Positions 1-64,000 of a DNA stretch of 64,000 nt are shown here, piece after piece (position 1 is the first letter of the stretch; each line of letters opens with the position of its first letter). The notes under the pieces were generated by a model, which had not been told where the DNA came from, ran no database searches, and saw only the letters and a program-made list of their open reading frames with translations. The translations under genes were made by a program, and so were the position numbers. The DNA is from Anaerolineae bacterium (GTDB taxonomy: Bacteria; Chloroflexota; Anaerolineae; DUEN01). The DNA is taken from assembly GCA_025060615.1 (NCBI GenBank), contig JANXBS010000007.1, forward strand, positions 62,001-126,000, in the 5' to 3' direction.

Positions 1-900
1 CACTATGGTAAGCAGGGGAGCCGCCAGCAATCCAGTAATACGAGCTTGCAATCCCACGTTGATGAAAAAGATCGGGATGAAGAAGGCATAGCCGATCGCG
101 GCTGTCCCTTGATGAACGATGTGGCTAGTGTTCGAGTACCTGGCTATTAGGAGTCCCAATAGATAAGCGCCGGTGATAGTCGCGACGTGGCCCAATGCTT
201 CGGCCGCCCAGGCATATATCAGCACCAGCCCCAGCAACACCGCCAAGCTGGCCTCGCGATGATACAAGCGAGGTTCCCAGCGCATCCACAACGGAATGAG
301 TCGGTTGCCGACCACCCAGGCGATGGGGAAGAACAAGACCATCTTGCCCAGTGTGAGAAGCACCTTTCCCTCACCGATGCTTCCGGCCAGGCTCATTATC
401 ACCACGAAGGTCAGCACGCCCAACACGTCGTCTATGACCGCTGCTCCCAGGATGGTAGTCCCCTCGCGAGAGCGTAGCTGCCCCAGTTCTCGCAGTGTTT
501 GCGCCGAGATGCTAACGCTAGTCGCTGTCAGCACTGCGCCCAGGAACAGCGCATGGGACCATGGCAGGCCGAAGGCTATGCCAGCTGCCAATCCTCCCCC
601 GAGCGGCAGCAACACACCGCCGACGGCCGTTAGAAACGAGGCCTTTCCCACCTGTCGCATCGCGGCCAAGTCGGTCTCAAGTCCGGCCATAAACATCAGC
701 AGGATTACGCCGATATCGGCCAGCAGTTGCAGGGTCTCGCTCGGATCCAGCCAGCTAAGCAATGAGGGGCCTAGCACCAGGCCCAGCGTCAGCTCACCGA
801 AGACGGCCGGCAGCCCCAGTGAGCTGCTGAGCTGTGCCGCTGCCTTCGCGCCGAGGAGGATCCCTGCCAGGGGCAGCAGCATGTGAACAGTGGCGTTCAT
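1..900 (-). CDS. CPA2-family cation/proton antiporter (3' end outside the window)
   Basis: The frame stays open from the ATG at 900-898 to the window edge and gives 300 residues. It is strongly hydrophobic, with about nine membrane helices visible. The N-terminal half reads like the sodium/hydrogen exchanger domain (PF00999) of KefB/NapA-type CPA2 antiporters. An FGELTLGLVLGP motif lies in the second helix, a TSVS stretch near residue 127 matches the unwound helix 4, and two adjacent aspartates (D157, D158, in AAVIDDVLG) match the ion-binding pair of electrogenic CPA2 members. The protein would exchange Na+ or K+ for H+ across the cytoplasmic membrane; the ion cannot be decided. Any regulatory TrkA-N domain would lie outside the window. 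The leader contains a terminator-like hairpin (945-971). Confidence 0.88.
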   Translation of the reverse strand, partial: MNATVHMLLPLAGILLGAKAAAQLSSSLGLPAVFGELTLGLVLGPSLLSWLDPSETLQLLADIGVILLMFMAGLETDLAAMRQVGKASFLTAVGGVLLPLGGGLAAGIAFGLPWSHALFLGAVLTATSVSISAQTLRELGQLRSREGTTILGAAVIDDVLGVLTFVVIMSLAGSIGEGKVLLTLGKMVLFFPIAWVVGNRLIPLWMRWEPRLYHREASLAVLLGLVLIYAWAAEALGHVATITGAYLLGLLIARYSNTSHIVHQGTAAIGYAFFIPIFFINVGLQARITGLLAAPLLTIV

Positions 901-944
901 CTTGCCAATCCTGTCCCGATGAACTCTTGGATACTTTAAAAAAA

Positions 945-971
945 GCACCCTGCTCTTTAATAGCAGGGTGC
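945..971 (-). promoter_or_regulatory. Intrinsic-terminator-like hairpin in the antiporter leader (possible attenuator)
   Basis: A perfect 10-bp stem (945-954 with 962-971, 7-nt loop) is followed on the minus strand by seven Ts. It sits about 45 bases upstream of the antiporter ATG, so it would stop transcription before the gene rather than after one. A competing 5-bp hairpin (965-969 with 975-979) uses part of the same stem and could act as an antiterminator. No known riboswitch consensus was recognised. It could instead be the 3' terminator of an unseen small RNA. Confidence 0.6.
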
Positions 972-1036
972 CATACCCTATATACGCCGCCTTTGCCAGA
1001 CGTGCCTATCATAGCCAACTCCAAGGGCTTTAGTCA

Positions 1037-1067
1037 TTGTGCAATTCTCATGAGGTTGTGGTAGGAT
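1037..1067 (+). promoter_or_regulatory. Candidate promoter for the gene at 1106
   Basis: TTGTGC (1037-1042) and TAGGAT (1062-1067) are separated by 19 bases. The -10 has an upstream TGG, giving a TGnTAnnAT extended -10 form seen before other genes in this window. Transcription would begin near 1074, leaving a leader of about 30 bases. Confidence 0.35.
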
Positions 1068-1105
1068 CGTATGGAAGGTTTATCCAACGGAACGGGGTGA
1101 AATCC

Positions 1106-2113
1106 ATGATGCAGCCTCGATTGACCTTTTTCTGCGAGCTAGAAGCGGATGCGCTACAGAGGTTGTTCGCCGATCCGGCCGTGGTGAATGACTTGGCCGC
1201 GCTGGGAGCCAGCGTCAGCCTGGGCATCCTAGACCTTAGCCCCGAGCGCGCTGCTGTCGTGCAGCGCCTGAATCAGGCTGGCATTTCCGTTATCGCCTGG
1301 CAATTGCTACCCAAGTCGCAAGGGTATTGGTATAATGCAGGAAACGCAGCGCAGGCAGCCGCGCGCTACTTGGCCTTCAGAGCCTGGACCGCTGAACATG
1401 GCCTGCGCTGGGCGGGCATCGGCATTGACATCGAGCTAGACATCCGCGAGGTGCAGCAACTACTGATCAACAAGTGGCATTTGCTCCCCACGATATTGCG
1501 GAGGGCCTTCGACAGCGAGCGGCTACGTCGCGCGCAAGCAGAGTACAGCGCGCTAGTGCAGCAGATGCGCGCTGACGGATATCGTGTGGACAGCTATCTG
1601 CTTCCCTGGGTCCTGGACGAGCGCAAGGCCGGCTCGACGCTGTTACAGCGCATCGGCGGGCTGGTGGATGTCCCAGCCGATCGCGAGGTGCCGATGTTGT
1701 ATAGCAGCTTCATGCGACCGCGCGGCCCCGGCATGCTATGGAGTTACGCCCAGGATGTGCCATCGGTGGGGCTGGGCAGCACAGGCGGGGGGGTCTGCCT
1801 AGAGGGGATGCCGGAGATCCGCCCTTTGGATTGGAACGAGTTTTCCCGTGATCTACGGCTGGCTCGGCGCTGGACTAACGATATCCATGTGTTTAGCTTG
1901 GAAGGGTGCGTACAGCAGGGCTTCTTGGCTAGGCTGAAGGACTTTGACTGGAATCAGCCTATCACTCCGCCGCTGGAGATGGCTGAGCAAGTGGAACGGT
2001 TCCGTAAGGCGTTACGGGCGGGCTTGTGGGCCAGCGCTCATCCCTTCACCGTGTTCGGTGGGCTGATCGGCGCGCTTTGGCTGGTTTCTCGTTTGCGGCG
2101 AACCAGGGGCTAA
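1106..2113 (+). CDS. Hypothetical protein, TIM-barrel-like with a C-terminal membrane helix
   Basis: The gene encodes 335 residues from the ATG at 1106 (a second ATG follows at once), behind a GGGGTGA ribosome-binding site. I do not recognise the family. Regularly spaced hydrophobic strands, such as ISVIAWQLL, WAGIGIDIELDI, YRVDSYLLPWVL and DIHVFSLEG, alternate with amphipathic helices, as in a glycosidase-like TIM barrel. Acidic residues at strand ends (DIELD) could be catalytic or metal-binding. One hydrophobic segment close to the C-terminus, followed by RLRRTRG, suggests a tail anchor with a short cytoplasmic basic end. There is no signal peptide, so the barrel would face the cytosol unless exported unusually. 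The gene converges on the histidine kinase remnant with only 23 bases between them. Confidence 0.7.
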   Translation: MMQPRLTFFCELEADALQRLFADPAVVNDLAALGASVSLGILDLSPERAAVVQRLNQAGISVIAWQLLPKSQGYWYNAGNAAQAAARYLAFRAWTAEHGLRWAGIGIDIELDIREVQQLLINKWHLLPTILRRAFDSERLRRAQAEYSALVQQMRADGYRVDSYLLPWVLDERKAGSTLLQRIGGLVDVPADREVPMLYSSFMRPRGPGMLWSYAQDVPSVGLGSTGGGVCLEGMPEIRPLDWNEFSRDLRLARRWTNDIHVFSLEGCVQQGFLARLKDFDWNQPITPPLEMAEQVERFRKALRAGLWASAHPFTVFGGLIGALWLVSRLRRTRG

Positions 2114-2136
2114 GAGAGCGCCTCAATAGCGCAAGT

Positions 2137-2280
2137 TTAGGATTTCGCCACATTTGCCTCAGTATTAGCGATAGGGAGCGTGAACGCAAAAGAGCTACCT
2201 TGTCCCGGCTCACTGGTTACACTTACTTCTCCACCCAATTTCTCCACGATACGCTTGACGATAGAAAGCCTCAAGCCATG
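2137..2280 (-). pseudogene. Stranded 3' end of the histidine kinase gene (end of the HATPase domain)
   Basis: Directly after the TGA at 2283-2281 the same frame continues for 47 codons to a TAA at 2139-2137. It encodes [14 protein letters not shown], then LGGEVSV and GSSFAFTLP. This is the end of a HATPase_c domain: the second half of the G2 box, the following helix, and the GxxFxFxLP terminal strand. The normal G2 sequence GxGHGLGLSIVK has lost its first Gly codon to TGA (GGA to TGA would do it) and another Gly has become Arg. The stretch is not translated unless the stop is read through. Confidence 0.85.
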
Positions 2281-4983
2281 TCATTTGCCAAAGGACCTCA
2301 GCCTTGTGAACGGTGTGAACAGGCGGCCTTGCTCTTCAAGAGTGAGGCCTGGGCCATTATCCCGTACCCAGAAACGGACCACACCGGGAGAGTCCGTCAG
2401 AAGGTCAGCACCAAGTTCCACGCGCGGTGGTCGGCCGCCGTATTTGAGCGCATTACTGATGTAATTAAACCAAACCTCCTCTACCCAAGGTTTATATCCC
2501 AAAGCAGGGGGCCAGGTCTTGGGAAGAATAATTTCTGCTCCTAATTGCTGAATCTCAACGGTCAGGCGGGACAACACTTCGGCGACAATGTCGGCCATAT
2601 CCAAGGGCTGGGTCTTCACTTCCTGAGAGCGTACGGTGGAAAGGAATAGAAGGGCCTCCAGAATGTCCGCCATTTTGCGTCCATGACGGGCAATGCTCTG
2701 GAGATATTCCCGTATTGCCTCAGTAGGGAAGGTTACAAGGTCCCTCTCTAGCATTTCTGCATAACCGATGATGAGCGTGAGCAGGCTTCGGAGGTCATGA
2801 GCCACCATGTGAGCAAAGGCGTCCAGTTCTTCGTTGCGAGCCTCCAGCTGGAGGGAATGCCGACGTAGTTGTTCCTCCGTTTGCTTACGCCGGGCGATCT
2901 CCTGCCGGGCTAGCATTAGCGCTCTGGATTTGGCGAGAGCCAGGGCGACCTGCGATCCCACGTATTCAGCTCGTTTGATCTCGTTGGGGGTAAAACAGTG
3001 AGGTTTTTCATAGGAAATGAGCGCAGCACCCAGTTTTTGCCCTCCCACTATCAGTGGCAGGGCCAACATCGAGCGAGTAGGGAACATCGCCGCAATGCGA
3101 GGGCTGAGGTAGGGAGTGTTAAAGACGTCCTCAATCGCCAGCACATGTCCTAGGCGGAGAACCGATTCGGTCGCCGTGGTCTCGCCGGGCTGGGCTCGCA
3201 AGATGGGGTAAGTTTCTCGCATTGGCCCGTAGGCAGCAGCGGGGATATGTACACCGTGCTCCTCATCCCAGAGGGTGATACAGCAGCCATCGGCGCCGAA
3301 GAGAATTCCCAGCCGATTAGCCAGGGTCTGCAACATATTCTGGAAGTCTGTGATCTCCATAGCAACTCTGGTTATCTCATTCAGCATGGCCAGATAGCGG
3401 GCTTGTTCATTCAGCATTCGGTGGGCATGAGCGCGCTGGATAGCCGCGCCAATCAGATCAGCCGCCATTTGCAGCGTCTCAATTTCGGCCTTTGTCCATT
3501 CCCGCTCGAAGTGACATTCATCAAACCCGATAAATCCCCACCACTCCTGGCCCACAAAAACCGGCGCCACGACGATGGACAGAATGTCTTGGGCTGCCAA
3601 GGGACCTTGTTCGCTCTCAGGGAAGTCGCGCACCAGACCCCAGATCGGCTCTCCCCGGCTCATCCGCTCCACCCAGCGGGCGAAACCGCCTCGCATGTAT
3701 GGGAAATTTTGCAAGTCGGGGTTCTCTATCTGTGGGGTGGTATTGGGCGCAGCCCACTCGTAGCGTTGGCTGGTGAGCAATTCGCCGTCCGGCCCCTGGT
3801 GGTTTTCAAAGACGTAGACCCGATTAACATCGGCGGCTTCTCCCAAACAGGCCAAGATGGTAGGCACCTCCGACTCCCAATCCGGGGTTCGAAGAAACCG
3901 ATCGGCTGCATAGGTGATGGCTTCCAGGATAGCGTCTCGGCGGCGCAGGGCCTTCTCTACCCGCTTCAGTTCGGTGATATCGTGCAGGACCACTACTCGG
4001 CCAACGAGTCGGCTGCGCCGGTCGTGAAGCGGGGAGGTGCGTAGCTTGTAGAATCGTTGCTGTTTTTCCTCTTCCAGCGTGATTTCCGTTTCTGCTAGGA
4101 ATCCATCTATCGGATCATGCCATTGGGTCGTCGCCTGTCGGATGGGCTGACCGATTAGCTCTGAGGCCGGACGACGAAGAATGCGCTCAGCCGCCGGGTT
4201 CAGGTCCACAATTCGGCTCTGGATATCCAAAACGATAACGCCATCAGTCATCCCGTCCACAACGGTGCGGCGGGCAATGGGGATGATGTCCAATAGACGA
4301 GCCCGGAAAAGCCCTAAGAAGATGGCCAGGCCTGCGAAGGTGAAGGCAAGGGCTGTCAGGTCTACAGGGCAGAGGGGATTCAGATCGAGGATGTAGAGCG
4401 CATTTGCCAGCCATGGCAAGAGGGCACCGGATAACAGAGCTATGATTTGCCTCCGGTAGGGAGGCAGAGAATGGGGCAACTCTCTGAGAAGCAGGATGGC
4501 GCCCAAAAGAAGCAAGAGGTAAGAATATGCGAAGTGCACCCACCACCAAGTTCCATGGGTGACGTTCATCAACATGTAGGGTCCTTGGAAAACTTGCTCT
4601 GTCTGACTCCAAAGAAGACCATGCAGATCGTTGGTCCAGGCTGCCAGCCAGGTGAGAGCAGGCTCTATCGTCAGCAGAAGCCATCGGCGACCGGCTAACC
4701 AACTCTCTCGATTCGTATACTGGAACGTCAGAGCCAGCCAGGCAGCTGGCACCGTGACGACGCCTAGATAAGCCATCTGGGCCCACAAAAGCATGAGAGA
4801 CAGATCTCGGCTGGCCAATTCCAGAGCATAGCACCACGACCATCCGGCTGCCGCTAGCAGTAAGAGAGTCAACGGCAAGGCACCAGGGGCAGCACGTCGT
4901 CGCCACGTGATAATGGCCAGGGTCAAACCCAGTATTCCTGCTCCAATCAGCGGCCAGATGTAAGGAGGAAACTGCCAAGACAT
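2281..4983 (-). CDS. Sensor histidine kinase, 7TM-PAS-GAF-GAF-HisKA-HATPase, cut short by an in-frame TGA
   Basis: This is a 900-residue membrane sensor. Residues 1-225 form a 7TM histidine-kinase sensor region. A PAS domain follows (about 230-345), then two GAF-like domains (about 360-530 and 540-690). A short linker leads to a HisKA domain with the phospho-acceptor box AHMVAHDLRS, and an ATPase domain with the N box (NYISNALKYGG) and G1 box (RDNGPGL). Translation ends at RLRSFGK, inside the ATP lid, before the G2 box. The missing part is still present in frame downstream (2137-2280), so the full gene would give 948 residues. Without G2 and the last strand, ATP binding is likely lost. No cognate response regulator lies beside it. 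The ATG at 4983-4981 has only a weak ribosome-binding site. Confidence 0.85.
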   Translation of the reverse strand: MSWQFPPYIWPLIGAGILGLTLAIITWRRRAAPGALPLTLLLLAAAGWSWCYALELASRDLSLMLLWAQMAYLGVVTVPAAWLALTFQYTNRESWLAGRRWLLLTIEPALTWLAAWTNDLHGLLWSQTEQVFQGPYMLMNVTHGTWWWVHFAYSYLLLLLGAILLLRELPHSLPPYRRQIIALLSGALLPWLANALYILDLNPLCPVDLTALAFTFAGLAIFLGLFRARLLDIIPIARRTVVDGMTDGVIVLDIQSRIVDLNPAAERILRRPASELIGQPIRQATTQWHDPIDGFLAETEITLEEEKQQRFYKLRTSPLHDRRSRLVGRVVVLHDITELKRVEKALRRRDAILEAITYAADRFLRTPDWESEVPTILACLGEAADVNRVYVFENHQGPDGELLTSQRYEWAAPNTTPQIENPDLQNFPYMRGGFARWVERMSRGEPIWGLVRDFPESEQGPLAAQDILSIVVAPVFVGQEWWGFIGFDECHFEREWTKAEIETLQMAADLIGAAIQRAHAHRMLNEQARYLAMLNEITRVAMEITDFQNMLQTLANRLGILFGADGCCITLWDEEHGVHIPAAAYGPMRETYPILRAQPGETTATESVLRLGHVLAIEDVFNTPYLSPRIAAMFPTRSMLALPLIVGGQKLGAALISYEKPHCFTPNEIKRAEYVGSQVALALAKSRALMLARQEIARRKQTEEQLRRHSLQLEARNEELDAFAHMVAHDLRSLLTLIIGYAEMLERDLVTFPTEAIREYLQSIARHGRKMADILEALLFLSTVRSQEVKTQPLDMADIVAEVLSRLTVEIQQLGAEIILPKTWPPALGYKPWVEEVWFNYISNALKYGGRPPRVELGADLLTDSPGVVRFWVRDNGPGLTLEEQGRLFTPFTRLRSFGK

Positions 4984-5128
4984 ATTCGACTAGCCTTTGA
5001 TGCTAATCGCGATAGCTTGGAAAGGGCTAATCCTTAATATAAAATGTGCTTCATTCGCATAGCTGGGCTAGGACGAGCTTCTTCAGCACAGGCTGTGGAG
5101 TTGTGAGAGGGGTAGCGGCGACTGAATG

Positions 5129-6103
5129 CTAATCTATCAATTCCTCACGCACGACGTAGATCGGCTTGTTTTGCGCCTCGAAATAGGTCCGCACGATCAT
5201 CTCGCTCAACAGGCCCATGCTGATCATCTGTACGCCCAGGATCACCAGCAATATCGCCAACAGCAGAAGAGGCCGGCTGCCGATATTGTGCCCCATCACG
5301 AGCTTCTCAAAAGTCAGATATAGCCCTAACAATACGCCTAACCCCGATAAGACTAACCCAAGGCCACCGAAGACGTGAATAGGCCGTGTGGAATAGCTGA
5401 GCAGAAAGCGCACCGTCAGCATGTCCAGGAACACCTTCGTGGTGCGTGCAAGGGTCTTGCGTAGCCCGCCGTATTTGGACCGCCCGCGCGTCCGCGCCCG
5501 ATGGTTTACGGGCACCTCGGCCACGGTGATGCCGACGCTGCTGGCCACAGCCGGCACAAAGCGGTGCATCTCGCCGTAAAGCCGGACGTGCTTCAACACA
5601 TCCCGATGGTATACCTTGAGTGAGCAGCCATAATCGTGTAAATAGACGCCTGTCACCCGCGCGATCAGCCAGTTCGCCACTCGCGAGGGGATCTTGCGCG
5701 TGAGCCAATCGTCCTGCCGCCGCACGCGCCATCCGCTCACCACGTCATATCCCTCCTCCGCCTTGGTGATCAGCCGGGGGATGTCAGCAGGATCGTTCTG
5801 CAGATCCGCGTCCATGGTGACGATCCACTGACCGCGCGCTCGCTCAAAGCCGGCCGCAAAACCGGCCGTTTGTCCGTAATTCCGCCGGAAACGCACCACC
5901 TTCAGGCGGGGATCGCGCGCGTGTAACTCGGCCAATGCCTGGAAGCTGCCGTCTTGGCTCCCATCGTCCACGACGATGATCTCATATGGCCTCCCCATCC
6001 CGCCTAATACTTCGGTAAGCTGACGATATAGCTCAGGGATGTTTTCTACCTCGTTGTATAGCGGGATCACCACGGACAGCTCGGGCGCCGGCTCGTCGGA
6101 CAA
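5129..6103 (-). CDS. Family 2 glycosyltransferase, polyprenyl-phosphate type (GtrB/DPM1-like)
   Basis: The 324-residue protein has an N-terminal GT-A fold and two C-terminal membrane helices. Visible motifs are the nucleotide-binding strand SVVIPLYNE, VVDDGSQDGS, the DAD metal motif (TMDADLQNDP), and a QDDW-like motif (RRQDDWLTRKIPS). This arrangement is that of enzymes that move a sugar from a nucleotide donor to undecaprenyl phosphate at the inner face of the membrane. The start is TTG (6103-6101), one base after the TGA of the upstream gene, with GGAGG inside that gene, so translation is probably coupled. The neighbour at 6105-7085 is a UPF0104-type membrane protein, a common partner. The exact sugar cannot be told. 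Confidence 0.88.
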   Translation of the reverse strand: MSDEPAPELSVVIPLYNEVENIPELYRQLTEVLGGMGRPYEIIVVDDGSQDGSFQALAELHARDPRLKVVRFRRNYGQTAGFAAGFERARGQWIVTMDADLQNDPADIPRLITKAEEGYDVVSGWRVRRQDDWLTRKIPSRVANWLIARVTGVYLHDYGCSLKVYHRDVLKHVRLYGEMHRFVPAVASSVGITVAEVPVNHRARTRGRSKYGGLRKTLARTTKVFLDMLTVRFLLSYSTRPIHVFGGLGLVLSGLGVLLGLYLTFEKLVMGHNIGSRPLLLLAILLVILGVQMISMGLLSEMIVRTYFEAQNKPIYVVREELID

Positions 6104-6104
6104 C

Positions 6105-7085
6105 TCAATTCCTCCGAGGGGCAGATAAAACTTGCGAGGGCTTCGGTTCAGACGCCGGCCATAGATACATCAAGCCGCCAAGCAGGCCTGAGGCCAGCGT
6201 GACGGCGTAGAAGAGCAGAGAGAGTGCGGTCGCAGCGGCTGGGGATACGCCGGCCTGACGAAACAAAGTCACGTAGCTCAGCTCGCGTACTCCTAGCCCG
6301 CCTACCGAGGGCAACAGTAATGAAAGGGAGATGAGCGGCACAAAGATCAGGAAATAAACTAGGCGCAGCCGAAGGCCCAAGGAGTACGCTAGACAGACGT
6401 TGATAGCGACGAGCAGCGAGTTGAAGAGGAAGGAAATGGCTAGCGCACGCAGGAACGGGCGCAGCCCATAGGCGGGGATTGCATCAAGCAAGGCATAGCC
6501 GATCTGGGTTCGAGTGAGAAACGGAATGTGCCTTCGCAGCCAGAGCTGAACACCTCCAACCATGAATCCCAGGACGATCAACGCGCCGGCTAAGAATCCC
6601 CAGATCAGCCACGCTACTGCTGGCGTCACGAGCCCTGGGGCCGCCAGGAGTGATGCTCCTCCCATCATCAGCAACGACAGGATGCCGGAAAACCGATCTA
6701 CTAACACTGAGCCCGCGGCTGCGCCAGGGCGGTCCGAGTATCGCGCCAGGGCGTAGGTCTTGACCACGTCTCCACCGAAACCGGTGGGTAACACAGTGTT
6801 GAAAAAGCCACCCACGAAATACCAGCGGATGAGCATTCGCAGCGGCGCGCGCACCCCCTGAGCTGATAACAACCCCTCCCAACGCCACGCCCGCACCACC
6901 AGGCCGGTGACGGACAGCCCTAGCGCAAGCGCCACCCATGCAAGATCGGCCTGGCGCAGCTCGGCCAGGATATGACGCCAGTCCACGCTGCGCAACAAAC
7001 TCGCTAGCAAGACTGCGCTGATAGCGATCTTGAAGAGATGGCTCAAATACCGCCGCGCTTCCAGCGGCCTGGATGTAACCGGCAT
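6105..7085 (-). CDS. Lysylphosphatidylglycerol synthase TM region / UPF0104 family membrane protein
   Basis: The 326-residue integral membrane protein has about eight helices and matches the flippase-like domain of MprF/AglD (PF03706). Recognisable parts are RAWRWEGLL near residue 67, the FFNTVLPTGFGGDVVK segment with YALARY after it, and VGGLGVRELSYV in the second half. The start chosen is the ATG at 7085-7083, which has AGGAGAG five bases upstream; the frame also extends 22 codons further 5' without support. Homologues flip or gate lipid-linked intermediates. Its pairing with a dolichyl/undecaprenyl-phosphate glycosyltransferase suggests a role in lipid-carrier glycosylation. No aminoacyl-transferase domain is attached here; a separate protein at 37849 carries one. 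Confidence 0.82.
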   Translation of the reverse strand: MPVTSRPLEARRYLSHLFKIAISAVLLASLLRSVDWRHILAELRQADLAWVALALGLSVTGLVVRAWRWEGLLSAQGVRAPLRMLIRWYFVGGFFNTVLPTGFGGDVVKTYALARYSDRPGAAAGSVLVDRFSGILSLLMMGGASLLAAPGLVTPAVAWLIWGFLAGALIVLGFMVGGVQLWLRRHIPFLTRTQIGYALLDAIPAYGLRPFLRALAISFLFNSLLVAINVCLAYSLGLRLRLVYFLIFVPLISLSLLLPSVGGLGVRELSYVTLFRQAGVSPAAATALSLLFYAVTLASGLLGGLMYLWPASEPKPSQVLSAPRRN

Positions 7086-7197
7086 GGCTCTCCTACTGAA
7101 GTCGCCGCATTGTAGCACAGGCGTAAGCGAAGAGGCAAAGGGACAGATCAACAGGTAAACGGATTAGCGAGGAGCGAATCAGCCATTCGCTGATCTG

Positions 7198-7680
7198 TCA
7201 TCTCAACCGCAGCTCTTCTTTATACCCAAACCGCACCCGGTTGTCAATCAAGCGGATCCAAGAGGGGCGGAGCACGTAGAAGCGGCTGCGGGCCAGCGGG
7301 CCGATCAGCACCCGTGGCCCTTCCGCTGCGCCGGCCAGCAATCCGGCCAGGAAATCGAACCGGGCCGAATACACTCGGATCGCATGCGCCAACTCCTGCG
7401 CTCCCTCGACTAGAGCGACTATGCCCTCGATCTGTAGACCGCAGATCCGCTGCCAGTCTTGGCCATCCGCCTGAATCGTAGCTGCGACCCGCGGATCGGC
7501 TGCCACATTTCGCCCATGGCGGGTGACAGGCTCGGAGAGAAAGTAGAGGTGGAAGTCGTCGTCATGGGCATAAAAGACCGCTGCCGCCTGTGGCGCGCCG
7601 TCCGGCCCGATGGTGGCCAACGTCATGGTCGTGTGCATGGCTAGAAGCTCGGCGATGCGTCTACGCAGGTCATCCGACAT
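7198..7680 (-). CDS. Pyridoxamine 5'-phosphate oxidase-like FMN-binding protein
   Basis: The 160-residue protein has the split-barrel pattern of the PNPOx-like superfamily. It opens with TMTLATIGPDGAPQAAAVFYA, then FHLYFLSEPVTRHGRN and RVAATIQADGQDW, ending in a basic strand (RFYVLRPSWIRLID). Family members bind FMN, F420 or haem and reduce varied substrates, so the reaction is open. I chose the ATG at 7680. A GTG 20 codons upstream (7740) overlaps the end of ubiX and would add a basic tail not typical of the fold. It follows ubiX by 46 bases and is probably co-transcribed with it. Confidence 0.8.
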   Translation of the reverse strand: MSDDLRRRIAELLAMHTTMTLATIGPDGAPQAAAVFYAHDDDFHLYFLSEPVTRHGRNVAADPRVAATIQADGQDWQRICGLQIEGIVALVEGAQELAHAIRVYSARFDFLAGLLAGAAEGPRVLIGPLARSRFYVLRPSWIRLIDNRVRFGYKEELRLR

Positions 7681-7726
7681 TCGCGTCCCTATCCCAGTTC
7701 GCCCGCGCGAAGCCCGGGTGTTGACC

Positions 7727-8326
7727 TTATAGACTTTCACCTGGCGAAAGGCGACGGGCTGCCATGCCCTGCCAGCGGTAGTACAACTCGTTCTCGATCC
7801 CCATGCGGGATAGGATACGCCCTACAGTTCCATTCACGATGTCATCTACAGTTTGTGGGTGAGCGTAGAGCGCCGGGACGGGCGGGAAGATAATGCAGCC
7901 GATCTCGGCCGCCTGCACCATCAGCCGGAGATGTCCTAGATGCAGTGGGGTTTCCCGCACCACCAATAACACCGGTTTCCCCTCTTTCAGCGTCACATCT
8001 GCCGCGCGGGTGAGCAGATCCGCCGCGTATGAATGGGCGATCGCCGAGAGCGATTTGATGCTGCATGGCGCAATGATCATCCCACGTGTTGCGAAGGAGC
8101 CAGAGGCGATGGCTGCGCCGATATCGCGATTGTCGTAAACGACCGTGGCCAGTGCCTCTACATCTGATACCTTCCAGTTAGTCTCTTGGGCGATGGTGGC
8201 TTTGGCCGCAGCAGTGAGCACTAGATGGGTCTCGATCTCGCCGCTTGCAGCCAGCGCCTCTAACAGACGGATGCCGTAGATCACGCCCGAAGCGCCAGTG
8301 ATCCCGATGATTAGCCGCTCAGGCAT
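7727..8326 (-). CDS. ubiX: Flavin prenyltransferase UbiX
   Basis: The 199-residue protein begins IIGITGASGVIYGIRLLEAL, the FMN-binding start of the UbiX/Pad1 family. It continues with SFATRGMIIAPCSIKSLSAIAHSYAADLLTRAADV and the conserved VVRETPLHLGHLRLM segment. UbiX joins dimethylallyl phosphate to FMN, making the prenylated FMN cofactor needed by UbiD-type decarboxylases. No ubiD gene is in the window. The start overlaps the end of the upstream gene by 8 bases. Beside ubiE/menG, a quinone-biosynthesis role is likely, though UbiX also serves other UbiD-like decarboxylases. Confidence 0.95.
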   Translation of the reverse strand: MPERLIIGITGASGVIYGIRLLEALAASGEIETHLVLTAAAKATIAQETNWKVSDVEALATVVYDNRDIGAAIASGSFATRGMIIAPCSIKSLSAIAHSYAADLLTRAADVTLKEGKPVLLVVRETPLHLGHLRLMVQAAEIGCIIFPPVPALYAHPQTVDDIVNGTVGRILSRMGIENELYYRWQGMAARRLSPGESL

Positions 8327-9329
8327 GGATCGGATACTCCCGGGCCGCGCGCACCAGCGCGCGAAGGTTGTCGGGGGGAGTCGCCCGCGGCACCTCGCAG
8401 CCGGCAGAGAGGATCACCTTGTATCCACCTGCAGCTCGGATCGCCGCCTGGCCCGCAGTGTACACCTCTTCAGGGGTGCCTTCCAACAAGTGTTTTACCG
8501 TGTCCACGTTTCCTTTCAAGCAGACCCCCTCCCCCATACGACGGCGGGCCAGGCCCAGATCGGACTCGGTGTTGTGGATATCCGCGCCGACGCCGGCGAA
8601 CGACGTCAACAAGTGTTCCGTATTGCCACAGGCGTGGTACTTGACTTTGGCCCCCGCTTGCTGCAGTGCCCGGCACACCCGTCGCATGTAGGGGAGGCTG
8701 AAGGCCTCATAATGCCAAGGGGAGAGAAGCGACGCTACGGCGTCCCCTGCACCGATGATATCCGCGCCCGCCGCCAGTTGTGCCAGCCCGAAACGGATCT
8801 CCATCTCTACGGCGAATTCCAGCATATCCCGCACGAAGTCAGGGCGGTCTATAATGTCTAGCATGGTCTGCTGCAAGCCATGCAATACCGTCACCTCTTG
8901 GAAGGGAGATTCGATCCAGCCCAGGATCGCTCGTTGCCCGCCCACTCGCTTCCGGAATAGCCGCACTGCTTCCACTCGATCGCGCATCCGCTCAGCTCGC
9001 AGTGGATCCGGGATTTCTAGCCTGGCTAGATCGGCCGGATCGCGGATTGCTGGCTCGACTGCGGAGGGCACGCCATCCTCAGGAAAGTGGCAACGCACCC
9101 CGCAGGCATGTGCCTCGCGCACTGGATCCGAGCAGACGGTTACGATGTCTAGGTCATATGCCTCCGCCGCTGCACACTGCGCTTCCACCAATAGGCGGGC
9201 ATTTTGTACGTATTGATCGTATGGCACGCCGATGTGCGCAGCTGCAAAGGTCATGAGCAAGGGGCCGGCTGGGATCTCGGCCCCGCGCACTCCAGCAATC
9301 GCTGCCATCACTCGTTCGTATCCGTTCAT
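8319..9329 (-). CDS. Uroporphyrinogen decarboxylase-family protein, MtaA/CmuA-like
   Basis: The 336-residue protein is a URO-D superfamily TIM barrel. It lacks the substrate-binding signatures of true HemE. It keeps the zinc-thiol pattern of methylcobamide:CoM methyltransferases (MtaA/CmuA): His-x-Cys in VKYHACGNT and a later Cys in LSAGCEVP. The ATG at 9329-9327 begins two bases after the ubiE stop; the frame runs further upstream only because it overlaps ubiE. Known relatives move methyl groups to thiols or corrinoids. In this operon its substrate is unknown; a methyl transfer or decarboxylation linked to cofactor biosynthesis is a guess from context. Confidence 0.83.
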   Translation of the reverse strand: MNGYERVMAAIAGVRGAEIPAGPLLMTFAAAHIGVPYDQYVQNARLLVEAQCAAAEAYDLDIVTVCSDPVREAHACGVRCHFPEDGVPSAVEPAIRDPADLARLEIPDPLRAERMRDRVEAVRLFRKRVGGQRAILGWIESPFQEVTVLHGLQQTMLDIIDRPDFVRDMLEFAVEMEIRFGLAQLAAGADIIGAGDAVASLLSPWHYEAFSLPYMRRVCRALQQAGAKVKYHACGNTEHLLTSFAGVGADIHNTESDLGLARRRMGEGVCLKGNVDTVKHLLEGTPEEVYTAGQAAIRAAGGYKVILSAGCEVPRATPPDNLRALVRAAREYPIHA

Positions 9330-9331
9330 TT

Positions 9332-10030
9332 TCACTTGATCCCCATGTGTACCACAACAGTGCCCAGCGTCAACGGACGATAGCGGACATGACGCAACCC
9401 CACCGCTTCCATAATCGCCTTCAGCGCCTCTGGCGAAGGGAACCGCTCGGTGGAACGAGGGAGATAGGCGTAGGCATCGCGCCGTCCAGTGAGCAGCCCG
9501 CCTACGATGGGCACCAGGTGAAAAAAGTAGAGCCGATAGATCGCTCCCCATAATCCATGTGGCGGTGGTGTGGTTTCCAGGCAGATAACACGGCCGCCCG
9601 GCTTGGCTACCCGCCGTTGTTCAGCGAACGCAGTGTGGATATCGGCCACGTTGCGCATGGCGAAGCCAGAGGTCACGACATCGAAAGCGTCATCGGCGAA
9701 AGGTAGGCGACACGCATTCCCTTCGACAAACTGTATGGTTCCCCTATGCCGCTTTTGCTGTCCGATCAATATCATCTCGTGGGTGAAGTCCACGCCTACT
9801 ACATGAGCATCCGGCACCTGGCGCAACGCCTCATAGCCGATCTCACCAGTTCCGGTGGCCACATCCAGCAGCCACCCGCCAGGCGGCAGCTGAGCCAGCC
9901 GTATCACGTACTGCCGCCACGCCCGATCGCGTCCACCGGTCATCAAGCGGTTCATCAGATCATATCGCCGGGCGATAGCGGCAAACATGCGGTTCACATA
10001 AACCGCTTTTTCAGCGTCACTTGGCATCAT
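9332..10030 (-). CDS. ubiE: UbiE/MenG-type quinone C-methyltransferase
   Basis: The 232-residue class I SAM methyltransferase has motif I as LLDVATGTGEIGYEAL and the UbiE/COQ5 signatures (Y)DLMNRLMTGGRDRAWR near the N-terminus and VTSGFAMRNVADI in the middle. These enzymes methylate demethylmenaquinone or a 2-polyprenyl-benzoquinol in the last steps of quinone synthesis. A Chloroflexota host would most likely use it for menaquinone, so menG would also be a fair name. It ends two bases before the MtaA-like gene and begins four bases after the GNAT gene, consistent with one transcript. Confidence 0.93.
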   Translation of the reverse strand: MMPSDAEKAVYVNRMFAAIARRYDLMNRLMTGGRDRAWRQYVIRLAQLPPGGWLLDVATGTGEIGYEALRQVPDAHVVGVDFTHEMILIGQQKRHRGTIQFVEGNACRLPFADDAFDVVTSGFAMRNVADIHTAFAEQRRVAKPGGRVICLETTPPPHGLWGAIYRLYFFHLVPIVGGLLTGRRDAYAYLPRSTERFPSPEALKAIMEAVGLRHVRYRPLTLGTVVVHMGIK

Positions 10031-10033
10031 CAG

Positions 10034-11242
10034 CTAAAACCAATCCAACCCGGCCATCCCCGCCGCTGTGGGCTGGAAGAGGACTTCCAGGAACGGCATA
10101 GCCACATCAGGAATGCTCACATCAGGATCACCGGCCACATCAGGGAGCGAGCGGAATCCCATCACCAATTGCATTAGCCGATCCTGCGGGATCCGGCAGG
10201 TAATCCCTCCTGTAGGCGGCGCATCTACCACGATCAGGTGACCATAGCGGCAGGCCAGTGCAATGGTACCTAGCTCGGTCTCCAGGTTGACGCGCCCGCG
10301 CCAATCTCGCAGCGCTGAACGTAGGAAGCGGGCGTTCAACTCCTCGCTCAGCTTGCTGAAAGCCGAGTAAAGGTCTATGAAGCGAGCCATCCACCCGCCT
10401 TCAGGCGCGGTCTCTTCAATCAATGTGACATGACAGGCGCGGCGCAGCCAGCTCACCAGTGGATCATCTCGGATAGCGATGATCTGAAGCGAACCAGCGT
10501 CTTCAGGGGCTTGACCGGCTACATGGCCGATCAAGGCGAAGGCGGTTTCGGCATCAGCCGCTACCAGCTCGATTACCTCGTGGGGACGCTGATCCGACAC
10601 GACAGCATACCCGCGCACCGCCTGACGACGATCGGTCGCCACCCACCAAGAGCGTTGCGTCTGCAGTAGCCATCGCCAGTACGACTCTGTCCGGATCAGC
10701 GCCCCTGGCCGGCGTTCCCAGGCTTGTTCATATAGATTAACCAAAGTTGGCACATCCTTGGATGAAACCGGGCGGAGTGCACATGATCCGCCAAGCGTCC
10801 GTGCCTCCCGGCGTGGCACCTGTAGGCGGCTGAGCGGCCAGACAACTGCGTAGCCAAAGCGCCGATAGAAGTGGTTCATCCCATACAGTACCGTGACATC
10901 AAATCCGCTGTGGCGCATGAACTCCAGGGCATCCTTCATTAAGGCTGTGGCATGGCCTTGCGAACGAGCCTCCGGAACGGTGTATAGGGCGGAGATACCT
11001 CCCATTCTCCACTCGGCCAGCCCTATCCGCATAACCCGGTCTACAATCCAAAGCTGCGAGATCACGCGACCGTCGGCTACGCGCACGCGCACCAACTCGG
11101 GTCGAAAGGCCGGATGAGCGCGTAACCAGGCTACGATCTGGCCAGCATCCAGGTTGAAGCTGGGATGGCGAAAAGCCCCGGCCGCCAGGCGAACAGCCTG
11201 ATGTAGCTCAACCTCTGAAGCGATCGCGCGTGTTTCGAACAT
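10034..11242 (-). CDS. GNAT N-acetyltransferase with C-terminal SCP2-like domain (Eis-like)
   Basis: The 402-residue protein starts with an acetyltransferase domain: the acetyl-CoA loop is VPEARSQGHATALMKDAL and YRRFGYAVVWPLS follows. A second GNAT-like half (about 180-290) and a C-terminal sterol-carrier-like domain come after. This three-part layout matches the Eis family, which acetylates amines on drugs or proteins. The start chosen is the ATG at 11242, 16 bases after the upstream stop; a GTG at 11314 is possible but overlaps the preceding gene by 56 bases. No strong ribosome-binding site is visible for either. The substrate is unknown. Confidence 0.8.
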   Translation of the reverse strand: MFETRAIASEVELHQAVRLAAGAFRHPSFNLDAGQIVAWLRAHPAFRPELVRVRVADGRVISQLWIVDRVMRIGLAEWRMGGISALYTVPEARSQGHATALMKDALEFMRHSGFDVTVLYGMNHFYRRFGYAVVWPLSRLQVPRREARTLGGSCALRPVSSKDVPTLVNLYEQAWERRPGALIRTESYWRWLLQTQRSWWVATDRRQAVRGYAVVSDQRPHEVIELVAADAETAFALIGHVAGQAPEDAGSLQIIAIRDDPLVSWLRRACHVTLIEETAPEGGWMARFIDLYSAFSKLSEELNARFLRSALRDWRGRVNLETELGTIALACRYGHLIVVDAPPTGGITCRIPQDRLMQLVMGFRSLPDVAGDPDVSIPDVAMPFLEVLFQPTAAGMAGLDWF

Positions 11243-11258
11243 CCGGAATGTAGCGAGA

Positions 11259-12035
11259 CTACTCTCTTCGCGGGAGACGTTCCGACACGTTGGCGATGGC
11301 TTGTCGGCACTCACAAGTGAGTTCGTAAGCCAGTGCTAAGGCGACCTGAGGCAAAGCATCCACGACGGCCCGCAGGGCCGCTCGCACCGCTCCGGTCGCT
11401 GGCTCCGCAGGCAGATCAGCCGCATGATCCACGATGGTCAACAGACCTGCGTAACACAGCCCCAGCTCCTTGGCCAGCACTGCCTCCGGGATGAGGTTCT
11501 GCCCGATTGCGTCCCCGCCCCACATCCGGTACAACCGGGCCTCGGCCACGGTCTCTCGACGTGGCCCATCTACCGCCACATACACACCGCCGTCTATTGC
11601 GTTCGGCAACGCCTCGCGTAGGGCCGCTCGGATCTGGGGACAAAACGCTGGCACTTGCTTGATCCCGCTCACGCCCTGATCCTCGAACAACGTGATCGGC
11701 TGGTGATGGGTGTTGTCAATATAGTCGTCCACGATCAGCGTATCTCCCCGGTGCAGCAGTCGATGGAGCGAGATCCCCGCGTCCCAGCCGATGACGCGCA
11801 GCGCGTCCAACTGGCGCGCCGCCCATACCGTCGCGCGAGGGTCCACCCGCGTCGGCAGGCCGAAATAAGGTTGCACCAGGAAGATCGAGCCATTTGGATG
11901 TGCCCGTTCGGCCATCGGGCCGATCGGGCCCCATGGCGTGTCCACAGTATGTTCAGCCGTCATCGGCCCCAGTGCTTCCAGGGCCGGAGGGGGCAATGCA
12001 ACCGCGACTAGGAGGAGCACGCGCGATGCGCTCAT
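11259..12035 (-). CDS. MTAP/PNP family purine nucleoside phosphorylase
   Basis: The 258-residue protein belongs to the PNP/UDP phosphorylase superfamily, trimeric MTAP/PNP branch. Supporting stretches are VDGPRRETVAEARLYRMWGGDAIGQNLIPEAVLAKELGLCYAGLLTIVDHA (split as GPRRETVAEARLYR, then GQNLIPEAVLAKELGLCYA) and QGVSGIKQVPAF. The family cleaves purine nucleosides or 5'-methylthioadenosine with phosphate. The N-terminal part differs from standard MtnP, where a phosphate-binding GSG motif is expected, and I cannot see that motif clearly. Its ATG overlaps the stop of the upstream oxidoreductase gene (ATGA, 12035-12032), so the two are probably coupled. It could feed purine salvage. Confidence 0.8.
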   Translation of the reverse strand: MSASRVLLLVAVALPPPALEALGPMTAEHTVDTPWGPIGPMAERAHPNGSIFLVQPYFGLPTRVDPRATVWAARQLDALRVIGWDAGISLHRLLHRGDTLIVDDYIDNTHHQPITLFEDQGVSGIKQVPAFCPQIRAALREALPNAIDGGVYVAVDGPRRETVAEARLYRMWGGDAIGQNLIPEAVLAKELGLCYAGLLTIVDHAADLPAEPATGAVRAALRAVVDALPQVALALAYELTCECRQAIANVSERLPRRE

Positions 12036-13312
12036 ACTGGCTCCGCCACCGCTTCTGCCTCGATCCGACGAGCGTACTCGGTCATATCCACCACACAGCC
12101 GGTCAGCCGCGCCTCTTCCGCCGCGAACGCCATCAGATGGCTTTGCAGCGAAGCACGCGCCGAGCTGAGGACCTCGCGATGAGGATTACGCACCGCGGCC
12201 ACGAACGCGTTCATCAGGCCGGTGTCGCCGCCGCCGTGCCCCCCGGCGATCTGTCCAGGCCGGATCACGTCCTTGCGGCCGCTGACGTGATCGTACACGA
12301 TCAACTCGTCCTCAGCGGTCGCGCCGCGTAGCGTGCCGCGTGAGCCGTCGTAGCGCATGGTCCGCCCTTCCTCATGGGAATGGCCGTGCATAGTGAAGGT
12401 GACGGTCACATCGCGCTCGAACTCCATGGCGATCACCTGGTGGTCCACCACATCGTTGTCACAGCGGTAGACACAGCGGCCGTAAGGCCCCTGCTGCAAC
12501 GCCTTCAGACGCGCTTCTAAGCTCATGTCGAGCGAGATCGTGGAGACCGGCCAGCCGGTATACTCGGTCAGGTAGAGGCGCGGCGCGTAGAACGGGCATT
12601 CCTGCTCAATGGGGCAACCATCGGTGCAGCGCTCCGGGATCTCCGGCCCCACGCGATCGGAGCGAAACAGGGTAAGCGAGCCGAACGAGGCGAGACGTAG
12701 ACACTGACTGCCCAGCACCCAGACCAGGATATCCAGATCGTGACAACACTTGGCCAAGATCATGGGGCTGGAGGTGCGGCTGTTGCGCCAGTTCCCGCGC
12801 ACAAAGGAATGCGCCATGTGCCAATAGGCCACGTTTTCCCTGTGGTCCACGGTCATCACATCCCCCAGACAGCCAGACTGCACAGTCTCGTACAGGGTGA
12901 CGAAGAAGGGAGTGTAGCGGAGCACATGGCAGATTTGCAGGATGCGACCAGCTCGTTCGGCGGCGCGCACCAGGCGTACGCAGTCATGGGGGGTGACGGC
13001 CATCGGCTTTTCCAGCAGCACGTGGTAGCCCAGCTCAAGCGCGGGCAGGGTGGATGCCACGTGATCGCGGTCCATCGTGCAATTGACCAGGGCAGGAGCC
13101 AGTTGGCCCTGCGCGTAGAGGTCCTCCCAAGAGGCGAATTGACGTTCCGGAGGGATGTGGTGATCGCGAGCGAACCTCTCACGCCGCTCGGCGATAGGCT
13201 CTGCCACTGCGATGAACTTGATCTGGTGAGGATAGCGCAGCGCGTAAGCCCCGTAGGCATCACGCCCGCGGTTGCCCGCGCCGACCAACACGGCTTCAAT
13301 GGGTTTAGGCAT
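12032..13312 (-). CDS. Gfo/Idh/MocA family NAD(P)-dependent oxidoreductase
   Basis: The 426-residue protein has an N-terminal Rossmann fold (VLVGAGNRGRDAYG), the EKPMA motif (YHVLLEKPMAVT) and the C-terminal-domain motif KCCHDLDILVW. It also carries a cysteine-rich insert (CTDGCPIEQECPFYAPRLY, then CVYRC) seen in one subgroup of the family. Members oxidise or reduce sugars, inositols and amino sugars; the substrate here is not evident. It is the first gene of a minus-strand run that continues with the nucleoside phosphorylase. An extended -10 sequence lies about 50 bases upstream. Confidence 0.9.
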   Translation of the reverse strand: MPKPIEAVLVGAGNRGRDAYGAYALRYPHQIKFIAVAEPIAERRERFARDHHIPPERQFASWEDLYAQGQLAPALVNCTMDRDHVASTLPALELGYHVLLEKPMAVTPHDCVRLVRAAERAGRILQICHVLRYTPFFVTLYETVQSGCLGDVMTVDHRENVAYWHMAHSFVRGNWRNSRTSSPMILAKCCHDLDILVWVLGSQCLRLASFGSLTLFRSDRVGPEIPERCTDGCPIEQECPFYAPRLYLTEYTGWPVSTISLDMSLEARLKALQQGPYGRCVYRCDNDVVDHQVIAMEFERDVTVTFTMHGHSHEEGRTMRYDGSRGTLRGATAEDELIVYDHVSGRKDVIRPGQIAGGHGGGDTGLMNAFVAAVRNPHREVLSSARASLQSHLMAFAAEEARLTGCVVDMTEYARRIEAEAVAEPV

Positions 13313-13363
13313 GGTGATCTCTTCCCTCCAATGGCTGGGTGCGAGAACGATTCGATCGAGTTA

Positions 13364-13372
13364 ATTATATCA
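13364..13372 (-). promoter_or_regulatory. Extended -10 promoter (TGATATAAT) before the Gfo/Idh gene
   Basis: TGATATAAT on the minus strand is a perfect TATAAT with an upstream TGn. There is no clear -35. It is placed about 50 bases before the ATG at 13312 and would drive the minus-strand run down to the ubiX region. Confidence 0.5.
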
Positions 13373-13442
13373 CATTTGGAGGGCGTGACGGAGTTCGGTA
13401 GAAGCGCGGCGAAAGACAAAGTAAGGGAGGCTGAGGGGGCTT

Positions 13443-13846
13443 TTACACCAGCCCTCTGTCCCGGGCATAACGGGCGGCCTCATGCCGATTGCCCACATGC
13501 AGCTTGGCCAGGATGTTGCGCATGTGGCTCTTCACCGTGTGTAGGCTAAGCTGGTAGAGCGTCGGCGATCTCTTTTATCTGTTTTGCCCTCGGCCACCAG
13601 GCTAAACGCTTATTGCCCTCGATGGGTCAACATAATGAATTCCTCGCCGGCCTCCGGCGGCATGAGCCGGCTCAGGCGCCGGAATTCCTCCAACATGCGC
13701 CCCGCCAGAGCGGGAGTGATGGACGCCTCGCCCTGTATCACTTCACGCAACAGTCTCACCATCTCACGGGCGTGGATGCTCTTCAGGAGATACCTCTGAG
13801 CCCCATACTAGATCGCTTTGAAGAGCCTCTCCTTCTCGTCCATCAC
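13443..13846 (-). pseudogene. Decayed NarL/LuxR-family response regulator
   Basis: The minus strand holds the second half of a NarL-type regulator in pieces. One frame reads DEKERLFKAI, a TAG, then YGAQRYLLKSIHAREMVRLL and REVIQGEASITPALAGRMLEEFRRL, which is the end of a receiver domain plus linker. A second stop (TAA) and two frameshifts follow. The last piece, QLSLHTVKSHMRNILAKLHV then GNRHEAARYARDRGLV and TAA at 13445-13443, is an intact LuxR helix-turn-helix recognition half. The first half of the receiver is absent. At least two stops and two frameshifts show it is not functional. It fills most of the stretch without genes between 13313 and 14069. Confidence 0.87.
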
Positions 13847-13934
13847 TCTTGCTGAAAGGTGCTCACGTCGCGTTGGCCCGGACGGTGGTACACTCGAGAT
13901 AGCAAGGCCATCTGTACGAAAAGCCCTTGCGGAT

Positions 13935-13964
13935 TTGCTACACCTTCATGGCGCATGATACAAT
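13935..13964 (+). promoter_or_regulatory. Candidate guaB promoter
   Basis: TTGCTA (13935-13940) and TACAAT (13959-13964) are 18 bases apart, and TGA precedes the -10 to give TGATACAAT. Transcription would begin near 13971, leaving a leader of about 100 bases that contains the hairpin at 14006-14047. Confidence 0.5.
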
Positions 13965-13967
13965 TGA

Positions 13968-15551
<1,584 letters not shown>

Positions 15552-15690
15552 GCTATGCAACCTGACGTGGAGATCGCGAATGGACTGAAAGGGGAAGACT
15601 ACGTTTCACAGCAAGAGGAGCTTCGGCGGAGTTTTTGGTGCACTTATCGTCCCCGCTGGCCGCGCGATCACATGACCAACATTTTGGCGA

Positions 15691-15732
15691 ACCGGCGCTC
15701 CGGGGCTCATCGGAGGCGTTCGGTTTTTGTTT
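15691..15732 (+). terminator. Rho-independent terminator after guaB
   Basis: ACCGGCGCTCCG pairs with CGGAGGCGTTCGGT (about 12 pairs, two one-base bulges, 8-nt loop), followed by TTTTT G TTTTT. It lies 140 bases after the guaB stop and 80 bases before purL. Confidence 0.75.
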
Positions 15733-15814
15733 TTGATCTACCGGCTATTGGCTTCGGTCGTCAACCAACGGCTGAGGACCAAGGGCGGAGGGCTTAAAGG
15801 CTGAGAGTTTGGGC

Positions 15815-18800
15815 ATGATTTATCGTGTGGAGGTCTCAATCAAAGAGGAATTCCGAGACGCTCGAGGCGAGAGCATCCGACGCCAGGTGGAGGCCCTTGG
15901 CATCTATGGCGTGCAAGCCGTCTCGGTTACCGATCTGTACTTCCTCCAAGGAGATGAACTCTGCGTCGAGGCGGTGCATCGCCTGGTCCATATATTGCTG
16001 CATGACCCCGTCGTCGAGAATGCGGCCTTTTTCTGCCTGGATGGGGTGGAGGCCGGGGCACGCCCGTCGGCCCGATCTCCCATTTCTGATCCGCCTGGCT
16101 CCTATTCTGTGGAGGTAACGCTCCTGCCCGGCGTGACCGACAGCGTTGCGGAAAGCCTATTGGAAGGAGCCAAGATGATCGGCGTGGACGGCCTGGAGCG
16201 TGCTGCTACCGGCCACCGGTACGTCATCGTGGGCGAGGTCACCGGGGCCGAGGTCCGGCGCATCGCCGAGGAATTGCTGGCCAACGAGGTGATCCAGACC
16301 TATGCCGTCAACCGGCCTGTGGATCCGCCGTTCGCTCCTGTTCAGGCTGCTGACGACACGGTGGAGGTCATCCCGCTCACCGAGGCTGACGATGCTGCCC
16401 TGGAAGCCATCAGCCGAGAGCGACGGCTCTCGCTGGACCTGGCTGAGATGCGCGCCATTCGAGAATACTATCGGCAAGAGGGTCGCGAGCCGACGGATGT
16501 GGAACTGGAGACACTGGCCCAGACCTGGTCGGAGCATTGCGTGCACAAGACGTTCAAGGCCCTCATCGAGTATGAGGAGCAAAACCCTGACGGCACACCT
16601 ATCCCCGGCACTCGTCGCCTCATTGACTCATTGCTCGGAACTTACATTCGCGCTGCCACCGAGAAGGTGAACAAGCCATGGGTGCGCTCGGCCTTCGTGG
16701 ACAACGCCGGCATCGTCGCCTTTAACGAGCAGTTTGACCTGGCCTTCAAGGTAGAGACGCATAACCATCCATCGGCCCTGGAGCCGTTTGGCGGGGCCAA
16801 CACGGGCGTGGGCGGCGTGATTCGCGATGTGATCGGCGTCAGCGCCCGTCCCATCGCCAACACCGACGTGCTCTGCTTTGGCCCACCTGATCTGCCCTTC
16901 TCGGAGCTGCCGGCCGGCGTATTGCACCCTCGTCGCATCGCCGATGGGGTGACAGCCGGGATCGAGGATTATGGCAACAAAATGGGCATCCCAACGGTCA
17001 ACGGTGCCATCCTATATGATCCTGGTTACACGGCCAATCCGCTGGTCTTCTGCGGCTGTCTAGGCATCCTCCCGCGAGGAGCCCACCGCCGTGCACCGCA
17101 GGCAGGCGATCTGGTGGTGGTGATCGGCGGGCGCACGGGGCGCGATGGGCTGCGCGGCGCCACTTTCTCCTCGATGGAAATGACGCACGAGACGGGGCAG
17201 GTAGCCGGCAGCGCCGTTCAGATCGGCCATCCTATTCACGAGAAGCAGGTGTTGGAGGCAGTACTGATCGCCCGCGACGAGGGGCTGTACACGGCCATCA
17301 CTGACTGCGGCGCGGGTGGGCTCTCTTCGGCGGTGGGGGAGATGGGGGCAGAGCTGGGCGCAGAGGTACACCTGGAGCGGGTGCCGTTGAAGTACGCGGG
17401 CTTACGACCCTGGGAGATCTGGCTGAGCGAGGCGCAGGAACGCATGGTGTTAGCTGTGCCGCCAGCCCACTGGCCGCGTCTACAGCAGATCTGTGCCAGC
17501 TTGGATGTGGAGGCCACTGTGATCGGCGCGTTTACGGGCGATGGCCGTCTGACGTTGCGCTACCACGGCCGAGTCGTGGGACAGCTCTCGACGGAGTTTC
17601 TCCATCACGGCATCCCGCGGCGGCGTTTGAAAGCGGTGTGGACGCGGTCGCCGAATCCTCGAGAAAAGCTTTCTCCGGTCTTCTCGTCTGCTGAATGGGG
17701 CTTGAGGACGCCACCAGAGGCCTCAACAGGACGGGTAAAAGTCCCGCAGGAGGCTAAGTCGCCCGATCTGACGGCCGAGCTCCTGGCCTTGCTCGCTATG
17801 CCCGACACGCGCAGCAAAGAGGATGTCGTCCGGCGTTATGATCACGAAGTTCAGGCGGGGACGGTGATCAAACCCTTTGTAGGGCAGGATGGCAGTGGTC
17901 CCAGCGACGCGGCCGTGCTGGTCCCCCTGGAAGTTTTGCAGACCACAGAGGAGGGAGCTCCGCTTCAGGGGATTGCGCTGGCGGTGGGCATCAACCCCTA
18001 CTACGGCATGCTAGATCCCTATGTCATGGCCTGGGCAGCCGTGGACGAGGCGATCCGCAACTGCGTGGCGGTAGGGGCCGATCCAGATCGGATCGCGCTG
18101 CTGGACAACTTTTGCTGGGGCAATCCAAACCTGCCGGATCGTCTGGGTGGCTTGGTCCGTTGCGCCCAAGGGTGTCATGATGCCGCCATTGCCTACGGCG
18201 CGCCGTTCGTCTCCGGCAAGGATAGCCTAAATAACGAGTACGTGGGGGCTGACGGCTGTAAGCACGCCATCCCCGGCACGTTGCTTATTTCGGCGCTGGG
18301 GATCGTCCCCGATGTGCGGCACGCTGTGACCATGGACTTGAAGGCGCCTGGCGATTGGCTATACGTTGTGGGGATAACCGCCAATGAGCTGGGAGGCTCG
18401 GCCTACTACCGGCGGCATAGCATAGCGGGCGGCCAGGCACCTCAGCCGGATGGCGGACCTTGGGTTGAGCAGCTTTTTGCTGATCCGAAATCTAGAGTTG
18501 AACTATACCGAGCATTGCATCGAGCCATGGCAGCTGGGCTGGTACGGGCGTGCCACGATTGCTCAGAGGGGGGGATCGCGGTGGCCGTGGCGGAGATGGC
18601 GCTGGCTGGCGGCCTAGGCCTGGAGATATGCCTGGCTGATGTGCCACGCACGACAGAGGCCGACCGCGATGACGTGGTCGCCTTTAGCGAATCGTTGGGT
18701 CGGTTGGTGGTCGAAGTGGCGCCGGAGCACGCAAGGGCGTTTGAGGCCTACCTGGCCGGTTTCCCCTTAGCGCAGTTGGGGCGCGTGCGTAATGACGACC

Positions 18801-18928
18801 GGGTGCAGATCATGGGGCTCCACGGGCAACTGGTAGTGGATACCGATCTGGGCGCGCTGGATCGGGCGTGGCGTGGACATCTGAACGCAATGGGTGGAAC
18901 GCAATGCGCAGGCGAGATCCTCCAATGA
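15815..18928 (+). CDS. purL: FGAM synthase PurL with two N-terminal PurS-like domains
   Basis: The protein has 1037 residues from ATG 15815 (a TTG two codons upstream is also possible). Residues 1-80 and about 95-165 each resemble PurS: YRVEVSIKEEFRDARGESIR with LLHDPVVE, then YSVEVTLLPGVTDSVAESLL with LLANEVIQTYAV. PurL follows, with TWSEHCVHKTFK, KVETHNHPSALEPFGGANTG and a second half with FVSGKDSLNN. It has no glutaminase domain; purQ is separate at 20379. Small PurL (about 720 residues) needs separate PurS, while the large enzyme (about 1300) has an N-terminal domain shaped like a PurS dimer plus the glutaminase. This protein is intermediate. It makes FGAM from FGAR, ATP and ammonia delivered from PurQ. 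Confidence 0.93.
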   Translation: MIYRVEVSIKEEFRDARGESIRRQVEALGIYGVQAVSVTDLYFLQGDELCVEAVHRLVHILLHDPVVENAAFFCLDGVEAGARPSARSPISDPPGSYSVEVTLLPGVTDSVAESLLEGAKMIGVDGLERAATGHRYVIVGEVTGAEVRRIAEELLANEVIQTYAVNRPVDPPFAPVQAADDTVEVIPLTEADDAALEAISRERRLSLDLAEMRAIREYYRQEGREPTDVELETLAQTWSEHCVHKTFKALIEYEEQNPDGTPIPGTRRLIDSLLGTYIRAATEKVNKPWVRSAFVDNAGIVAFNEQFDLAFKVETHNHPSALEPFGGANTGVGGVIRDVIGVSARPIANTDVLCFGPPDLPFSELPAGVLHPRRIADGVTAGIEDYGNKMGIPTVNGAILYDPGYTANPLVFCGCLGILPRGAHRRAPQAGDLVVVIGGRTGRDGLRGATFSSMEMTHETGQVAGSAVQIGHPIHEKQVLEAVLIARDEGLYTAITDCGAGGLSSAVGEMGAELGAEVHLERVPLKYAGLRPWEIWLSEAQERMVLAVPPAHWPRLQQICASLDVEATVIGAFTGDGRLTLRYHGRVVGQLSTEFLHHGIPRRRLKAVWTRSPNPREKLSPVFSSAEWGLRTPPEASTGRVKVPQEAKSPDLTAELLALLAMPDTRSKEDVVRRYDHEVQAGTVIKPFVGQDGSGPSDAAVLVPLEVLQTTEEGAPLQGIALAVGINPYYGMLDPYVMAWAAVDEAIRNCVAVGADPDRIALLDNFCWGNPNLPDRLGGLVRCAQGCHDAAIAYGAPFVSGKDSLNNEYVGADGCKHAIPGTLLISALGIVPDVRHAVTMDLKAPGDWLYVVGITANELGGSAYYRRHSIAGGQAPQPDGGPWVEQLFADPKSRVELYRALHRAMAAGLVRACHDCSEGGIAVAVAEMALAGGLGLEICLADVPRTTEADRDDVVAFSESLGRLVVEVAPEHARAFEAYLAGFPLAQLGRVRNDDRVQIMGLHGQLVVDTDLGALDRAWRGHLNAMGGTQCAGEILQ

Positions 18929-20298
18929 GCGGGCATCCCATGCGTTTGTGCGTACGCATCACGTATGCCGCATTGTATTTGAGCTTGGTGGCCTTCGTCC
19001 TAGCTGCCTGTGGCCGCAACGAGGTGGGGCCGATCCCGCCCACGGCGACGCCGCCTGTGCCCACGGCCCCCATCCCGACAGCGCTGCCCAGTCCGACCCC
19101 TACGCCTGGGTATCTGGATCTGGTGAAGGCGGAGGGCGCTGTTCCGGTGGGGCATCTGATCTTTTCGACGGTGGACGAACGTCAGGACGATGATCGGGTC
19201 GAGCTGTGGGCGCGTTCTGCAGGCCGAGACGATGTGCAACTGTTATTGGAGGGTATCCGCGATACCCTATGGGACTGCGCAGTCCGTGAAGTTTCCCTCT
19301 GCGTGATCGGCGATCCATCGGGCCAGGTGTACATGTTGAAGCCGCCAGAGGCATTAGCGCCGCTACTGCCGGCCGGCGAAGGGCTGCAGCGGGTTTTTCT
19401 GTCGCCAGCAGGCGACTTCGCGGGGGTGGTCAGCGGCGGCTTCATGGCGCTGTTAGACATGAATAACCCTTCAGAAGTGGTCAACGTACCTGATGTGCCG
19501 GCCGTCGGCGATGTGGCGTGGAGCGAGGTCCTGACGGATACCGGTGGCGTGCGGCTGGCCTTCGTCGTCCTGGGTGAGCAGAATCAATCCCTCTACATCA
19601 TGCGCTTGGGGTCAGAGCTGGTGCCGCCGACGCTGCTGGCCCAAGAGGATGCGGTGGAATCGCCGGCGTGGGCTGGCCCACAGCGTCGGCTAGCCTTCAT
19701 CGTGCGGGGACTGGAGCATCCTCGCGGCGGCACGATGCGGCGCGATGTGTTCATCGCCAACCTGGAGACCGACGAGTACATCAACGTCACCGAGCTGTTC
19801 GGCCAGTCTGTAGAGGGCCCGGTGCCCTATCCGTTTGGGGGCGCGGGGCCGGCGTGGAATCCGGACGGTGATACGCTCGACTTTGTGTGGGTGCGGGCCG
19901 ATGAGAGCCCTAATCGAGGCAGCCTCTTTCGTTACGTGCTGCGAGGTGAGCCCGACCTGCTTATGCCGGTTTTATATGCCGAAGGGCAAGGTTGGAGCGG
20001 GCCAGCTTGGTCACCAGACGGGCGTCTGGAGGCTGCCGTGGCTCCTATTGCGGCGCGCGGCGGCCAAGGGGAGCTATGGGTAAGCCCAGTTGGACAGGAG
20101 GCCTGGACAACGCTCAGTCGGCCGGATCAGTCAGTTCAGCGCTTCGTCTGGTCGCCTGATGGCGCTCATCTAGCCTATGAGGTGCCTGGTGATGGCATTT
20201 GGGTGGTGCCGGCCGCTGGTGGAGAGCCTCAGCGCGTGGTGGCTGTGGGAAAGCCGTATCAGGTGCGGCGGTTGCGCTGGCTTTCTGGGGAGCCATGA
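18925..20298 (+). CDS. Lipoprotein with beta-propeller (TolB/WD40-like) repeats
   Basis: The 457-residue protein starts at ATG 18925, overlapping the purL stop as ATGA. A lipoprotein signal peptide ends in LAAC, then comes a short Pro/Thr-rich linker (PTATPPVPTAP). The body has repeats of the TolB-like type: AWSEV, PAWAGPQRRLAF, GPAWNPDGDTLDFVW, GPAWSPDGRLEAAV and FVWSPDGAHLAYE. A six-bladed propeller outside the membrane is likely. It binds or displays something on the cell surface; nothing links it chemically to purine synthesis, though it is translationally coupled to purL. The function is unknown. Confidence 0.85.
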   Translation: MSGHPMRLCVRITYAALYLSLVAFVLAACGRNEVGPIPPTATPPVPTAPIPTALPSPTPTPGYLDLVKAEGAVPVGHLIFSTVDERQDDDRVELWARSAGRDDVQLLLEGIRDTLWDCAVREVSLCVIGDPSGQVYMLKPPEALAPLLPAGEGLQRVFLSPAGDFAGVVSGGFMALLDMNNPSEVVNVPDVPAVGDVAWSEVLTDTGGVRLAFVVLGEQNQSLYIMRLGSELVPPTLLAQEDAVESPAWAGPQRRLAFIVRGLEHPRGGTMRRDVFIANLETDEYINVTELFGQSVEGPVPYPFGGAGPAWNPDGDTLDFVWVRADESPNRGSLFRYVLRGEPDLLMPVLYAEGQGWSGPAWSPDGRLEAAVAPIAARGGQGELWVSPVGQEAWTTLSRPDQSVQRFVWSPDGAHLAYEVPGDGIWVVPAAGGEPQRVVAVGKPYQVRRLRWLSGEP

Positions 20299-20378
20299 GG
20301 TGATAAGTCGATGGGAAGCCAAGGGAAGATGAAATTTCTCGGCGCACCGTTACCCATTACTTACCCTGTGGGAGAGAG

Positions 20379-21176
20379 ATGAGACCACCGGTCCTGATCC
20401 TGCACGCAAGAGGGACGAATCGAGATCGCGAAGCGGCGTGGGCCTGTGAGCGAGCTGGCGGCGCGCCAGAGATCGTGCACGTCAATCAGTTGATCGCAGG
20501 TGAGCGCCGGTTGATGGACTATCGGATGCTTGTCTTGCCCGGTGGGTTCTCGTATGGCGATGATTTGGGGGCGGGCAAGCTATGGGCAGTCGTCCTACGT
20601 TACCGGCTGGCTGATGAGTTGGCGGCTTTCGTTGCGGCGGGGCGGCCTGTTTTGGGCATTTGCAATGGATTCCAAGCGCTAGTGAAATCAGGATGGTTGC
20701 CTGGGTGCCACTTCTACGCGGCAGCGCTTGAACGCTCGAACGCTCAAACGGTCACTCTGACCCGCAACGACTCGGCTCGTTTCGAGTGTCGGTGGGTGTA
20801 TCTGCAGCCCCAGGCCAGCAGCCCCTGTATCTTCACCCGTGGGCTGGAGGAGCTGATCACTTGTCCTGTAGCGCATGGCGAGGGAAAGTTCGTCGCCCGC
20901 GACGCGGAGACGCTGGCAGTGTTAGAAGCACAGGGCTTAGTGGCGCTGCGCTACGTGGGACCGAACGGCGAGCCAGCCGGATATCCTTGGAATCCCAACG
21001 GGTCGCAGAACCATATCGCGGGCATCTGCAACCCGCAAGGAACGGTGTTAGGGCTGATGCCGCATCCGGAGGATCACATCATCCCACTCCAGCATCCGCG
21101 GTTCCATCGCGGCGAGCGAGGTATGCTGGGGCTTGCCTTGTTCCAGAACGGGGTGCGATATGCTGCTCAGGTGTGA
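20379..21176 (+). CDS. purQ: FGAM synthase glutaminase subunit PurQ
   Basis: The 265-residue class I glutamine amidotransferase supplies ammonia from glutamine to PurL. It has the catalytic Cys in LGICNGFQALVKSG, the His-Glu pair in LMPHPEDHI, and the PurQ strand VLPGGFSYGDDLGAG. HGEGKFVA is typical of the PurQ branch. Ribosome-binding site GGGAGAGAG sits directly before ATG 20379. It is separated from purL by the lipoprotein gene but clearly serves it, because PurL here lacks a glutaminase domain. Confidence 0.95.
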   Translation: MRPPVLILHARGTNRDREAAWACERAGGAPEIVHVNQLIAGERRLMDYRMLVLPGGFSYGDDLGAGKLWAVVLRYRLADELAAFVAAGRPVLGICNGFQALVKSGWLPGCHFYAAALERSNAQTVTLTRNDSARFECRWVYLQPQASSPCIFTRGLEELITCPVAHGEGKFVARDAETLAVLEAQGLVALRYVGPNGEPAGYPWNPNGSQNHIAGICNPQGTVLGLMPHPEDHIIPLQHPRFHRGERGMLGLALFQNGVRYAAQV

Positions 21177-21306
21177 GATCGGTTACCCTCCCCCAATCTT
21201 TGACTTGGGCCGTTCATCTGCCCACGCTCGGCCTTCTCTGGCAGTTGGAAGCCGCGATGGTCAGGCAAAAAGCTAAAGCTAAGGAAAAGGTTTTTTCTGG
21301 AGAGGC

Positions 21307-22929
21307 ATGATGCGCTATTCTGCACGAGTGAACTGCCCTGTAGAGTGGGGATTCGTATCCTCACGTTCTTACTCCGATCCATTTCATGACGTGGATCTGG
21401 ACGTACTCTTCACTGCACCGGATGGCAGCGAGCAAAGAGTGCCTGCATTCTGGGCGGGAGAGCAGGAGTGGCGGGTACGCTTTGCTCCTTTGCAGATAGG
21501 GGAGTACCGCTGGCGCACGTCGTGCACCGATACCGGCAATACTTCCCTGCACGGCGTGGAGGGGACGCTTACCGTCGCCCCGTATGAGGGAAGCAATCCC
21601 CTGCTCCGGCATGGCGGTCTGCGGGTTTCAACAGACGGGCGTTACCTGCAACATCGCGACGGCACACCCTTCCTCTGGCTGGGCGATACATGGTGGATGG
21701 GACTGTGCAGACGGCTAAGCTTCCCGGGCGATTTTGCCACATTGACCGCTGACCGCGTGCAGAAAGGATTCACGGTGGTGCAGATAGTGGCAGGCCTGTA
21801 CCCTGACATGGCAGCGTTTGATGAGCGCGGCGCGAATGAAGCGGGTTTTCCGTGGGAGGAAGGTTGGACACGGATTAACCCGCGTTACTTTGACATGGCG
21901 GATCTGCGCATTCACTGGTTGGTGAGGAACGGTCTTGTGCCCTGTATCGTGGGCTGCTGGGGATACTATATCCACTGGCTTGGCGTAGAGAAGATGAAAC
22001 GGCACTGGCGCTATCTAGTGGCGCGATGGGGAGCCTATCCTGTCGTATGGTGTCTGGCAGGCGAGATACTGATGCCTTTCTACCACGACCACTCTCGGCC
22101 GAGCGAGTGGCAGGAGGAGTACGCCCGCAAGACCCGTGCGATGTGGGAAGAGGTGGCAAGGTATGTTCGCGCTATAGACCCATACGGTCACCCTATAACC
22201 GCCCACCCGTCGGTGTCCGCACGCGATAGCCTTCCCGATGAGGTGCTGGACTTCGATATGCTCCAGACCGGTCATGGCGACCGCACCAGCCTGCCCAACA
22301 CGGTGCAGCAGGTGATTCGCTCATATAGTCGCCAGCCTGCGATGCCAGTGGTGGAAGGGGAGGTCTGTTACGAAGGCATTGGCGAGGCGAGCCGGCAGGA
22401 GGTGCAGCGGCTGATGTTCTGGGCGTGCTGGCTGAACGGCGCCAAAGGTTTCACCTACGGCGCAAACGGCATCTGGCAGGTGAACACGCGCGAGAAGCCA
22501 TACGGGGCTTCCCCGCACGGCATGGCGTGGGGCGACACCCCGTGGGAGGAGGCGTACCACCTGCCCGGCTCGGCGCAACTGGGCATGGCGAAGCGGTTGC
22601 TGGAGCGTTACCAATGGTGGCGCATTGTACCCCACCCTGAATGGGTGGAACCGCGCTGGGATGAAGGGAATTTCTTACGGCCGTATGCGGCGGGCATCCC
22701 TGGCGAACTACGTTTCATCTACGTACCAGCCTACCAGTGGCGGGTGACGGTGAAATCGATAGAGCCGGGAGTCTCGTATCGGGCATGGCTATTTGACCCT
22801 ACCAGCGGACGGGAGATCTCGCTGGGCGAGGTGCATGGCAACGATCAGGGCGACTGGACAACGCCCGTGCTGCCGAAGTTTCAGGATTGGCTGCTGGTGT
22901 TGGACAGGGGACAGGAGGTCGTGGGCTGA
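21307..22929 (+). CDS. DUF5060/DUF4038 glycoside hydrolase (apiosidase-like)
   Basis: The 540-residue protein has an N-terminal beta-sandwich of DUF5060 type (residues 1-95; WRVRFAPLQIGEYRWRT), then a TIM barrel of the DUF4038/GH140 family (LWLGDTWWMGLCRRL; YPVVWCLAGEI; VVEGEVCYEGIG) and a C-terminal putative collagen-binding-like sandwich. The glutamates in LAGEI and VEGEVCYEG are candidate acid/base and nucleophile residues. Family members cut apiosyl or other plant cell-wall linkages. No signal peptide is visible, so it may act on imported oligosaccharides. It sits between purQ and bioY, unrelated to both, with its own GGAG site before ATG 21307. It may be a later insertion into the purine region. 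Confidence 0.83.
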   Translation: MMRYSARVNCPVEWGFVSSRSYSDPFHDVDLDVLFTAPDGSEQRVPAFWAGEQEWRVRFAPLQIGEYRWRTSCTDTGNTSLHGVEGTLTVAPYEGSNPLLRHGGLRVSTDGRYLQHRDGTPFLWLGDTWWMGLCRRLSFPGDFATLTADRVQKGFTVVQIVAGLYPDMAAFDERGANEAGFPWEEGWTRINPRYFDMADLRIHWLVRNGLVPCIVGCWGYYIHWLGVEKMKRHWRYLVARWGAYPVVWCLAGEILMPFYHDHSRPSEWQEEYARKTRAMWEEVARYVRAIDPYGHPITAHPSVSARDSLPDEVLDFDMLQTGHGDRTSLPNTVQQVIRSYSRQPAMPVVEGEVCYEGIGEASRQEVQRLMFWACWLNGAKGFTYGANGIWQVNTREKPYGASPHGMAWGDTPWEEAYHLPGSAQLGMAKRLLERYQWWRIVPHPEWVEPRWDEGNFLRPYAAGIPGELRFIYVPAYQWRVTVKSIEPGVSYRAWLFDPTSGREISLGEVHGNDQGDWTTPVLPKFQDWLLVLDRGQEVVG

Positions 22930-23077
22930 ATTCCATGGCACATAGAGGGCGAGGCTTGCGCCGAGCCGTTCGTTCTGTCTGATCCACAGGGATGACTTTG
23001 GCTCGTCGAGAGGCTCGTCCTTGTGTACTTGATGGAAAGCCGATCTCCTTTTGCAGACTAGACAAGTGAGGGGCTCA

Positions 23078-23629
23078 ATGTCAGTACAGGAGTTTGTCTT
23101 AAGCCGTCCATGGGTTCGCACCGGGATTAGCGTAGGGTTTTTCGCCGCGTTGACCGCGTTGACCGCACGGGTCTCGATCCCGCTGCCGTTTACGCCGGTG
23201 CCGATCACCCTGCAGGTGCTGGCGGTATTACTGGCCGGGTTGACATTGGGGGCAAGGGCTGGCGCGGCCAGTCAGCTGACATATCTGGCGGCGATCGCGG
23301 TAGGATTACCTCTGACCGCAAGGGGGTTAGGTGGGATCGCAGCGTTCCTCAGCCCCACGGCTGGTTACCTAATCGCCTTCGCGCCGGCCGCCTTTGTGGT
23401 CGGAACGCTGGCCCGGCCAGGGTGGCGCACCTGGCTGGCGATGCTAGCCGGGATCGGGGTGATCTATCTAGGAGGCGCAAGTTGGCTGGCCATCTGGCTG
23501 GGAGGTGACTGGGGTAAAGCTTGGTCTTTGGGGGTAGCTCCGTTTGTGGGGGTGGACCTGGCGAAGGCAGTGATAGCGGCTGCCGTGGTAGATGGCGCTC
23601 GTCGCTGGATGAGGGGAGAGCCGCGATGA
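23078..23629 (+). CDS. bioY: Biotin transporter substrate-binding protein BioY
   Basis: The 183-residue membrane protein has about six helices and the BioY core: [26 protein letters not shown], cut here as [13 protein letters not shown] and [15 protein letters not shown], plus [17 protein letters not shown]. It is the S component of an energy-coupling-factor biotin transporter and may also work alone. The ATP-binding and T components are not nearby. The start is ATG 23078 with GAGGGG upstream. Its stop overlaps the purA start (ATGA), so biotin uptake and adenylosuccinate synthesis are co-expressed. Confidence 0.93.
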
Positions 23630-24906
23630 CGGTGACGGCGGTGGTGGGCGCCCAATGGGGCGACGAAGGCAAAGGGCGCGTGGTGGATTATCTCGCCCAG
23701 CGGGCTGACATGGTGATTCGCTTCCAGGGAGGGGACAACGCCGGCCACACCGTGGTCAACGAGCGGGGCGTGTTTCGGCTACACCTAGTGCCGGCGGGCA
23801 TCTTCAACCCGCGCACGCGATGCATCGTCGGCACCGGCACCGTGGTCAACCCGGAGACCTTGTTGCAGGAGATGGACGAGCTGTCGCAAGCCGGCGTTTG
23901 CCTGGATAACTTGTGGTTGTCCGAGCGGGCACACGTGGTGCTGCCGTATCATCGGCTGCTAGATGGGCTGGAAGAGGCCGCGCGAGGCGGTGCTCGCATC
24001 GGCACAACCCAACGAGGAATCGGCCCGGCCTACGCGGACAAGGCGGCTCGCCATGGAATCCGCTTAGGGGATCTTACCCGGCCCGACTATCTCCGCCAAC
24101 GCCTAGCTTTGATCCTGGAGCACAAAAATCGCACCTTGGCCCATTTCGGTTGCCCACCCCTCGACTTGGACGAGCTGATCGAGCAGGCACTGACCTGGGG
24201 CAGAGCGCTGGCGCCACGCATCGTGGACACCCTGCCGATGATCCAGGAGGCCGTGCGCAGCGGCCAGCGTATCTTGCTCGAGGGGCAATTAGGCGTCATG
24301 CGCGATCTAGACTGGGGCACGTACCCGTATGTGACCTCATCTAATCCTCTGGCTGGCTTCGCCTGTGTGGGAGCCGGGCTGCCTCCGACGGCAATCACGC
24401 AAGTGATCGGCGTGGTGAAGGCATATTGCACAGCGGTGGGAGCTGGCCCATTTCCGACGGAGCTGAAAGACGAAAATGGCGAGCGTTTGCGGCAGATTGG
24501 GCAGGAATACGGCGCGACGACAGGACGGCCGCGGCGTTGTGGCTGGTTCGATAGTGTTGCCATTCGCCATGCGGCGTGGTTCAACGGCTTCACGGGCCTG
24601 GCCGTGACCAAGCTAGACGTGCTGGATACCTTCCCTGAGGTGAAGATCTGCATCGGATACGAGCTGGACGGCAAGGTGATCGAACGGGTGCCTGACACGC
24701 CGGACATGGAGCGGGTGAAGCCGGTGTATGAGACATGGCCGGGCTGGATGACGTCCACGCGCCAAGCTCGCACCTGGGACGATCTGCCGAAGGCCGCGCG
24801 GGCTTATCTGCATCGGATCTCTGAGCTGGCTGGCGTGCCGATCCGATATATCTCAGTAGGGCCCGAACGTGATCAGTTGATCACACTAGAACAAGGCAAC
24901 GGGTGA
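23626..24906 (+). CDS. purA: Adenylosuccinate synthetase
   Basis: The 426-residue GTP-dependent enzyme joins IMP and aspartate, the first step of the AMP branch. Motifs: [19 protein letters not shown] at the N-terminus (P-loop and catalytic Asp), [26 protein letters not shown], and the C-terminal [13 protein letters not shown] 23626 overlaps the bioY stop and is preceded by GAGGGGAG. purB follows after six bases, so both AMP-branch genes are adjacent. Confidence 0.97.
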
Positions 24907-24912
24907 GATCCT

Positions 24913-26385
24913 GTGAGCAAGGAGATAACGTTCACACACGAGGCATATCTCTCGCCTTTCACCTGGCGCTACGGGTCGCCAGAAATGCGCCGGCTGTGGA
25001 GCGAGACGCACAAGCGCCGGCTGTGGCGCCGCATCTGGGTGACGTTGGCCGAGGCTCAGCAGGTCGCCGGATTGGTGACGGCGGAACAGGTGGCTGATCT
25101 GCGCAAGCACCAGGATGATGTGAGCCTGGCGCGGGCGCATGAGATCGAACAGGAGATCCGCCACGATCTGATGGCCGAGGTGCGCGCCTACGCCGAGCAA
25201 TGTCCTATCGGCGGTGGCATTATCCACCTGGGCGCTACTTCCATGGACATCGAGGATAATGCCGACGCGCTGCGCATCCAGGAGGCGTTGGACCTGATCC
25301 TGAAACGGCTGCGAGAGTTGATCCTGGCCTTCGCCCGGCAGATCGAGACGTGGGCGGATGTGCCGACCATGGCGTTCACCCATCTGCAACCGGCAGAGCC
25401 CACCACCATCGGTTATCGGCTGGCGCAGTACGCGCAGGACCTCTGGATGGACTGGCAGGAGCTCAGCCGCGTGCGCGCGGAGATCCGTGGCAAGGGCCTC
25501 AAGGGAGCAGTGGGGACTTCGGCTTCCTATGCTCAATTGCTTGCCGGAACGGGGATGACGCCGGAGGAGTTAGAACGTCGGGTGATGACAGCACTGGGCC
25601 TAGAGCCGGTGCCGGTGGCAACGCAGACCTATCCGCGCAAGCAGGAATATCGAGTGCTGTCGGCGCTAGCGGGGCTGGGACAGTCGCTGTATAAGTTCGC
25701 GTTTGATCTGCGGGTGTTGCAATCGCCGCCTGTCGGCGAATGGGCGGAGCCATTCGGTGCTCGCCAGGTGGGATCGAGCGCGATGCCATTCAAGCGCAAC
25801 CCGATCAATGCCGAAAACATGAACAGCCTGGCGCGGCTGTTGGCGGCCTTGCCGCGGGTGGCCTGGGACAACGCAGCTCACAGCCTGCTGGAGCGCACCC
25901 TGGATGATTCGGCCAACCGCCGCACGATCCTGCCGGAGGCGTTTCTCATCGCCGATGAGCTGTTGTTGCGGGCATATCGACTGATCACAGGGTTGCAGGT
26001 GGATTGCGAGGCAGCAGAACGGCTGTTAGACGCCTATGGGGCCTTCGCCGCCACCGAGCGGCTGCTAATGGAGCTGGTGAAGCGGGGTGGGAATCGCCAG
26101 GAGCTGCACGAGGTGATCCGCGAACATTCTCTGAGGGCATGGGCCGAAATACGCCAAAGACGCTCGAATCCGCTTGCGAGCCTGCTCGGTGGTGATTCAC
26201 GGATCACCCACTACGCATCCCAAGATGAAGTGCGCGCCTGGCTGGATGCCACAGGTTACGTGGGAGATGCATCTATTCGGGCACGCCGTTTCGCGGCCCT
26301 GCTGTGGAAAGAGTTGAATCCGAGTATCGCTTCGGCGGATCGGGAAATGGGCAAGATCCCTGAGCGAGGAGTAACGAGTGAATGA
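24913..26385 (+). CDS. purB: Adenylosuccinate lyase
   Basis: The 490-residue lyase releases fumarate from SAICAR in IMP synthesis and from adenylosuccinate in AMP synthesis. It carries the superfamily signature SSAMPFKRNPINAEN with the catalytic serine loop, the active-site His in HLGATSMDIEDNAD and THLQPAEPTT. At about 490 residues it resembles the longer group shared with eukaryotes rather than the roughly 430-residue Bacillus type. The start is GTG 24913. Its end overlaps the HIT gene by 8 bases. Confidence 0.96.
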   Translation: MSKEITFTHEAYLSPFTWRYGSPEMRRLWSETHKRRLWRRIWVTLAEAQQVAGLVTAEQVADLRKHQDDVSLARAHEIEQEIRHDLMAEVRAYAEQCPIGGGIIHLGATSMDIEDNADALRIQEALDLILKRLRELILAFARQIETWADVPTMAFTHLQPAEPTTIGYRLAQYAQDLWMDWQELSRVRAEIRGKGLKGAVGTSASYAQLLAGTGMTPEELERRVMTALGLEPVPVATQTYPRKQEYRVLSALAGLGQSLYKFAFDLRVLQSPPVGEWAEPFGARQVGSSAMPFKRNPINAENMNSLARLLAALPRVAWDNAAHSLLERTLDDSANRRTILPEAFLIADELLLRAYRLITGLQVDCEAAERLLDAYGAFAATERLLMELVKRGGNRQELHEVIREHSLRAWAEIRQRRSNPLASLLGGDSRITHYASQDEVRAWLDATGYVGDASIRARRFAALLWKELNPSIASADREMGKIPERGVTSE

Positions 26386-26800
26386 GTGCATCTTCTGTGA
26401 TATTCTGAGGGGCGCGGCGCCGGCTAGTGTGGTCTATCATGATGACCTATGCACGGCTTTTATGGACATTCAGCCAGTGAACCCTGGCCATCTGCTCGTG
26501 GTGCCTAACCGACATGCTACGTATCTGGCCGATTTGCCTGCGGAGACGGGCGCGCAGATATTTCGTGTGGCCCAACGACTCGCCTTGGCTTTGCGGCGCA
26601 GCGGTATCCGGTGTGAAGGAGTGAACCTCTTCTTGGCCGATGGCAGGGTGGCGATGCAAGAGATCTTCCATGTCCATTTGCATGTCATCCCACGATATAA
26701 AGGTGATGGCTTCGGCCTTCGGTTTGGCCCAACGTACGGTACCAGGCCGCCCCGAGCAGAGCTGGATCGGATCGCTCAACAGATCAAAGAGGCACTTTAA
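26378..26800 (+). CDS. HIT family nucleotide hydrolase
   Basis: The 140-residue protein starts ECIFCDILRGAAPASVVY with a CxxC pair near the N-terminus, and has the histidine-triad motif as HVHLHVIPR. HIT proteins such as Hint cleave purine nucleotide phosphoramidates and release AMP. GTG 26378 lies inside the end of purB, behind GAGCGAGGAG. Its place between purB and purC suggests a housekeeping role in purine nucleotide turnover, though this is inference. Confidence 0.93.
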   Translation: MNECIFCDILRGAAPASVVYHDDLCTAFMDIQPVNPGHLLVVPNRHATYLADLPAETGAQIFRVAQRLALALRRSGIRCEGVNLFLADGRVAMQEIFHVHLHVIPRYKGDGFGLRFGPTYGTRPPRAELDRIAQQIKEAL

Positions 26801-26815
26801 GCAGGAGGAAAAAAC

Positions 26816-27796
26816 ATGTTGTCCCTTGTCGAGATTCAGGCAGCTATTCCATATGCCCTCCCGCGTGTAGAGCTACCCGGCTTGGGGCCACGGATTGAGG
26901 GCAAAGTGCGGGACATCTATGTGGTCGGCGATCGGCGGATCTTGATCACGACTGACCGCGTCTCGGCCTTCGACCGAGTGCTAGGGGTGATCCCTTTCAA
27001 AGGGCAGGTGCTCAACCAGCTCAGCGCCTGGTGGTTCGAGCAGACGCGAGATCTCGTCGTCAACCACATGCTGGACGTCCCCGATCCCAACGTGATGATC
27101 GCCCGTGAGGCTCAGCCGTTGCCAGTGGAGGTGATCGTGCGTGGGTACATCACCGGCGTCACATCCACCTCGCTGTGGACGCTGTACAGCCAAGGGGTGA
27201 AGCGGCCCTATGGGCTCGACCTGCCGCCTGGGCTGCGCAAGAACGACCCGCTGCCGGAGCCGGTGATCACGCCAACCACCAAGGCCACCGGCGGCGCGCA
27301 CGACGAGCGGTTAACCTCAGAGGAGGTGGTTGAACGAGGGTTAGTGTCCCCTGACCTGTGGGCGAAGATTCAAGAGGTGGCGCTGGCCCTCTTCCGGCGC
27401 GGCCAGGAGGTGGCTCAAAGGGCTGGGTTGATCCTGGTGGACACGAAATACGAGTTTGGGCTCATTGACGGAAAGCCGGCGCTGATTGACGAGATCCACA
27501 CCCCGGATTCCAGCCGCTTCTGGGTGGCGGAAAGCTACGAGCAGGTGCGCGGCACAGATCAAGAGCCGGAGAACTTCGACAAAGAGTTTCTGCGCATGTG
27601 GTTCGTCCAGCAGGGGTATCGCGGCGATGGAGAGCCGCCCGTCATGCCGCCGGAATTCGTCGCCCAGGTGGCGCAGCGTTACATTGCCGCCTATGAGCGG
27701 CTGACTGGAGAGACGTTTGTGCCGGGACGGCAACCCGCCGTGGAGCGCATTCGCGAGGCTTTGGCGAGCCTCACCATATCGAAATCGATCCGTTAG
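26816..27796 (+). CDS. purC: SAICAR synthetase
   Basis: The 326-residue enzyme condenses CAIR with aspartate using ATP. Motifs: EGKVRDIYVVGDRRILITTDRVSAFD at the N-terminus (here EGKVRDIY then TTDRVSAFDRVL), VEVIVRGYITG in the middle, and DEIHTPDSSRFW. The length matches the longer bacterial/yeast-like form rather than the 240-residue Gram-positive form. A strong GCAGGAGGAAAA site precedes ATG 26816. It lies nine bases before purE, the enzyme that supplies its substrate. Confidence 0.97.
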   Translation: MLSLVEIQAAIPYALPRVELPGLGPRIEGKVRDIYVVGDRRILITTDRVSAFDRVLGVIPFKGQVLNQLSAWWFEQTRDLVVNHMLDVPDPNVMIAREAQPLPVEVIVRGYITGVTSTSLWTLYSQGVKRPYGLDLPPGLRKNDPLPEPVITPTTKATGGAHDERLTSEEVVERGLVSPDLWAKIQEVALALFRRGQEVAQRAGLILVDTKYEFGLIDGKPALIDEIHTPDSSRFWVAESYEQVRGTDQEPENFDKEFLRMWFVQQGYRGDGEPPVMPPEFVAQVAQRYIAAYERLTGETFVPGRQPAVERIREALASLTISKSIR

Positions 27797-27805
27797 GAGG
27801 CCACT

Positions 27806-28300
27806 GTGGCATTCGTTCCTATTATTATGGGATCACGGTCAGATCTATCACACGCGCAGGCCATCGCCGGCGCGCTGCAGGCGTTGGGCATCCAGTGCGA
27901 GATCCGGGTGGCTTCGGCGCACAAGGTGACGCGCTATCTGCTCGACATGCTGGCCGCGTACGAAGCTGACCCTCAACCGAAGGTGTATATCACCGTGGCC
28001 GGCCGTTCCAACGCGTTGAGCGGGGTGGTGGACGCCAACGTGACGGCGCCGGTGATCGCCTGCCCACCGTACTCGGATCGCTTTGGGGGGGCGGATCTCT
28101 TCTCGTCGCTGCGGATGCCCTCGGGGGTGGCGCCCGCGGTGGTGTTGGAGCCGGCCGCCGCAGCATTGCTAGCCGCCAAGATCTTGGCGCTGGCCGATCC
28201 AGCTCTACGCGAGCGGATCGTGCAGGCGCGGCGGGAGGCGGCTCAACAGGTTATCGAAGATGACGAAAGTCTGCGTAAAGGAGTAAGAAGTGAAGCGTAA
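27806..28300 (+). CDS. purE: Class II PurE, AIR carboxylase (CO2-dependent)
   Basis: The 164-residue protein makes CAIR from AIR. It has MGSRSDLSHA at the N-terminus. At the positions that separate the classes it reads SAHK (37-40) instead of SAHRTP, and AGRSNALSGVVDANVTAPVI with CPPYSDRFGGADLFSSLRMPSG instead of AGGAAHLPGM. These features belong to class II PurE, known from animals (PAICS) and bacteria such as Treponema, which carboxylates AIR directly with CO2. Class I instead needs PurK to make N5-CAIR. No purK is present in this otherwise complete cluster, which agrees. GTG 27806 follows AGGAGGCCACT. Confidence 0.92.
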   Translation: MAFVPIIMGSRSDLSHAQAIAGALQALGIQCEIRVASAHKVTRYLLDMLAAYEADPQPKVYITVAGRSNALSGVVDANVTAPVIACPPYSDRFGGADLFSSLRMPSGVAPAVVLEPAAAALLAAKILALADPALRERIVQARREAAQQVIEDDESLRKGVRSEA

Positions 28301-28380
28301 CGAGGCGACAGGATGGCTTGCCCTAAAGACCACGGTTAAGTGCAGAGCTACCTGACCACCTCAAGCGAGGGACTTGTGGG

Positions 28381-29877
28381 ATGGATGCAATCTGGACTCC
28401 CGTAGACGATGCGCTGGATCGGCCCCATGAGGCGTGTGGGGTGTTCGGCATTTACGCGCCAGGCATGGACGTGGCACGCATCACGTTCTTCGCCCTGTAC
28501 GCATTGCAGCATCGGGGCCAGGAGAGCGCTGGCATTGCGACCAGCGATGGCCGGGCTGCTTATATCCACAAAGGGATGGGGCTGGTCGCCCAGGTCTTTA
28601 ACGAGGATAACTTGCGCCCGTTGAAGGGGCATTTGGCCATCGGCCACAATCGCTACTCGACTACCGGATCGTCACACATCCGCAACGCGCAGCCCTATCT
28701 GATCGAGACCATTCACGGGCCGCTGGGCGTTGGTCACAACGGCAACCTGACCAACGCGCTCACACTACGCCGTCGGCTATTGGAGCGCGGCGTAGGGCTG
28801 AGTTCGTCCAGCGACAGCGAGGTGATCACGCAAATGTTGGCCGCGCCGCCACCAGGCGGCGAGCCCAACGGCCCTGATTGGGAAGCGCGCATCGCTGCCT
28901 TCATGGCCCAGGCTGAAGGGGCGTACTCGCTGGTTATCCTGACGCGCGACGCGGTTTTCGCCGTGCGGGACCCGCTGGGCTTACGGCCTTTGTGCCTGGG
29001 CGAGCTGTCGAGCGATAACGGCACGCTGGGCTTCGTAGTTGCCTCTGAGTCATGCGCGTTGGGTACGATCGGGGCTCGCTACTTGCGGGAGGTGCGGCCC
29101 GGGGAGATCGTGCGGCTGGATAGTACAGGGATGCACTCGATTCAGGGACGGCCGCCGGCCCCACGATCGGCGCTGTGCGTGTTCGAGTACGTCTACTTCG
29201 CCCGTCCCGACTCGATCTTAGAAGAACAAGTTGTCCACCGCGTGCGGCAGCGGCTAGGCGAGGAGCTAGCGCGTGAAGCCCCAGCCGACGCCGACGTGGT
29301 AGTAGGCGTGCCCGACTCGGCGACACCAGCGGCTATCGGCTATGCGCGCGCCTCGGGCATCCCCTACAGCGAGGGGCTGATCAAGAATCGGTATATCGGC
29401 CGCACGTTCATCCAGCCGGATGACCGCCTGCGGCGGGCAGGCGTGCATCTGAAATACAACCCGTTGCCGGCTAACCTGGGGGGCAAGCGGGTGGTGCTGG
29501 TAGACGACTCCATCGTGCGAGGGAACACGGCTGGCCCATTGGTGCGCCTGCTGCGAGAAGGAGGTGCAACAGAAGTGCATGTGCGCGTCTCCTCGCCGCC
29601 GGTGCGCCACCCTTGCTTCATGGGCGTGGACATGGCGACCTACGACGAGCTGATCGCGTCCAGTAAAACGGTGGAGGAGATCCGACGGCACATCGGCGCC
29701 GACAGCTTAGCGTACCTCTCCCACGAAGGGCTGATGCGCGCCGTGGTCGCTGAAATCGGCGAGGATCGCGGGCATTGCAGTGCCTGCTTCACCGGCCGCT
29801 ATCCCATCCGGCTGGAGGAATGGTGGGCCCTCAAGGCGCAAGAAAAGTTGGCTTTTGAGGAAGTATGGGGAATGTAG
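28381..29877 (+). CDS. purF: Amidophosphoribosyltransferase
   Basis: The 498-residue enzyme starts purine synthesis by turning PRPP and glutamine into phosphoribosylamine. An N-terminal propeptide of 18 residues precedes the nucleophile Cys19 ([12 protein letters not shown]), as in the Bacillus-type enzyme that is processed. The glutaminase domain has [11 protein letters not shown] and GHNRYSTTG. The transferase domain has the PRPP loop [15 protein letters not shown]. Cysteines in [19 protein letters not shown] and HCSACFTGR match the ligands of the structural 4Fe-4S cluster, so oxygen-sensitive regulation is likely. It starts 80 bases after purE. Confidence 0.96.
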
Positions 29878-29881
29878 CGTG

Positions 29882-32275
29882 ATGAATGTCTTGGTGATCG
29901 GCAGCGGCGGCCGGGAGCACGCGCTGGCCTGGAAGCTGGCCCAATCACCGCGCGTCGAGCGCGTGTTCGTCGTGCCGGGCAACGGCGGAACCGATCCCCG
30001 GTCTCGGATCGCGAATCTTGGGTCTCGAGAGGCGTGTTTTCAATCCAAAATCCAAAGCCCGCAGCCCGCAATTCCTGTCGAGGGCGATTTCGGCGATCTG
30101 ATCACCTTCGCCCGTCGAGAGCAGATCGGGCTAACCGTGGTCGGCCCGGAGGCGCCGCTGGCGCAGGGGATCACGGATGCGTTCCAGGCGGCGGGGCTGC
30201 GCTGCTTTGGGCCCTTGCAAGCCGCCGCACAGCTAGAGGCATCCAAAGCGTTTGCCAAGGACTTTATGGCGCGACACGGGATCCCTACGGCTCGCTACGC
30301 TACTTTCCGCGAGTATGAGCAGGCATTAACCTATCTGCGCCATGTGGAGCATCCTGTGGTGGTCAAAGCATCCGGCCTGGCGGGAGGCAAAGGGGTGATC
30401 GTGCCGGCTGACCGGGAGGCGGCGGAGGCCGCGCTGCGTCAACTGATGGTCGAGCGCGCCTTCGGCGCGGCTGGCGATGAGGTAGTTATCGAGGCGCGAT
30501 TGTACGGACAGGAGGCCTCGGTGTTGGCCTTCTGCGATGGTTACCGCGTGGTGCCGATGCCAGCTGCTCAGGATCACAAGCCTGTATTCGACGGCGACCG
30601 GGGTCCCAATACGGGAGGCATGGGCGCTTACGCGCCTGCACCGTTGATCACTCCGCCGTTGATGGAAGAGATCGTACGCACGATCCTACAGCCAACCGTA
30701 GAAGGGCTGCGGGCCGAAGGGACGCCTTATGTGGGGGTGCTCTATGCCGGCTTGATGATCACGGACGCAGGGCCGAAGGTGTTGGAGTTCAACTGTCGCT
30801 TCGGCGACCCGGAGACGCAGGTGATCCTGCCGCTTCTGGAGACGGACTTAGTAGACGTAATCGAGGCCTGCCTAGAAGGTGCCCTTGACCGGGTGGCCAT
30901 CCGCTGGCGGCCGGGCGCGGCGGTGACGGTCATCGCCGCGTCGGAGGGATATCCGGGGAGCTACCCGAAGGGTCGTGAGATCACCGGTGTAGAGGAAGCG
31001 GCCGCGTTACCAGGGGTGCTCGTGTTCCATGCAGGCACTCGCTGGACGGATGATGGCCGGCTTCTCACCGATGGCGGACGCGTCCTGAGCGTCACTGGCC
31101 TCGGCGACGACCTGCCGCAGGCCATCGCCCGTGCGTACGAAGGGATCCGCTGCATCCGCTTCCAGGGCATGCACTACCGGCGAGACATCGGCGCCAAGGC
31201 GTTGATCAGTGGTCCACTGCCGGCATTCCGAAATCCGAAATCTGAAATCCGAAATCCAATCACCTATCGCGAGGCGGGTGTGGACATTGAGGCTGCCCAT
31301 CAGGCTGTCGAGCTGATGAAGGAGGCCGTGCGTGCCACGTATGGGCCGGAGGTGCTCTGGGGCATCGGCGCATTCGGTGGGCTGTTCGACGCCTCCGCGC
31401 TAAAGCAGATGACATCGCCGGTGTTGGTTGCCTCGACAGACGGCGTGGGCACCAAGACCAAAATCGCTGCCGCCCTGGGCCGATTCGATACCATCGGCCA
31501 CGACATCGTCAACCATTGCGTGAATGACATCCTAGTCCAGGGCGCTCGCCCGCTCTTTTTCCTCGACTATATCGCCTCCGGGAAGCTGGACCCAGAGATG
31601 GTCGCCTCGATCGTATGCGGTTGCGCGGCTGCCTGTCAGGCCGCGGGGTGTGCACTGCTAGGGGGCGAGACCGCGGAGATGCCGGGTGTCTACGCGCCGG
31701 GCGAGTTCGATCTGGTGGGCACCATCGTCGGCGTGGTGGACCGCCCTAACATTGTGGATGGGCATACCATCGTCCCCGGCGATGCTATCATCGGCCTGGC
31801 GTCGTCTGGGCTGCATACGAACGGCTACTCGCTGGCACGCCGCGTGTTCGAAGGATGGGACCTGACTGCAGCCGTCGCTGAGCTGGGCCGGCCTCTAGGT
31901 GAGGCGTTGCTAGAGCCTCACCGCTCATATCTGGCCGAGGTGCGCCAGCTATGGGATGCGGGGATCGTCATCAAGGGGATGGCGCACATCACTGGTGGTG
32001 GGCTGATAGATAACCCGCCGCGTATCCTGCCGCGAGGCGTGGCAGCTTACATCCGACGAGGAAGCTGGCCCATCCCGCCCATTTTCCAGTTGATTCAGCA
32101 GCTCGGACGGATTAGCGAGGCGGAGATGGCTCGCGTCTTCAATCTGGGCATAGGCCTGCTGCTCATCGTCCCAGCGGACCAAGCCGATTGCGCCTTGGGC
32201 ATCCTGGGCGAGGAGGCCTGGATCGTAGGGGAGACGATCTCGCGCGGTGATGGTCCGGCGGTGCGGATCGAATAG
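29882..32275 (+). CDS. purD: PurD-PurM fusion: GAR synthetase + AIR synthetase
   Basis: The 797-residue protein joins two steps. Residues 1-440 are PurD, an ATP-grasp enzyme: VLVIGSGGREHALAWKLA, VVKASGLAGGKGVIV, DRGPNTGGMGAYAPA and VLEFNCRFGDPETQ. Residues about 460-797 are PurM: VLVASTDGVGTKTKIA, HDIVNHCVNDILVQGARPLFFLDY (cut as HDIVNHCVNDILVQGA), LLGGETAEMPGVYAPGEFDLV and HITGGGLIDNPPRI. Bacterial PurD and PurM are usually separate, and in eukaryotes they are fused with GART. A 26-residue insert (38-63) in the PurD N domain and the linker between the enzymes both come from 7-bp repeats. The start is ATG 29882, four bases after purF. Confidence 0.95.
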   Translation: MNVLVIGSGGREHALAWKLAQSPRVERVFVVPGNGGTDPRSRIANLGSREACFQSKIQSPQPAIPVEGDFGDLITFARREQIGLTVVGPEAPLAQGITDAFQAAGLRCFGPLQAAAQLEASKAFAKDFMARHGIPTARYATFREYEQALTYLRHVEHPVVVKASGLAGGKGVIVPADREAAEAALRQLMVERAFGAAGDEVVIEARLYGQEASVLAFCDGYRVVPMPAAQDHKPVFDGDRGPNTGGMGAYAPAPLITPPLMEEIVRTILQPTVEGLRAEGTPYVGVLYAGLMITDAGPKVLEFNCRFGDPETQVILPLLETDLVDVIEACLEGALDRVAIRWRPGAAVTVIAASEGYPGSYPKGREITGVEEAAALPGVLVFHAGTRWTDDGRLLTDGGRVLSVTGLGDDLPQAIARAYEGIRCIRFQGMHYRRDIGAKALISGPLPAFRNPKSEIRNPITYREAGVDIEAAHQAVELMKEAVRATYGPEVLWGIGAFGGLFDASALKQMTSPVLVASTDGVGTKTKIAAALGRFDTIGHDIVNHCVNDILVQGARPLFFLDYIASGKLDPEMVASIVCGCAAACQAAGCALLGGETAEMPGVYAPGEFDLVGTIVGVVDRPNIVDGHTIVPGDAIIGLASSGLHTNGYSLARRVFEGWDLTAAVAELGRPLGEALLEPHRSYLAEVRQLWDAGIVIKGMAHITGGGLIDNPPRILPRGVAAYIRRGSWPIPPIFQLIQQLGRISEAEMARVFNLGIGLLLIVPADQADCALGILGEEAWIVGETISRGDGPAVRIE
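30043..30070 (+). repeat. Four tandem 7-bp repeats inside purD
   Basis: Two copies of ATCCAAA are followed at once by two copies of GCCCGCA, exactly 28 bases. They are the core of a stretch (29993-30070) encoding a 26-residue insert absent from typical PurD. The insert length is a multiple of three, so the frame is kept. Confidence 0.75.
31228..31255 (+). repeat. Four tandem 7-bp repeats (CCGAAAT) in the PurD-PurM linker
   Basis: CCGAAAT, CCGAAAT, CTGAAAT, CCGAAAT run without a gap for 28 bases, then CCAAT. They encode the linker FRNPKSEIRNP. The unit is 7 bp and not a codon multiple, so adjacent copies are read in different frames. Confidence 0.85.
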
Positions 32276-32341
32276 GCGAATGCAGCGGTCCATTGACTCG
32301 CCCCTTCGCCGATTCACCGGCTTGTCGAAAGCTGAAGAACG

Positions 32342-32953
32342 ATGGCTGAAAGTTTGCGATTGGCAGTTTTCATCTCCGGCTATGGCTCTAATCTACAGGC
32401 GATCATAGATGCCATTCGGGCAGGGGAGTTAAACGCCCAGATCGTCGTGGTTGTGTCCAATCGCCGCGATGCCTACGGCCTGGTGCGGGCGGAGCGGGCC
32501 GGCATTCCCACGCTCTATTTTCCACTGAAGCCGTATCGGGACGCGGGACGTTCGCGGGAGGAATATGATGCCGACCTGGCCCAGCGGGTGGCGGAATACG
32601 CGCCAGATTTGATCGTGTTGGCCGGCTGGATGCATGTGCTCAGCCCGGCGTTCCTGGACCGTTTCCCTGGTCGTGTGCTGAACCTGCATCCTGCGCTGCC
32701 TGGTCAGTTCCCTGGCACCCATGCCATCCAGCGCGCTTATGAGGCGTTCCAGCGAGGCGAGATCGATCGCACCGGCGTAATGGTGCACTGGGTCGTACCG
32801 GAGGTGGACGCCGGCCCGGTTGTCGCCGTGTCCGAGGTGCCCATCTATCCGGCGGACACGCTGGACGACTTGGAAGCGCGGGTTCACGCTACAGAGCACC
32901 GGCTGTTGGTGGGGGCTATTCGCCACTTCGAGGCGATGAGACAGCGAGGATAA
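32342..32953 (+). CDS. purN: GAR formyltransferase PurN
   Basis: The 203-residue enzyme transfers a formyl group from 10-formyl-tetrahydrofolate to GAR. It has the start LAVFISGYGSNLQAIIDAI (GxGSNxQ), the core NLHPALPGQFPGTHAIQRAYE with catalytic Asn-His, and TGVMVHWVVPEVDAGPVV with the catalytic Asp. No ATP-dependent PurT is seen. The ribosome-binding site before ATG 32342 is weak (GAAGAAC). Confidence 0.95.
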   Translation: MAESLRLAVFISGYGSNLQAIIDAIRAGELNAQIVVVVSNRRDAYGLVRAERAGIPTLYFPLKPYRDAGRSREEYDADLAQRVAEYAPDLIVLAGWMHVLSPAFLDRFPGRVLNLHPALPGQFPGTHAIQRAYEAFQRGEIDRTGVMVHWVVPEVDAGPVVAVSEVPIYPADTLDDLEARVHATEHRLLVGAIRHFEAMRQRG

Positions 32954-33040
32954 GGCAATAAAGGGGCGAGGGGACGAGGAGATCACCTCTGACCTATCCC
33001 CTGTGGCTTGTCGCCTGATTGACTGCAGTAGGAGGTCACT

Positions 33041-34567
33041 TTGACAACGAAACGACGCGCGCTCTTGAGTGTATATGACAAGACAGGGCTGGTCGAATTG
33101 GGCCGTGGCCTGGCGGAGCTAAGCTTTGAGTTGATCGCATCCGGGGGAACGGCGAGGGCGCTCAGCCAGGCAGGGTTACCTGTGATCCCGGTGGACGAGG
33201 TCACGGGCTTTCCAGAGATTCTGGGCGGCCGCGTGAAGACGTTGCACCCAGCGATCCATGGCGGCATCTTGGCCCGGCGCACACCGGAGCATCTGGCTGA
33301 GCTCTCAGCGCATGGGATCGAGCCAATTGATCTAGTGGTCTGCAACTTGTATCCCTTCGTGGAGACGGTGAGCCGGCCCGGCGTGACCGAGGCCCAGGCC
33401 ATCGAGGAGATTGACATCGGCGGGGTAACGCTGCTGCGGGCGGCTGCCAAGAATTTCGAGTCGGTGACAGTGGTGTGCGATCCTGCTGATTACGAAGGGA
33501 TATTGGCGGCGTTGCGGATGGGGGAGATCCCGCTGGACGAACGACGACGGTTGGCCTTGAAGGCGTTCCGTCACACGGCGGCCTATGATGCCGCCATCGC
33601 CACCTGGTTGACGGGACGCGTTGAGCGTGATGAGCCGTTGCCTTGCGCGCTCAACCTGGCGGCTGAGCGGGTGCAGTCGCTCCGCTACGGCGAGAACCCC
33701 CATCAGCAAGGCGCGCTGTATCGCTGGGCTGGCTGCCCGCCCCTCTTCGAGCAATTGCAGGGCAAAGAGCTGAGCTACAACAACATCGTGGACCTGGAGG
33801 CTGCTTGGGCCATGTCCCAGGAGTTCGCCGAGCCCACGGTTGCCATCATTAAGCACACCAACCCCAGCGGCCTGGCGTCTGCAGACACATTGGTCGAGGC
33901 CTATCGGCTGGCGTTGGCGTGCGATCCGGTCTCCGCTTTTGGCTCGATTATCGCTGTGAACCGAGAGGTAGATCGGGCCCTGGTAGAGGAGATCGGCTCC
34001 TTGTTTGTGGAAGTGCTGGTTGCTCCATCGTACACGCCTGAGGCGCTGGAATGGCTGGCGCAGCACAAGAAGAATTGTCGGGTGATTGTGGCGAGGCCGG
34101 GTGGCGAAAACGATCTGGTCTTGCGGTCGGTACGAGGGGGATTGTTGGCGCAGACACCCGACCTGCGCGGCGTAGACGAGAGCACCTGGCGGGTGGTGAC
34201 GAAGCGTGAGCCGACCGCGGCCGAGCGCAGGAGCCTGGCCTTTGCCTGGCTGGCTGTGAAGCATGTGAAGTCGAACGCCATCGTCTTTGTGCAGGGGACG
34301 GCCACGGTAGGGGTAGGGGCAGGTCAGATGAACCGAGTGGATTCCGTCTACCTAGCGGCGCGCCGGGCCGGCGATCGGGCGAAGGGAGCCGTCATGGGCT
34401 CGGATGCGTTCTTCCCGTTCCCCGATGGGATTGAAGTAGCGGCGGCAGCGGGGGTGACCGCTTGCATCCAGCCAGGCGGCTCGGTTCGCGATGACGAGGT
34501 GATTGCAGCGGCGGACCGCTGGGGGATGGCGATGATCTTCACTGGCGAGCGGCACTTCCGGCATTAA
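33041..34567 (+). CDS. purH: Bifunctional AICAR transformylase / IMP cyclohydrolase
   Basis: The 508-residue enzyme performs the last two steps to IMP. The N-terminal cyclohydrolase has [28 protein letters not shown] and [19 protein letters not shown]. The C-terminal transformylase has the PF01808 motif [14 protein letters not shown] and the Lys-His pair in [12 protein letters not shown]. The start is TTG 33041 behind AGGAGGTCACT. It closes the purine gene run; the next gene has its own promoter. Confidence 0.97.
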
Positions 34568-34625
34568 GGCCGGCACGACCCCTTAGGTTGCTGGCCAGAT
34601 ACACAAACGGCAGTTATTCAGAGGT

Positions 34626-34654
34626 TTGTCAACGGTCTCCGGTAAGTGTATACT
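34626..34654 (+). promoter_or_regulatory. Promoter of the obgE-nadD unit
   Basis: TTGTCA (34626-34631) and TATACT (34649-34654) are 17 bases apart. A start near 34661 would leave a leader of about 45 bases before obgE. Confidence 0.65.
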
Positions 34655-34703
34655 GGTGGCCAGGGCCAAGAGCGCTTTCAACATATGCCGGAGACGAGGT
34701 TGA

Positions 34704-35983
<1,280 letters not shown>

Positions 35984-35984
<1 letters not shown>

Positions 35985-36580
35985 TGCGTATCGGCATCCT
36001 GGGTGGCACATTTGACCCCCCCCACATTGGCCATTTGATTCTGGCTGAGGAGGCGTGGTTTCAGTTAAAGCTGGATCGGGTTCTCCTGGTGCCGGCGGGC
36101 GATCCTCCGCACAAACGTGGGTTGCCCCTGTCGCCGGCATTTCATCGTGTACGGATGGTGGAATTGGCCATCGCGGACAATCCCCACTTCGAGCTCTCCC
36201 GAGTGGATGTGGATCGCCCGGGGCCTCATTACACGATCGACATGGTGAACCTGTTGCGTCAGCAATTCCCAGCCGATACCGAGCTGTATTTCTTGATGGG
36301 CTTGGACTGTCTCACCGAGTTGCCGCATTGGCATCGCGCTGTGGAGTTGGTGGCGACTTGTCATCTAGTTGCCTTAAGCCGTCCAGATGTCCACTTAGAC
36401 TGGGAGTACCTGGAATCAAAGCTGCCAGGCATTCGACAACGTGTGGTTCTGCTGAATATGCCCAAGGTGGAGATCGCCTCCCACGTTTTGCAGCAACGTA
36501 TACGACAAGGGTGGCCTATCCGCTATCAGGTATTGCCAGCCGTCGAAGCGTATATCCGTCACCATAACCTTTACCGCTAA
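35984..36580 (+). CDS. nadD: Nicotinate-nucleotide adenylyltransferase
   Basis: The 198-residue enzyme adenylates nicotinate mononucleotide in NAD synthesis. It has the nucleotidyltransferase motif [21 protein letters not shown] (GTFDPPHxGH) and [16 protein letters not shown], plus the late basic strand. It overlaps obgE by one base, with CCGGAGGG upstream, so expression is coupled to obgE as in many bacteria. Confidence 0.95.
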
Positions 36581-36756
36581 CCTTTAGCCGTCTCAGTTGT
36601 CTCTACCGATTCACGTCAGCCCCATCATTTCCACTTCTCTTACCATTATAAGGAATGAAAGGAAGCAAAACGATGAATATCAGTGCGGTATCAGCCAGGC
36701 TTGCTTCGAGCTAGAAGCGACTCGGACTGGCCGCCTTCGCCGTATGTTAATGCTTT

Positions 36757-36765
36757 TGGTATGAT
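36757..36765 (+). promoter_or_regulatory. Candidate extended -10 promoter for endonuclease V
   Basis: TGGTATGAT at 36757-36765 has the TGnTATnAT pattern used elsewhere in the window. It lies about 110 bases before the ATG. No clear -35 is visible. The rest of 36581-36874 holds no gene that I can see. Confidence 0.3.
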
Positions 36766-36874
36766 GCCTTTGGGGGTGTTGTCGGTCGGCTCTCTGGCGC
36801 AGGACTGGGGTCTTATCCATGGTGGTGGGCATCGGCGCGACAGTCATGATTTAGTGCGGAGATGGGAGGCTTGC

Positions 36875-37573
36875 ATGAAACTTAGGGTTTCGCATCCTTG
36901 GGACGTCTCTCCGCAAGAGGCAGAGCGGATTCAGCGCGATTTGGCTGCCCGAGTGCAGTCTAGCCCCTTGCCCTATCCGCCCCAGACTATCGGCGGCGTG
37001 GATGTGAGCTTTCCTCGGCCCAACGTGGCGCGCGCGGCGGTGGTGGTCGTCCGCTTCCCTGATCTGGTGCCGATTGCCCAGGCGACGGCAGAGCATCTGA
37101 CCGAATTCCCCTACATCCCGGGATTGCTCTCTTTCCGCGAGACGCCGGCAGTCCTGCGCGCCCTGGAGCAGTTGACAATTTGGCCTGATCTTTTGATGTG
37201 CGACGCACAGGGACGGGCTCATCCGCGTCGGCTGGGGCTGGCCTCGCATCTGGGTGTTCTACTGGATCACCCCACCATTGGTTGTGCCAAGTCTAAGCTG
37301 ATCGGCGAGTACGCAGAGCTGGGAGACCAGCGCGGGGCTTACACCTGGCTCTACGATGGGGAAGAGGTTATTGGGGCCGTCCTTCGCTCACGTGAGCATG
37401 TGCAGCCGCTGTTCATTAGCGTGGGACATCGCGTAGATCTGAAAGGGGCTATTGAATTGACCCTTGCCTGTTGTACACGCTATCGCCTGCCCGAGCCTAC
37501 TCGGCTTGCCCACCAGGTCGCTGCAGGGGAGTCGGTGGTCCCGCCTGGTGCTCAGCTTTCGCTCTTTAGCTGA
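36875..37573 (+). CDS. nfi: Endonuclease V
   Basis: The 232-residue nuclease nicks DNA near deoxyinosine. It contains the catalytic Asp43 in IGGVDVSF, the Glu in YIPGLLSFRETP, Asp110 and His116 in MCDAQGRAHPRRLGLASHLG, and PTIGCAKSKLIG. Together these form the RNase H-like active site and lesion pocket. The ATG at 36875 has GGGAGG upstream; the frame runs 64 codons further 5' without family similarity. It repairs deaminated adenine and so fits loosely with the nearby nucleotide genes. Confidence 0.94.
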   Translation: MKLRVSHPWDVSPQEAERIQRDLAARVQSSPLPYPPQTIGGVDVSFPRPNVARAAVVVVRFPDLVPIAQATAEHLTEFPYIPGLLSFRETPAVLRALEQLTIWPDLLMCDAQGRAHPRRLGLASHLGVLLDHPTIGCAKSKLIGEYAELGDQRGAYTWLYDGEEVIGAVLRSREHVQPLFISVGHRVDLKGAIELTLACCTRYRLPEPTRLAHQVAAGESVVPPGAQLSLFS

Positions 37574-37584
37574 TCTTCACATAG

Positions 37585-37616
37585 AACCGTATCTGTGACT
37601 TTCACTGCATACGGTT
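37585..37616. repeat. Inverted repeat after endonuclease V
   Basis: AACCGTAT (37585-37592) and ATACGGTT (37609-37616) form a perfect 8-bp stem with a 16-base loop, 11 bases after the nfi stop. No T-run follows, so it may be a weak 3' end structure. A TACAAT (37807-37812) about 40 bases before the next gene may be its -10. Confidence 0.4.
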
Positions 37617-37848
37617 TAAGCCTCTTGAGACATTACCCACACGGGAGGCGCGAGATTAACAACCTGCTACATTTCTTCTCCTTATAGCCGCCTGAAGGCG
37701 AACTCTAGCGACTTTATATGGCTTAATCTGCGCTTCTAATCCCTGCAGCCTTCTTCAAGATTACATGGAATCCCTGGCTGAAATCGCACTCCAGGCTTTC
37801 CTCTTGTACAATGAAGGCACATCAGTTCGGATCTAGGGAGATCCAACG

Positions 37849-39573
37849 ATGCCGGATGTGTCCTTTTCTTCTTTGCGGCGAGTCCGATCTTTCATTGCCG
37901 AGGTGCGCTCGTGTACCGGTAAACGGAGCGTACAAATCGCAGCCTTGCTCACCGGGCTAATGGGCTTTATCAATGTGCTGTCATCGGTTACCCCTTCGCT
38001 CGCTGACCGTTTAGAGTTGCTCCGGCGATTTCTGCCATTGGTGGTGCGCCATGGCAGTCACTTCGCCACGACGATAGCGGGATTTGCACTACTACTGTTG
38101 GCGCGCGGCCTTTGGCGACGCAAGCATATAGCATGGCAGCTTACCTTTGTTACCTTAGTTGTTTCAGCATTCGGCCATCTACTCAAGGGCTTGGACTACG
38201 AGGAAGCGACCTTAGCCATCGCGCTGGCGAGTTGGCTGTTGGTCTTGCGTAGACACTTTCACGCGCGTTCGGACCCTCCTTCCGTACGGCAAGGCCTGCA
38301 CGCATTAGCCGCTGCCTTACTCTTCACTTTGGTGTATGGCATGGTGGGCTTTTATCTGTTGGATCGGCACTTTAGTGTGAGCTTCAGCTTTGGCACCGCG
38401 CTTAAACAAACAGTAACCATGCTCATCCAGTTCTATGATCCTGGCTTGCAGCCGATCACAGGATTCGGCCAATACTTTGCCGATTCGATCTATATGGTGG
38501 GCGCCACGACGCTTGGTTATTCTCTGTTCATGATGTTGCGGCCTGTCTTGGTGCGGAGGCCTGCTACCCATCAAGAGCGAGTGCGAGCGAAGGCCATCGT
38601 GAAGGCATGGGGACGTTCCTCACTAGCTCACTTTACTCTCTTGGATGACAAGTCCTATTACTTCAGCGCTGGTGGCTCGATGATAGCTTATGTGGTGAAA
38701 GGTCGTATCGCGCTGGCACTAGGCGATCCCATCGGCCCAGAGCCGGATATCGCGGCCACTATTACTGGATTTCAGGCTTATTGCGCCCAAAACGATTGGC
38801 AGCCTGCCTTTTATCAAACCATGCCTGATTACCTTGATTTGTACCGAGCAGCGGGTCTTCATATACTCTGCATTGGATATGAAGGGATCGTAGATTTGAG
38901 GGCTTTCTCGTTAGAGGGGAAAGCCGGTAAGACGCTGCGTAGTTCAGTGAACCGTCTAAGCCGTCTTGGCTATCGAGCTGAGCTGTACGAGCCACCGTTA
39001 TCTGACGATCTGCTACGTGAATTGCGGAAGATCAGCGACGAATGGTTGACGATGATCAAAGGGGTGGAGAAACGCTTCTCGGTGGGCTGGTTTGAGGAAG
39101 GGTACATTCGCAACAACCCAGTGATTACCGTTTGCGCTCCGGATGGGCATATTTGCGCTTTTGCGAACATCCTCTCGGCACCTCAACGCTCTGAGATCAC
39201 AGTTGACCTGATGCGCCGTCGCCGGGAGGCAGAGCCGGGCACCATGGATTTCCTGTTTGTTTCGCTGTTCCAATGGGCGCAAGAACGAGGATATATGACT
39301 TTTAGTTTGGGGCTCAGCGCCCTCTCTGGCTTAGGCGAACGCGCCGACGATCCCGCCATAGAGCGGGCTTTACACTACATCTACGAACACATCAACCTGT
39401 TCTATAACTTTAAGGGAATCCATACGTTCAAGGAGAAATTCCATCCGCGATGGGCTCCTCGTTATTTGATCTATCCAGGGCCAACTAGCTTGCCTGCAGT
39501 TGCGCTGGCCTTGGTTCGGGCCGATTCTGGAGATGTCTCCATATGGGAGTACATTACACGACTCTTACACTGA
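37849..39573 (+). CDS. MprF-like protein: membrane region plus DUF2156 lysyltransferase domain
   Basis: The 574-residue protein has about six membrane helices (residues 25-250), then a DUF2156 domain of two GNAT-like folds (about 265-560). Signatures include YYFSAGGSMIAYVVKGRIALALGDPIG, cut as YYFSAGGSMIAYVVKGR, then LRSSVNRLSRLGYRAELYEPP, GTMDFLFVSLFQWAQERGY and FYNFKGIHTFKEKFHPRW. This is the catalytic part of phosphatidylglycerol lysyltransferases, which move an amino acid from aminoacyl-tRNA to phosphatidylglycerol. The membrane half is shorter than in full MprF, lacking the complete flippase; the separate UPF0104 protein at 6105 is of that type but is not linked. The amino acid used cannot be told. 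Confidence 0.85.
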   Translation: MPDVSFSSLRRVRSFIAEVRSCTGKRSVQIAALLTGLMGFINVLSSVTPSLADRLELLRRFLPLVVRHGSHFATTIAGFALLLLARGLWRRKHIAWQLTFVTLVVSAFGHLLKGLDYEEATLAIALASWLLVLRRHFHARSDPPSVRQGLHALAAALLFTLVYGMVGFYLLDRHFSVSFSFGTALKQTVTMLIQFYDPGLQPITGFGQYFADSIYMVGATTLGYSLFMMLRPVLVRRPATHQERVRAKAIVKAWGRSSLAHFTLLDDKSYYFSAGGSMIAYVVKGRIALALGDPIGPEPDIAATITGFQAYCAQNDWQPAFYQTMPDYLDLYRAAGLHILCIGYEGIVDLRAFSLEGKAGKTLRSSVNRLSRLGYRAELYEPPLSDDLLRELRKISDEWLTMIKGVEKRFSVGWFEEGYIRNNPVITVCAPDGHICAFANILSAPQRSEITVDLMRRRREAEPGTMDFLFVSLFQWAQERGYMTFSLGLSALSGLGERADDPAIERALHYIYEHINLFYNFKGIHTFKEKFHPRWAPRYLIYPGPTSLPAVALALVRADSGDVSIWEYITRLLH

Positions 39574-39591
39574 CGAAATGTTTAGAGGGTT

Positions 39592-39621
39592 TTGTATGGG
39601 CGCACGCACGAACTGTATGAT
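39592..39621 (+). promoter_or_regulatory. Candidate promoter for the MGH1-like gene
   Basis: TTGTAT (39592-39597) and TATGAT (39616-39621) are 18 bases apart, shortly before the ATG at 39648 with its GAGGAGG site. Confidence 0.35.
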
Positions 39622-39647
39622 TCCAGAAAAATCACGAGGAGGCCGCT

Positions 39648-41084
39648 ATGACTATCTTCGCTGAGCTTCGGCCCCAGTTGCCTGAGCCGGTATTGCCGCC
39701 ACAGCGGTCAGGTTGGCTTGAGTTATATTGGCGCGCCTGGGAGCTGGCCATTCAAAATATCCGTCATGGCACCCTAGAAAACGGATTCGTCGAGAGCTAT
39801 ATTGATGCCGCCTTCTCTGAGAACATCTTCCAATGGGACACTTGTTTCATCGTGATGTTCGCCCGCTACGCCTGGCATCTGTTGCCCGTCGGCCCCTCGC
39901 TCGACAATTTCTACCGCAAGCAAGACGGCGACGGCTGGATCTGTCGTGAGTATCGCGGGCGCAATGGCGCCCCCATGTTCGCCAAAGGAAGCGCCGATGC
40001 CATCAATCCCCCTTTGTTTTCCTGGGCGGAATGGGCGCTCTATCAGCTCAGCGGCGATCGGGAGCGGCTCGCTCGCATCTGGTCTCACCTCGTCCAGTAT
40101 GATGCCTGGCTGCGCTTGCACCAGCGTGGCCCCGAGGGGCTTTACTGGTCCTCACGACTAGGATGCGGGATGGATAACACGCCGCGCTTTGTGGCGCGAT
40201 GGGTGGATATGTCCGCTCAACAAGCGCTCAACGCGCGCTGCCTGGCGAGGATCGCCCGGGCCATCGGGCAATCGAGCTACACTGTGACGACGTACCAGGA
40301 CGAACACGCGTTCCTCGCCCACCAGATCAACCGCTATATGTGGGACGAGGTAGCCGGTATGTATTGGGACCTCGATGGCAAGCTGGAGCCGTGGCCGGCG
40401 TTGACCATCGCCCCCTTCTGGACGTTGGTGGCCGACGTGGTACCGCCAGAGCGCAAAGAGCGATTGGTGGCCCACCTGCGCAATCCCGATCGCTTCTGGC
40501 GGGCACACCCCTTTCCTACGCTCTCGGCCGACCATCCAGCCTATCATCCGGATGGCGGCTACTGGATGGGCGCGGTTTGGGCGCCCACCAACTATGCTGT
40601 GATCAAGGGGCTGCGCCGGACCGGCTTCGGTGAGCTAGCCCGTGAGGCCACGGCACGGCATTTAGATCAGATGCTAGCGGTATTGTACGAGACGGGCACC
40701 CTGTGGGAAAATTACGCCCCGGATATGCCTCAACCTGGTAAGCCTGCTGCGCGGGATTTCGTAGGATGGTCCGGTGTGGGTCCGATCGCGCTGCTGATTG
40801 AAGAGATCATCGGCTTGGAGCTGGACGCCGCTCAGCAACAGGTGCATTGGCGGCTGGAAAGCGAGCTACCCCTCGGGCTGCGCAATCTGCGCTTGGGTGA
40901 CAACACCATCAGCTTGGTCGCCGAGCGAGAGGCCGGAGCGGGTATCCTCGTTCGGGTGGAAGCAGCCCGGCCTTTCCAGTTGGAGATCAGCACGCCATTT
41001 ACGGACTTCGTGGAGCAGGTGCCGGCTGGATCGCACTGCTACACTCTAGCTCACTTGGACCGCACAGAGGTGCGGCAGGTATAA
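39648..41084 (+). CDS. MGH1-like / trehalase-fold glycoside hydrolase
   Basis: The 478-residue protein has an (alpha/alpha)6 barrel as in GH37/GH63 and mannosylglycerate hydrolases. Markers are NIFQWDTCFIVMFARYAW near the N-terminus, INPPLFSWAEWALY, GLYWSSRLGCGMDNTPR (with the catalytic Asp candidate), YHPDGGYWMGAVWAPTNYAVIKGL and TLWENYAPDMPQPG (second acid candidate). No signal peptide is seen, so it acts in the cytosol. A compatible-solute or oligosaccharide hydrolase role is possible. It follows the MprF-like gene by 75 bases with GAGGAGG before ATG 39648. Confidence 0.83.
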   Translation: MTIFAELRPQLPEPVLPPQRSGWLELYWRAWELAIQNIRHGTLENGFVESYIDAAFSENIFQWDTCFIVMFARYAWHLLPVGPSLDNFYRKQDGDGWICREYRGRNGAPMFAKGSADAINPPLFSWAEWALYQLSGDRERLARIWSHLVQYDAWLRLHQRGPEGLYWSSRLGCGMDNTPRFVARWVDMSAQQALNARCLARIARAIGQSSYTVTTYQDEHAFLAHQINRYMWDEVAGMYWDLDGKLEPWPALTIAPFWTLVADVVPPERKERLVAHLRNPDRFWRAHPFPTLSADHPAYHPDGGYWMGAVWAPTNYAVIKGLRRTGFGELAREATARHLDQMLAVLYETGTLWENYAPDMPQPGKPAARDFVGWSGVGPIALLIEEIIGLELDAAQQQVHWRLESELPLGLRNLRLGDNTISLVAEREAGAGILVRVEAARPFQLEISTPFTDFVEQVPAGSHCYTLAHLDRTEVRQV

Positions 41085-41146
41085 AGGGCCTATTTCGCCC
41101 TTCCAGTCAATTCGATGAATCCCTTAAGGAGCTAAGCCTCCCTGCA

Positions 41147-41665
41147 ATGTCGTTGATCGCTTACCTAATCCGCCATGCTGAGCCTGAGAAGGGAACCGGT
41201 ATCCCTTATGATGTGCCACCAGGGCCGCCGCTCTCCATGAGAGGACGTGAAGAGGCCCAAAGAGCGGCCGCATTCCTGGCTGATAAGGGGATTCAGCGCC
41301 TCTTTTGTTCGCCGCTGGTGCGAGCGCGAGATACAGCCGAGATTATCGGCCATGTCCTGCGCCTGCAACCGGTTCTGGATGAGCGCCTGGCCGAACATCG
41401 CTCGGGAGAGACTTTCGAGGCCGTGATCGCCCGGATGCGGGCCTTCTGGGAGGCCCACGCGATGGATGGTGATGGCCCTCTGGCTCTGGTGACGCACGGA
41501 TCTCCCATTCGCGCGCTCCTCACCGTGCTAGGAGACGGTCGTCTAGATTGGAGCCGATATCAGTTTGCCGACAACAACATCGTGCCTACGGCCGGCATCT
41601 GGCAAGTTGAGCAGGCTACCAATGGCTGGAAGCTAGAGCTGGTCTTTGTCCCCTCCGAACGCTGA
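41147..41665 (+). CDS. Histidine phosphatase family protein (phosphoglycerate mutase-like)
   Basis: The 172-residue protein has the catalytic RHAEP motif (AYLIRHAEPEKG), CSPLVRARDTAEII and the second His in LVTHGSPIRALL. It belongs to histidine phosphatase branch 1. The catalytic His, two Arg and second His are present. Substrates in the family range from sugar phosphates to protein phosphates, and this one is unknown. It precedes the ABC exporter genes by 22 bases. Confidence 0.9.
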   Translation: MSLIAYLIRHAEPEKGTGIPYDVPPGPPLSMRGREEAQRAAAFLADKGIQRLFCSPLVRARDTAEIIGHVLRLQPVLDERLAEHRSGETFEAVIARMRAFWEAHAMDGDGPLALVTHGSPIRALLTVLGDGRLDWSRYQFADNNIVPTAGIWQVEQATNGWKLELVFVPSER

Positions 41666-41687
41666 AAGCAGTAGGGGCAAGCCTCTC

Positions 41688-42701
41688 ATGCTGCGATCAC
41701 CCTACGCTATCGAGACACAGGAGTTGACCAAGCGCTTTCTTATGCCCAAAGCGCTGGGAATGCTAGCGCGTCAACCCTTTGCCCGGCGCGAGATCTTAGC
41801 CGTGGATCGCGTCACGCTGCAGGTCCGGCCGGGAGAGCTGTTCGGGCTGTTGGGGCCCAACGGCGCGGGGAAGACTACGCTGATCAAGCTGCTTTGCACG
41901 CTGATCCTGCCCACGGCCGGCAACGCCCGCATCTTCGGATACGACCTGAGCGATGGGGATCAGATACGCCGGTTCATCGGCTTAGCAACGGGCGACGAGC
42001 GGAGCTTCTTCTGGCGACTTAGCGGGCGCGAGAACCTGCTCTTCTTCGCCGCGCTGTACGGGCTATCGGGAAGGGAAGCACGGGCGCGTGTAGACGAAGT
42101 CATGCGTCAACTCGAGCTGACAGAGGAGGCTGATCGGCGCTTTGATGGGTACTCCAGCGGCCAGAGGCAACGTCTGGCCATCGCCCGGGCGCTGCTGCAT
42201 CGCCCGCGTGTTCTCTTCCTCGATGAGCCGACCCGCTCTCTCGATCCGATGGCCACCCGACACCTGCACGAGCTCATCCTGAACGAGTTGCTGCGGCGAG
42301 AGGGGATGACCATCTTCCTGACCACGCACCGGCTGGACGAGGCCGAACGGCTGTGTAGCCGCGTAGCGATCATGCATCGCGGGCGCGTACGCGCTTGTGG
42401 CACGGTGGAGGAGTTGCGTGCCACGCTTCGCCCAGTGACTCGTTATCGGGTGAGGACATCAGCGCTGCCGGCCGGTTGGATGCAAACTTGGCGTCCAGAG
42501 TGGGGCCGCCTAGAGGAGCGCCTAGCAGGGGACGGCCGCCAGGAGCTCGTCCTGGACTCGGCCAGTGGTGAAGAAGCTTTGGCCCGGCTGATCGCTCACG
42601 TGACAGGCATGGGCGGAATGGTGTATGCAGTGACAGAGGAGAGGCCCTCGCTGGAGCAAGTCTTTCAGCGCTTTACCGCGGAGGACGGAACCGGTGCGTA
42701 A
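41688..42701 (+). CDS. ABC-2 type transporter, ATP-binding protein
   Basis: The 337-residue protein has Walker A GPNGAGKTT, the signature YSSGQRQRLAIARALL, Walker B VLFLDEPTRSLDP and the switch His in LTTHRLDEAERLC. A C-terminal extension (about 235-337) resembles the DrrA/CcmA group. The ATG at 41688 is chosen; a TTG at 41646 would overlap the phosphatase gene by 20 bases. With the permease at 42694 it forms an exporter of lipids, drugs or polysaccharides. The signature SSGQRQR departs slightly from the usual LSGGQ(Q/R)QR. Confidence 0.92.
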   Translation: MLRSPYAIETQELTKRFLMPKALGMLARQPFARREILAVDRVTLQVRPGELFGLLGPNGAGKTTLIKLLCTLILPTAGNARIFGYDLSDGDQIRRFIGLATGDERSFFWRLSGRENLLFFAALYGLSGREARARVDEVMRQLELTEEADRRFDGYSSGQRQRLAIARALLHRPRVLFLDEPTRSLDPMATRHLHELILNELLRREGMTIFLTTHRLDEAERLCSRVAIMHRGRVRACGTVEELRATLRPVTRYRVRTSALPAGWMQTWRPEWGRLEERLAGDGRQELVLDSASGEEALARLIAHVTGMGGMVYAVTEERPSLEQVFQRFTAEDGTGA

Positions 42702-43497
42702 AGTGTGGGCATTTCTACGACGAGATTGGCTCGTGGAGAGTTCCTATCCCGTCTCCCTGTTGCTGCAGTTTCTAGGCGTCTTCTTCAATGTGTTCGTGTT
42801 CTACTTCCTTAGCCGCTTAGTAACGGGCCTAGACATCCCAGCCCTGGCCAGCTACGGAGGCGATTACTTCGCCTTTATCCTGGTGGGCATCGCCTTCTCC
42901 GGCTATTTCGGCGTTGGCCTCTCCAGCTTCGCCAGCAACCTGCGCACCGCTCAGACCACAGGCACGCTGGAGGCTATGCTTCTCACGCCGACCCGCTTGT
43001 CCACCGTCATTTTCTCCTCTTGCCTATGGGATTACCTGCTGACCACCTTGCGCACCCTAGCGCATTTGGCCCTCGGGGCGCTCCTTTTCGGCGTCAGCTT
43101 TGGCCAGGGTAACTATCTAGCCGCCTTTTTGATCCTGATCCTGTCGGTCATCACATTCAGCAGCCTAGGGATCATTGCGGCCAGCTTCATTATGGTGCTC
43201 AAGCGCGGTGACCCCGTAACGTGGCTAGTGAACGCTTTGGCTTCGCTTTTGGGAGGGGTGTTCTACCCGGTAGATGTGCTTCCCGGTTGGCTGCAAGGGG
43301 TGTCCAGTCTGGTTCCGGTCACCTACGCGCTGCGCGCCATGCGCCGGGCGCTGCTGGTGGGCGTTAGCACTCGCGCCTTACTGCCCGACATGCTGATCCT
43401 GGCCGCGTTTGGAGCTTTTCTGCTACCGATTAGTTTGTTGGCTTTCCGTTTCGCCGTCCATCGCGCGCGTGTGGACGGGAGCCTAGCGCACTACTGA
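42694..43497 (+). CDS. ABC-2 type transporter, permease protein
   Basis: The 267-residue protein has six membrane helices and the ABC-2 membrane core: GTLEAMLLTPTRLSTVI, LGIIAASFIMVLKRGDPVTW and LLGGVFYPVDVLPGWLQGVSSLVPVTYALRAMR, cut as GGVFYPVDVLPGWLQ. The start is GTG 42694, overlapping the ATPase gene by eight bases, so the two are translated together. It converges with the C25 peptidase gene, leaving only seven bases between the stops and no room for a terminator. Confidence 0.92.
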   Translation: MRKVWAFLRRDWLVESSYPVSLLLQFLGVFFNVFVFYFLSRLVTGLDIPALASYGGDYFAFILVGIAFSGYFGVGLSSFASNLRTAQTTGTLEAMLLTPTRLSTVIFSSCLWDYLLTTLRTLAHLALGALLFGVSFGQGNYLAAFLILILSVITFSSLGIIAASFIMVLKRGDPVTWLVNALASLLGGVFYPVDVLPGWLQGVSSLVPVTYALRAMRRALLVGVSTRALLPDMLILAAFGAFLLPISLLAFRFAVHRARVDGSLAHY

Positions 43498-43504
43498 ACG
43501 CTGC

Positions 43505-45664
43505 TCAGCGAGGCAGCGGTAGTGCTGGATCGCCTAGCAGGTTAAACGTGGCCACCACGTCACGCTGTCCATCTCGTTCTAGAGGGGTGAGACGCTTGGC
43601 CTGCAATACCGCCTCGCCAAGCGTCTGGATTTGAGGGTCGGTGATCTGGCTGTACAGCGTTTCAGCTAAAGCCATCTGGTCGGCGGGCAATGACTCGCTG
43701 GTGGGGACTAACGCGGCCACCGCTCCCCCGCTGGGCGCCCGCAGCAGCGCCTCAGCCAGCGAGACCGTCTGCGGATGATGAAAGTAGCCGGTCAGGCAAG
43801 TCAGGTTGATGAGCAGAAACGGCCGATCGCTGTTGCGCAACGCCAGCACGTCCTCGGTGGAGAAGACCTTCTCCTTGGCCCACAAGGTGACGCTGCCATG
43901 GCCGATGTAGTTCACCAGCCCTACGCCCTGGTTCATCGCCTCCAAGATATGGGCGTGGGGATCCTCCACCTGGCCTAGATAGACCTTTCGCGCCTGGAAC
44001 TTCGGGCCAAGATATTTTTCCGACAAGATTTCCGACATCTGGACGAAATATGGCTCTTCGTCGTCGGCGGCCATCAGCGCCTGACGTATCCAATCGCTGC
44101 CGCTTTCTCGTTCCCACCGTAGGGCTTTGTCCACCATCGCCCGGACCTGATCTGGCCGCTGTGCCGGAAGGCGCCCCAGAGCGATGTCGGGCCGCCCATC
44201 GTCGTCAATATCGGCCAGCCAGTTGTCGCTGGCAGTCTGGCCGACGAAATGGGTCTGCACCAGAGCGGTAGGGATTAGGTTGCGCTCGGGCCCGCCTGTG
44301 TATCCATAGGTGTCGTAGCTGGCGTCGCCGACTAGCAACGCAAAGCGCGGTTTGGGCTCGGGCCAGGTGTGTAGCGCCTCTGCTAGAAAATCGCGGATGG
44401 CGGCCGGGTCGGGCAGTCCGAAAGTGTAGGCGTCGTAGAGCTCGGCCGAGGTGATGGTGAACACGCGCAACCCTTGACCTGCGCGATGGTTAAGCAACGG
44501 CTGGACGGCCTCGGCTAGTTCGGGATGGACGATGGCGATGTAGTCTGCGCCCCCCTCCGGGCGTGGTGACCGTGGAAGAGGCCTCACCTCGACGGCTTCT
44601 GGCTCGAGAAATCCTTTTCCGGCAGCAATCCAGTAATGGCGTGCCCCCTTTGTATCGCTACGCTGAAAGCGGACGGCTTGGCGATCCCCAGCCCGGCTCA
44701 CTTGAAAGCCATCCAGCGGTACGGGTTGCTCTGGGTCGGTGACGTCCCATAGCGCCACCTCACCATCAGGGAGCTCGGTGATTTGAAAAGCGCCTTCGCC
44801 CGCCCAGAAGTCAAGCCATCCAGCATCCGCTTGAAGATAGCGCGGATAGCTCACCTCGACCCAATCTAGATAGCTGAGCTCTGCCGGCGCGTTGGTGTCA
44901 CCGGGGGCGGTGATTGTCAGCTGATTTTGGCCAGGCTGCAAAACGCCAGCGGGGAGCGTCGCGCGAAGGATCTGACGCCCCTGGCCATCCCAAGTGACAT
45001 CGGCTACTGGCATCTCGTTCAATCGGATTATCACATGGTGGTCAGGGTTGACAAGCGCGCTGGAGTGCGACCAGAGGCTGACCCGGAGACTCGCCTCGCC
45101 GCTCGCCAGCGCGGCCGCAAGGTCGAACGTCACGGTCACACTGCGGCCACCATAAATCGGCTGCCAGAGCCAGTGATCCTCTGCGGCGGGGAGGGTCGAA
45201 AGATACTGCCGCTGCTCCTCGAGGTGGGATTGGACCAGGGCGATGGTGGCCGCCTCTTCGCCGGCACCGGCCACCTGGATCGATGAGAGGCGCTGGCCTG
45301 GAGCACGCCGAAGCCAGTAGACGTTATATGGGCTGTAAATGCTGCCGCTGGGCCGGGCATAGAAGACCAGAGAGCGCTCTCGGCCACGGCCGATGAGCGC
45401 GAAAGGCACCGCCTTCCCTTGATTTGTCAATTGCAGATCGTCCTCACCCAGGCGGCGGAGATCAACCCCGGCCGCGCGCAGGGCATCGTCGCTTAGGCGA
45501 TACAACCCCCCGTCGCGGACGGTGATGCGTATCTGTTCTTGAGGGCTGAGCTCTTGTGTTAATTGGCGGCGTCCGCACGCGCCCAGCGTGAGGGCTAAGG
45601 CTCCCAAGAGTACGAGGGCCCATGATATCCCTGCCATCGAGCGGAAAGGCCAAGCTCGCAACAT
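43505..45664 (-). CDS. Peptidase C25 (gingipain-like) lipoprotein
   Basis: The 719-residue protein has a lipoprotein signal with lipobox LGAC. A beta-rich N-terminal half (about 40-345) includes a galactose-binding-like sandwich. The C-terminal half is a gingipain-type caspase-like fold: YIAIVHPELAEAVQPLLNHR, LLVGDASYDTYGYTG, the catalytic His590 in NYIGHGSVTLW and Cys623 in INLTCLTGYF. It is therefore an extracytoplasmic cysteine peptidase tethered to the outer face of the membrane. No C-terminal type IX sorting domain is seen, which fits a non-Bacteroidetes host. The downstream-transcribed partner from 46696 is a PTP-rich surface protein with a membrane anchor, 21 bases upstream of this gene. 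Confidence 0.9.
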   Translation of the reverse strand: MLRAWPFRSMAGISWALVLLGALALTLGACGRRQLTQELSPQEQIRITVRDGGLYRLSDDALRAAGVDLRRLGEDDLQLTNQGKAVPFALIGRGRERSLVFYARPSGSIYSPYNVYWLRRAPGQRLSSIQVAGAGEEAATIALVQSHLEEQRQYLSTLPAAEDHWLWQPIYGGRSVTVTFDLAAALASGEASLRVSLWSHSSALVNPDHHVIIRLNEMPVADVTWDGQGRQILRATLPAGVLQPGQNQLTITAPGDTNAPAELSYLDWVEVSYPRYLQADAGWLDFWAGEGAFQITELPDGEVALWDVTDPEQPVPLDGFQVSRAGDRQAVRFQRSDTKGARHYWIAAGKGFLEPEAVEVRPLPRSPRPEGGADYIAIVHPELAEAVQPLLNHRAGQGLRVFTITSAELYDAYTFGLPDPAAIRDFLAEALHTWPEPKPRFALLVGDASYDTYGYTGGPERNLIPTALVQTHFVGQTASDNWLADIDDDGRPDIALGRLPAQRPDQVRAMVDKALRWERESGSDWIRQALMAADDEEPYFVQMSEILSEKYLGPKFQARKVYLGQVEDPHAHILEAMNQGVGLVNYIGHGSVTLWAKEKVFSTEDVLALRNSDRPFLLINLTCLTGYFHHPQTVSLAEALLRAPSGGAVAALVPTSESLPADQMALAETLYSQITDPQIQTLGEAVLQAKRLTPLERDGQRDVVATFNLLGDPALPLPR

Positions 45665-45685
45665 GACATATCTTTCCGAAGGCGA

Positions 45686-46696
45686 TCAGCGCAGGCCCCG
45701 CCAGAGGATGAATGCCACGATGACCAAGGCTAGCGCGCCGCACAGGGAGCCGCCGGCCAGGTAGAGCATAACGTCGGCCGGCCTGGACAGTAACGGGCGC
45801 GGGGAGGGCGTCGCCCTCGGCGGAATTTGACGGGCTGGGGGCGGCGCGGCGGCCAGCGCAACAGAGGATGGCGGCGTGCTCAGAACCTCTGTCGAGTCCT
45901 CTGCGCGTGGTTCGGCGGGGGGCGAAGGGGGTTCTGGCACAGCTATAGACGACATAGCGGTCGCTGGTGAAGCCGGAGGCATCTCCGAAATCGGCGACAC
46001 AGTTGGCGATGCGAGAGGGGATGTAAAAGCAAGCGTTAGGGCGGGAGACGACGTGCCCGTAGCTTCTTGGAAAGGCGTGACACCTGGAGCTGCTATCCAA
46101 GTCGGCGTTGGAGTAAGCGTAGGCGGAGAAGCCCCCGTAGGAGTGCGCGTAGGGGTAGACGGCTGCAAAGCCACGAAAGTGGCGGTAGCCGTTGGGCTTG
46201 GCGTGTCTGTGGCAGTCGGCCTGAAGGATGGTGTCTGAGTCGCCAAGGCCGTGGGAGACGGCGTAGGCGTAGCCGTCGGTGTGGACATGCCAGGCGACGG
46301 GAACATGACAACGACGGGGCCGTAATACTCGATGTTGCCATTCGTATCGAGCGCTCCCAATCTGTAGTAGTAGGTGACGCCAGGCGTCACCTGACTATCC
46401 AGGTAGTCATAGTAATCACCCGTCACTTCCATGGTGCTCTCGATGAAGATTAGCATCGCTCCTCGTTGGGCTGGATCGGTGGAACGGTACAGATAGAAGC
46501 CAACGTTATTAGTCTCAGATCCGGTCTCCCACATGAGTAGGATGCCGTCCCCCTGCACCTCGGCCTCGAAATACATCAGCGTGACGGCCGCACGGGCGAT
46601 CCGAGCCCCGGCTAGAAAGCCTAGGACCAGACACAGCGGGAGAAGCCAGCGCTGTGTAGAGGACATCAGCGCTGCCGACCAGGTGTATCGTTTCAT
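45686..46696 (-). CDS. Surface protein: beta-sandwich domain, Thr/Pro-rich stalk, C-terminal membrane anchor
   Basis: The 336-residue protein begins with a signal peptide (to about residue 36). A fibronectin-III-like sandwich follows (37-132; VTLMYFEAEVQGDGILLMWETGS and YYYRLGALDTNGNIEYYGP), then about 150 residues rich in Thr, Pro, Ser and Ala (TPTATPTPSPTA and similar). One membrane helix near residues 310-330 and WRGLR end the protein. It looks like a stalked domain held on the cytoplasmic membrane. PTP-rich linkers of this kind are common in Chloroflexota. It is probably co-transcribed with the C25 peptidase, perhaps as its substrate or docking partner. Confidence 0.82.
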   Translation of the reverse strand: MKRYTWSAALMSSTQRWLLPLCLVLGFLAGARIARAAVTLMYFEAEVQGDGILLMWETGSETNNVGFYLYRSTDPAQRGAMLIFIESTMEVTGDYYDYLDSQVTPGVTYYYRLGALDTNGNIEYYGPVVVMFPSPGMSTPTATPTPSPTALATQTPSFRPTATDTPSPTATATFVALQPSTPTRTPTGASPPTLTPTPTWIAAPGVTPFQEATGTSSPALTLAFTSPLASPTVSPISEMPPASPATAMSSIAVPEPPSPPAEPRAEDSTEVLSTPPSSVALAAAPPPARQIPPRATPSPRPLLSRPADVMLYLAGGSLCGALALVIVAFILWRGLR

Positions 46697-46756
46697 GGCA
46701 TGCTTGCCTCAAAGACTAGATTCTTGCCCTCTCTCCCAGCCCCTTCACTTATGGAC

Positions 46757-46787
46757 ATCTCTCGTCTCCGAATTCGGAGGCAGAGAT
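46757..46787. repeat. Imperfect palindrome between ileS and the surface protein gene
   Basis: ATCTCT...CTCCGAATTCGGAG...AGAGAT forms an inverted repeat of about 30 bases with a perfect 14-bp centre. There is no T-run on either side. It could be a 3' end structure for ileS or an operator for the surface protein gene. Confidence 0.4.
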
Positions 46788-46907
46788 AAGAGGGTTGCTA
46801 AGACGCTCTGCTGGAGAGAGTGGCAGCACAGCCACTGCACCCTCCCTTCAATCTGGGCAAGTCTATTTTGCGCCTGGGGGAGCAGCTACAAAATAGGAAA
46901 GATGGCT

Positions 46908-49900
46908 CTACTGCCGCTGAGTCCGGCGGAGGCCGAGCACTAGCCGTTGTCCATCCACCGTATCCTCCTGTACGGCCTCGCCAGAAGGGGTAGGCACAAG
47001 CCTCATCTCTACGCTCAGGGTCTCCTCTTGGATGAAATCGGCGAACACTTGAACGGCGGTGGCCAGTTGTCCATCGGCGGCGAACTCCGTAACGATGCGG
47101 TCCTCAATGGCAAACCCCGCCTCCTTGCGCAGGTTTTGAATACGGCGGATCACCTCACGGGCCAGCCCTTCGTACATCAACGACTCGGTAAGATGCGTAT
47201 CCACGGCTACGGTGATCCCACCAGCGGCGGCCACTGCGAAGCCGACCCGCGGCGCCGTCTGGATGAGCACCTCATCTGGGGCCAGCTCTACCCGCTCCCC
47301 ATCGGCAGTCAGCATCAGCGGCTGTCCAGCGCGCAGGACGCGCACGGCGGCGATGGCATCGGCCTGAGCCAGCGCCTGACGCACAGCCGGGAACTTTCGC
47401 CCGAAGCGCGGCCCTAGCTTGCGATTGTCAGGCAACAGGCGATATTCGACCAGCTCTGCCTCTTCAGCGGTGACCTCCAATGCCTTCACATTCAGCTCAT
47501 CGGCCACGATGTCTGATAGGCGCAGTAGGCGATCGCGCAGGGACGGATCGGGCAATACGACCACAGCCCTCGCCAACGGCTGACGCAGCTTGATGTTGGC
47601 GTTGTTACGGGCGCTGTGTCCCAGGGTGACCACCTGGCGGGCCAGCGTCATATCGGCCAGCAAAGCGGAGTCCACCGAGCCTACATCTGGAATCGGCCAG
47701 TCCGTTAAATGCACGCTCACCGGCGCCTCGGCGTCCACTGAGCGCACTAGGTTTCGGAACATCTGTTCGGTCACGAACGGCATAAAGGGTGCCAGTAGCC
47801 GGGCCAGCGTGACGATCACGCCGTACAGCGTGTCCAGCGCGGCCGGCTCACCATCCCAGAAGCGACGGCGGGAGCGGCGCACATACCAGTCGCTCAGGTC
47901 ATCCACGAACGTCTCCAACGCCTGCGTGGCTCCGAAGGCGTCGAAATCCTCCAACCGGTCAGTGACGATGCGGACTACCTCATGCAGGCGGGAGATGATC
48001 CAGCGGTCCAGAATCTGGAGTTGGGGTGATCGAAGGTCGGGAACGGAGCGCCAATCCTTGGGATGCCAACCGGGGGCCAGATTGGCATAGGTGACGAAGA
48101 AAGCGTAGACATTCCACAGCGGCAGGATGAAGCGGCGACGCACCTCATCGGCCAGCCTATAGCCGAAGAGCAGGTTTACCTCCGGCCGGTGGGCGCAATA
48201 CATCCAGCGCATTGTGTCCACGCCGATGGCCTCGGCCGCCTCGTTGAACTCGATCATATTGCCCCAAGACTTGTGCATCTCTCGGCCGTCCTCGCCCAGC
48301 AAAGTAGCGTACCCCAGCACGGTCCGGAAGGGAGGCTTCCGTTCCAGCACCGTGCTCATGGCCAGCAGCGAATAGAACCAGTTACGGAACTGGCCGGGGA
48401 ACGATTCTGTGATGAAATCGGCTGGGAACCACTTCTCCCAGTACGCTCGATCAGTGCGATAGCGCAGGGTGGAGAAAGGGACAATGCCGGCGTCCAACCA
48501 GGGATTGCCCACGTCTGGGATGCGGTTGATGAGCTCACCGCACCGGGAGCAGCGGATCTTGATGGCGTCAATCCATGGGCGATGGGGCGTATGCCCATCG
48601 AACACCTCCCACCCCTCGGCAGCGCGCTCCTTTAGTTCATATTCATCGCCGATCACCTCGAAGTGGCCGCATTGATGACACTCCCAGATGGGCAACGCCA
48701 GCCCCCAGTACCGCTTCTTCGAGATCATCCAGTCGTGCATGTTGCGTAGCCAGTCCAGCTCGCGCTCGAGGCCGAATTCGGGGATCCACCGGATCTGGCG
48801 GGTGATGTCCATCATCTGATAGCGTAGCTCGTCCATGGAAATGAACCACTCGTCCACCAGGCGGAAGACGAGAGGGGTGTGGCATCGCCAGCACTCCGGG
48901 TAGCGGTGAGTGTATGGCTCCAGCCGGTAGAAAAGCCCCTTGCTCTTCAGGTTTTCGATAATGGGCTCAGTTACCGTTGCCACATCGCGGCCAGTGAGCC
49001 AGTCGAAGCCGTCTAAGTATATCCCTGATTCATCCAGTGGGGCGATGGTCGGTAGCCCGAATTGCTTGCCCAACTGGAAGTCCTCAGCGCCGCAACCGGG
49101 AGCGATGTGGACAATGCCCGTGCCCTCTTGTTCGCCCACTTCGTCCCAGGGGATGACGCAATGATGCGTCGGTACGTTAGCCGTCTGGATAGCCGGCAGC
49201 TCGTCGAAAGGGCCTTCATAACGCCAGCCCACCATCTCGGCCCCTTTGAGCGAGCCCAGCACCTCGTAGTGGCCACGCAGCGCCTGTTTCGCCGCACCCT
49301 CGGCTACGTAGTAAATCCACATCCGGCCGTTTTCATCGGCCTGACGGACGCGCAGGTACGTCAGATCTGGGCCGACAGCCGCCGCTACGTTGCTGGTGAG
49401 CGTCCATGGGGTGGTCGTCCACACTAGCAGCGCCTCACCGGGGCGATCCCGCAGCGGGAAGCGCACGGTCAAGCCGGGGTCGGTGCGCTCGACGTAGCCC
49501 TCGGTGACGATCTCATGCTGGCTGATGCCGGTGCCACAGCGTGGACACCAGGGCATGACATCCGTCCCCTTGTACAGCCAGCGGTTCTCCCAACAGCGCT
49601 TGAGGAAGCCCCAGATCTGGTAGTTGTTCTCGTTGGAGAAGGTGAAATACGAGCCGCCAAGCTCGGGTAGCCCCAGCCGACCCACAATCTGCTCCACCGT
49701 ATCGGTCACCGGGCCATTCGGCCCTTCAACGGTGATGATCTGCGAGGGGTCTTCTTCCAGTTTGTCGCGTAACCAGAGCAGTTGCTCAGGGTCGTTCCAA
49801 TCCATCCAATAACCCAGGCGAATAGATTGTTGCGTCTGCACAGCGGCGTAGGTGAGCACACGGGCCTTGCACAGCCTGACGAACCGGTCAATACCAAACG

Positions 49901-50237
49901 CCTCGATGTCGCGTTTGGATCGGAATCCCAGGTCGCGCTCGACGTTCACCTCTACCCAGAGCCCCTGGCAGTCGAAGCCGTTCTGCCAGCGCTGATCAAA
50001 TCCCTGCATCGCTTTGAAGCGCTGGAATAGGTCTTTGTACGTGCGCCCCCAGGCATGGTGGACGCCCATCGGGTTATTGGCCGTAATAGGGCCATCAATG
50101 AAAGACCAGCGTGGCCGGCCGGCATTTTTTTGTTGAAGCAGTTTAAAAGCTTTCGACTCATCCCAAAACCGCAAGATCTCACGTTCCAGCGCAGGAAAAT
50201 CAGGTTGAGTGACTACGGACTTGAACCTCTCTCTCAT
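46908..50237 (-). CDS. ileS: Isoleucyl-tRNA synthetase with altered HIGH and KMSKS motifs
   Basis: The 1109-residue class I synthetase charges tRNA-Ile. The layout is Rossmann catalytic core, large editing domain (about 190-400; [24 protein letters not shown] as its TTPWTL motif), and a long C-terminal anticodon region, as in the eukaryote-like IleRS2 group. CxxC pairs in [18 protein letters not shown] and IRCSRCGEL suggest bound zinc. The HIGH motif position reads GVHH (58-61, in [11 protein letters not shown]) and KMSKS reads EMHKS (653-657). A swapped HIGH motif of GxHH form is known in some IleRS2 enzymes and is linked to very strong mupirocin resistance. The ATG at 50237 starts the frame. 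No T-box fits into the 54 bases before it. Confidence 0.95.
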   Translation of the reverse strand: [1109 protein letters not shown]

Positions 50238-50291
50238 TCACTCCTCCTTAAGACGACGGACTCGGGCGATGGACAATAGAGGGCAAATAGT

Positions 50292-51020
50292 CTATGGCGT
50301 TAATGCAATGACCAGGCGCTTGTTTATCCGCCCTTTGCTTTTGTAATCTACGATCCGGATGGGGCCCACCTCGCGGGTGTTAGCCACATGGGTGCCTCCA
50401 TCGGCCTGTAGGTCTAGGCCGACGATCTCTACGGTCCGCACTTGGGTGATGTGCGGAGGGAGCAGGTTGATCTTAGTGCGGATGAGATCGGGTATCTGGA
50501 AAGCCTCCTCACGTGAGAGGATCCGCACGCGCACCTCTCGCGCGGCGGCGACCTCTTCATTGATCTTCCGCTCGATTTCCCGCACCAGTTCTGCCTGCAT
50601 GCGTTCGAACTCGAAGTCCATGCGTGCCTGGCCTGGCTCCATGTTGCCGCCGGTCACCTGCGCTCCGTAGTCTCGCCAGATCACGCCACACAGGATGTGT
50701 AGCGCGGTGTGCGTACGCATCAGCGCGTAACGGCGTTTCCAGTCCAAACGCCCTTGCACCTGAGTGCCTACGGGTGGCAATGCCACACCAGCGGGCAGAT
50801 TGAGCACATGCCAGGTGGTGTCATCGTCGCGCTTCATGCCGATGACGGGAAATGGCCGGCCAGCGATCTCCAGCCAGCCCAGATCGTGTGGCTGGCCGCC
50901 GCCCCCTGGGTAGAAGGCTGTGCGGTCAAGCGCCACCGCGCAGGCGGCCTCATCTATAGCGATAACCTGAGCCGAAAACTCCCGTATGTAGCTATCAGTC
51001 TGATAGAGTAGTTCGGTCAT
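50292..51020 (-). CDS. alaX: AlaX-type alanyl-tRNA editing protein
   Basis: The 242-residue protein resembles the editing domain of AlaRS. It hydrolyses Ser- or Gly-tRNA-Ala in trans. It contains FYPGGGGQPHDLGW, the first zinc pair His104/His108 (MRTHTALHILCGV) and the second motif DLQADGGTHVANTREVG. In the second motif the Cys that usually binds zinc (CxxxH) is Asp207, while His211 is kept. The size fits AlaX-M. It lies 54 bases upstream of ileS on the same strand, so two tRNA-quality genes are likely co-transcribed. Confidence 0.92.
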   Translation of the reverse strand: MTELLYQTDSYIREFSAQVIAIDEAACAVALDRTAFYPGGGGQPHDLGWLEIAGRPFPVIGMKRDDDTTWHVLNLPAGVALPPVGTQVQGRLDWKRRYALMRTHTALHILCGVIWRDYGAQVTGGNMEPGQARMDFEFERMQAELVREIERKINEEVAAAREVRVRILSREEAFQIPDLIRTKINLLPPHITQVRTVEIVGLDLQADGGTHVANTREVGPIRIVDYKSKGRINKRLVIALTP

Positions 51021-51089
51021 TTCAATCCTTTGTCCTTAGCCACGTTTGTATGGTGGGGACGGGTAGGTAGACATCACATAGCAAATCTG

Positions 51090-51117
51090 ACAATATGAGG
51101 AATGCTCCGCATGTCAA
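51090..51117 (-). promoter_or_regulatory. Promoter of alaX (and probably ileS)
   Basis: On the minus strand TTGACA (51117-51112) and TATTGT (51095-51090) are 16 bases apart. Transcription would start near 51083, about 60 bases before the alaX ATG. Confidence 0.55.
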
Positions 51118-51281
51118 GTTAAAATGATTCCCATCCCAAAGAGGGCCTGAAGAGGCGAAATGCTCCTCTGGAGAGATCTGTGCTCGTCCTCTTTACCTGG
51201 CTTCGGAGCTGCTGTCCGCGGCTGGGAAGCTGTCGGGAAGGATTCGATGGCCATCTTCGTTGAGGGGATAAACATAGGACA

Positions 51282-51323
51282 AAGGCCCTCCCTCACTACA
51301 CCTGTGGTGGCGAGAAGGGCCTT
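51282..51323 (-). terminator. Hairpin downstream of tRNA-Thr (possible terminator)
   Basis: AAGGCCCT (51282-51289) pairs with AGGGCCTT (51316-51323), with an inner CACC/GGTG stem. It lies 24 bases after the tRNA 3' end on the minus strand. The T-run after it is poor (TTTGT), so strength is uncertain. The rest of 51021-51346 holds only the alaX promoter. Confidence 0.4.
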
Positions 51324-51346
51324 CGCCTGTTACACCTAGCATTGAG

Positions 51347-51419
51347 AGCCACCCATCGGACTTGAACCGATAACCGGCCGCTTACGAAGCGGCTGCTCTG
51401 CCGATTGAGCTAGGGTGGC
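51347..51419 (-). tRNA. tRNA-Thr (anticodon CGU)
   Basis: The minus strand folds into a full 73-base cloverleaf. The acceptor is GCCACCC with GGGTGGC, the D arm GCTC/GAGC, the anticodon stem GCCGC/GCGGC with loop TTCGTAA (anticodon CGT, reading ACG), and the T arm ATCGG-TTCAAGT-CCGAT. The discriminator is U. CCA is not encoded. A good promoter lies just upstream. Confidence 0.95.
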
Positions 51420-51462
51420 TGATAAAGCACAACTGGCGATTTTACTCGCCTACCCACTTATA

Positions 51463-51492
51463 AAAATACCACAGACTGGCGCACTTTGTCAA
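51463..51492 (-). promoter_or_regulatory. Promoter of tRNA-Thr
   Basis: On the minus strand a perfect TTGACA (51492-51487) and TATTTT (51468-51463) are 18 bases apart, with TGG before the -10. Transcription would start near 51455, 36 bases before the tRNA. Confidence 0.65.
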
Positions 51493-51602
51493 AGATGAAC
51501 TGTCGCGAGGACACCCAGTAGGAGATCAGCTGCTTCGCACTCGGCCGTATGAAACAAACATACAAGAGAAGTTCATTGTTGAGGAAGCACAAACTTTTCA
51601 CA

Positions 51603-51622
51603 AATACTCCTCGAGGAGTATT
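51603..51622. promoter_or_regulatory. Perfect 20-bp palindrome (possible operator)
   Basis: AATACTCCTC and GAGGAGTATT form an uninterrupted 20-bp palindrome with no spacer. This symmetry suits a dimeric DNA-binding protein better than an RNA hairpin. It lies between the LysM gene end and the tRNA-Thr promoter. No other copy was noticed in the window. Confidence 0.5.
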
Positions 51623-51639
51623 GCAATCCCTCATCGGTT

Positions 51640-51675
51640 GGAGAGGTAAAGGCCAGCGGCGGCCTCTACCTCTCC
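51640..51675. other. Long stable hairpin after the LysM gene
   Basis: GGAGAGGTA-A-AGGCC pairs with GGCCT-C-TACCTCTCC: 14 pairs, one mismatch and a 6-base loop. It lies 51 bases past the LysM stop on the minus strand. No T-run follows in either direction, so it may protect or end the mRNA by another route. Confidence 0.5.
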
Positions 51676-51725
51676 ACGTTATGGGCTTCCCTTTTCAGCG
51701 GCCTTGCACTTTGCGCGATCCGGAG

Positions 51726-52598
51726 CTAATTAAAGTGTTGCCAGGTGGTATTGCTGTAGAGCACGTAAATGCCCAACGTGGGCGTCCATATCATGCGACC
51801 GCCGTCGAAATCCTGGACGGCGATCCTGACAAATATGCCCGCATCGAGCGGCATGCCCAACTGCCAGGCGATGTCGTACCAGTTCGCAGCGTCGTATTCC
51901 GCCCAGGTGCGGTTGCTCCACAACACCCAGAAGCGATTGGCATCGCCGCGCCACAGGACGACGCCGCTGCGGAAGCGTTGTTGCGTGACATCTATGGTGT
52001 ACTCCGGAGCTTTAGGGCATCCAAGCGCGGCACGCACCGCTGGATAAGTGCTCCACACCCGGCCAAAGCCCAAGATCGGCGTGACCGCACACGTCGGCGG
52101 CGGAGGTGGAGGCGGAGGTGGTGGCGGTGGGGGGTACGGCGGATGCGGTAGATAGGGTGGAGGCGATGGTGGACAGTGGCCAGGGATCTTCAACCGCTGT
52201 CCGACATAGATGCGGTTAATGTTCCTGATGCCATTGATGCTGGCCAGCCTCCAAATGCTCATCCCGTACCGAGCAGCGATGATAGTGAGGGTCTCGCCGC
52301 GTCGAACCACGTGAATGCGGTGGCAGGCCGGCGGCGGTGACGGCGGATAACACCCGGGGATGCGTAGCCACTGGCCAGCGTAGATGGTGTCGGGGCCGGA
52401 CAAGCCGTTGAGCCAGACGATATCCCACATGTTCACCCCATAGCGAGCCGCGATATCGGATAGTCTTTCTCCCACCTGCACAGGATGATAGATCGGTGTG
52501 CAGTCCGCTGCCGCCGCTGCGCTGGGCAACCCGAACGTGACGATGCTTGTGAGAAGCACACACACTATAATGGCCCGCCAAGGCGCTCGGATCTTCAT
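51726..52598 (-). CDS. Secreted protein with two LysM domains and proline linker
   Basis: The 290-residue protein has a signal peptide (to about residue 31), then two LysM domains: YHPVQVGERLSDIAARYGVN (about 37-82) and IHVVRRGETLTIIAARYGMS (about 94-139). A linker with 13 or more consecutive prolines follows, and then a C-terminal domain (about 168-290) with CAVTPILGFGRVW and repeated aromatic strands (VLWRGDANRFWVLWSNRTW). LysM binds peptidoglycan or chitin sugars. The C-terminal part resembles LGFP-like repeat modules of wall-associated proteins, but I am not sure. GAAGGAGGAG precedes ATG 52598. No catalytic motif is seen, so a structural or binding role is likely. Confidence 0.88.
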   Translation of the reverse strand: MKIRAPWRAIIVCVLLTSIVTFGLPSAAAAADCTPIYHPVQVGERLSDIAARYGVNMWDIVWLNGLSGPDTIYAGQWLRIPGCYPPSPPPACHRIHVVRRGETLTIIAARYGMSIWRLASINGIRNINRIYVGQRLKIPGHCPPSPPPYLPHPPYPPPPPPPPPPPPPTCAVTPILGFGRVWSTYPAVRAALGCPKAPEYTIDVTQQRFRSGVVLWRGDANRFWVLWSNRTWAEYDAANWYDIAWQLGMPLDAGIFVRIAVQDFDGGRMIWTPTLGIYVLYSNTTWQHFN

Positions 52599-52679
52599 CT
52601 CGCTCCTCCTTCTACCATTGCGCTAAGTGGTCACCATAGAAAAAGAAAATTTGTCAGCATGATACTCTATCCGGTAAGA

Positions 52680-52723
52680 CAAAAAAAGCCTGAGCGGGGT
52701 CCTCCGACCTTCTCACTCAGGCT
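52680..52723 (-). terminator. Rho-independent terminator after the zinc-ribbon gene
   Basis: On the minus strand AGCCTGAG (52723-52716) pairs with CTCAGGCT (52694-52687), followed by seven Ts. It ends the DUF362/zinc-ribbon transcript, 42 bases after the small gene. Confidence 0.85.
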
Positions 52724-52764
52724 CATTGTAGCATTACGCCAGGGTTTTGACAATAAAGCAGCCG

Positions 52765-52965
52765 TCAAGATTCAGAAGTCAGCCGATCGGGCGGCTGAGG
52801 ATTCCCAGTCGGCTTGGCTTTCGGAGGCGGATAGCCCAGGCAAATCAAGCTGGTGCTACCAGGGTCCCATCGCCATAGCAAATTACAGTTCGAGCAGTGC
52901 AATACGCGCTCTGACCACGTCTCCAGGGGATGCGAACATTTCTGGCAGATCCGCTTCACAAACAT
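52765..52965 (-). CDS. Small zinc-ribbon protein
   Basis: The 66-residue protein has two CxxC pairs (KRICQKCSHPL and LHCSNCNLLW) spaced as in a rubredoxin-like or zinc-ribbon knuckle, and a Pro-rich tail. The ATG at 52965 has TAGGAG directly upstream, overlapping the stop codon of the DUF362 gene, so its translation is coupled to that gene. A strong terminator follows. The two cysteine pairs, good start site and operon position make a real gene likely. The function is unknown; metal or iron-sulfur handling for the DUF362 protein is possible. Confidence 0.72.
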   Translation of the reverse strand: MFVKRICQKCSHPLETWSERVLHCSNCNLLWRWDPGSTSLICLGYPPPKAKPTGNPQPPDRLTSES

Positions 52966-52974
52966 GCGGCGCTC

Positions 52975-54144
52975 CTACATATGTGCAGCAGCGATGTACT
53001 CCAACGGCCGACGTTCGATCTTCTCCAGCGGCATGACGTCAATGAGCTCGTATTCGCGCGTGCCCAGCCCAAGCTTTTCGCCGTATTCCACTACCAGATA
53101 GGGGTTCTTATACGGCCCGTGGAGCCATTGGAAGGGATGGCCCTGGCGCGTGTGTACCTCCATGGATAGAGGGACATTCTCCTCAATCAGGCGATAACGG
53201 GCGATCACATCCAACGTCGCCTGTTCCAACGCGACGATGTCATCGGAGCCAAAAACGCCTACATCAGGCAATATAGCCGCTCCCGTGAACCCGAAGCAGT
53301 CGCAAACCGGGGTCATGTGCGCAGCGATGTTGAAGAATACCGCCTTGCCAGGTTCAAATGTGCTCAGGACCAGGCTGACGGCGATGGCATTAGCCTCCTG
53401 AAACGAGGCGAAGTTGACCGGGTCGATCTTGAGAGAACCGGGCGGGGCCACTTGTAGACAGCGTCCGCACTGGTTGCAGTTGTCGAAGTGGACGTGGATT
53501 TCTTCCGGGTTTTCCCGGTCCTCTACCAGCGCGCCGAATGGACACGATTCGATGATCGCCTGGCGCGTGGCCGCATCAGGGCACAACTCCTTGAACCAGT
53601 ACTTGTCATAATGCATCGTATCATGGATAGCGCTGCGGGTCGGCCAGATCATACAGCCCAGCGCCAGGTTCTTAAAAGCCCCCCCAAAGCCGCAGGTGGG
53701 ATGCCCCTTGACATGTGCCAGATCAATCAGGAACGTGGCATCCTGGATCATCCCACCTAGGCCCCACTCCTGAATGTTTTTGTAAGGTCGAGTGTGGGTA
53801 TAGTAGTACTTTTCATCCGGGCCAGCGACGGGATAGATGGGGCATCCCAGCGTCTCTGCGGTATATCCGCGCTCGGCTGCCGTCATAACGCTGCCGCTGC
53901 TATCTGTCACGAAGGGTTTTCCCCCGCCCTCTTTAACCGCCTGTACGATGCGTCGTACGAAAACGGGGTGTACCGTTGAGTATCCCACGTTGCCACCCAG
54001 GTGCATTTTGATGGCCACCGTCTCACCCTGGACGCGATCCCGTAGGTGGAGCGCATCAATGATGCGATCCAGCTTCATCGGAAGCGTCTCTTCAGCGCTC
54101 AACCGTGACTGCCGTGCACCTCCGAAGTATACTTTGCTTGCCAT
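52975..54144 (-). CDS. DUF362 protein with 4Fe-4S-type cysteine motif
   Basis: The 389-residue protein belongs to the DUF362 family. Markers are AIKMHLGGNVGYSTVHPVFV, FVTDSSGSV, LIDLAHVKGHPTCGFGGAFKNLALGC (cut as LIDLAHVKGHPTCGFGG) and a ferredoxin-like cysteine cluster CNQCGRCLQ with another Cys in IESCPFGAL. At least one 4Fe-4S cluster is likely. DUF362 proteins are common in anaerobes and thermophiles; their reaction is not known to me. ATG 54144 has GGCAGGAGGA upstream. It ends ten bases before the zinc-ribbon start. Confidence 0.88.
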   Translation of the reverse strand: MASKVYFGGARQSRLSAEETLPMKLDRIIDALHLRDRVQGETVAIKMHLGGNVGYSTVHPVFVRRIVQAVKEGGGKPFVTDSSGSVMTAAERGYTAETLGCPIYPVAGPDEKYYYTHTRPYKNIQEWGLGGMIQDATFLIDLAHVKGHPTCGFGGAFKNLALGCMIWPTRSAIHDTMHYDKYWFKELCPDAATRQAIIESCPFGALVEDRENPEEIHVHFDNCNQCGRCLQVAPPGSLKIDPVNFASFQEANAIAVSLVLSTFEPGKAVFFNIAAHMTPVCDCFGFTGAAILPDVGVFGSDDIVALEQATLDVIARYRLIEENVPLSMEVHTRQGHPFQWLHGPYKNPYLVVEYGEKLGLGTREYELIDVMPLEKIERRPLEYIAAAHM

Positions 54145-54211
54145 CGAATCCTCCTGCCAATGGATTTTCTCGATGTAGAACTACCGCAGAGCTGACCTCT
54201 GTTGAAAAGGC

Positions 54212-54250
54212 AAAAAACGGCCCAGGCGAATGTTTCCAATCGCCGGGCCG
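54212..54250 (-). terminator. Rho-independent terminator of efp
   Basis: On the minus strand CGGCCCGGCGA (54250-54240) pairs with TCGCCTGGGCCG (54229-54218), with one mismatch and a 10-base loop, and six Ts follow. It sits 18 bases past the efp stop. Confidence 0.88.
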
Positions 54251-54267
54251 ATGCTGGTGACAAAAGG

Positions 54268-54825
54268 CTACACGCGGGTGACGTAACTGCCGTCGCGAGT
54301 GTCTACCCGGATCACATCCCCCACGTTAATGAACATAGGCACCTGGACCTTCAACCCGGTCTCTACTGTGACCTGTTTCGAGGGGCTAGCTGCGGTGTCT
54401 CCAGCGAAACCGGGCTCGGCCTCGACGACTTTTAAGTCTACCGTGGTAGGCAACTCGATGGCGATCGGCTCACCCCGATACGTTTCAAGCTCCACCACTA
54501 CGTTCTCGGTAAGGTAGTGGACCGCGTCGCCCAGCGCCTCAGCCCTGAGCACTGGCTGCTCGAAGGTCTCCAGGTCCATGAAGTAGTAGAGGTCTCCATC
54601 GCGGTACAGGTACTGTACCGTGTGGTGATCCAAGCGCACGTCCTGAACGCGGTCTCCCGAGGTGAAAGTACGTTCGATGGTAGCGCCAGTGCGGAGGTTG
54701 CGCAGCTTGGTACGGATGATGGCATTGCCGCGCCCAGGCTTATGATGTTGATACTCGAGGACACGCCATAGCTCACCATCCAGCTCGACGACAGTACCCT
54801 TGCGCATCTCCGTTACGCCGATCAT
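54268..54825 (-). CDS. efp: Elongation factor P
   Basis: The 185-residue protein rescues ribosomes stalled at proline runs. It has the KOW-like N domain (MRKGTVVELDGELWRVLEYQ), the tip loop HHKPGRGNAI and the C-terminal OB fold (VELPTT-like IELPTTVDLKV, GLKVQVPMFINVGDVIRVDT cut as VQVPMFINVGD). The tip residue is Arg32, not the Lys of E. coli. The ATG at 54825 is chosen with AGGAGG ten bases upstream; a TTG two codons earlier has tighter spacing and is possible. Proline-rich proteins in this window (LysM linker, PTP-rich stalk) would need it. Confidence 0.96.
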   Translation of the reverse strand: MIGVTEMRKGTVVELDGELWRVLEYQHHKPGRGNAIIRTKLRNLRTGATIERTFTSGDRVQDVRLDHHTVQYLYRDGDLYYFMDLETFEQPVLRAEALGDAVHYLTENVVVELETYRGEPIAIELPTTVDLKVVEAEPGFAGDTAASPSKQVTVETGLKVQVPMFINVGDVIRVDTRDGSYVTRV

Positions 54826-54911
54826 ACCCAACCATCCTCCTGGCACACGATTTCGCCAAATTATACGATTGCCGAGCAGAGCCGTCAAACTCTCAGGAAC
54901 TCTCCTGCCGG

Positions 54912-57746
54912 CTATAAAGCCTGTGAAAGGGTTTGGCGAACAAGCCAATCAGCCGCCGCCGCAGGCAATTGGGTAAGAGGTCCACGGATCTCGTAGCACC
55001 TGGGCAAGGACTGGAGGAAAAGCAGGCCGTACGGTTTGGTCAGCACCCGCCGGTCGAGGATGACGCAGACGCCGATATCCTGGCGACTGCGGATGAGGCG
55101 GCCGAATCCTTGGCGGAAACGCAAGATCGCATCGGGCAAGTGATACTCGTGAAAGGGGTCAGCGAAGTTCTGACTGCGAGCCTGGACGATGGGGTCCTGA
55201 GGCACAGCAAAAGGCAGACGGCAGATCACCAGCGCGCTGAGCGCCTCACCGGCAATGTCCACACCTTCCCAGAAGCTGCGCGTACCTAGCAGCACCGATT
55301 TCGGCGTGGTACGGAAGCCGTGCAACAGTTGCACACGGGAGATCCCATCGCTCTGGCTGAAGATGGTAAAACCCTCCGGCATCAGGGCCTGGATCACCGC
55401 CTCCGTGGTTTTGCGGAGTTGGCTGTGTGAGGTGAACAGCGCTAGTAACCGCCCGTTGATCGCCCGCGCCAACTCAATAATCGCGCGCTCGACAGCTTCC
55501 TGATAGCCCGGTTGGTCAGGCTCGGGCACGTCGGTCGGCAGGTATAGCAAAGCCTGTCTCTCGTAATCAAACGGTGAGTCCACCGCTAGCTCCTCGGCGT
55601 TCCAAGCATTCAACTGCCCACGGATGTACTTGAATGAGCCCGCGGTGCGCAAGGTAGCCGAGGTCATCACGACGGTGCGCTTGGGGCTCAACAAGTGCGC
55701 TTCCACTAGCGGCCCGATGTGCAACGGTGCGGCTTTCAGGCTTAGCTGTCCGTTACGGGTGGTAATCTCGGCCCAATAGATTTCGTTGGCATTCGGCGAG
55801 GTGATGATCGCCTCGAGCCGCTTGCGATATTCGTTGAGACTGTGGACGGCTTCAGCAAGTTCGAGGATGAGCTCCTCACGATCGGGGATGTCGTACTGGC
55901 CGAACTCGCCCAGCCCAGCGGCCAGTTGGCTAGCCTGTTCAGCTAGCGTTTTCAGACAGCGGCTGGCTTCATCCCATGCAGTTTCCAGCTCCAACCACGC
56001 CGGCTGGCGGCGCATCCCCTGATCGAGTGGGATGCGAACATCGTAAGGGGTGTCCAGGCGCTGGCGGGAATGACGACGCAGGAAGTCAAGCATTGTCGCG
56101 AAGAAGCGGGCCATGTGGGCCTGCGCCATCTGAGCGGTTTGTTGGATGATCCGCACGTGAGCCTGAAAGAGCTCCAGGATCTGCGGCTCCACAGCCTGGC
56201 GGAGGCTATGAAGTATCTCGTCAAGGAGGCCTAGGCGATGGCTAGTGGTGTACAGCTTGCTCAACCGCTGGTCGGTGACCTCGTTTGAGGCGGTGAAGGT
56301 GAGCTGTTGGGTAGCGGCCTCCTCTATGTGATGGGCTTCGTCTATGATAAGATGCGTGTATTCGGGCAGGACGCGGTTTTCGGCGGCGATGTCGGCAAAC
56401 AGGAGAGCGTGATTGATGATGAGGACGTGCGCGCTTTGGGCTCGCTGGTGGGCCTGATAAAAGAAGCAACGCCCTTTCTGTTTACGCAGGCAGCGCTCAA
56501 GCGTGCATCCCTCCGGCTCACTGGCGATCTGATCCCACACAGCGCGTTCCTCGGCGTTGGGTAGGAAGAGCTCAGCTTGATCACCAGTGGCAGTGTTCGG
56601 CAGCCAGGCCAGAACCTGGGCGATGACGTTCATCTCAGGGATGGTCAGCTCAGATGCTTGGAATAATGCCTCGAAGCGTCGAGGGCACAGATAATTGCTG
56701 CGCCCCTTTAACAGCGCGCAGCGCACTTCGGTCCCCAGGATGCGCCGCAGATCGGGGATATCTTTTCGGAAGAGCTGCTCCTGGAGGTTAATAGTGTTAG
56801 TGGAGATGACAACTCGCTCTTGGTTATCCAAAGCGAAGCGTATGGCCGGCAACAGGTAGGCCAGGGACTTGCCGGTGCCTGTACCGGCTTCTACCAATAG
56901 GTGTCGCCCCTCGTTGAATGCACGCGCTACGGCAGCCAGCATCTGCACTTGCTGCGGGCGATGTTCATAAGCGGGGAATTGGACCGCCACCTGCCCGCCA
57001 GGAACCAGCATGTTCGTTAACGCCGACACGTCCAACGGCTTAGCGGGGAGTTCACCAGGCTCTCTCACTTGGAGGGATTCACCAGACGGCCAGAGAGGCT
57101 CCGGTGAAGCCGGCTTGGCGGGCACAGAGCGGGTGAAGGCATGGCGTGCCTGTCGTCGCTCGATCTCTTGGAACACCTCGCGCAGAGGCCATGGAGGGCG
57201 GCATCGCTCAGCCAGATGATTAATCTGCTGAATTACCTGGAAGGGGATATGCATCTCCGCATGGCGGATAAGGGCCCGGAACAGCTCGGCAGCGGCCTGC
57301 GCATCGGCCAGGGCGCGATGAGCCGTGCTAAGCTTGACGTTTAGGAACTCGGCCAGCGCGCTGAGAGCATAGCTTTTTTGGCGGGGCAAGACGATAGCAG
57401 CTAGGGTGAAGGTATCCACCGTCGGATTGCGCGTGAGGAAGTCAGCCTGGCGAAGAAAGCTGAGATCGAAAGCAAGGTTGTGGCCGATCAGGGTGGCGTC
57501 TCCTACAAACCGGCGGAGCGAGGGCAACACCATTGGGAGGGTGGGAGCGCGGCTCACCGCCGCGTTGGAGATGCCAGTAAGCTGCTCGATACGCGGGGGA
57601 ATGGGGCAGCCAGGGTTGACCAGAGTAGACCAGGTCTGAATCTCCCCATCGCTCTGGAAGCGGACGACGCCGATCTCGATGATTCTATCTCGTTCCGGAT
57701 CGAGCCCAGTGGTCTCCAGGTCTAGGGCAACAAAAGTAGGTCTCAC
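54912..57746 (-). CDS. dinG: DnaQ-like exonuclease fused to DinG helicase
   Basis: The 944-residue protein opens with a 3'-5' DEDDh exonuclease domain (about 1-165): VALDLETTGLDPERD, GHNLAFDLSFL and AHRALADAQAA. A DinG/XPD helicase (about 245-944) follows, with Walker A EAGTGTGKS (286-294), the DEAH box IIDEAHHIEEA and cysteines in RSNYLCPRR, EGCTLERC and KGRCFFY that match the four ligands of the XPD-type 4Fe-4S cluster. It would unwind and trim DNA in repair. I chose GTG 57746, because an earlier ATG (57791) lies upstream of a perfect extended -10 (57788-57780) and could not be in the mRNA. Confidence 0.9.
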   Translation of the reverse strand: MRPTFVALDLETTGLDPERDRIIEIGVVRFQSDGEIQTWSTLVNPGCPIPPRIEQLTGISNAAVSRAPTLPMVLPSLRRFVGDATLIGHNLAFDLSFLRQADFLTRNPTVDTFTLAAIVLPRQKSYALSALAEFLNVKLSTAHRALADAQAAAELFRALIRHAEMHIPFQVIQQINHLAERCRPPWPLREVFQEIERRQARHAFTRSVPAKPASPEPLWPSGESLQVREPGELPAKPLDVSALTNMLVPGGQVAVQFPAYEHRPQQVQMLAAVARAFNEGRHLLVEAGTGTGKSLAYLLPAIRFALDNQERVVISTNTINLQEQLFRKDIPDLRRILGTEVRCALLKGRSNYLCPRRFEALFQASELTIPEMNVIAQVLAWLPNTATGDQAELFLPNAEERAVWDQIASEPEGCTLERCLRKQKGRCFFYQAHQRAQSAHVLIINHALLFADIAAENRVLPEYTHLIIDEAHHIEEAATQQLTFTASNEVTDQRLSKLYTTSHRLGLLDEILHSLRQAVEPQILELFQAHVRIIQQTAQMAQAHMARFFATMLDFLRRHSRQRLDTPYDVRIPLDQGMRRQPAWLELETAWDEASRCLKTLAEQASQLAAGLGEFGQYDIPDREELILELAEAVHSLNEYRKRLEAIITSPNANEIYWAEITTRNGQLSLKAAPLHIGPLVEAHLLSPKRTVVMTSATLRTAGSFKYIRGQLNAWNAEELAVDSPFDYERQALLYLPTDVPEPDQPGYQEAVERAIIELARAINGRLLALFTSHSQLRKTTEAVIQALMPEGFTIFSQSDGISRVQLLHGFRTTPKSVLLGTRSFWEGVDIAGEALSALVICRLPFAVPQDPIVQARSQNFADPFHEYHLPDAILRFRQGFGRLIRSRQDIGVCVILDRRVLTKPYGLLFLQSLPRCYEIRGPLTQLPAAAADWLVRQTLSQAL

Positions 57747-57779
57747 GACTTTTTTCCAATAAGGTAAGATGGCGCGGGC

Positions 57780-57788
57780 ATTATACCA
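57780..57788 (-). promoter_or_regulatory. Extended -10 promoter (TGGTATAAT) of dinG
   Basis: TGGTATAAT on the minus strand, with transcription expected near 57773, 27 bases before GTG 57746. It decides the dinG start. No clear -35 is present. Confidence 0.6.
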
Positions 57789-57791
57789 CAT

Positions 57792-58149
57792 ATCATAAAA
57801 AGCCCTTTTTGAGCCATCTCATGGTTGACATTCGCTGGGTTCAGCGCGATACTAAAGCAGTGTCATGTTCGGACTCTGGGAGGGTGGTGGTCTGAGTTGG
57901 TTCTAAGCGATTTCCAGGCGTAGACTGGGTCGGTCCACTGAGCAGCTAGTTCATCGTCCAGGATGGTGTAGGGCATGCCCGGCGTCTACAATTCGGCCGG
58001 GTGGGGAGGGTGATCTTTTCGCAAAGAGCGATGCACCACAGCGAGCGGTGAAGCCTTCTCGGCTTAGAGACCATCGCAGCACGGGTCGGCTTGTAGATGG
58101 ATGGGCTTTGCCTGAATCAAATCACAGCTCAGACAACGGGAGGTGAAAG
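57792..58149. other. Stretch without a recognised gene
   Basis: This region separates the divergent dinG and 58150 genes. I see no RNA gene or clear terminator. A 36-codon open frame on the minus strand starting MPYTILDDELAAQW (about 57977 down to 57867) has no ribosome-binding site and no recognised relative. It is not called. Confidence 0.5.
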
Positions 58150-59169
58150 GTGCGACAACAACGGTCCCTGATATGGGTGCTCATCTTCAGCCTCTTGCTC
58201 ACGTTCCTCCCGGCAGGGGGAGCCTCAGCAGCGCCCACTGGTGCTCCATCTGCGCAAGGTGAGGAACCGGTTTTTCGGCTTGAGCTCCCGCGCATCGTTG
58301 TGACGATTGACCAAGATGGGTTCCCCAGCGCCTTCGGCCTGAGCGTGGCCGACATCCAACGGATGACCGGTATGGACCTGAGCATGCTTCGCGTGCCGGC
58401 GGACACGATGCAGTTGCTTGCTCAGGCTGGCATCCAGCATTTCGAGGTGGTGATCAATGGGCAAGGCCTTTTCTTATTCGCCAACGGCAGCCCTCTGCCT
58501 TACCTCAGCTGGGATCAGGAAAGCCTAACAAATTTGGCTAGCGCAATGCAGGCTTTCCAAGTGCCCAATGCAGGGCTCATTGGGCAACTCGTGCCCTTCC
58601 TCCAGTACATCAGCATCCCTTTGGTGTTGCAGTTCCCCCTACCAGAAGGGGCTACGGCCGTGCCTCTGCGCGATCCGGCCAATTTCTCCCTAGTACAGGT
58701 CGAGGCCGCCAAGGGTGAGGTCGCCGGGCAGCCGCCATTGATCCTGCGCGCCACGGTGGAGGTAAATGCCGAGGGGGTTCCCACGCTGGTCGCGCGGCCT
58801 GGTGAAGGGGTCTCCATCCGCCAGATTCAGGAGGTGACAGGCTTTGATCTGAGCGGAGCGCAGGTGCCGTCCAACCTGATGGCCCAGTTGGCAAGCGGAG
58901 GAATTCAACATCTGCAACTGCAGACCCTGCCGTATGGACTGCATTTCTACATGAACGGCAAGCCGTTGCTTCGCTTGGCCTGGGATCAGGCGCATCTGGC
59001 CACGCTGGCGGATTTGCTGTCTAAGCTGACGGCCGGTCAGCCATGGGCGCCTTTGGTAGGTTTAACCTTGCCGGGCCTGCAGGCGGCCGATATCCGGTTG
59101 ACGGTCCGTTTCCCATTGCCATCTGGAGCGCAGGAGCTGCCACTGCACGAGTTTGAGGCGGCTCGATAG
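58150..59169 (+). CDS. Exported protein with two copies of an unknown domain
   Basis: The 339-residue protein has a signal peptide (to about residue 28). Residues about 51-173 and 203-332 are copies of one domain: DIQRMTGMDLSMLRVPADTM against QIQEVTGFDLSGAQVPSNLM, AQAGIQHFEVVINGQGLFLF against ASGGIQHLQLQTLPYGLHFY, ANGSPLPYLSWDQESL against MNGKPLLRLAWDQAHL, and LVLQFPLPEGATAVPL against LTVRFPLPSGAQELPL. I do not recognise the family. No catalytic motif or cysteine is seen. A ligand-binding or structural role outside the cell is likely. GTG 58150 has GGGAGGTGAAAG upstream. Confidence 0.82.
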   Translation: MRQQRSLIWVLIFSLLLTFLPAGGASAAPTGAPSAQGEEPVFRLELPRIVVTIDQDGFPSAFGLSVADIQRMTGMDLSMLRVPADTMQLLAQAGIQHFEVVINGQGLFLFANGSPLPYLSWDQESLTNLASAMQAFQVPNAGLIGQLVPFLQYISIPLVLQFPLPEGATAVPLRDPANFSLVQVEAAKGEVAGQPPLILRATVEVNAEGVPTLVARPGEGVSIRQIQEVTGFDLSGAQVPSNLMAQLASGGIQHLQLQTLPYGLHFYMNGKPLLRLAWDQAHLATLADLLSKLTAGQPWAPLVGLTLPGLQAADIRLTVRFPLPSGAQELPLHEFEAAR

Positions 59170-59247
59170 GGAACGCGCAAATAGGCTCGGTAATCGGCCA
59201 AGCCTATTGGATTTATCCTTGGATTCAAACGAAGTGGAGGAGTTATC

Positions 59248-59802
59248 ATGTTGGAGACACGACACGGTCTTCTGCGTACGATCGCCCTGATCAGCAAGGT
59301 GCTGGGCATCGTGTTTTTGGTCTTGGGCGTGATCAGCCTCATCGCCGGTTTAACCACTGGCGGGAACATGCCCGCGATCGTAGCCTCGCTGACCAGGGTC
59401 GCTGCGCTGTTGCTCTTGATCACAGGCGTTTTCCTCTTTGTCATCCTCTACGCTGTAGGGGATATGGTTCTGGTTTTGTTAGGGATTGAGGAGAACACGC
59501 GTGCCTTACGTGAGCAGGTCGCCCGAGGCGTGGCTCCTTCCTCCGCCCGGAGCCCGGGCTCCCAGCCCACGCGGTCGGCTGGACCTACAAGCGCGCAGAC
59601 CAGCGCATCCACTCCCAGCGTGACTCCCACTCCCCCGGTAGCTTCCACCCCTTCCTCAGAGGCGCCCTCCACTTCCTCGCCAGCTGCGCCATCGGAAGGG
59701 ACTTCGACGTCGGATGCTGACGAGGTGGCACGTCGGGCTGCCGAGCAAGCCCGACGCGCAGCGGAGATCGCTCGCAAGTCCAGACAGCAGGGCGGCGAGT
59801 GA
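59248..59802 (+). CDS. Small membrane protein with Ser/Thr/Pro-rich tail
   Basis: The 184-residue protein has two membrane helices (about 12-35 and 48-72). A charged stretch (EENTRALREQVARG) and a long low-complexity region rich in Ser, Thr, Pro and Ala (about 95-155) follow. A basic/Ala-rich helix ends the protein (EVARRAAEQARRAAEIARKS). I do not recognise a family. The tail could be cytoplasmic, since both helices would return the chain to the starting side. GGAGGAG precedes ATG 59248, and a terminator follows. Confidence 0.78.
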   Translation: MLETRHGLLRTIALISKVLGIVFLVLGVISLIAGLTTGGNMPAIVASLTRVAALLLLITGVFLFVILYAVGDMVLVLLGIEENTRALREQVARGVAPSSARSPGSQPTRSAGPTSAQTSASTPSVTPTPPVASTPSSEAPSTSSPAAPSEGTSTSDADEVARRAAEQARRAAEIARKSRQQGGE

Positions 59803-59840
59803 TTTGAGAATAGTGCCTAGGCTGATCTAGAGTTGGTCGC

Positions 59841-59864
59841 GCCCGGCGAAGGCCGGGCTTTTTT
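59841..59864 (+). terminator. Rho-independent terminator
   Basis: GCCCGGC-GAAG-GCCGGGC (7-bp stem, 4-base loop, 59841-59858) is followed by six Ts. It ends the transcript of the gene at 59248. Confidence 0.9.
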
Positions 59865-59872
59865 ACGTACGA

Positions 59873-59901
59873 TTGACAGGGGTCTTGAGCTATGATAACA
59901 T
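59873..59901 (+). promoter_or_regulatory. Promoter of the pyrG unit
   Basis: TTGACA (59873-59878) and TAACAT (59896-59901) are 17 bases apart, directly after the previous terminator. Transcription near 59908 gives a pyrG leader of about 125 bases that holds the small ORF at 59950 and a CCGGGC/GCCCGG inverted repeat (59987-60000). Confidence 0.6.
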
Positions 59902-59949
59902 GCTGACCGATCATGGGGCGCTTGCGTCGAGAAGTTTGCAAGGATCTTC

Positions 59950-60036
59950 ATGCCCTCGTCCGATGAGAAGCCGGCTCGAAAACGTTCCGGGCTAGCCCGG
60001 GATGCTTCCCTGGTGATGAAAGGATGGACCGAGTGA
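59950..60036 (+). CDS. Possible 28-residue leader ORF upstream of pyrG
   Basis: ATG 59950 has AAGGA six to seven bases upstream. The ORF encodes a basic 28-residue peptide (begins [14 protein letters not shown], ends MKGWTE). It ends with TGA at 60034-60036, overlapping the GTG start of pyrG (GTGA), so translating it would deliver ribosomes to pyrG. The pyrG ribosome-binding site lies inside it. It shows no recognised family and could be fortuitous, but the start site and the overlap are both good. Confidence 0.4.
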
Positions 60037-61763
60037 CTAAGTACATCTTCGTGACCGGTGGTGTGGTCAGCTCGCTGGGAAAAGGTGTGACTGCCGCGTC
60101 CATTGGACGGCTCCTGAAGAGCCGTGGGCTTTCCGTCTCCATCCAAAAGCTGGATCCGTACTTGAATGTGGACCCAGGCACCATGTCGCCATATCAGCAC
60201 GGCGAGGTGTTCGTCACAGAGGACGGGGCCGAGACCGATCTGGACCTAGGACATTATGAGCGGTTTGTGGATGAGAACCTGACGAAAGCAAACAATGTGA
60301 CCACAGGGCAGATCTACGCGGAGGTGATCGCCAAGGAGCGCCATGGCGATTACTTAGGCGGGACGATCCAGGTGATCCCTCACGTCACCAACGAGATCAA
60401 GCGTCGCATCGCGCTGGTGGCACGCACGACCGGCGCCGATGTCGTCATTGTGGAGGTGGGTGGCACGGTAGGTGACATCGAAGGGCTGCCTTTCCTGGAG
60501 GCCATCCGGCAGATGCGCAAGGACGTAGGACGGGAGAATACGCTTTACATCCACGTGACGTTGCTGCCGTACATGCCGGCGACTGGAGAGCTGAAGACCA
60601 AGCCCACCCAGCACAGTGTGCGGGAGCTGAGAGGGATCGGCATTCAGCCCGATGTGATCGTTTGCCGGTCAGACTTCCCGGTGGGTGATGGCGTGCGGGA
60701 GAAGATCGCCCTCTTCTGCGACGTAGAGAAGCGAGCGGTCATCCCGCTGATCACGGCCGAGACCATTTACGAAGTGCCCTTGATGTTGGAAGAGGCGGGT
60801 TTGACTGACTTCCTGCTGGAACGCCTTCAGTGCCCATCTCTGAAGCGGGACCTGGAGGAGTGGCGACATCTGGTTGCGGAGATCAAACGCCCCAAGCTGG
60901 CGTTGCGGGTGGGGCTGGTCGGCAAATATGTCGAGTTGCAAGACGCCTATATCAGTGTCAAAGAGGCCCTCTCGCACGCAGGTACAGCAATTGATCGGGA
61001 GGTGGTGGTCGAGTGGATCAGCTCGGAGGACCTTGAGCGAGGGCGTGGGCTGGAGCGGTTGGAGAAGGTAGATGGGATTGTGGTCCCCGGGGGGTTTGGG
61101 TACCGGGGGATCGAAGGCAAGGTGGTAGCGGCGCGCTATGCCCGGGAGCACAAGGTTCCCTACCTGGGGCTGTGCCTGGGCATGCAGGTGATGTGCATCG
61201 AGTTCACGCGGGCGATCCTCAACTCAGATGAGCCGAACAGCACGGAGTTTGACGTGACGACCAAATACCCGGTCATCGATCTCTTGCCTGAGCAGCGTTC
61301 CATCGTCGATCTCGGAGGCACCATGCGGCTGGGCTCGTATCCGTGTCGGCTGGTTCCGGGCACCCTAGCTTGGAAAGCGTACTGTGCCGATATAGTGCAT
61401 GAACGGCATCGCCATCGCTTCGAATTTAATAATGCCTATCGGGACCTGCTGAGCGAGGCGGGGATGGTATTTAGCGGCCTCTCGCCCGATGGTCGCCTAG
61501 TGGAGATCGCCGAGATACGCGATCACCCCTGGATGTTGGGAACGCAGTTCCATCCGGAGTTCAAGTCTCGGCCTAACGCACCTCATCCGCTGTTCCGGGA
61601 GTTCCTGAAGGCTGTAGATGCTCACCGACAGCAGCGCATAGCTATCGAAATGATCGGTGCTACGTCAGTTGACCACGACGGGGCCGATACAAGGCGGATG
61701 TGTTTGGAAGAAAGGCTTCCCTCCACGCAGCCCCCAACTGGGGAAGAAGATATTGTTGCCTGA
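60033..61763 (+). CDS. pyrG: CTP synthase
   Basis: The 576-residue enzyme aminates UTP to CTP with ATP and glutamine. The synthase half has [59 protein letters not shown] (cut as [17 protein letters not shown]) and [12 protein letters not shown]. The glutaminase half has the nucleophile in [15 protein letters not shown] and the dyad in [11 protein letters not shown] start it at GTG 60033, which has AAAGGATGG at good spacing. An ATG three codons earlier (60024) overlaps that site. The C-terminus runs about 35 residues past the usual end, with no known domain. Confidence 0.95.
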
Positions 61764-61785
61764 GATCAGATTTTCTAGTCGCTTG

Positions 61786-61794
61786 TGGTATAAT
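61786..61794 (+). promoter_or_regulatory. Extended -10 promoter (TGGTATAAT) of yebC
   Basis: TGGTATAAT at 61786-61794, identical to the dinG element, lies 55 bases before the yebC ATG. No good -35 is seen. Confidence 0.55.
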
Positions 61795-61849
61795 CTTAGC
61801 GTAATCGTTGAGCGACTTTTGATGTGGAGAAAGACTGAGGGGGTGACGG

Positions 61850-62599
61850 ATGTCCGGACATTCCAAGTGGTCCACCATCAAGCGCAAGAAAGGGGCCATG
61901 GACGCCAAGCGAGGGGCCCTTTTCACTAAGCTGGCTCGCGAGATTCAGATCGCCGCGCGCGAAGGTGCCGATCCTGAATATAACTTCAAGCTGCGACTGG
62001 CCATTGAAAAGGCGAAAGCCCATTCCATGCCCAAGGAGAACATCGAGCGCGCGATCCGTCGCGGCGCGGGCCTGGAGAAGGGCGAGGAGCTAATGGCGAT
62101 CATGTATGAGGGATACGGGCCTGGCGGAGTGGCCATTTTGGTAGAGGCGCTAACGGACAACCGGAACCGGGCCGTGGCAGATATCCGCCGCACGTTCAGC
62201 CGTGCTGGGGGGAGCCTGGGAGAGGCGGGCAGCGTGGCCTGGCAGTTTGAGTCGAAGGGGTATATTACGGTCCCGCTGGAAGGCCAGGACCAAGACGCCC
62301 TTCTGGAGGCTGCCATCATGGCTGGAGCAGAGGATGTAGAATTCGGCAGCGAGGTGGCGGAAGTGTATACGGCTCCTGCCGATTTGCAGGCGGTACGCGA
62401 GGCGTTTGAGCTGCGGGGCATCCCGGTGGAATCGGCCGAGCTGATCTGGAAGCCGATCAACCTGATCTCATTGGGCCCCAAGGAGACCCTGCAGAACATG
62501 GCTCTGATCGAGGCACTCGAAGAACTGGAAGACGTCTCGCGCGTCTTCTCCAACCTGGACATCTCCGAGGAAGCCGTCGCAGAGTACGTGGCGGCATAA
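61850..62599 (+). CDS. yebC: YebC/PmpR family protein
   Basis: The 249-residue protein starts MSGHSKWSTIKRKKGAMDAKRG, cut here as GHSKWSTIKRKKGAMDAKRG, the hallmark of the family, and has the acidic patch MYEGYGPGGVAILVE and TDNRNRAVADIRR. Members have been described as transcription regulators and, more recently, as translation factors acting at proline runs. In that case it would work alongside EF-P (54268). GAGGGGGTGACGG precedes ATG 61850. It leads the ruvC operon, a common order. Confidence 0.95.
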   Translation: MSGHSKWSTIKRKKGAMDAKRGALFTKLAREIQIAAREGADPEYNFKLRLAIEKAKAHSMPKENIERAIRRGAGLEKGEELMAIMYEGYGPGGVAILVEALTDNRNRAVADIRRTFSRAGGSLGEAGSVAWQFESKGYITVPLEGQDQDALLEAAIMAGAEDVEFGSEVAEVYTAPADLQAVREAFELRGIPVESAELIWKPINLISLGPKETLQNMALIEALEELEDVSRVFSNLDISEEAVAEYVAA

Positions 62600-62633
62600 A
62601 AAGCGCCTCCGGTCGGCGGAAGGGTATGACCTG

Positions 62634-63146
62634 GTGGTGGTGTTGGGGGTTGATCCAGGTACGGCGATCACGGGTTATGGCGTGGTCAGGGCTGACGGCG
62701 ATCGCTTATCCCTGATGGCTTATGGCGCGATCACCACATCGCCCAGCCAGTCGTTACCTGAGCGGCTACTGGCCATCCACCACCTATTGTTGACGCTGAT
62801 CGAGTCCTACCAACCCCAGGCGATGGCTGTCGAGGAGGTGTTCTTCGGGCGTAATGTGCGGACAGCGATTGCGGTAGGACATGCGCGAGGTGTCGTGTTA
62901 TTGGCCGCTGCTCAGACAGGTCTCCCGGTTTTCACCTATACGCCGACGGCTGTCAAACAGGCGATCGTCGGATACGGAAGGGCTGATAAGCATCAGGTGC
63001 AGGAGATGATCCGCATGCTCCTGGCGCTGTCCGAGGTTCCACAGCCAGATGATGTGGCCGATGCTGTGGCGATCGCCATTTGTCATATCTATACATCCCA
63101 ATTGAACAGATGGATCGCGGCTGCCGATACAAAACATAGCACCTAA
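62634..63146 (+). CDS. ruvC: Holliday junction resolvase RuvC
   Basis: The 170-residue nuclease cuts Holliday junctions in recombination. It starts VLGVDPGTAITGYGVV (catalytic Asp), has the Glu in MAVEEVFFGRNVRTAIAVGHARGV and the C-terminal acidic pair in PQPDDVADAVAIAICH. The start is one of three GTG codons in a row; 62634 is chosen. It follows yebC by 34 bases. A response regulator separates it from ruvA. Confidence 0.95.
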   Translation: MVVLGVDPGTAITGYGVVRADGDRLSLMAYGAITTSPSQSLPERLLAIHHLLLTLIESYQPQAMAVEEVFFGRNVRTAIAVGHARGVVLLAAAQTGLPVFTYTPTAVKQAIVGYGRADKHQVQEMIRMLLALSEVPQPDDVADAVAIAICHIYTSQLNRWIAAADTKHST

Positions 63147-63205
63147 GTTGGCTCACATCTATAAATGCGTTCGCTGCCTTTGCAGCGCGCAATGGAGAGG
63201 GTTCC

Positions 63206-63946
63206 ATGGCAGTACAGGGGAAAGTCACCGAGTCTGCCTTACCCCCTGCAGAGAAGAAATCGTATCGTATCCTTCTTGCGGAAGATGAGGCACCCTTGCG
63301 CAACTTGCTGAAGCTCTCGCTGGAAAGCGCCGGATATCAGGTGTTCCCGGCAGAGGACGGTCAGCAGGCTGTAGACCTTTTCGAGATGCAGCCAGTGGAC
63401 TTGGTGATTTTGGATATCATGATGCCACGGCTAGACGGCTTTAGTGTCTGTCGTCACATTCGTAGGCGATCAGACGTCCCTATCATCATGCTAACTGCAT
63501 TGGGCAATACCGATGACCTAGTACACGGGTTCGAGCTAGGCGCCGATGATTACATCGCCAAGCCTTTCACGTTTCGAGAGGTAGAGGCTCGCATTCAGGC
63601 GATTTTGCGGCGGGTGGAGTGGAGCCAGCACAAGCTCACCCCGCAGGTCATCTCCATTGGCCGGGTGAAGATTGACGCCGAATCCCATGAGGTATTCGTG
63701 GATGGCGAGTCGCGCCATCTGACCCCCATCGAGTTCCAACTGTTATACTACCTCATGTCACATGCAGGCCAGACGATCCCTAAGGCCACGTTGTTCGAAC
63801 AAGTGTGGGGATATGAGTTCGTGGGGGGAACCAATCTGGTGGAAGTGGGCATTCGCCGGCTGCGGGAGAAGATCGAGGAAGACCCGTCTAGACCAACCCA
63901 CATTCTCACCACGCGAGGGGTAGGCTATCGCTTCCGAGAGCCCTGA
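63206..63946 (+). CDS. OmpR/PhoB-family response regulator
   Basis: The 246-residue protein has a receiver domain (about 20-135) with the acidic pair in LLAEDEAPLRN, the phospho-acceptor Asp in LVILDIMMPRLDGF, and Lys in DDYIAKPFTFREVEARI. A winged-helix DNA-binding domain follows (about 145-246; LTPIEFQLLYYLMSHAGQTI and VEVGIRRLREKIEEDPSRP, ILTTRGVGYRF). No histidine kinase is next to it; the only kinase in the window is the broken one at 2281. Its stop overlaps the ruvA start (TGATG), so it is co-translated with a recombination gene. Confidence 0.94.
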   Translation: MAVQGKVTESALPPAEKKSYRILLAEDEAPLRNLLKLSLESAGYQVFPAEDGQQAVDLFEMQPVDLVILDIMMPRLDGFSVCRHIRRRSDVPIIMLTALGNTDDLVHGFELGADDYIAKPFTFREVEARIQAILRRVEWSQHKLTPQVISIGRVKIDAESHEVFVDGESRHLTPIEFQLLYYLMSHAGQTIPKATLFEQVWGYEFVGGTNLVEVGIRRLREKIEEDPSRPTHILTTRGVGYRFREP

Positions 63947-64000
63947 TGATCGCCTGGCTGGAAGGCCGCGTATTGGGACGTGGCAAAGACTACTTGATCA
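63946..64000 (+). CDS. ruvA: Holliday junction helicase subunit RuvA (5' end only)
   Basis: The first 18 codons are visible (MIAWLEGRVLGRGKDYLI). They match the start of RuvA, MIaxLeGxVxxxgxdyli. ATG 63946 overlaps the regulator stop as TGATG. The expected place after ruvC supports the call; the rest lies outside the window. Confidence 0.82.
   Translation, partial: MIAWLEGRVLGRGKDYLI

Follow-up and report, generated by a model that had tools for sequence, protein, structure and literature searches.

Seven-base repeat arrays in frame in core genes of Anaerolineae, and a probable repeat-derived linker in a fused purD-purM gene

Introduction

Among the longer simple repeats of many bacteria, those with a heptanucleotide unit have long been recognized as the most frequent, and we know of no explanation for the number seven. 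Here we ask how two such repeat blocks came to lie in frame within a core purine enzyme, and whether one of them could have become the joint of a fused protein. The locus lies in a window of 64,000 nucleotides, the whole stretch of DNA analyzed, from a 3.86-Mb draft genome (G000; 73 contigs, 97.8% complete) of a member of the Anaerolineae (Chloroflexota). An initial annotation had described the blocks as spreading STRR-like repeats that invade the gene and may have helped to create its linker.

Results

The window encodes a bifunctional purine enzyme whose single frame opens with an ATG and continues through GARS_N, GARS_A and GARS_C to AIRS and AIRS_C (Pfam; Table 1). Judged by their translations, the upstream neighbor resembles purF, and those downstream resemble purN and purH. 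Both blocks of the initial annotation (30043-30070 and 31228-31255) proved real, with coordinates correct within 1-2 bases. We scored period-7 arrays with +1 for a match and -2 for a mismatch at a threshold score of at least 10, and these two are the sole arrays to reach it in the 64-kb window. The tandem units are exactly seven bases long in both, as in STRR. Block 1 codes for residues 54-63 in a loop of the PurD N domain, after PGNGGT. Block 2 codes for residues 449-459 (FRNPKSEIRNP) and, as had been proposed, is the linker at the joint between PurD and PurM, where the peptide reads SGPLPAFRNPKSEIRNPITYR.

Table 1. Coordinates of the fused gene, its repeat blocks and the dnaN array. Positions without a prefix refer to the window.
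Feature	Position	Strand	Remarks
Fused purD-purM gene (GAR synthetase + AIR synthetase), 797 aa	29882..32275	+	single open frame; Pfam GARS_N/A/C, AIRS/AIRS_C
Block 1: AATCCAAAATCCAAA + AGCCCGCAGCCCGCA	30042..30070	+	ATCCAAA x2 then GCCCGCA x2, in phase
Block 2: TCCGAAATCCGAAATCTGAAATCCGAAATCC	31227..31257	+	TCCGAAA x4.4, one change; PurD-PurM linker
First PurM codons	31258..31269	+	no own start codon; array abuts AATCACCTAT (relative L010: ATGAACCAGATCACCTAT)
dnaN	C9:22779-24050 = L048:2779-4050		sliding clamp gene
dnaN GGACGAY array, in frame	G000:C9:23156-23190 (L048:3156-3190)		between sliding clamp domains 1 and 2

A rival account is chance repetition within coding sequence. Codon shuffles yielded 0.14 (global) or 0.10 (local) score-10 period-7 arrays per window, and because of these expectations block 1 taken alone is only modestly unusual, with about 0.1 expected per window. 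This is the one point in favor of chance. Block 2 is certainly far beyond it, since its score of 18 was reached in 0 of 800 codon shuffles. Relatives were moreover hit again at the same sites, and for block 2 chance is refuted by the shuffles together with the class-wide excess of period 7 described below. As an account of the arrays, we therefore regard it as scarcely credible.

The loop that holds block 1, measured from PGN to VVGPE, has 59 residues here versus usually 40-47 in relatives, and alignment with human GARS (2qk4) leaves a gap of 16 residues. The net insert is therefore about 16-19 residues, so the reported insert is present but its size of 26 residues was too large. An AlphaFold2 model built with 13 sequences (mean pLDDT 79.8, pTM 0.56) predicts pLDDT below 50 at residues 48-68, around block 1, and 441-457, around block 2. 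Both blocks probably lie in disordered, permissive stretches, one an N-domain loop and the other an interdomain linker. Neither of the window's own blocks forms a hairpin (folding z +0.9 and +1.4); the palindromic architecture described below is thus known from relatives and other loci, not from these two. As the genome is a draft, the copy number of the arrays depends on the assembly.

Counting the unit through the 3.86 Mb of G000 placed ATCCRAA arrays at only four places, all within open reading frames: the two in purD-purM, one at C20:28570 in a gene for a PMT_2-type membrane protein, and one at C22:63330 on the minus strand of the copper P-type ATPase gene copA (L007:570-3014, minus). The copA array region corresponds to a 16-residue insert relative to CopA 3j09; the repeat-derived peptide, FGFRAPDFTSAQFAIR, lies downstream of the DKTGT motif. 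GGACRAY is the larger family, with 24 hits at 17 places versus 0 for the reversed control, and with 104 versus 28 hits at two mismatches. Its copies often lie in inverted pairs, as at C1:178870/178913 and C13:34894/35013. The genome thus carries other heptamer arrays beside the two blocks, and each of the two unit families is dispersed, as in STRR.

The coding status of an array was judged by codon scores on both of its flanks; mere location within a long frame did not count as coding evidence, because stop-to-stop frames are long at this G+C. By codon scores and open frame, GGACRAY lies in frame in genes at 7 of its 17 places, with dnaN counted despite a low right-hand score. Among these seven only dnaN was compared with relatives, and some of the others may be native sequence.

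In a 464-kb sample of G000 at score 10 we found 8 arrays of period 7, 7 each of periods 6, 14 and 21, and 0-4 of any other period, with 0 in shuffles. At score 14 there were 3 arrays of period 7 versus 0-1 for the others. The excess of period 7 is weak in G000 and clearer in its relatives. Across 1.42 Mb of Anaerolineae DNA, a set that is partly purD-centered, we counted 119 period-7 arrays, with no other period from 4 to 13 exceeding 20, and 207 kb from 14 further genomes, sampled at a distance from purD, held 17 versus at most 5. Period 7 is the commonest tandem repeat period across the class. Period 8 came second (20 arrays), perhaps from transitions within heptamer arrays.

GGAGATT gave 0 hits in G000, 399 in G103, 256 in G072 and 123 in G041, with controls near 0. 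This is not one family spreading: there are many units, each local to one genome. Of the two findings that would have refuted the initial annotation, an insert conserved in all PurD of the lineage and a genome free of other copies, neither came true. An exact 11-mer inverted partner was found within 150 nt for 35 of the 119 arrays and at 700-1000 nt for 2. Strong folding was seen in relatives (L060, z -6.8; L062, -6.0; L156 N-loop, -6.3; L151, -10.3). In mfd of G147 (L199:7380-7440) a palindromic GTCGAAG heptamer element lies in open frame between Helicase_C and TRCF, and its hairpin has a folding z of -4.1.

Such frequent inverted pairing would be expected if the arrays were copies of a small mobile element, a REP- or MITE-like palindrome moved by a RAYT-type transposase with the heptamers as its arms. 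The hundreds of recurrences of one unit in some genomes and the strong folding of some junction elements (L060, L062 and L151) point the same way, and PMC6749651 suggests transposition for some heptamer-derived satellites. However, no end sequence, unit or length is common to the arrays, no target duplication was recognized in an unsystematic look, and five genomes (G000, G003, G051, G052 and G065) carry arrays and gave no match to a Y1-type transposase. In G000 itself a search for Y1-type (RAYT/IS200) transposases returned no PF01797 match in the draft, which leaves RAYT/IS200 unsupported as the mover there. We consider a mobile element unlikely.

Arrays recur at the same purD sites in different genomes. 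The junction carries one in L008 and in nine other genomes (L009, L060, L062, L142, L144, L147, L151, L166 and L172), with differing units: ATTGCGT in L009, GGAGATT in L060 and L062, TCCAAAA in L142 and CTACCGT in L144. N-loop arrays occur in L008, L147, L156, L160 and L168, and a weaker one in L009; the N-loop insert is not conserved across the PurD proteins of the lineage. Mapped onto a tree of 89 PurD rows, junction arrays require at least 9 state changes, N-loop arrays at least 5, arrays immediately upstream of purD at least 9 and the fusion state at least 10. In two Anaerolineae genomes very long heptamer arrays stand just upstream of purD (L194:2663-2781, 119 bp; L028:1316-1478, 163 bp). 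Two arrays of L196 and one pair of L052 were rejected as in-frame cases, since they lie upstream of conserved domains and are probably intergenic.

Fusion and array do not always coincide. Among 21 fused genes scored, 5 have a junction array and 16 do not, and five split purD/purM pairs also carry one. L061, also fused, has a short plain linker, DIGRQQSAYAVAGVDL, at the place where its close relatives L060 and L062 have an in-frame palindromic array. The arrayless majority and this empty fused gene led us to reject the array as the invariable cause of purD-purM fusion. Comparison within the L060/L061/L062 clade indicates that the linker array is separable from the fusion, and the simplest reading is that in L060 and L062 the array entered a pre-existing fusion.

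The window's gene suggests a different history. It belongs to a clade of 12 rows (SH-aLRT 99) in which it alone is fused. PurD identity to the nearest relatives is only about 79%. In L010, of the same clade, the TGA of purD is followed by GCC and then by purM, ATG AAC CAG ATC ACC TAT; in G002 (L009) a different junction array contains a stop. In the window the purM ATG is missing and the array continues directly into AATCACCTAT. Because this is the sole fusion among the 12 genomes and the array occupies the place of the purM start codon, the array probably made the purD-purM fusion in this lineage. The initial suggestion that the repeat may have helped to create the linker is thus supported for this lineage; arrays are not the general cause of purD-purM fusion.

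If the array gains or loses one or two heptamer units, the frame closes before PurM, so the state could in principle switch. This, and the probably disordered stretch in which the linker lies, would suit arrays that are selected, either for the flexibility they lend the joint or because their copy number switches PurM in and out of frame. Many fused relatives nevertheless do with short non-repetitive linkers, and units and sites vary freely among genomes. Moreover, purM lacks an ATG of its own ahead of its conserved start region, and slippage would therefore cost purine synthesis. Selection for the arrays themselves is in our view very unlikely, more so than a mobile origin.

The dnaN gene offers the cleanest case of an in-frame array with empty sites in relatives. 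The array, with CCATCGTC downstream, is missing in 29 of 29 aligned relatives, including three from the same family, and its region shows no significant folding (z +0.8). At about residues 205-225, dnaN has a second low-complexity stretch, TPTPVPPPASGGGAGVGDV, missing from the solved clamp aligned. In-frame arrays thus occur in several protein genes, in purD twice, in dnaN, in copA and in others, membrane proteins among them. Core genes of Anaerolineae are hit by heptamer repeats without disruption, and here a repeat joins two purine enzymes.

Discussion

We start from the observed period, units, inverted pairs, recurrent sites, empty sites and in-frame state of the arrays. The likely explanation is that both blocks are STRR-like heptanucleotide arrays of a kind abundant in Anaerolineae and kept where they are tolerated, and that block 2 became the linker of a new fusion. 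Such arrays would originate and lengthen through slippage by seven bases; palindromes would probably result from template switching on a fold-back wherever inverted copies pair. The arrays appear at many places and would be retained between genes, or in frame and free of stops in surface loops and interdomain linkers; the distribution of the arrays suggests selection for permissive, open-frame sites. Block 1 would be one such array, in the variable N-domain loop of PurD. Block 2 would have landed on the purD-purM junction, replaced the purD stop and the purM start codon, and become the disordered linker of the new protein, a direction of change suggested by the anatomy of the junction and by the tree. 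No function of the array itself need be invoked. Against this explanation stand the modest rarity of block 1 alone, the unfolded state of the window's blocks, the lack of arrays in most Anaerolineae fusions, the draft assembly and the distance of the relatives.

A bolder proposal is that Anaerolineae harbor an unrecognized form of selfish DNA that codes for protein. The process behind it, with no regard to sequence, would make heptamer arrays, frequently paired in inverted orientation, and seed them where the loops and linkers of essential proteins are permissive, and so would build new linkers and fusions. We hold this to be doubtful, if less so than the mobile element. Whichever applies, the class offers many natural replicates, that is, orthologous sites with and without arrays and with differing units in essential enzymes. 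The birth of seven-base arrays, the way they turn palindromic and the supply of linkers for new gene fusions by junk repeats become testable there. For annotation, peptides such as NPKSEIRNPK, TTDDGRW and SNLQSPI should be taken as repeat-derived.

The arrays belong to a known class, the STRR-like heptanucleotide simple-sequence repeats, and the initial view that such repeats are lodged in frame within a core enzyme is supported. What is new is the class-wide, often palindromic, in-frame colonization of core genes; a limited search of the open literature returned no report of heptamers in Anaerolineae genes. Heptanucleotide repeats are described from cyanobacteria, Xanthomonas and Beggiatoaceae, in 2-26 copies with four preferred in Xanthomonas and Nostoc, and share with ours the seven-base unit, the dispersal through the genome and units that vary among species (PMC4692102, PMC4679880). 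Those repeats are found mainly between genes, with an excess in non-coding DNA, whereas here several occupy the reading frames of core genes, and many are arranged as inverted pairs. Slippage of a polymerase-sized segment has been proposed as their origin (PMC4679880, PMC4692102, both citing an earlier survey).

The heptamers in stem P6b of the cyanobacterial tRNA-Leu intron are likewise degenerate, pair into hairpins and vary in copy number, but form the stem of an RNA intron and not a protein-coding loop or linker (PMC3488679). The (GATAGRA)n satellites of Chloroflexus aurantiacus come from the same phylum and also represent a single heptamer expanded genome-wide, although in another class and with another unit, and the available text on them mentions no in-frame insertion (PMC6749651). 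The Rickettsia palindromic elements are palindromic DNA inserted without a frameshift into many unrelated protein genes, at sites where the product tolerates them, but they measure about 150 bp, fall into defined families with a conserved peptide and have no heptamer tandem structure (PMC10969869). Our arrays form no conserved palindromic family of about 150 bp, as units and lengths differ by locus and the window's blocks are unfolded. By analogy, the Anaerolineae arrays resemble the Rickettsia palindromic elements in their effect and not in their type of sequence.
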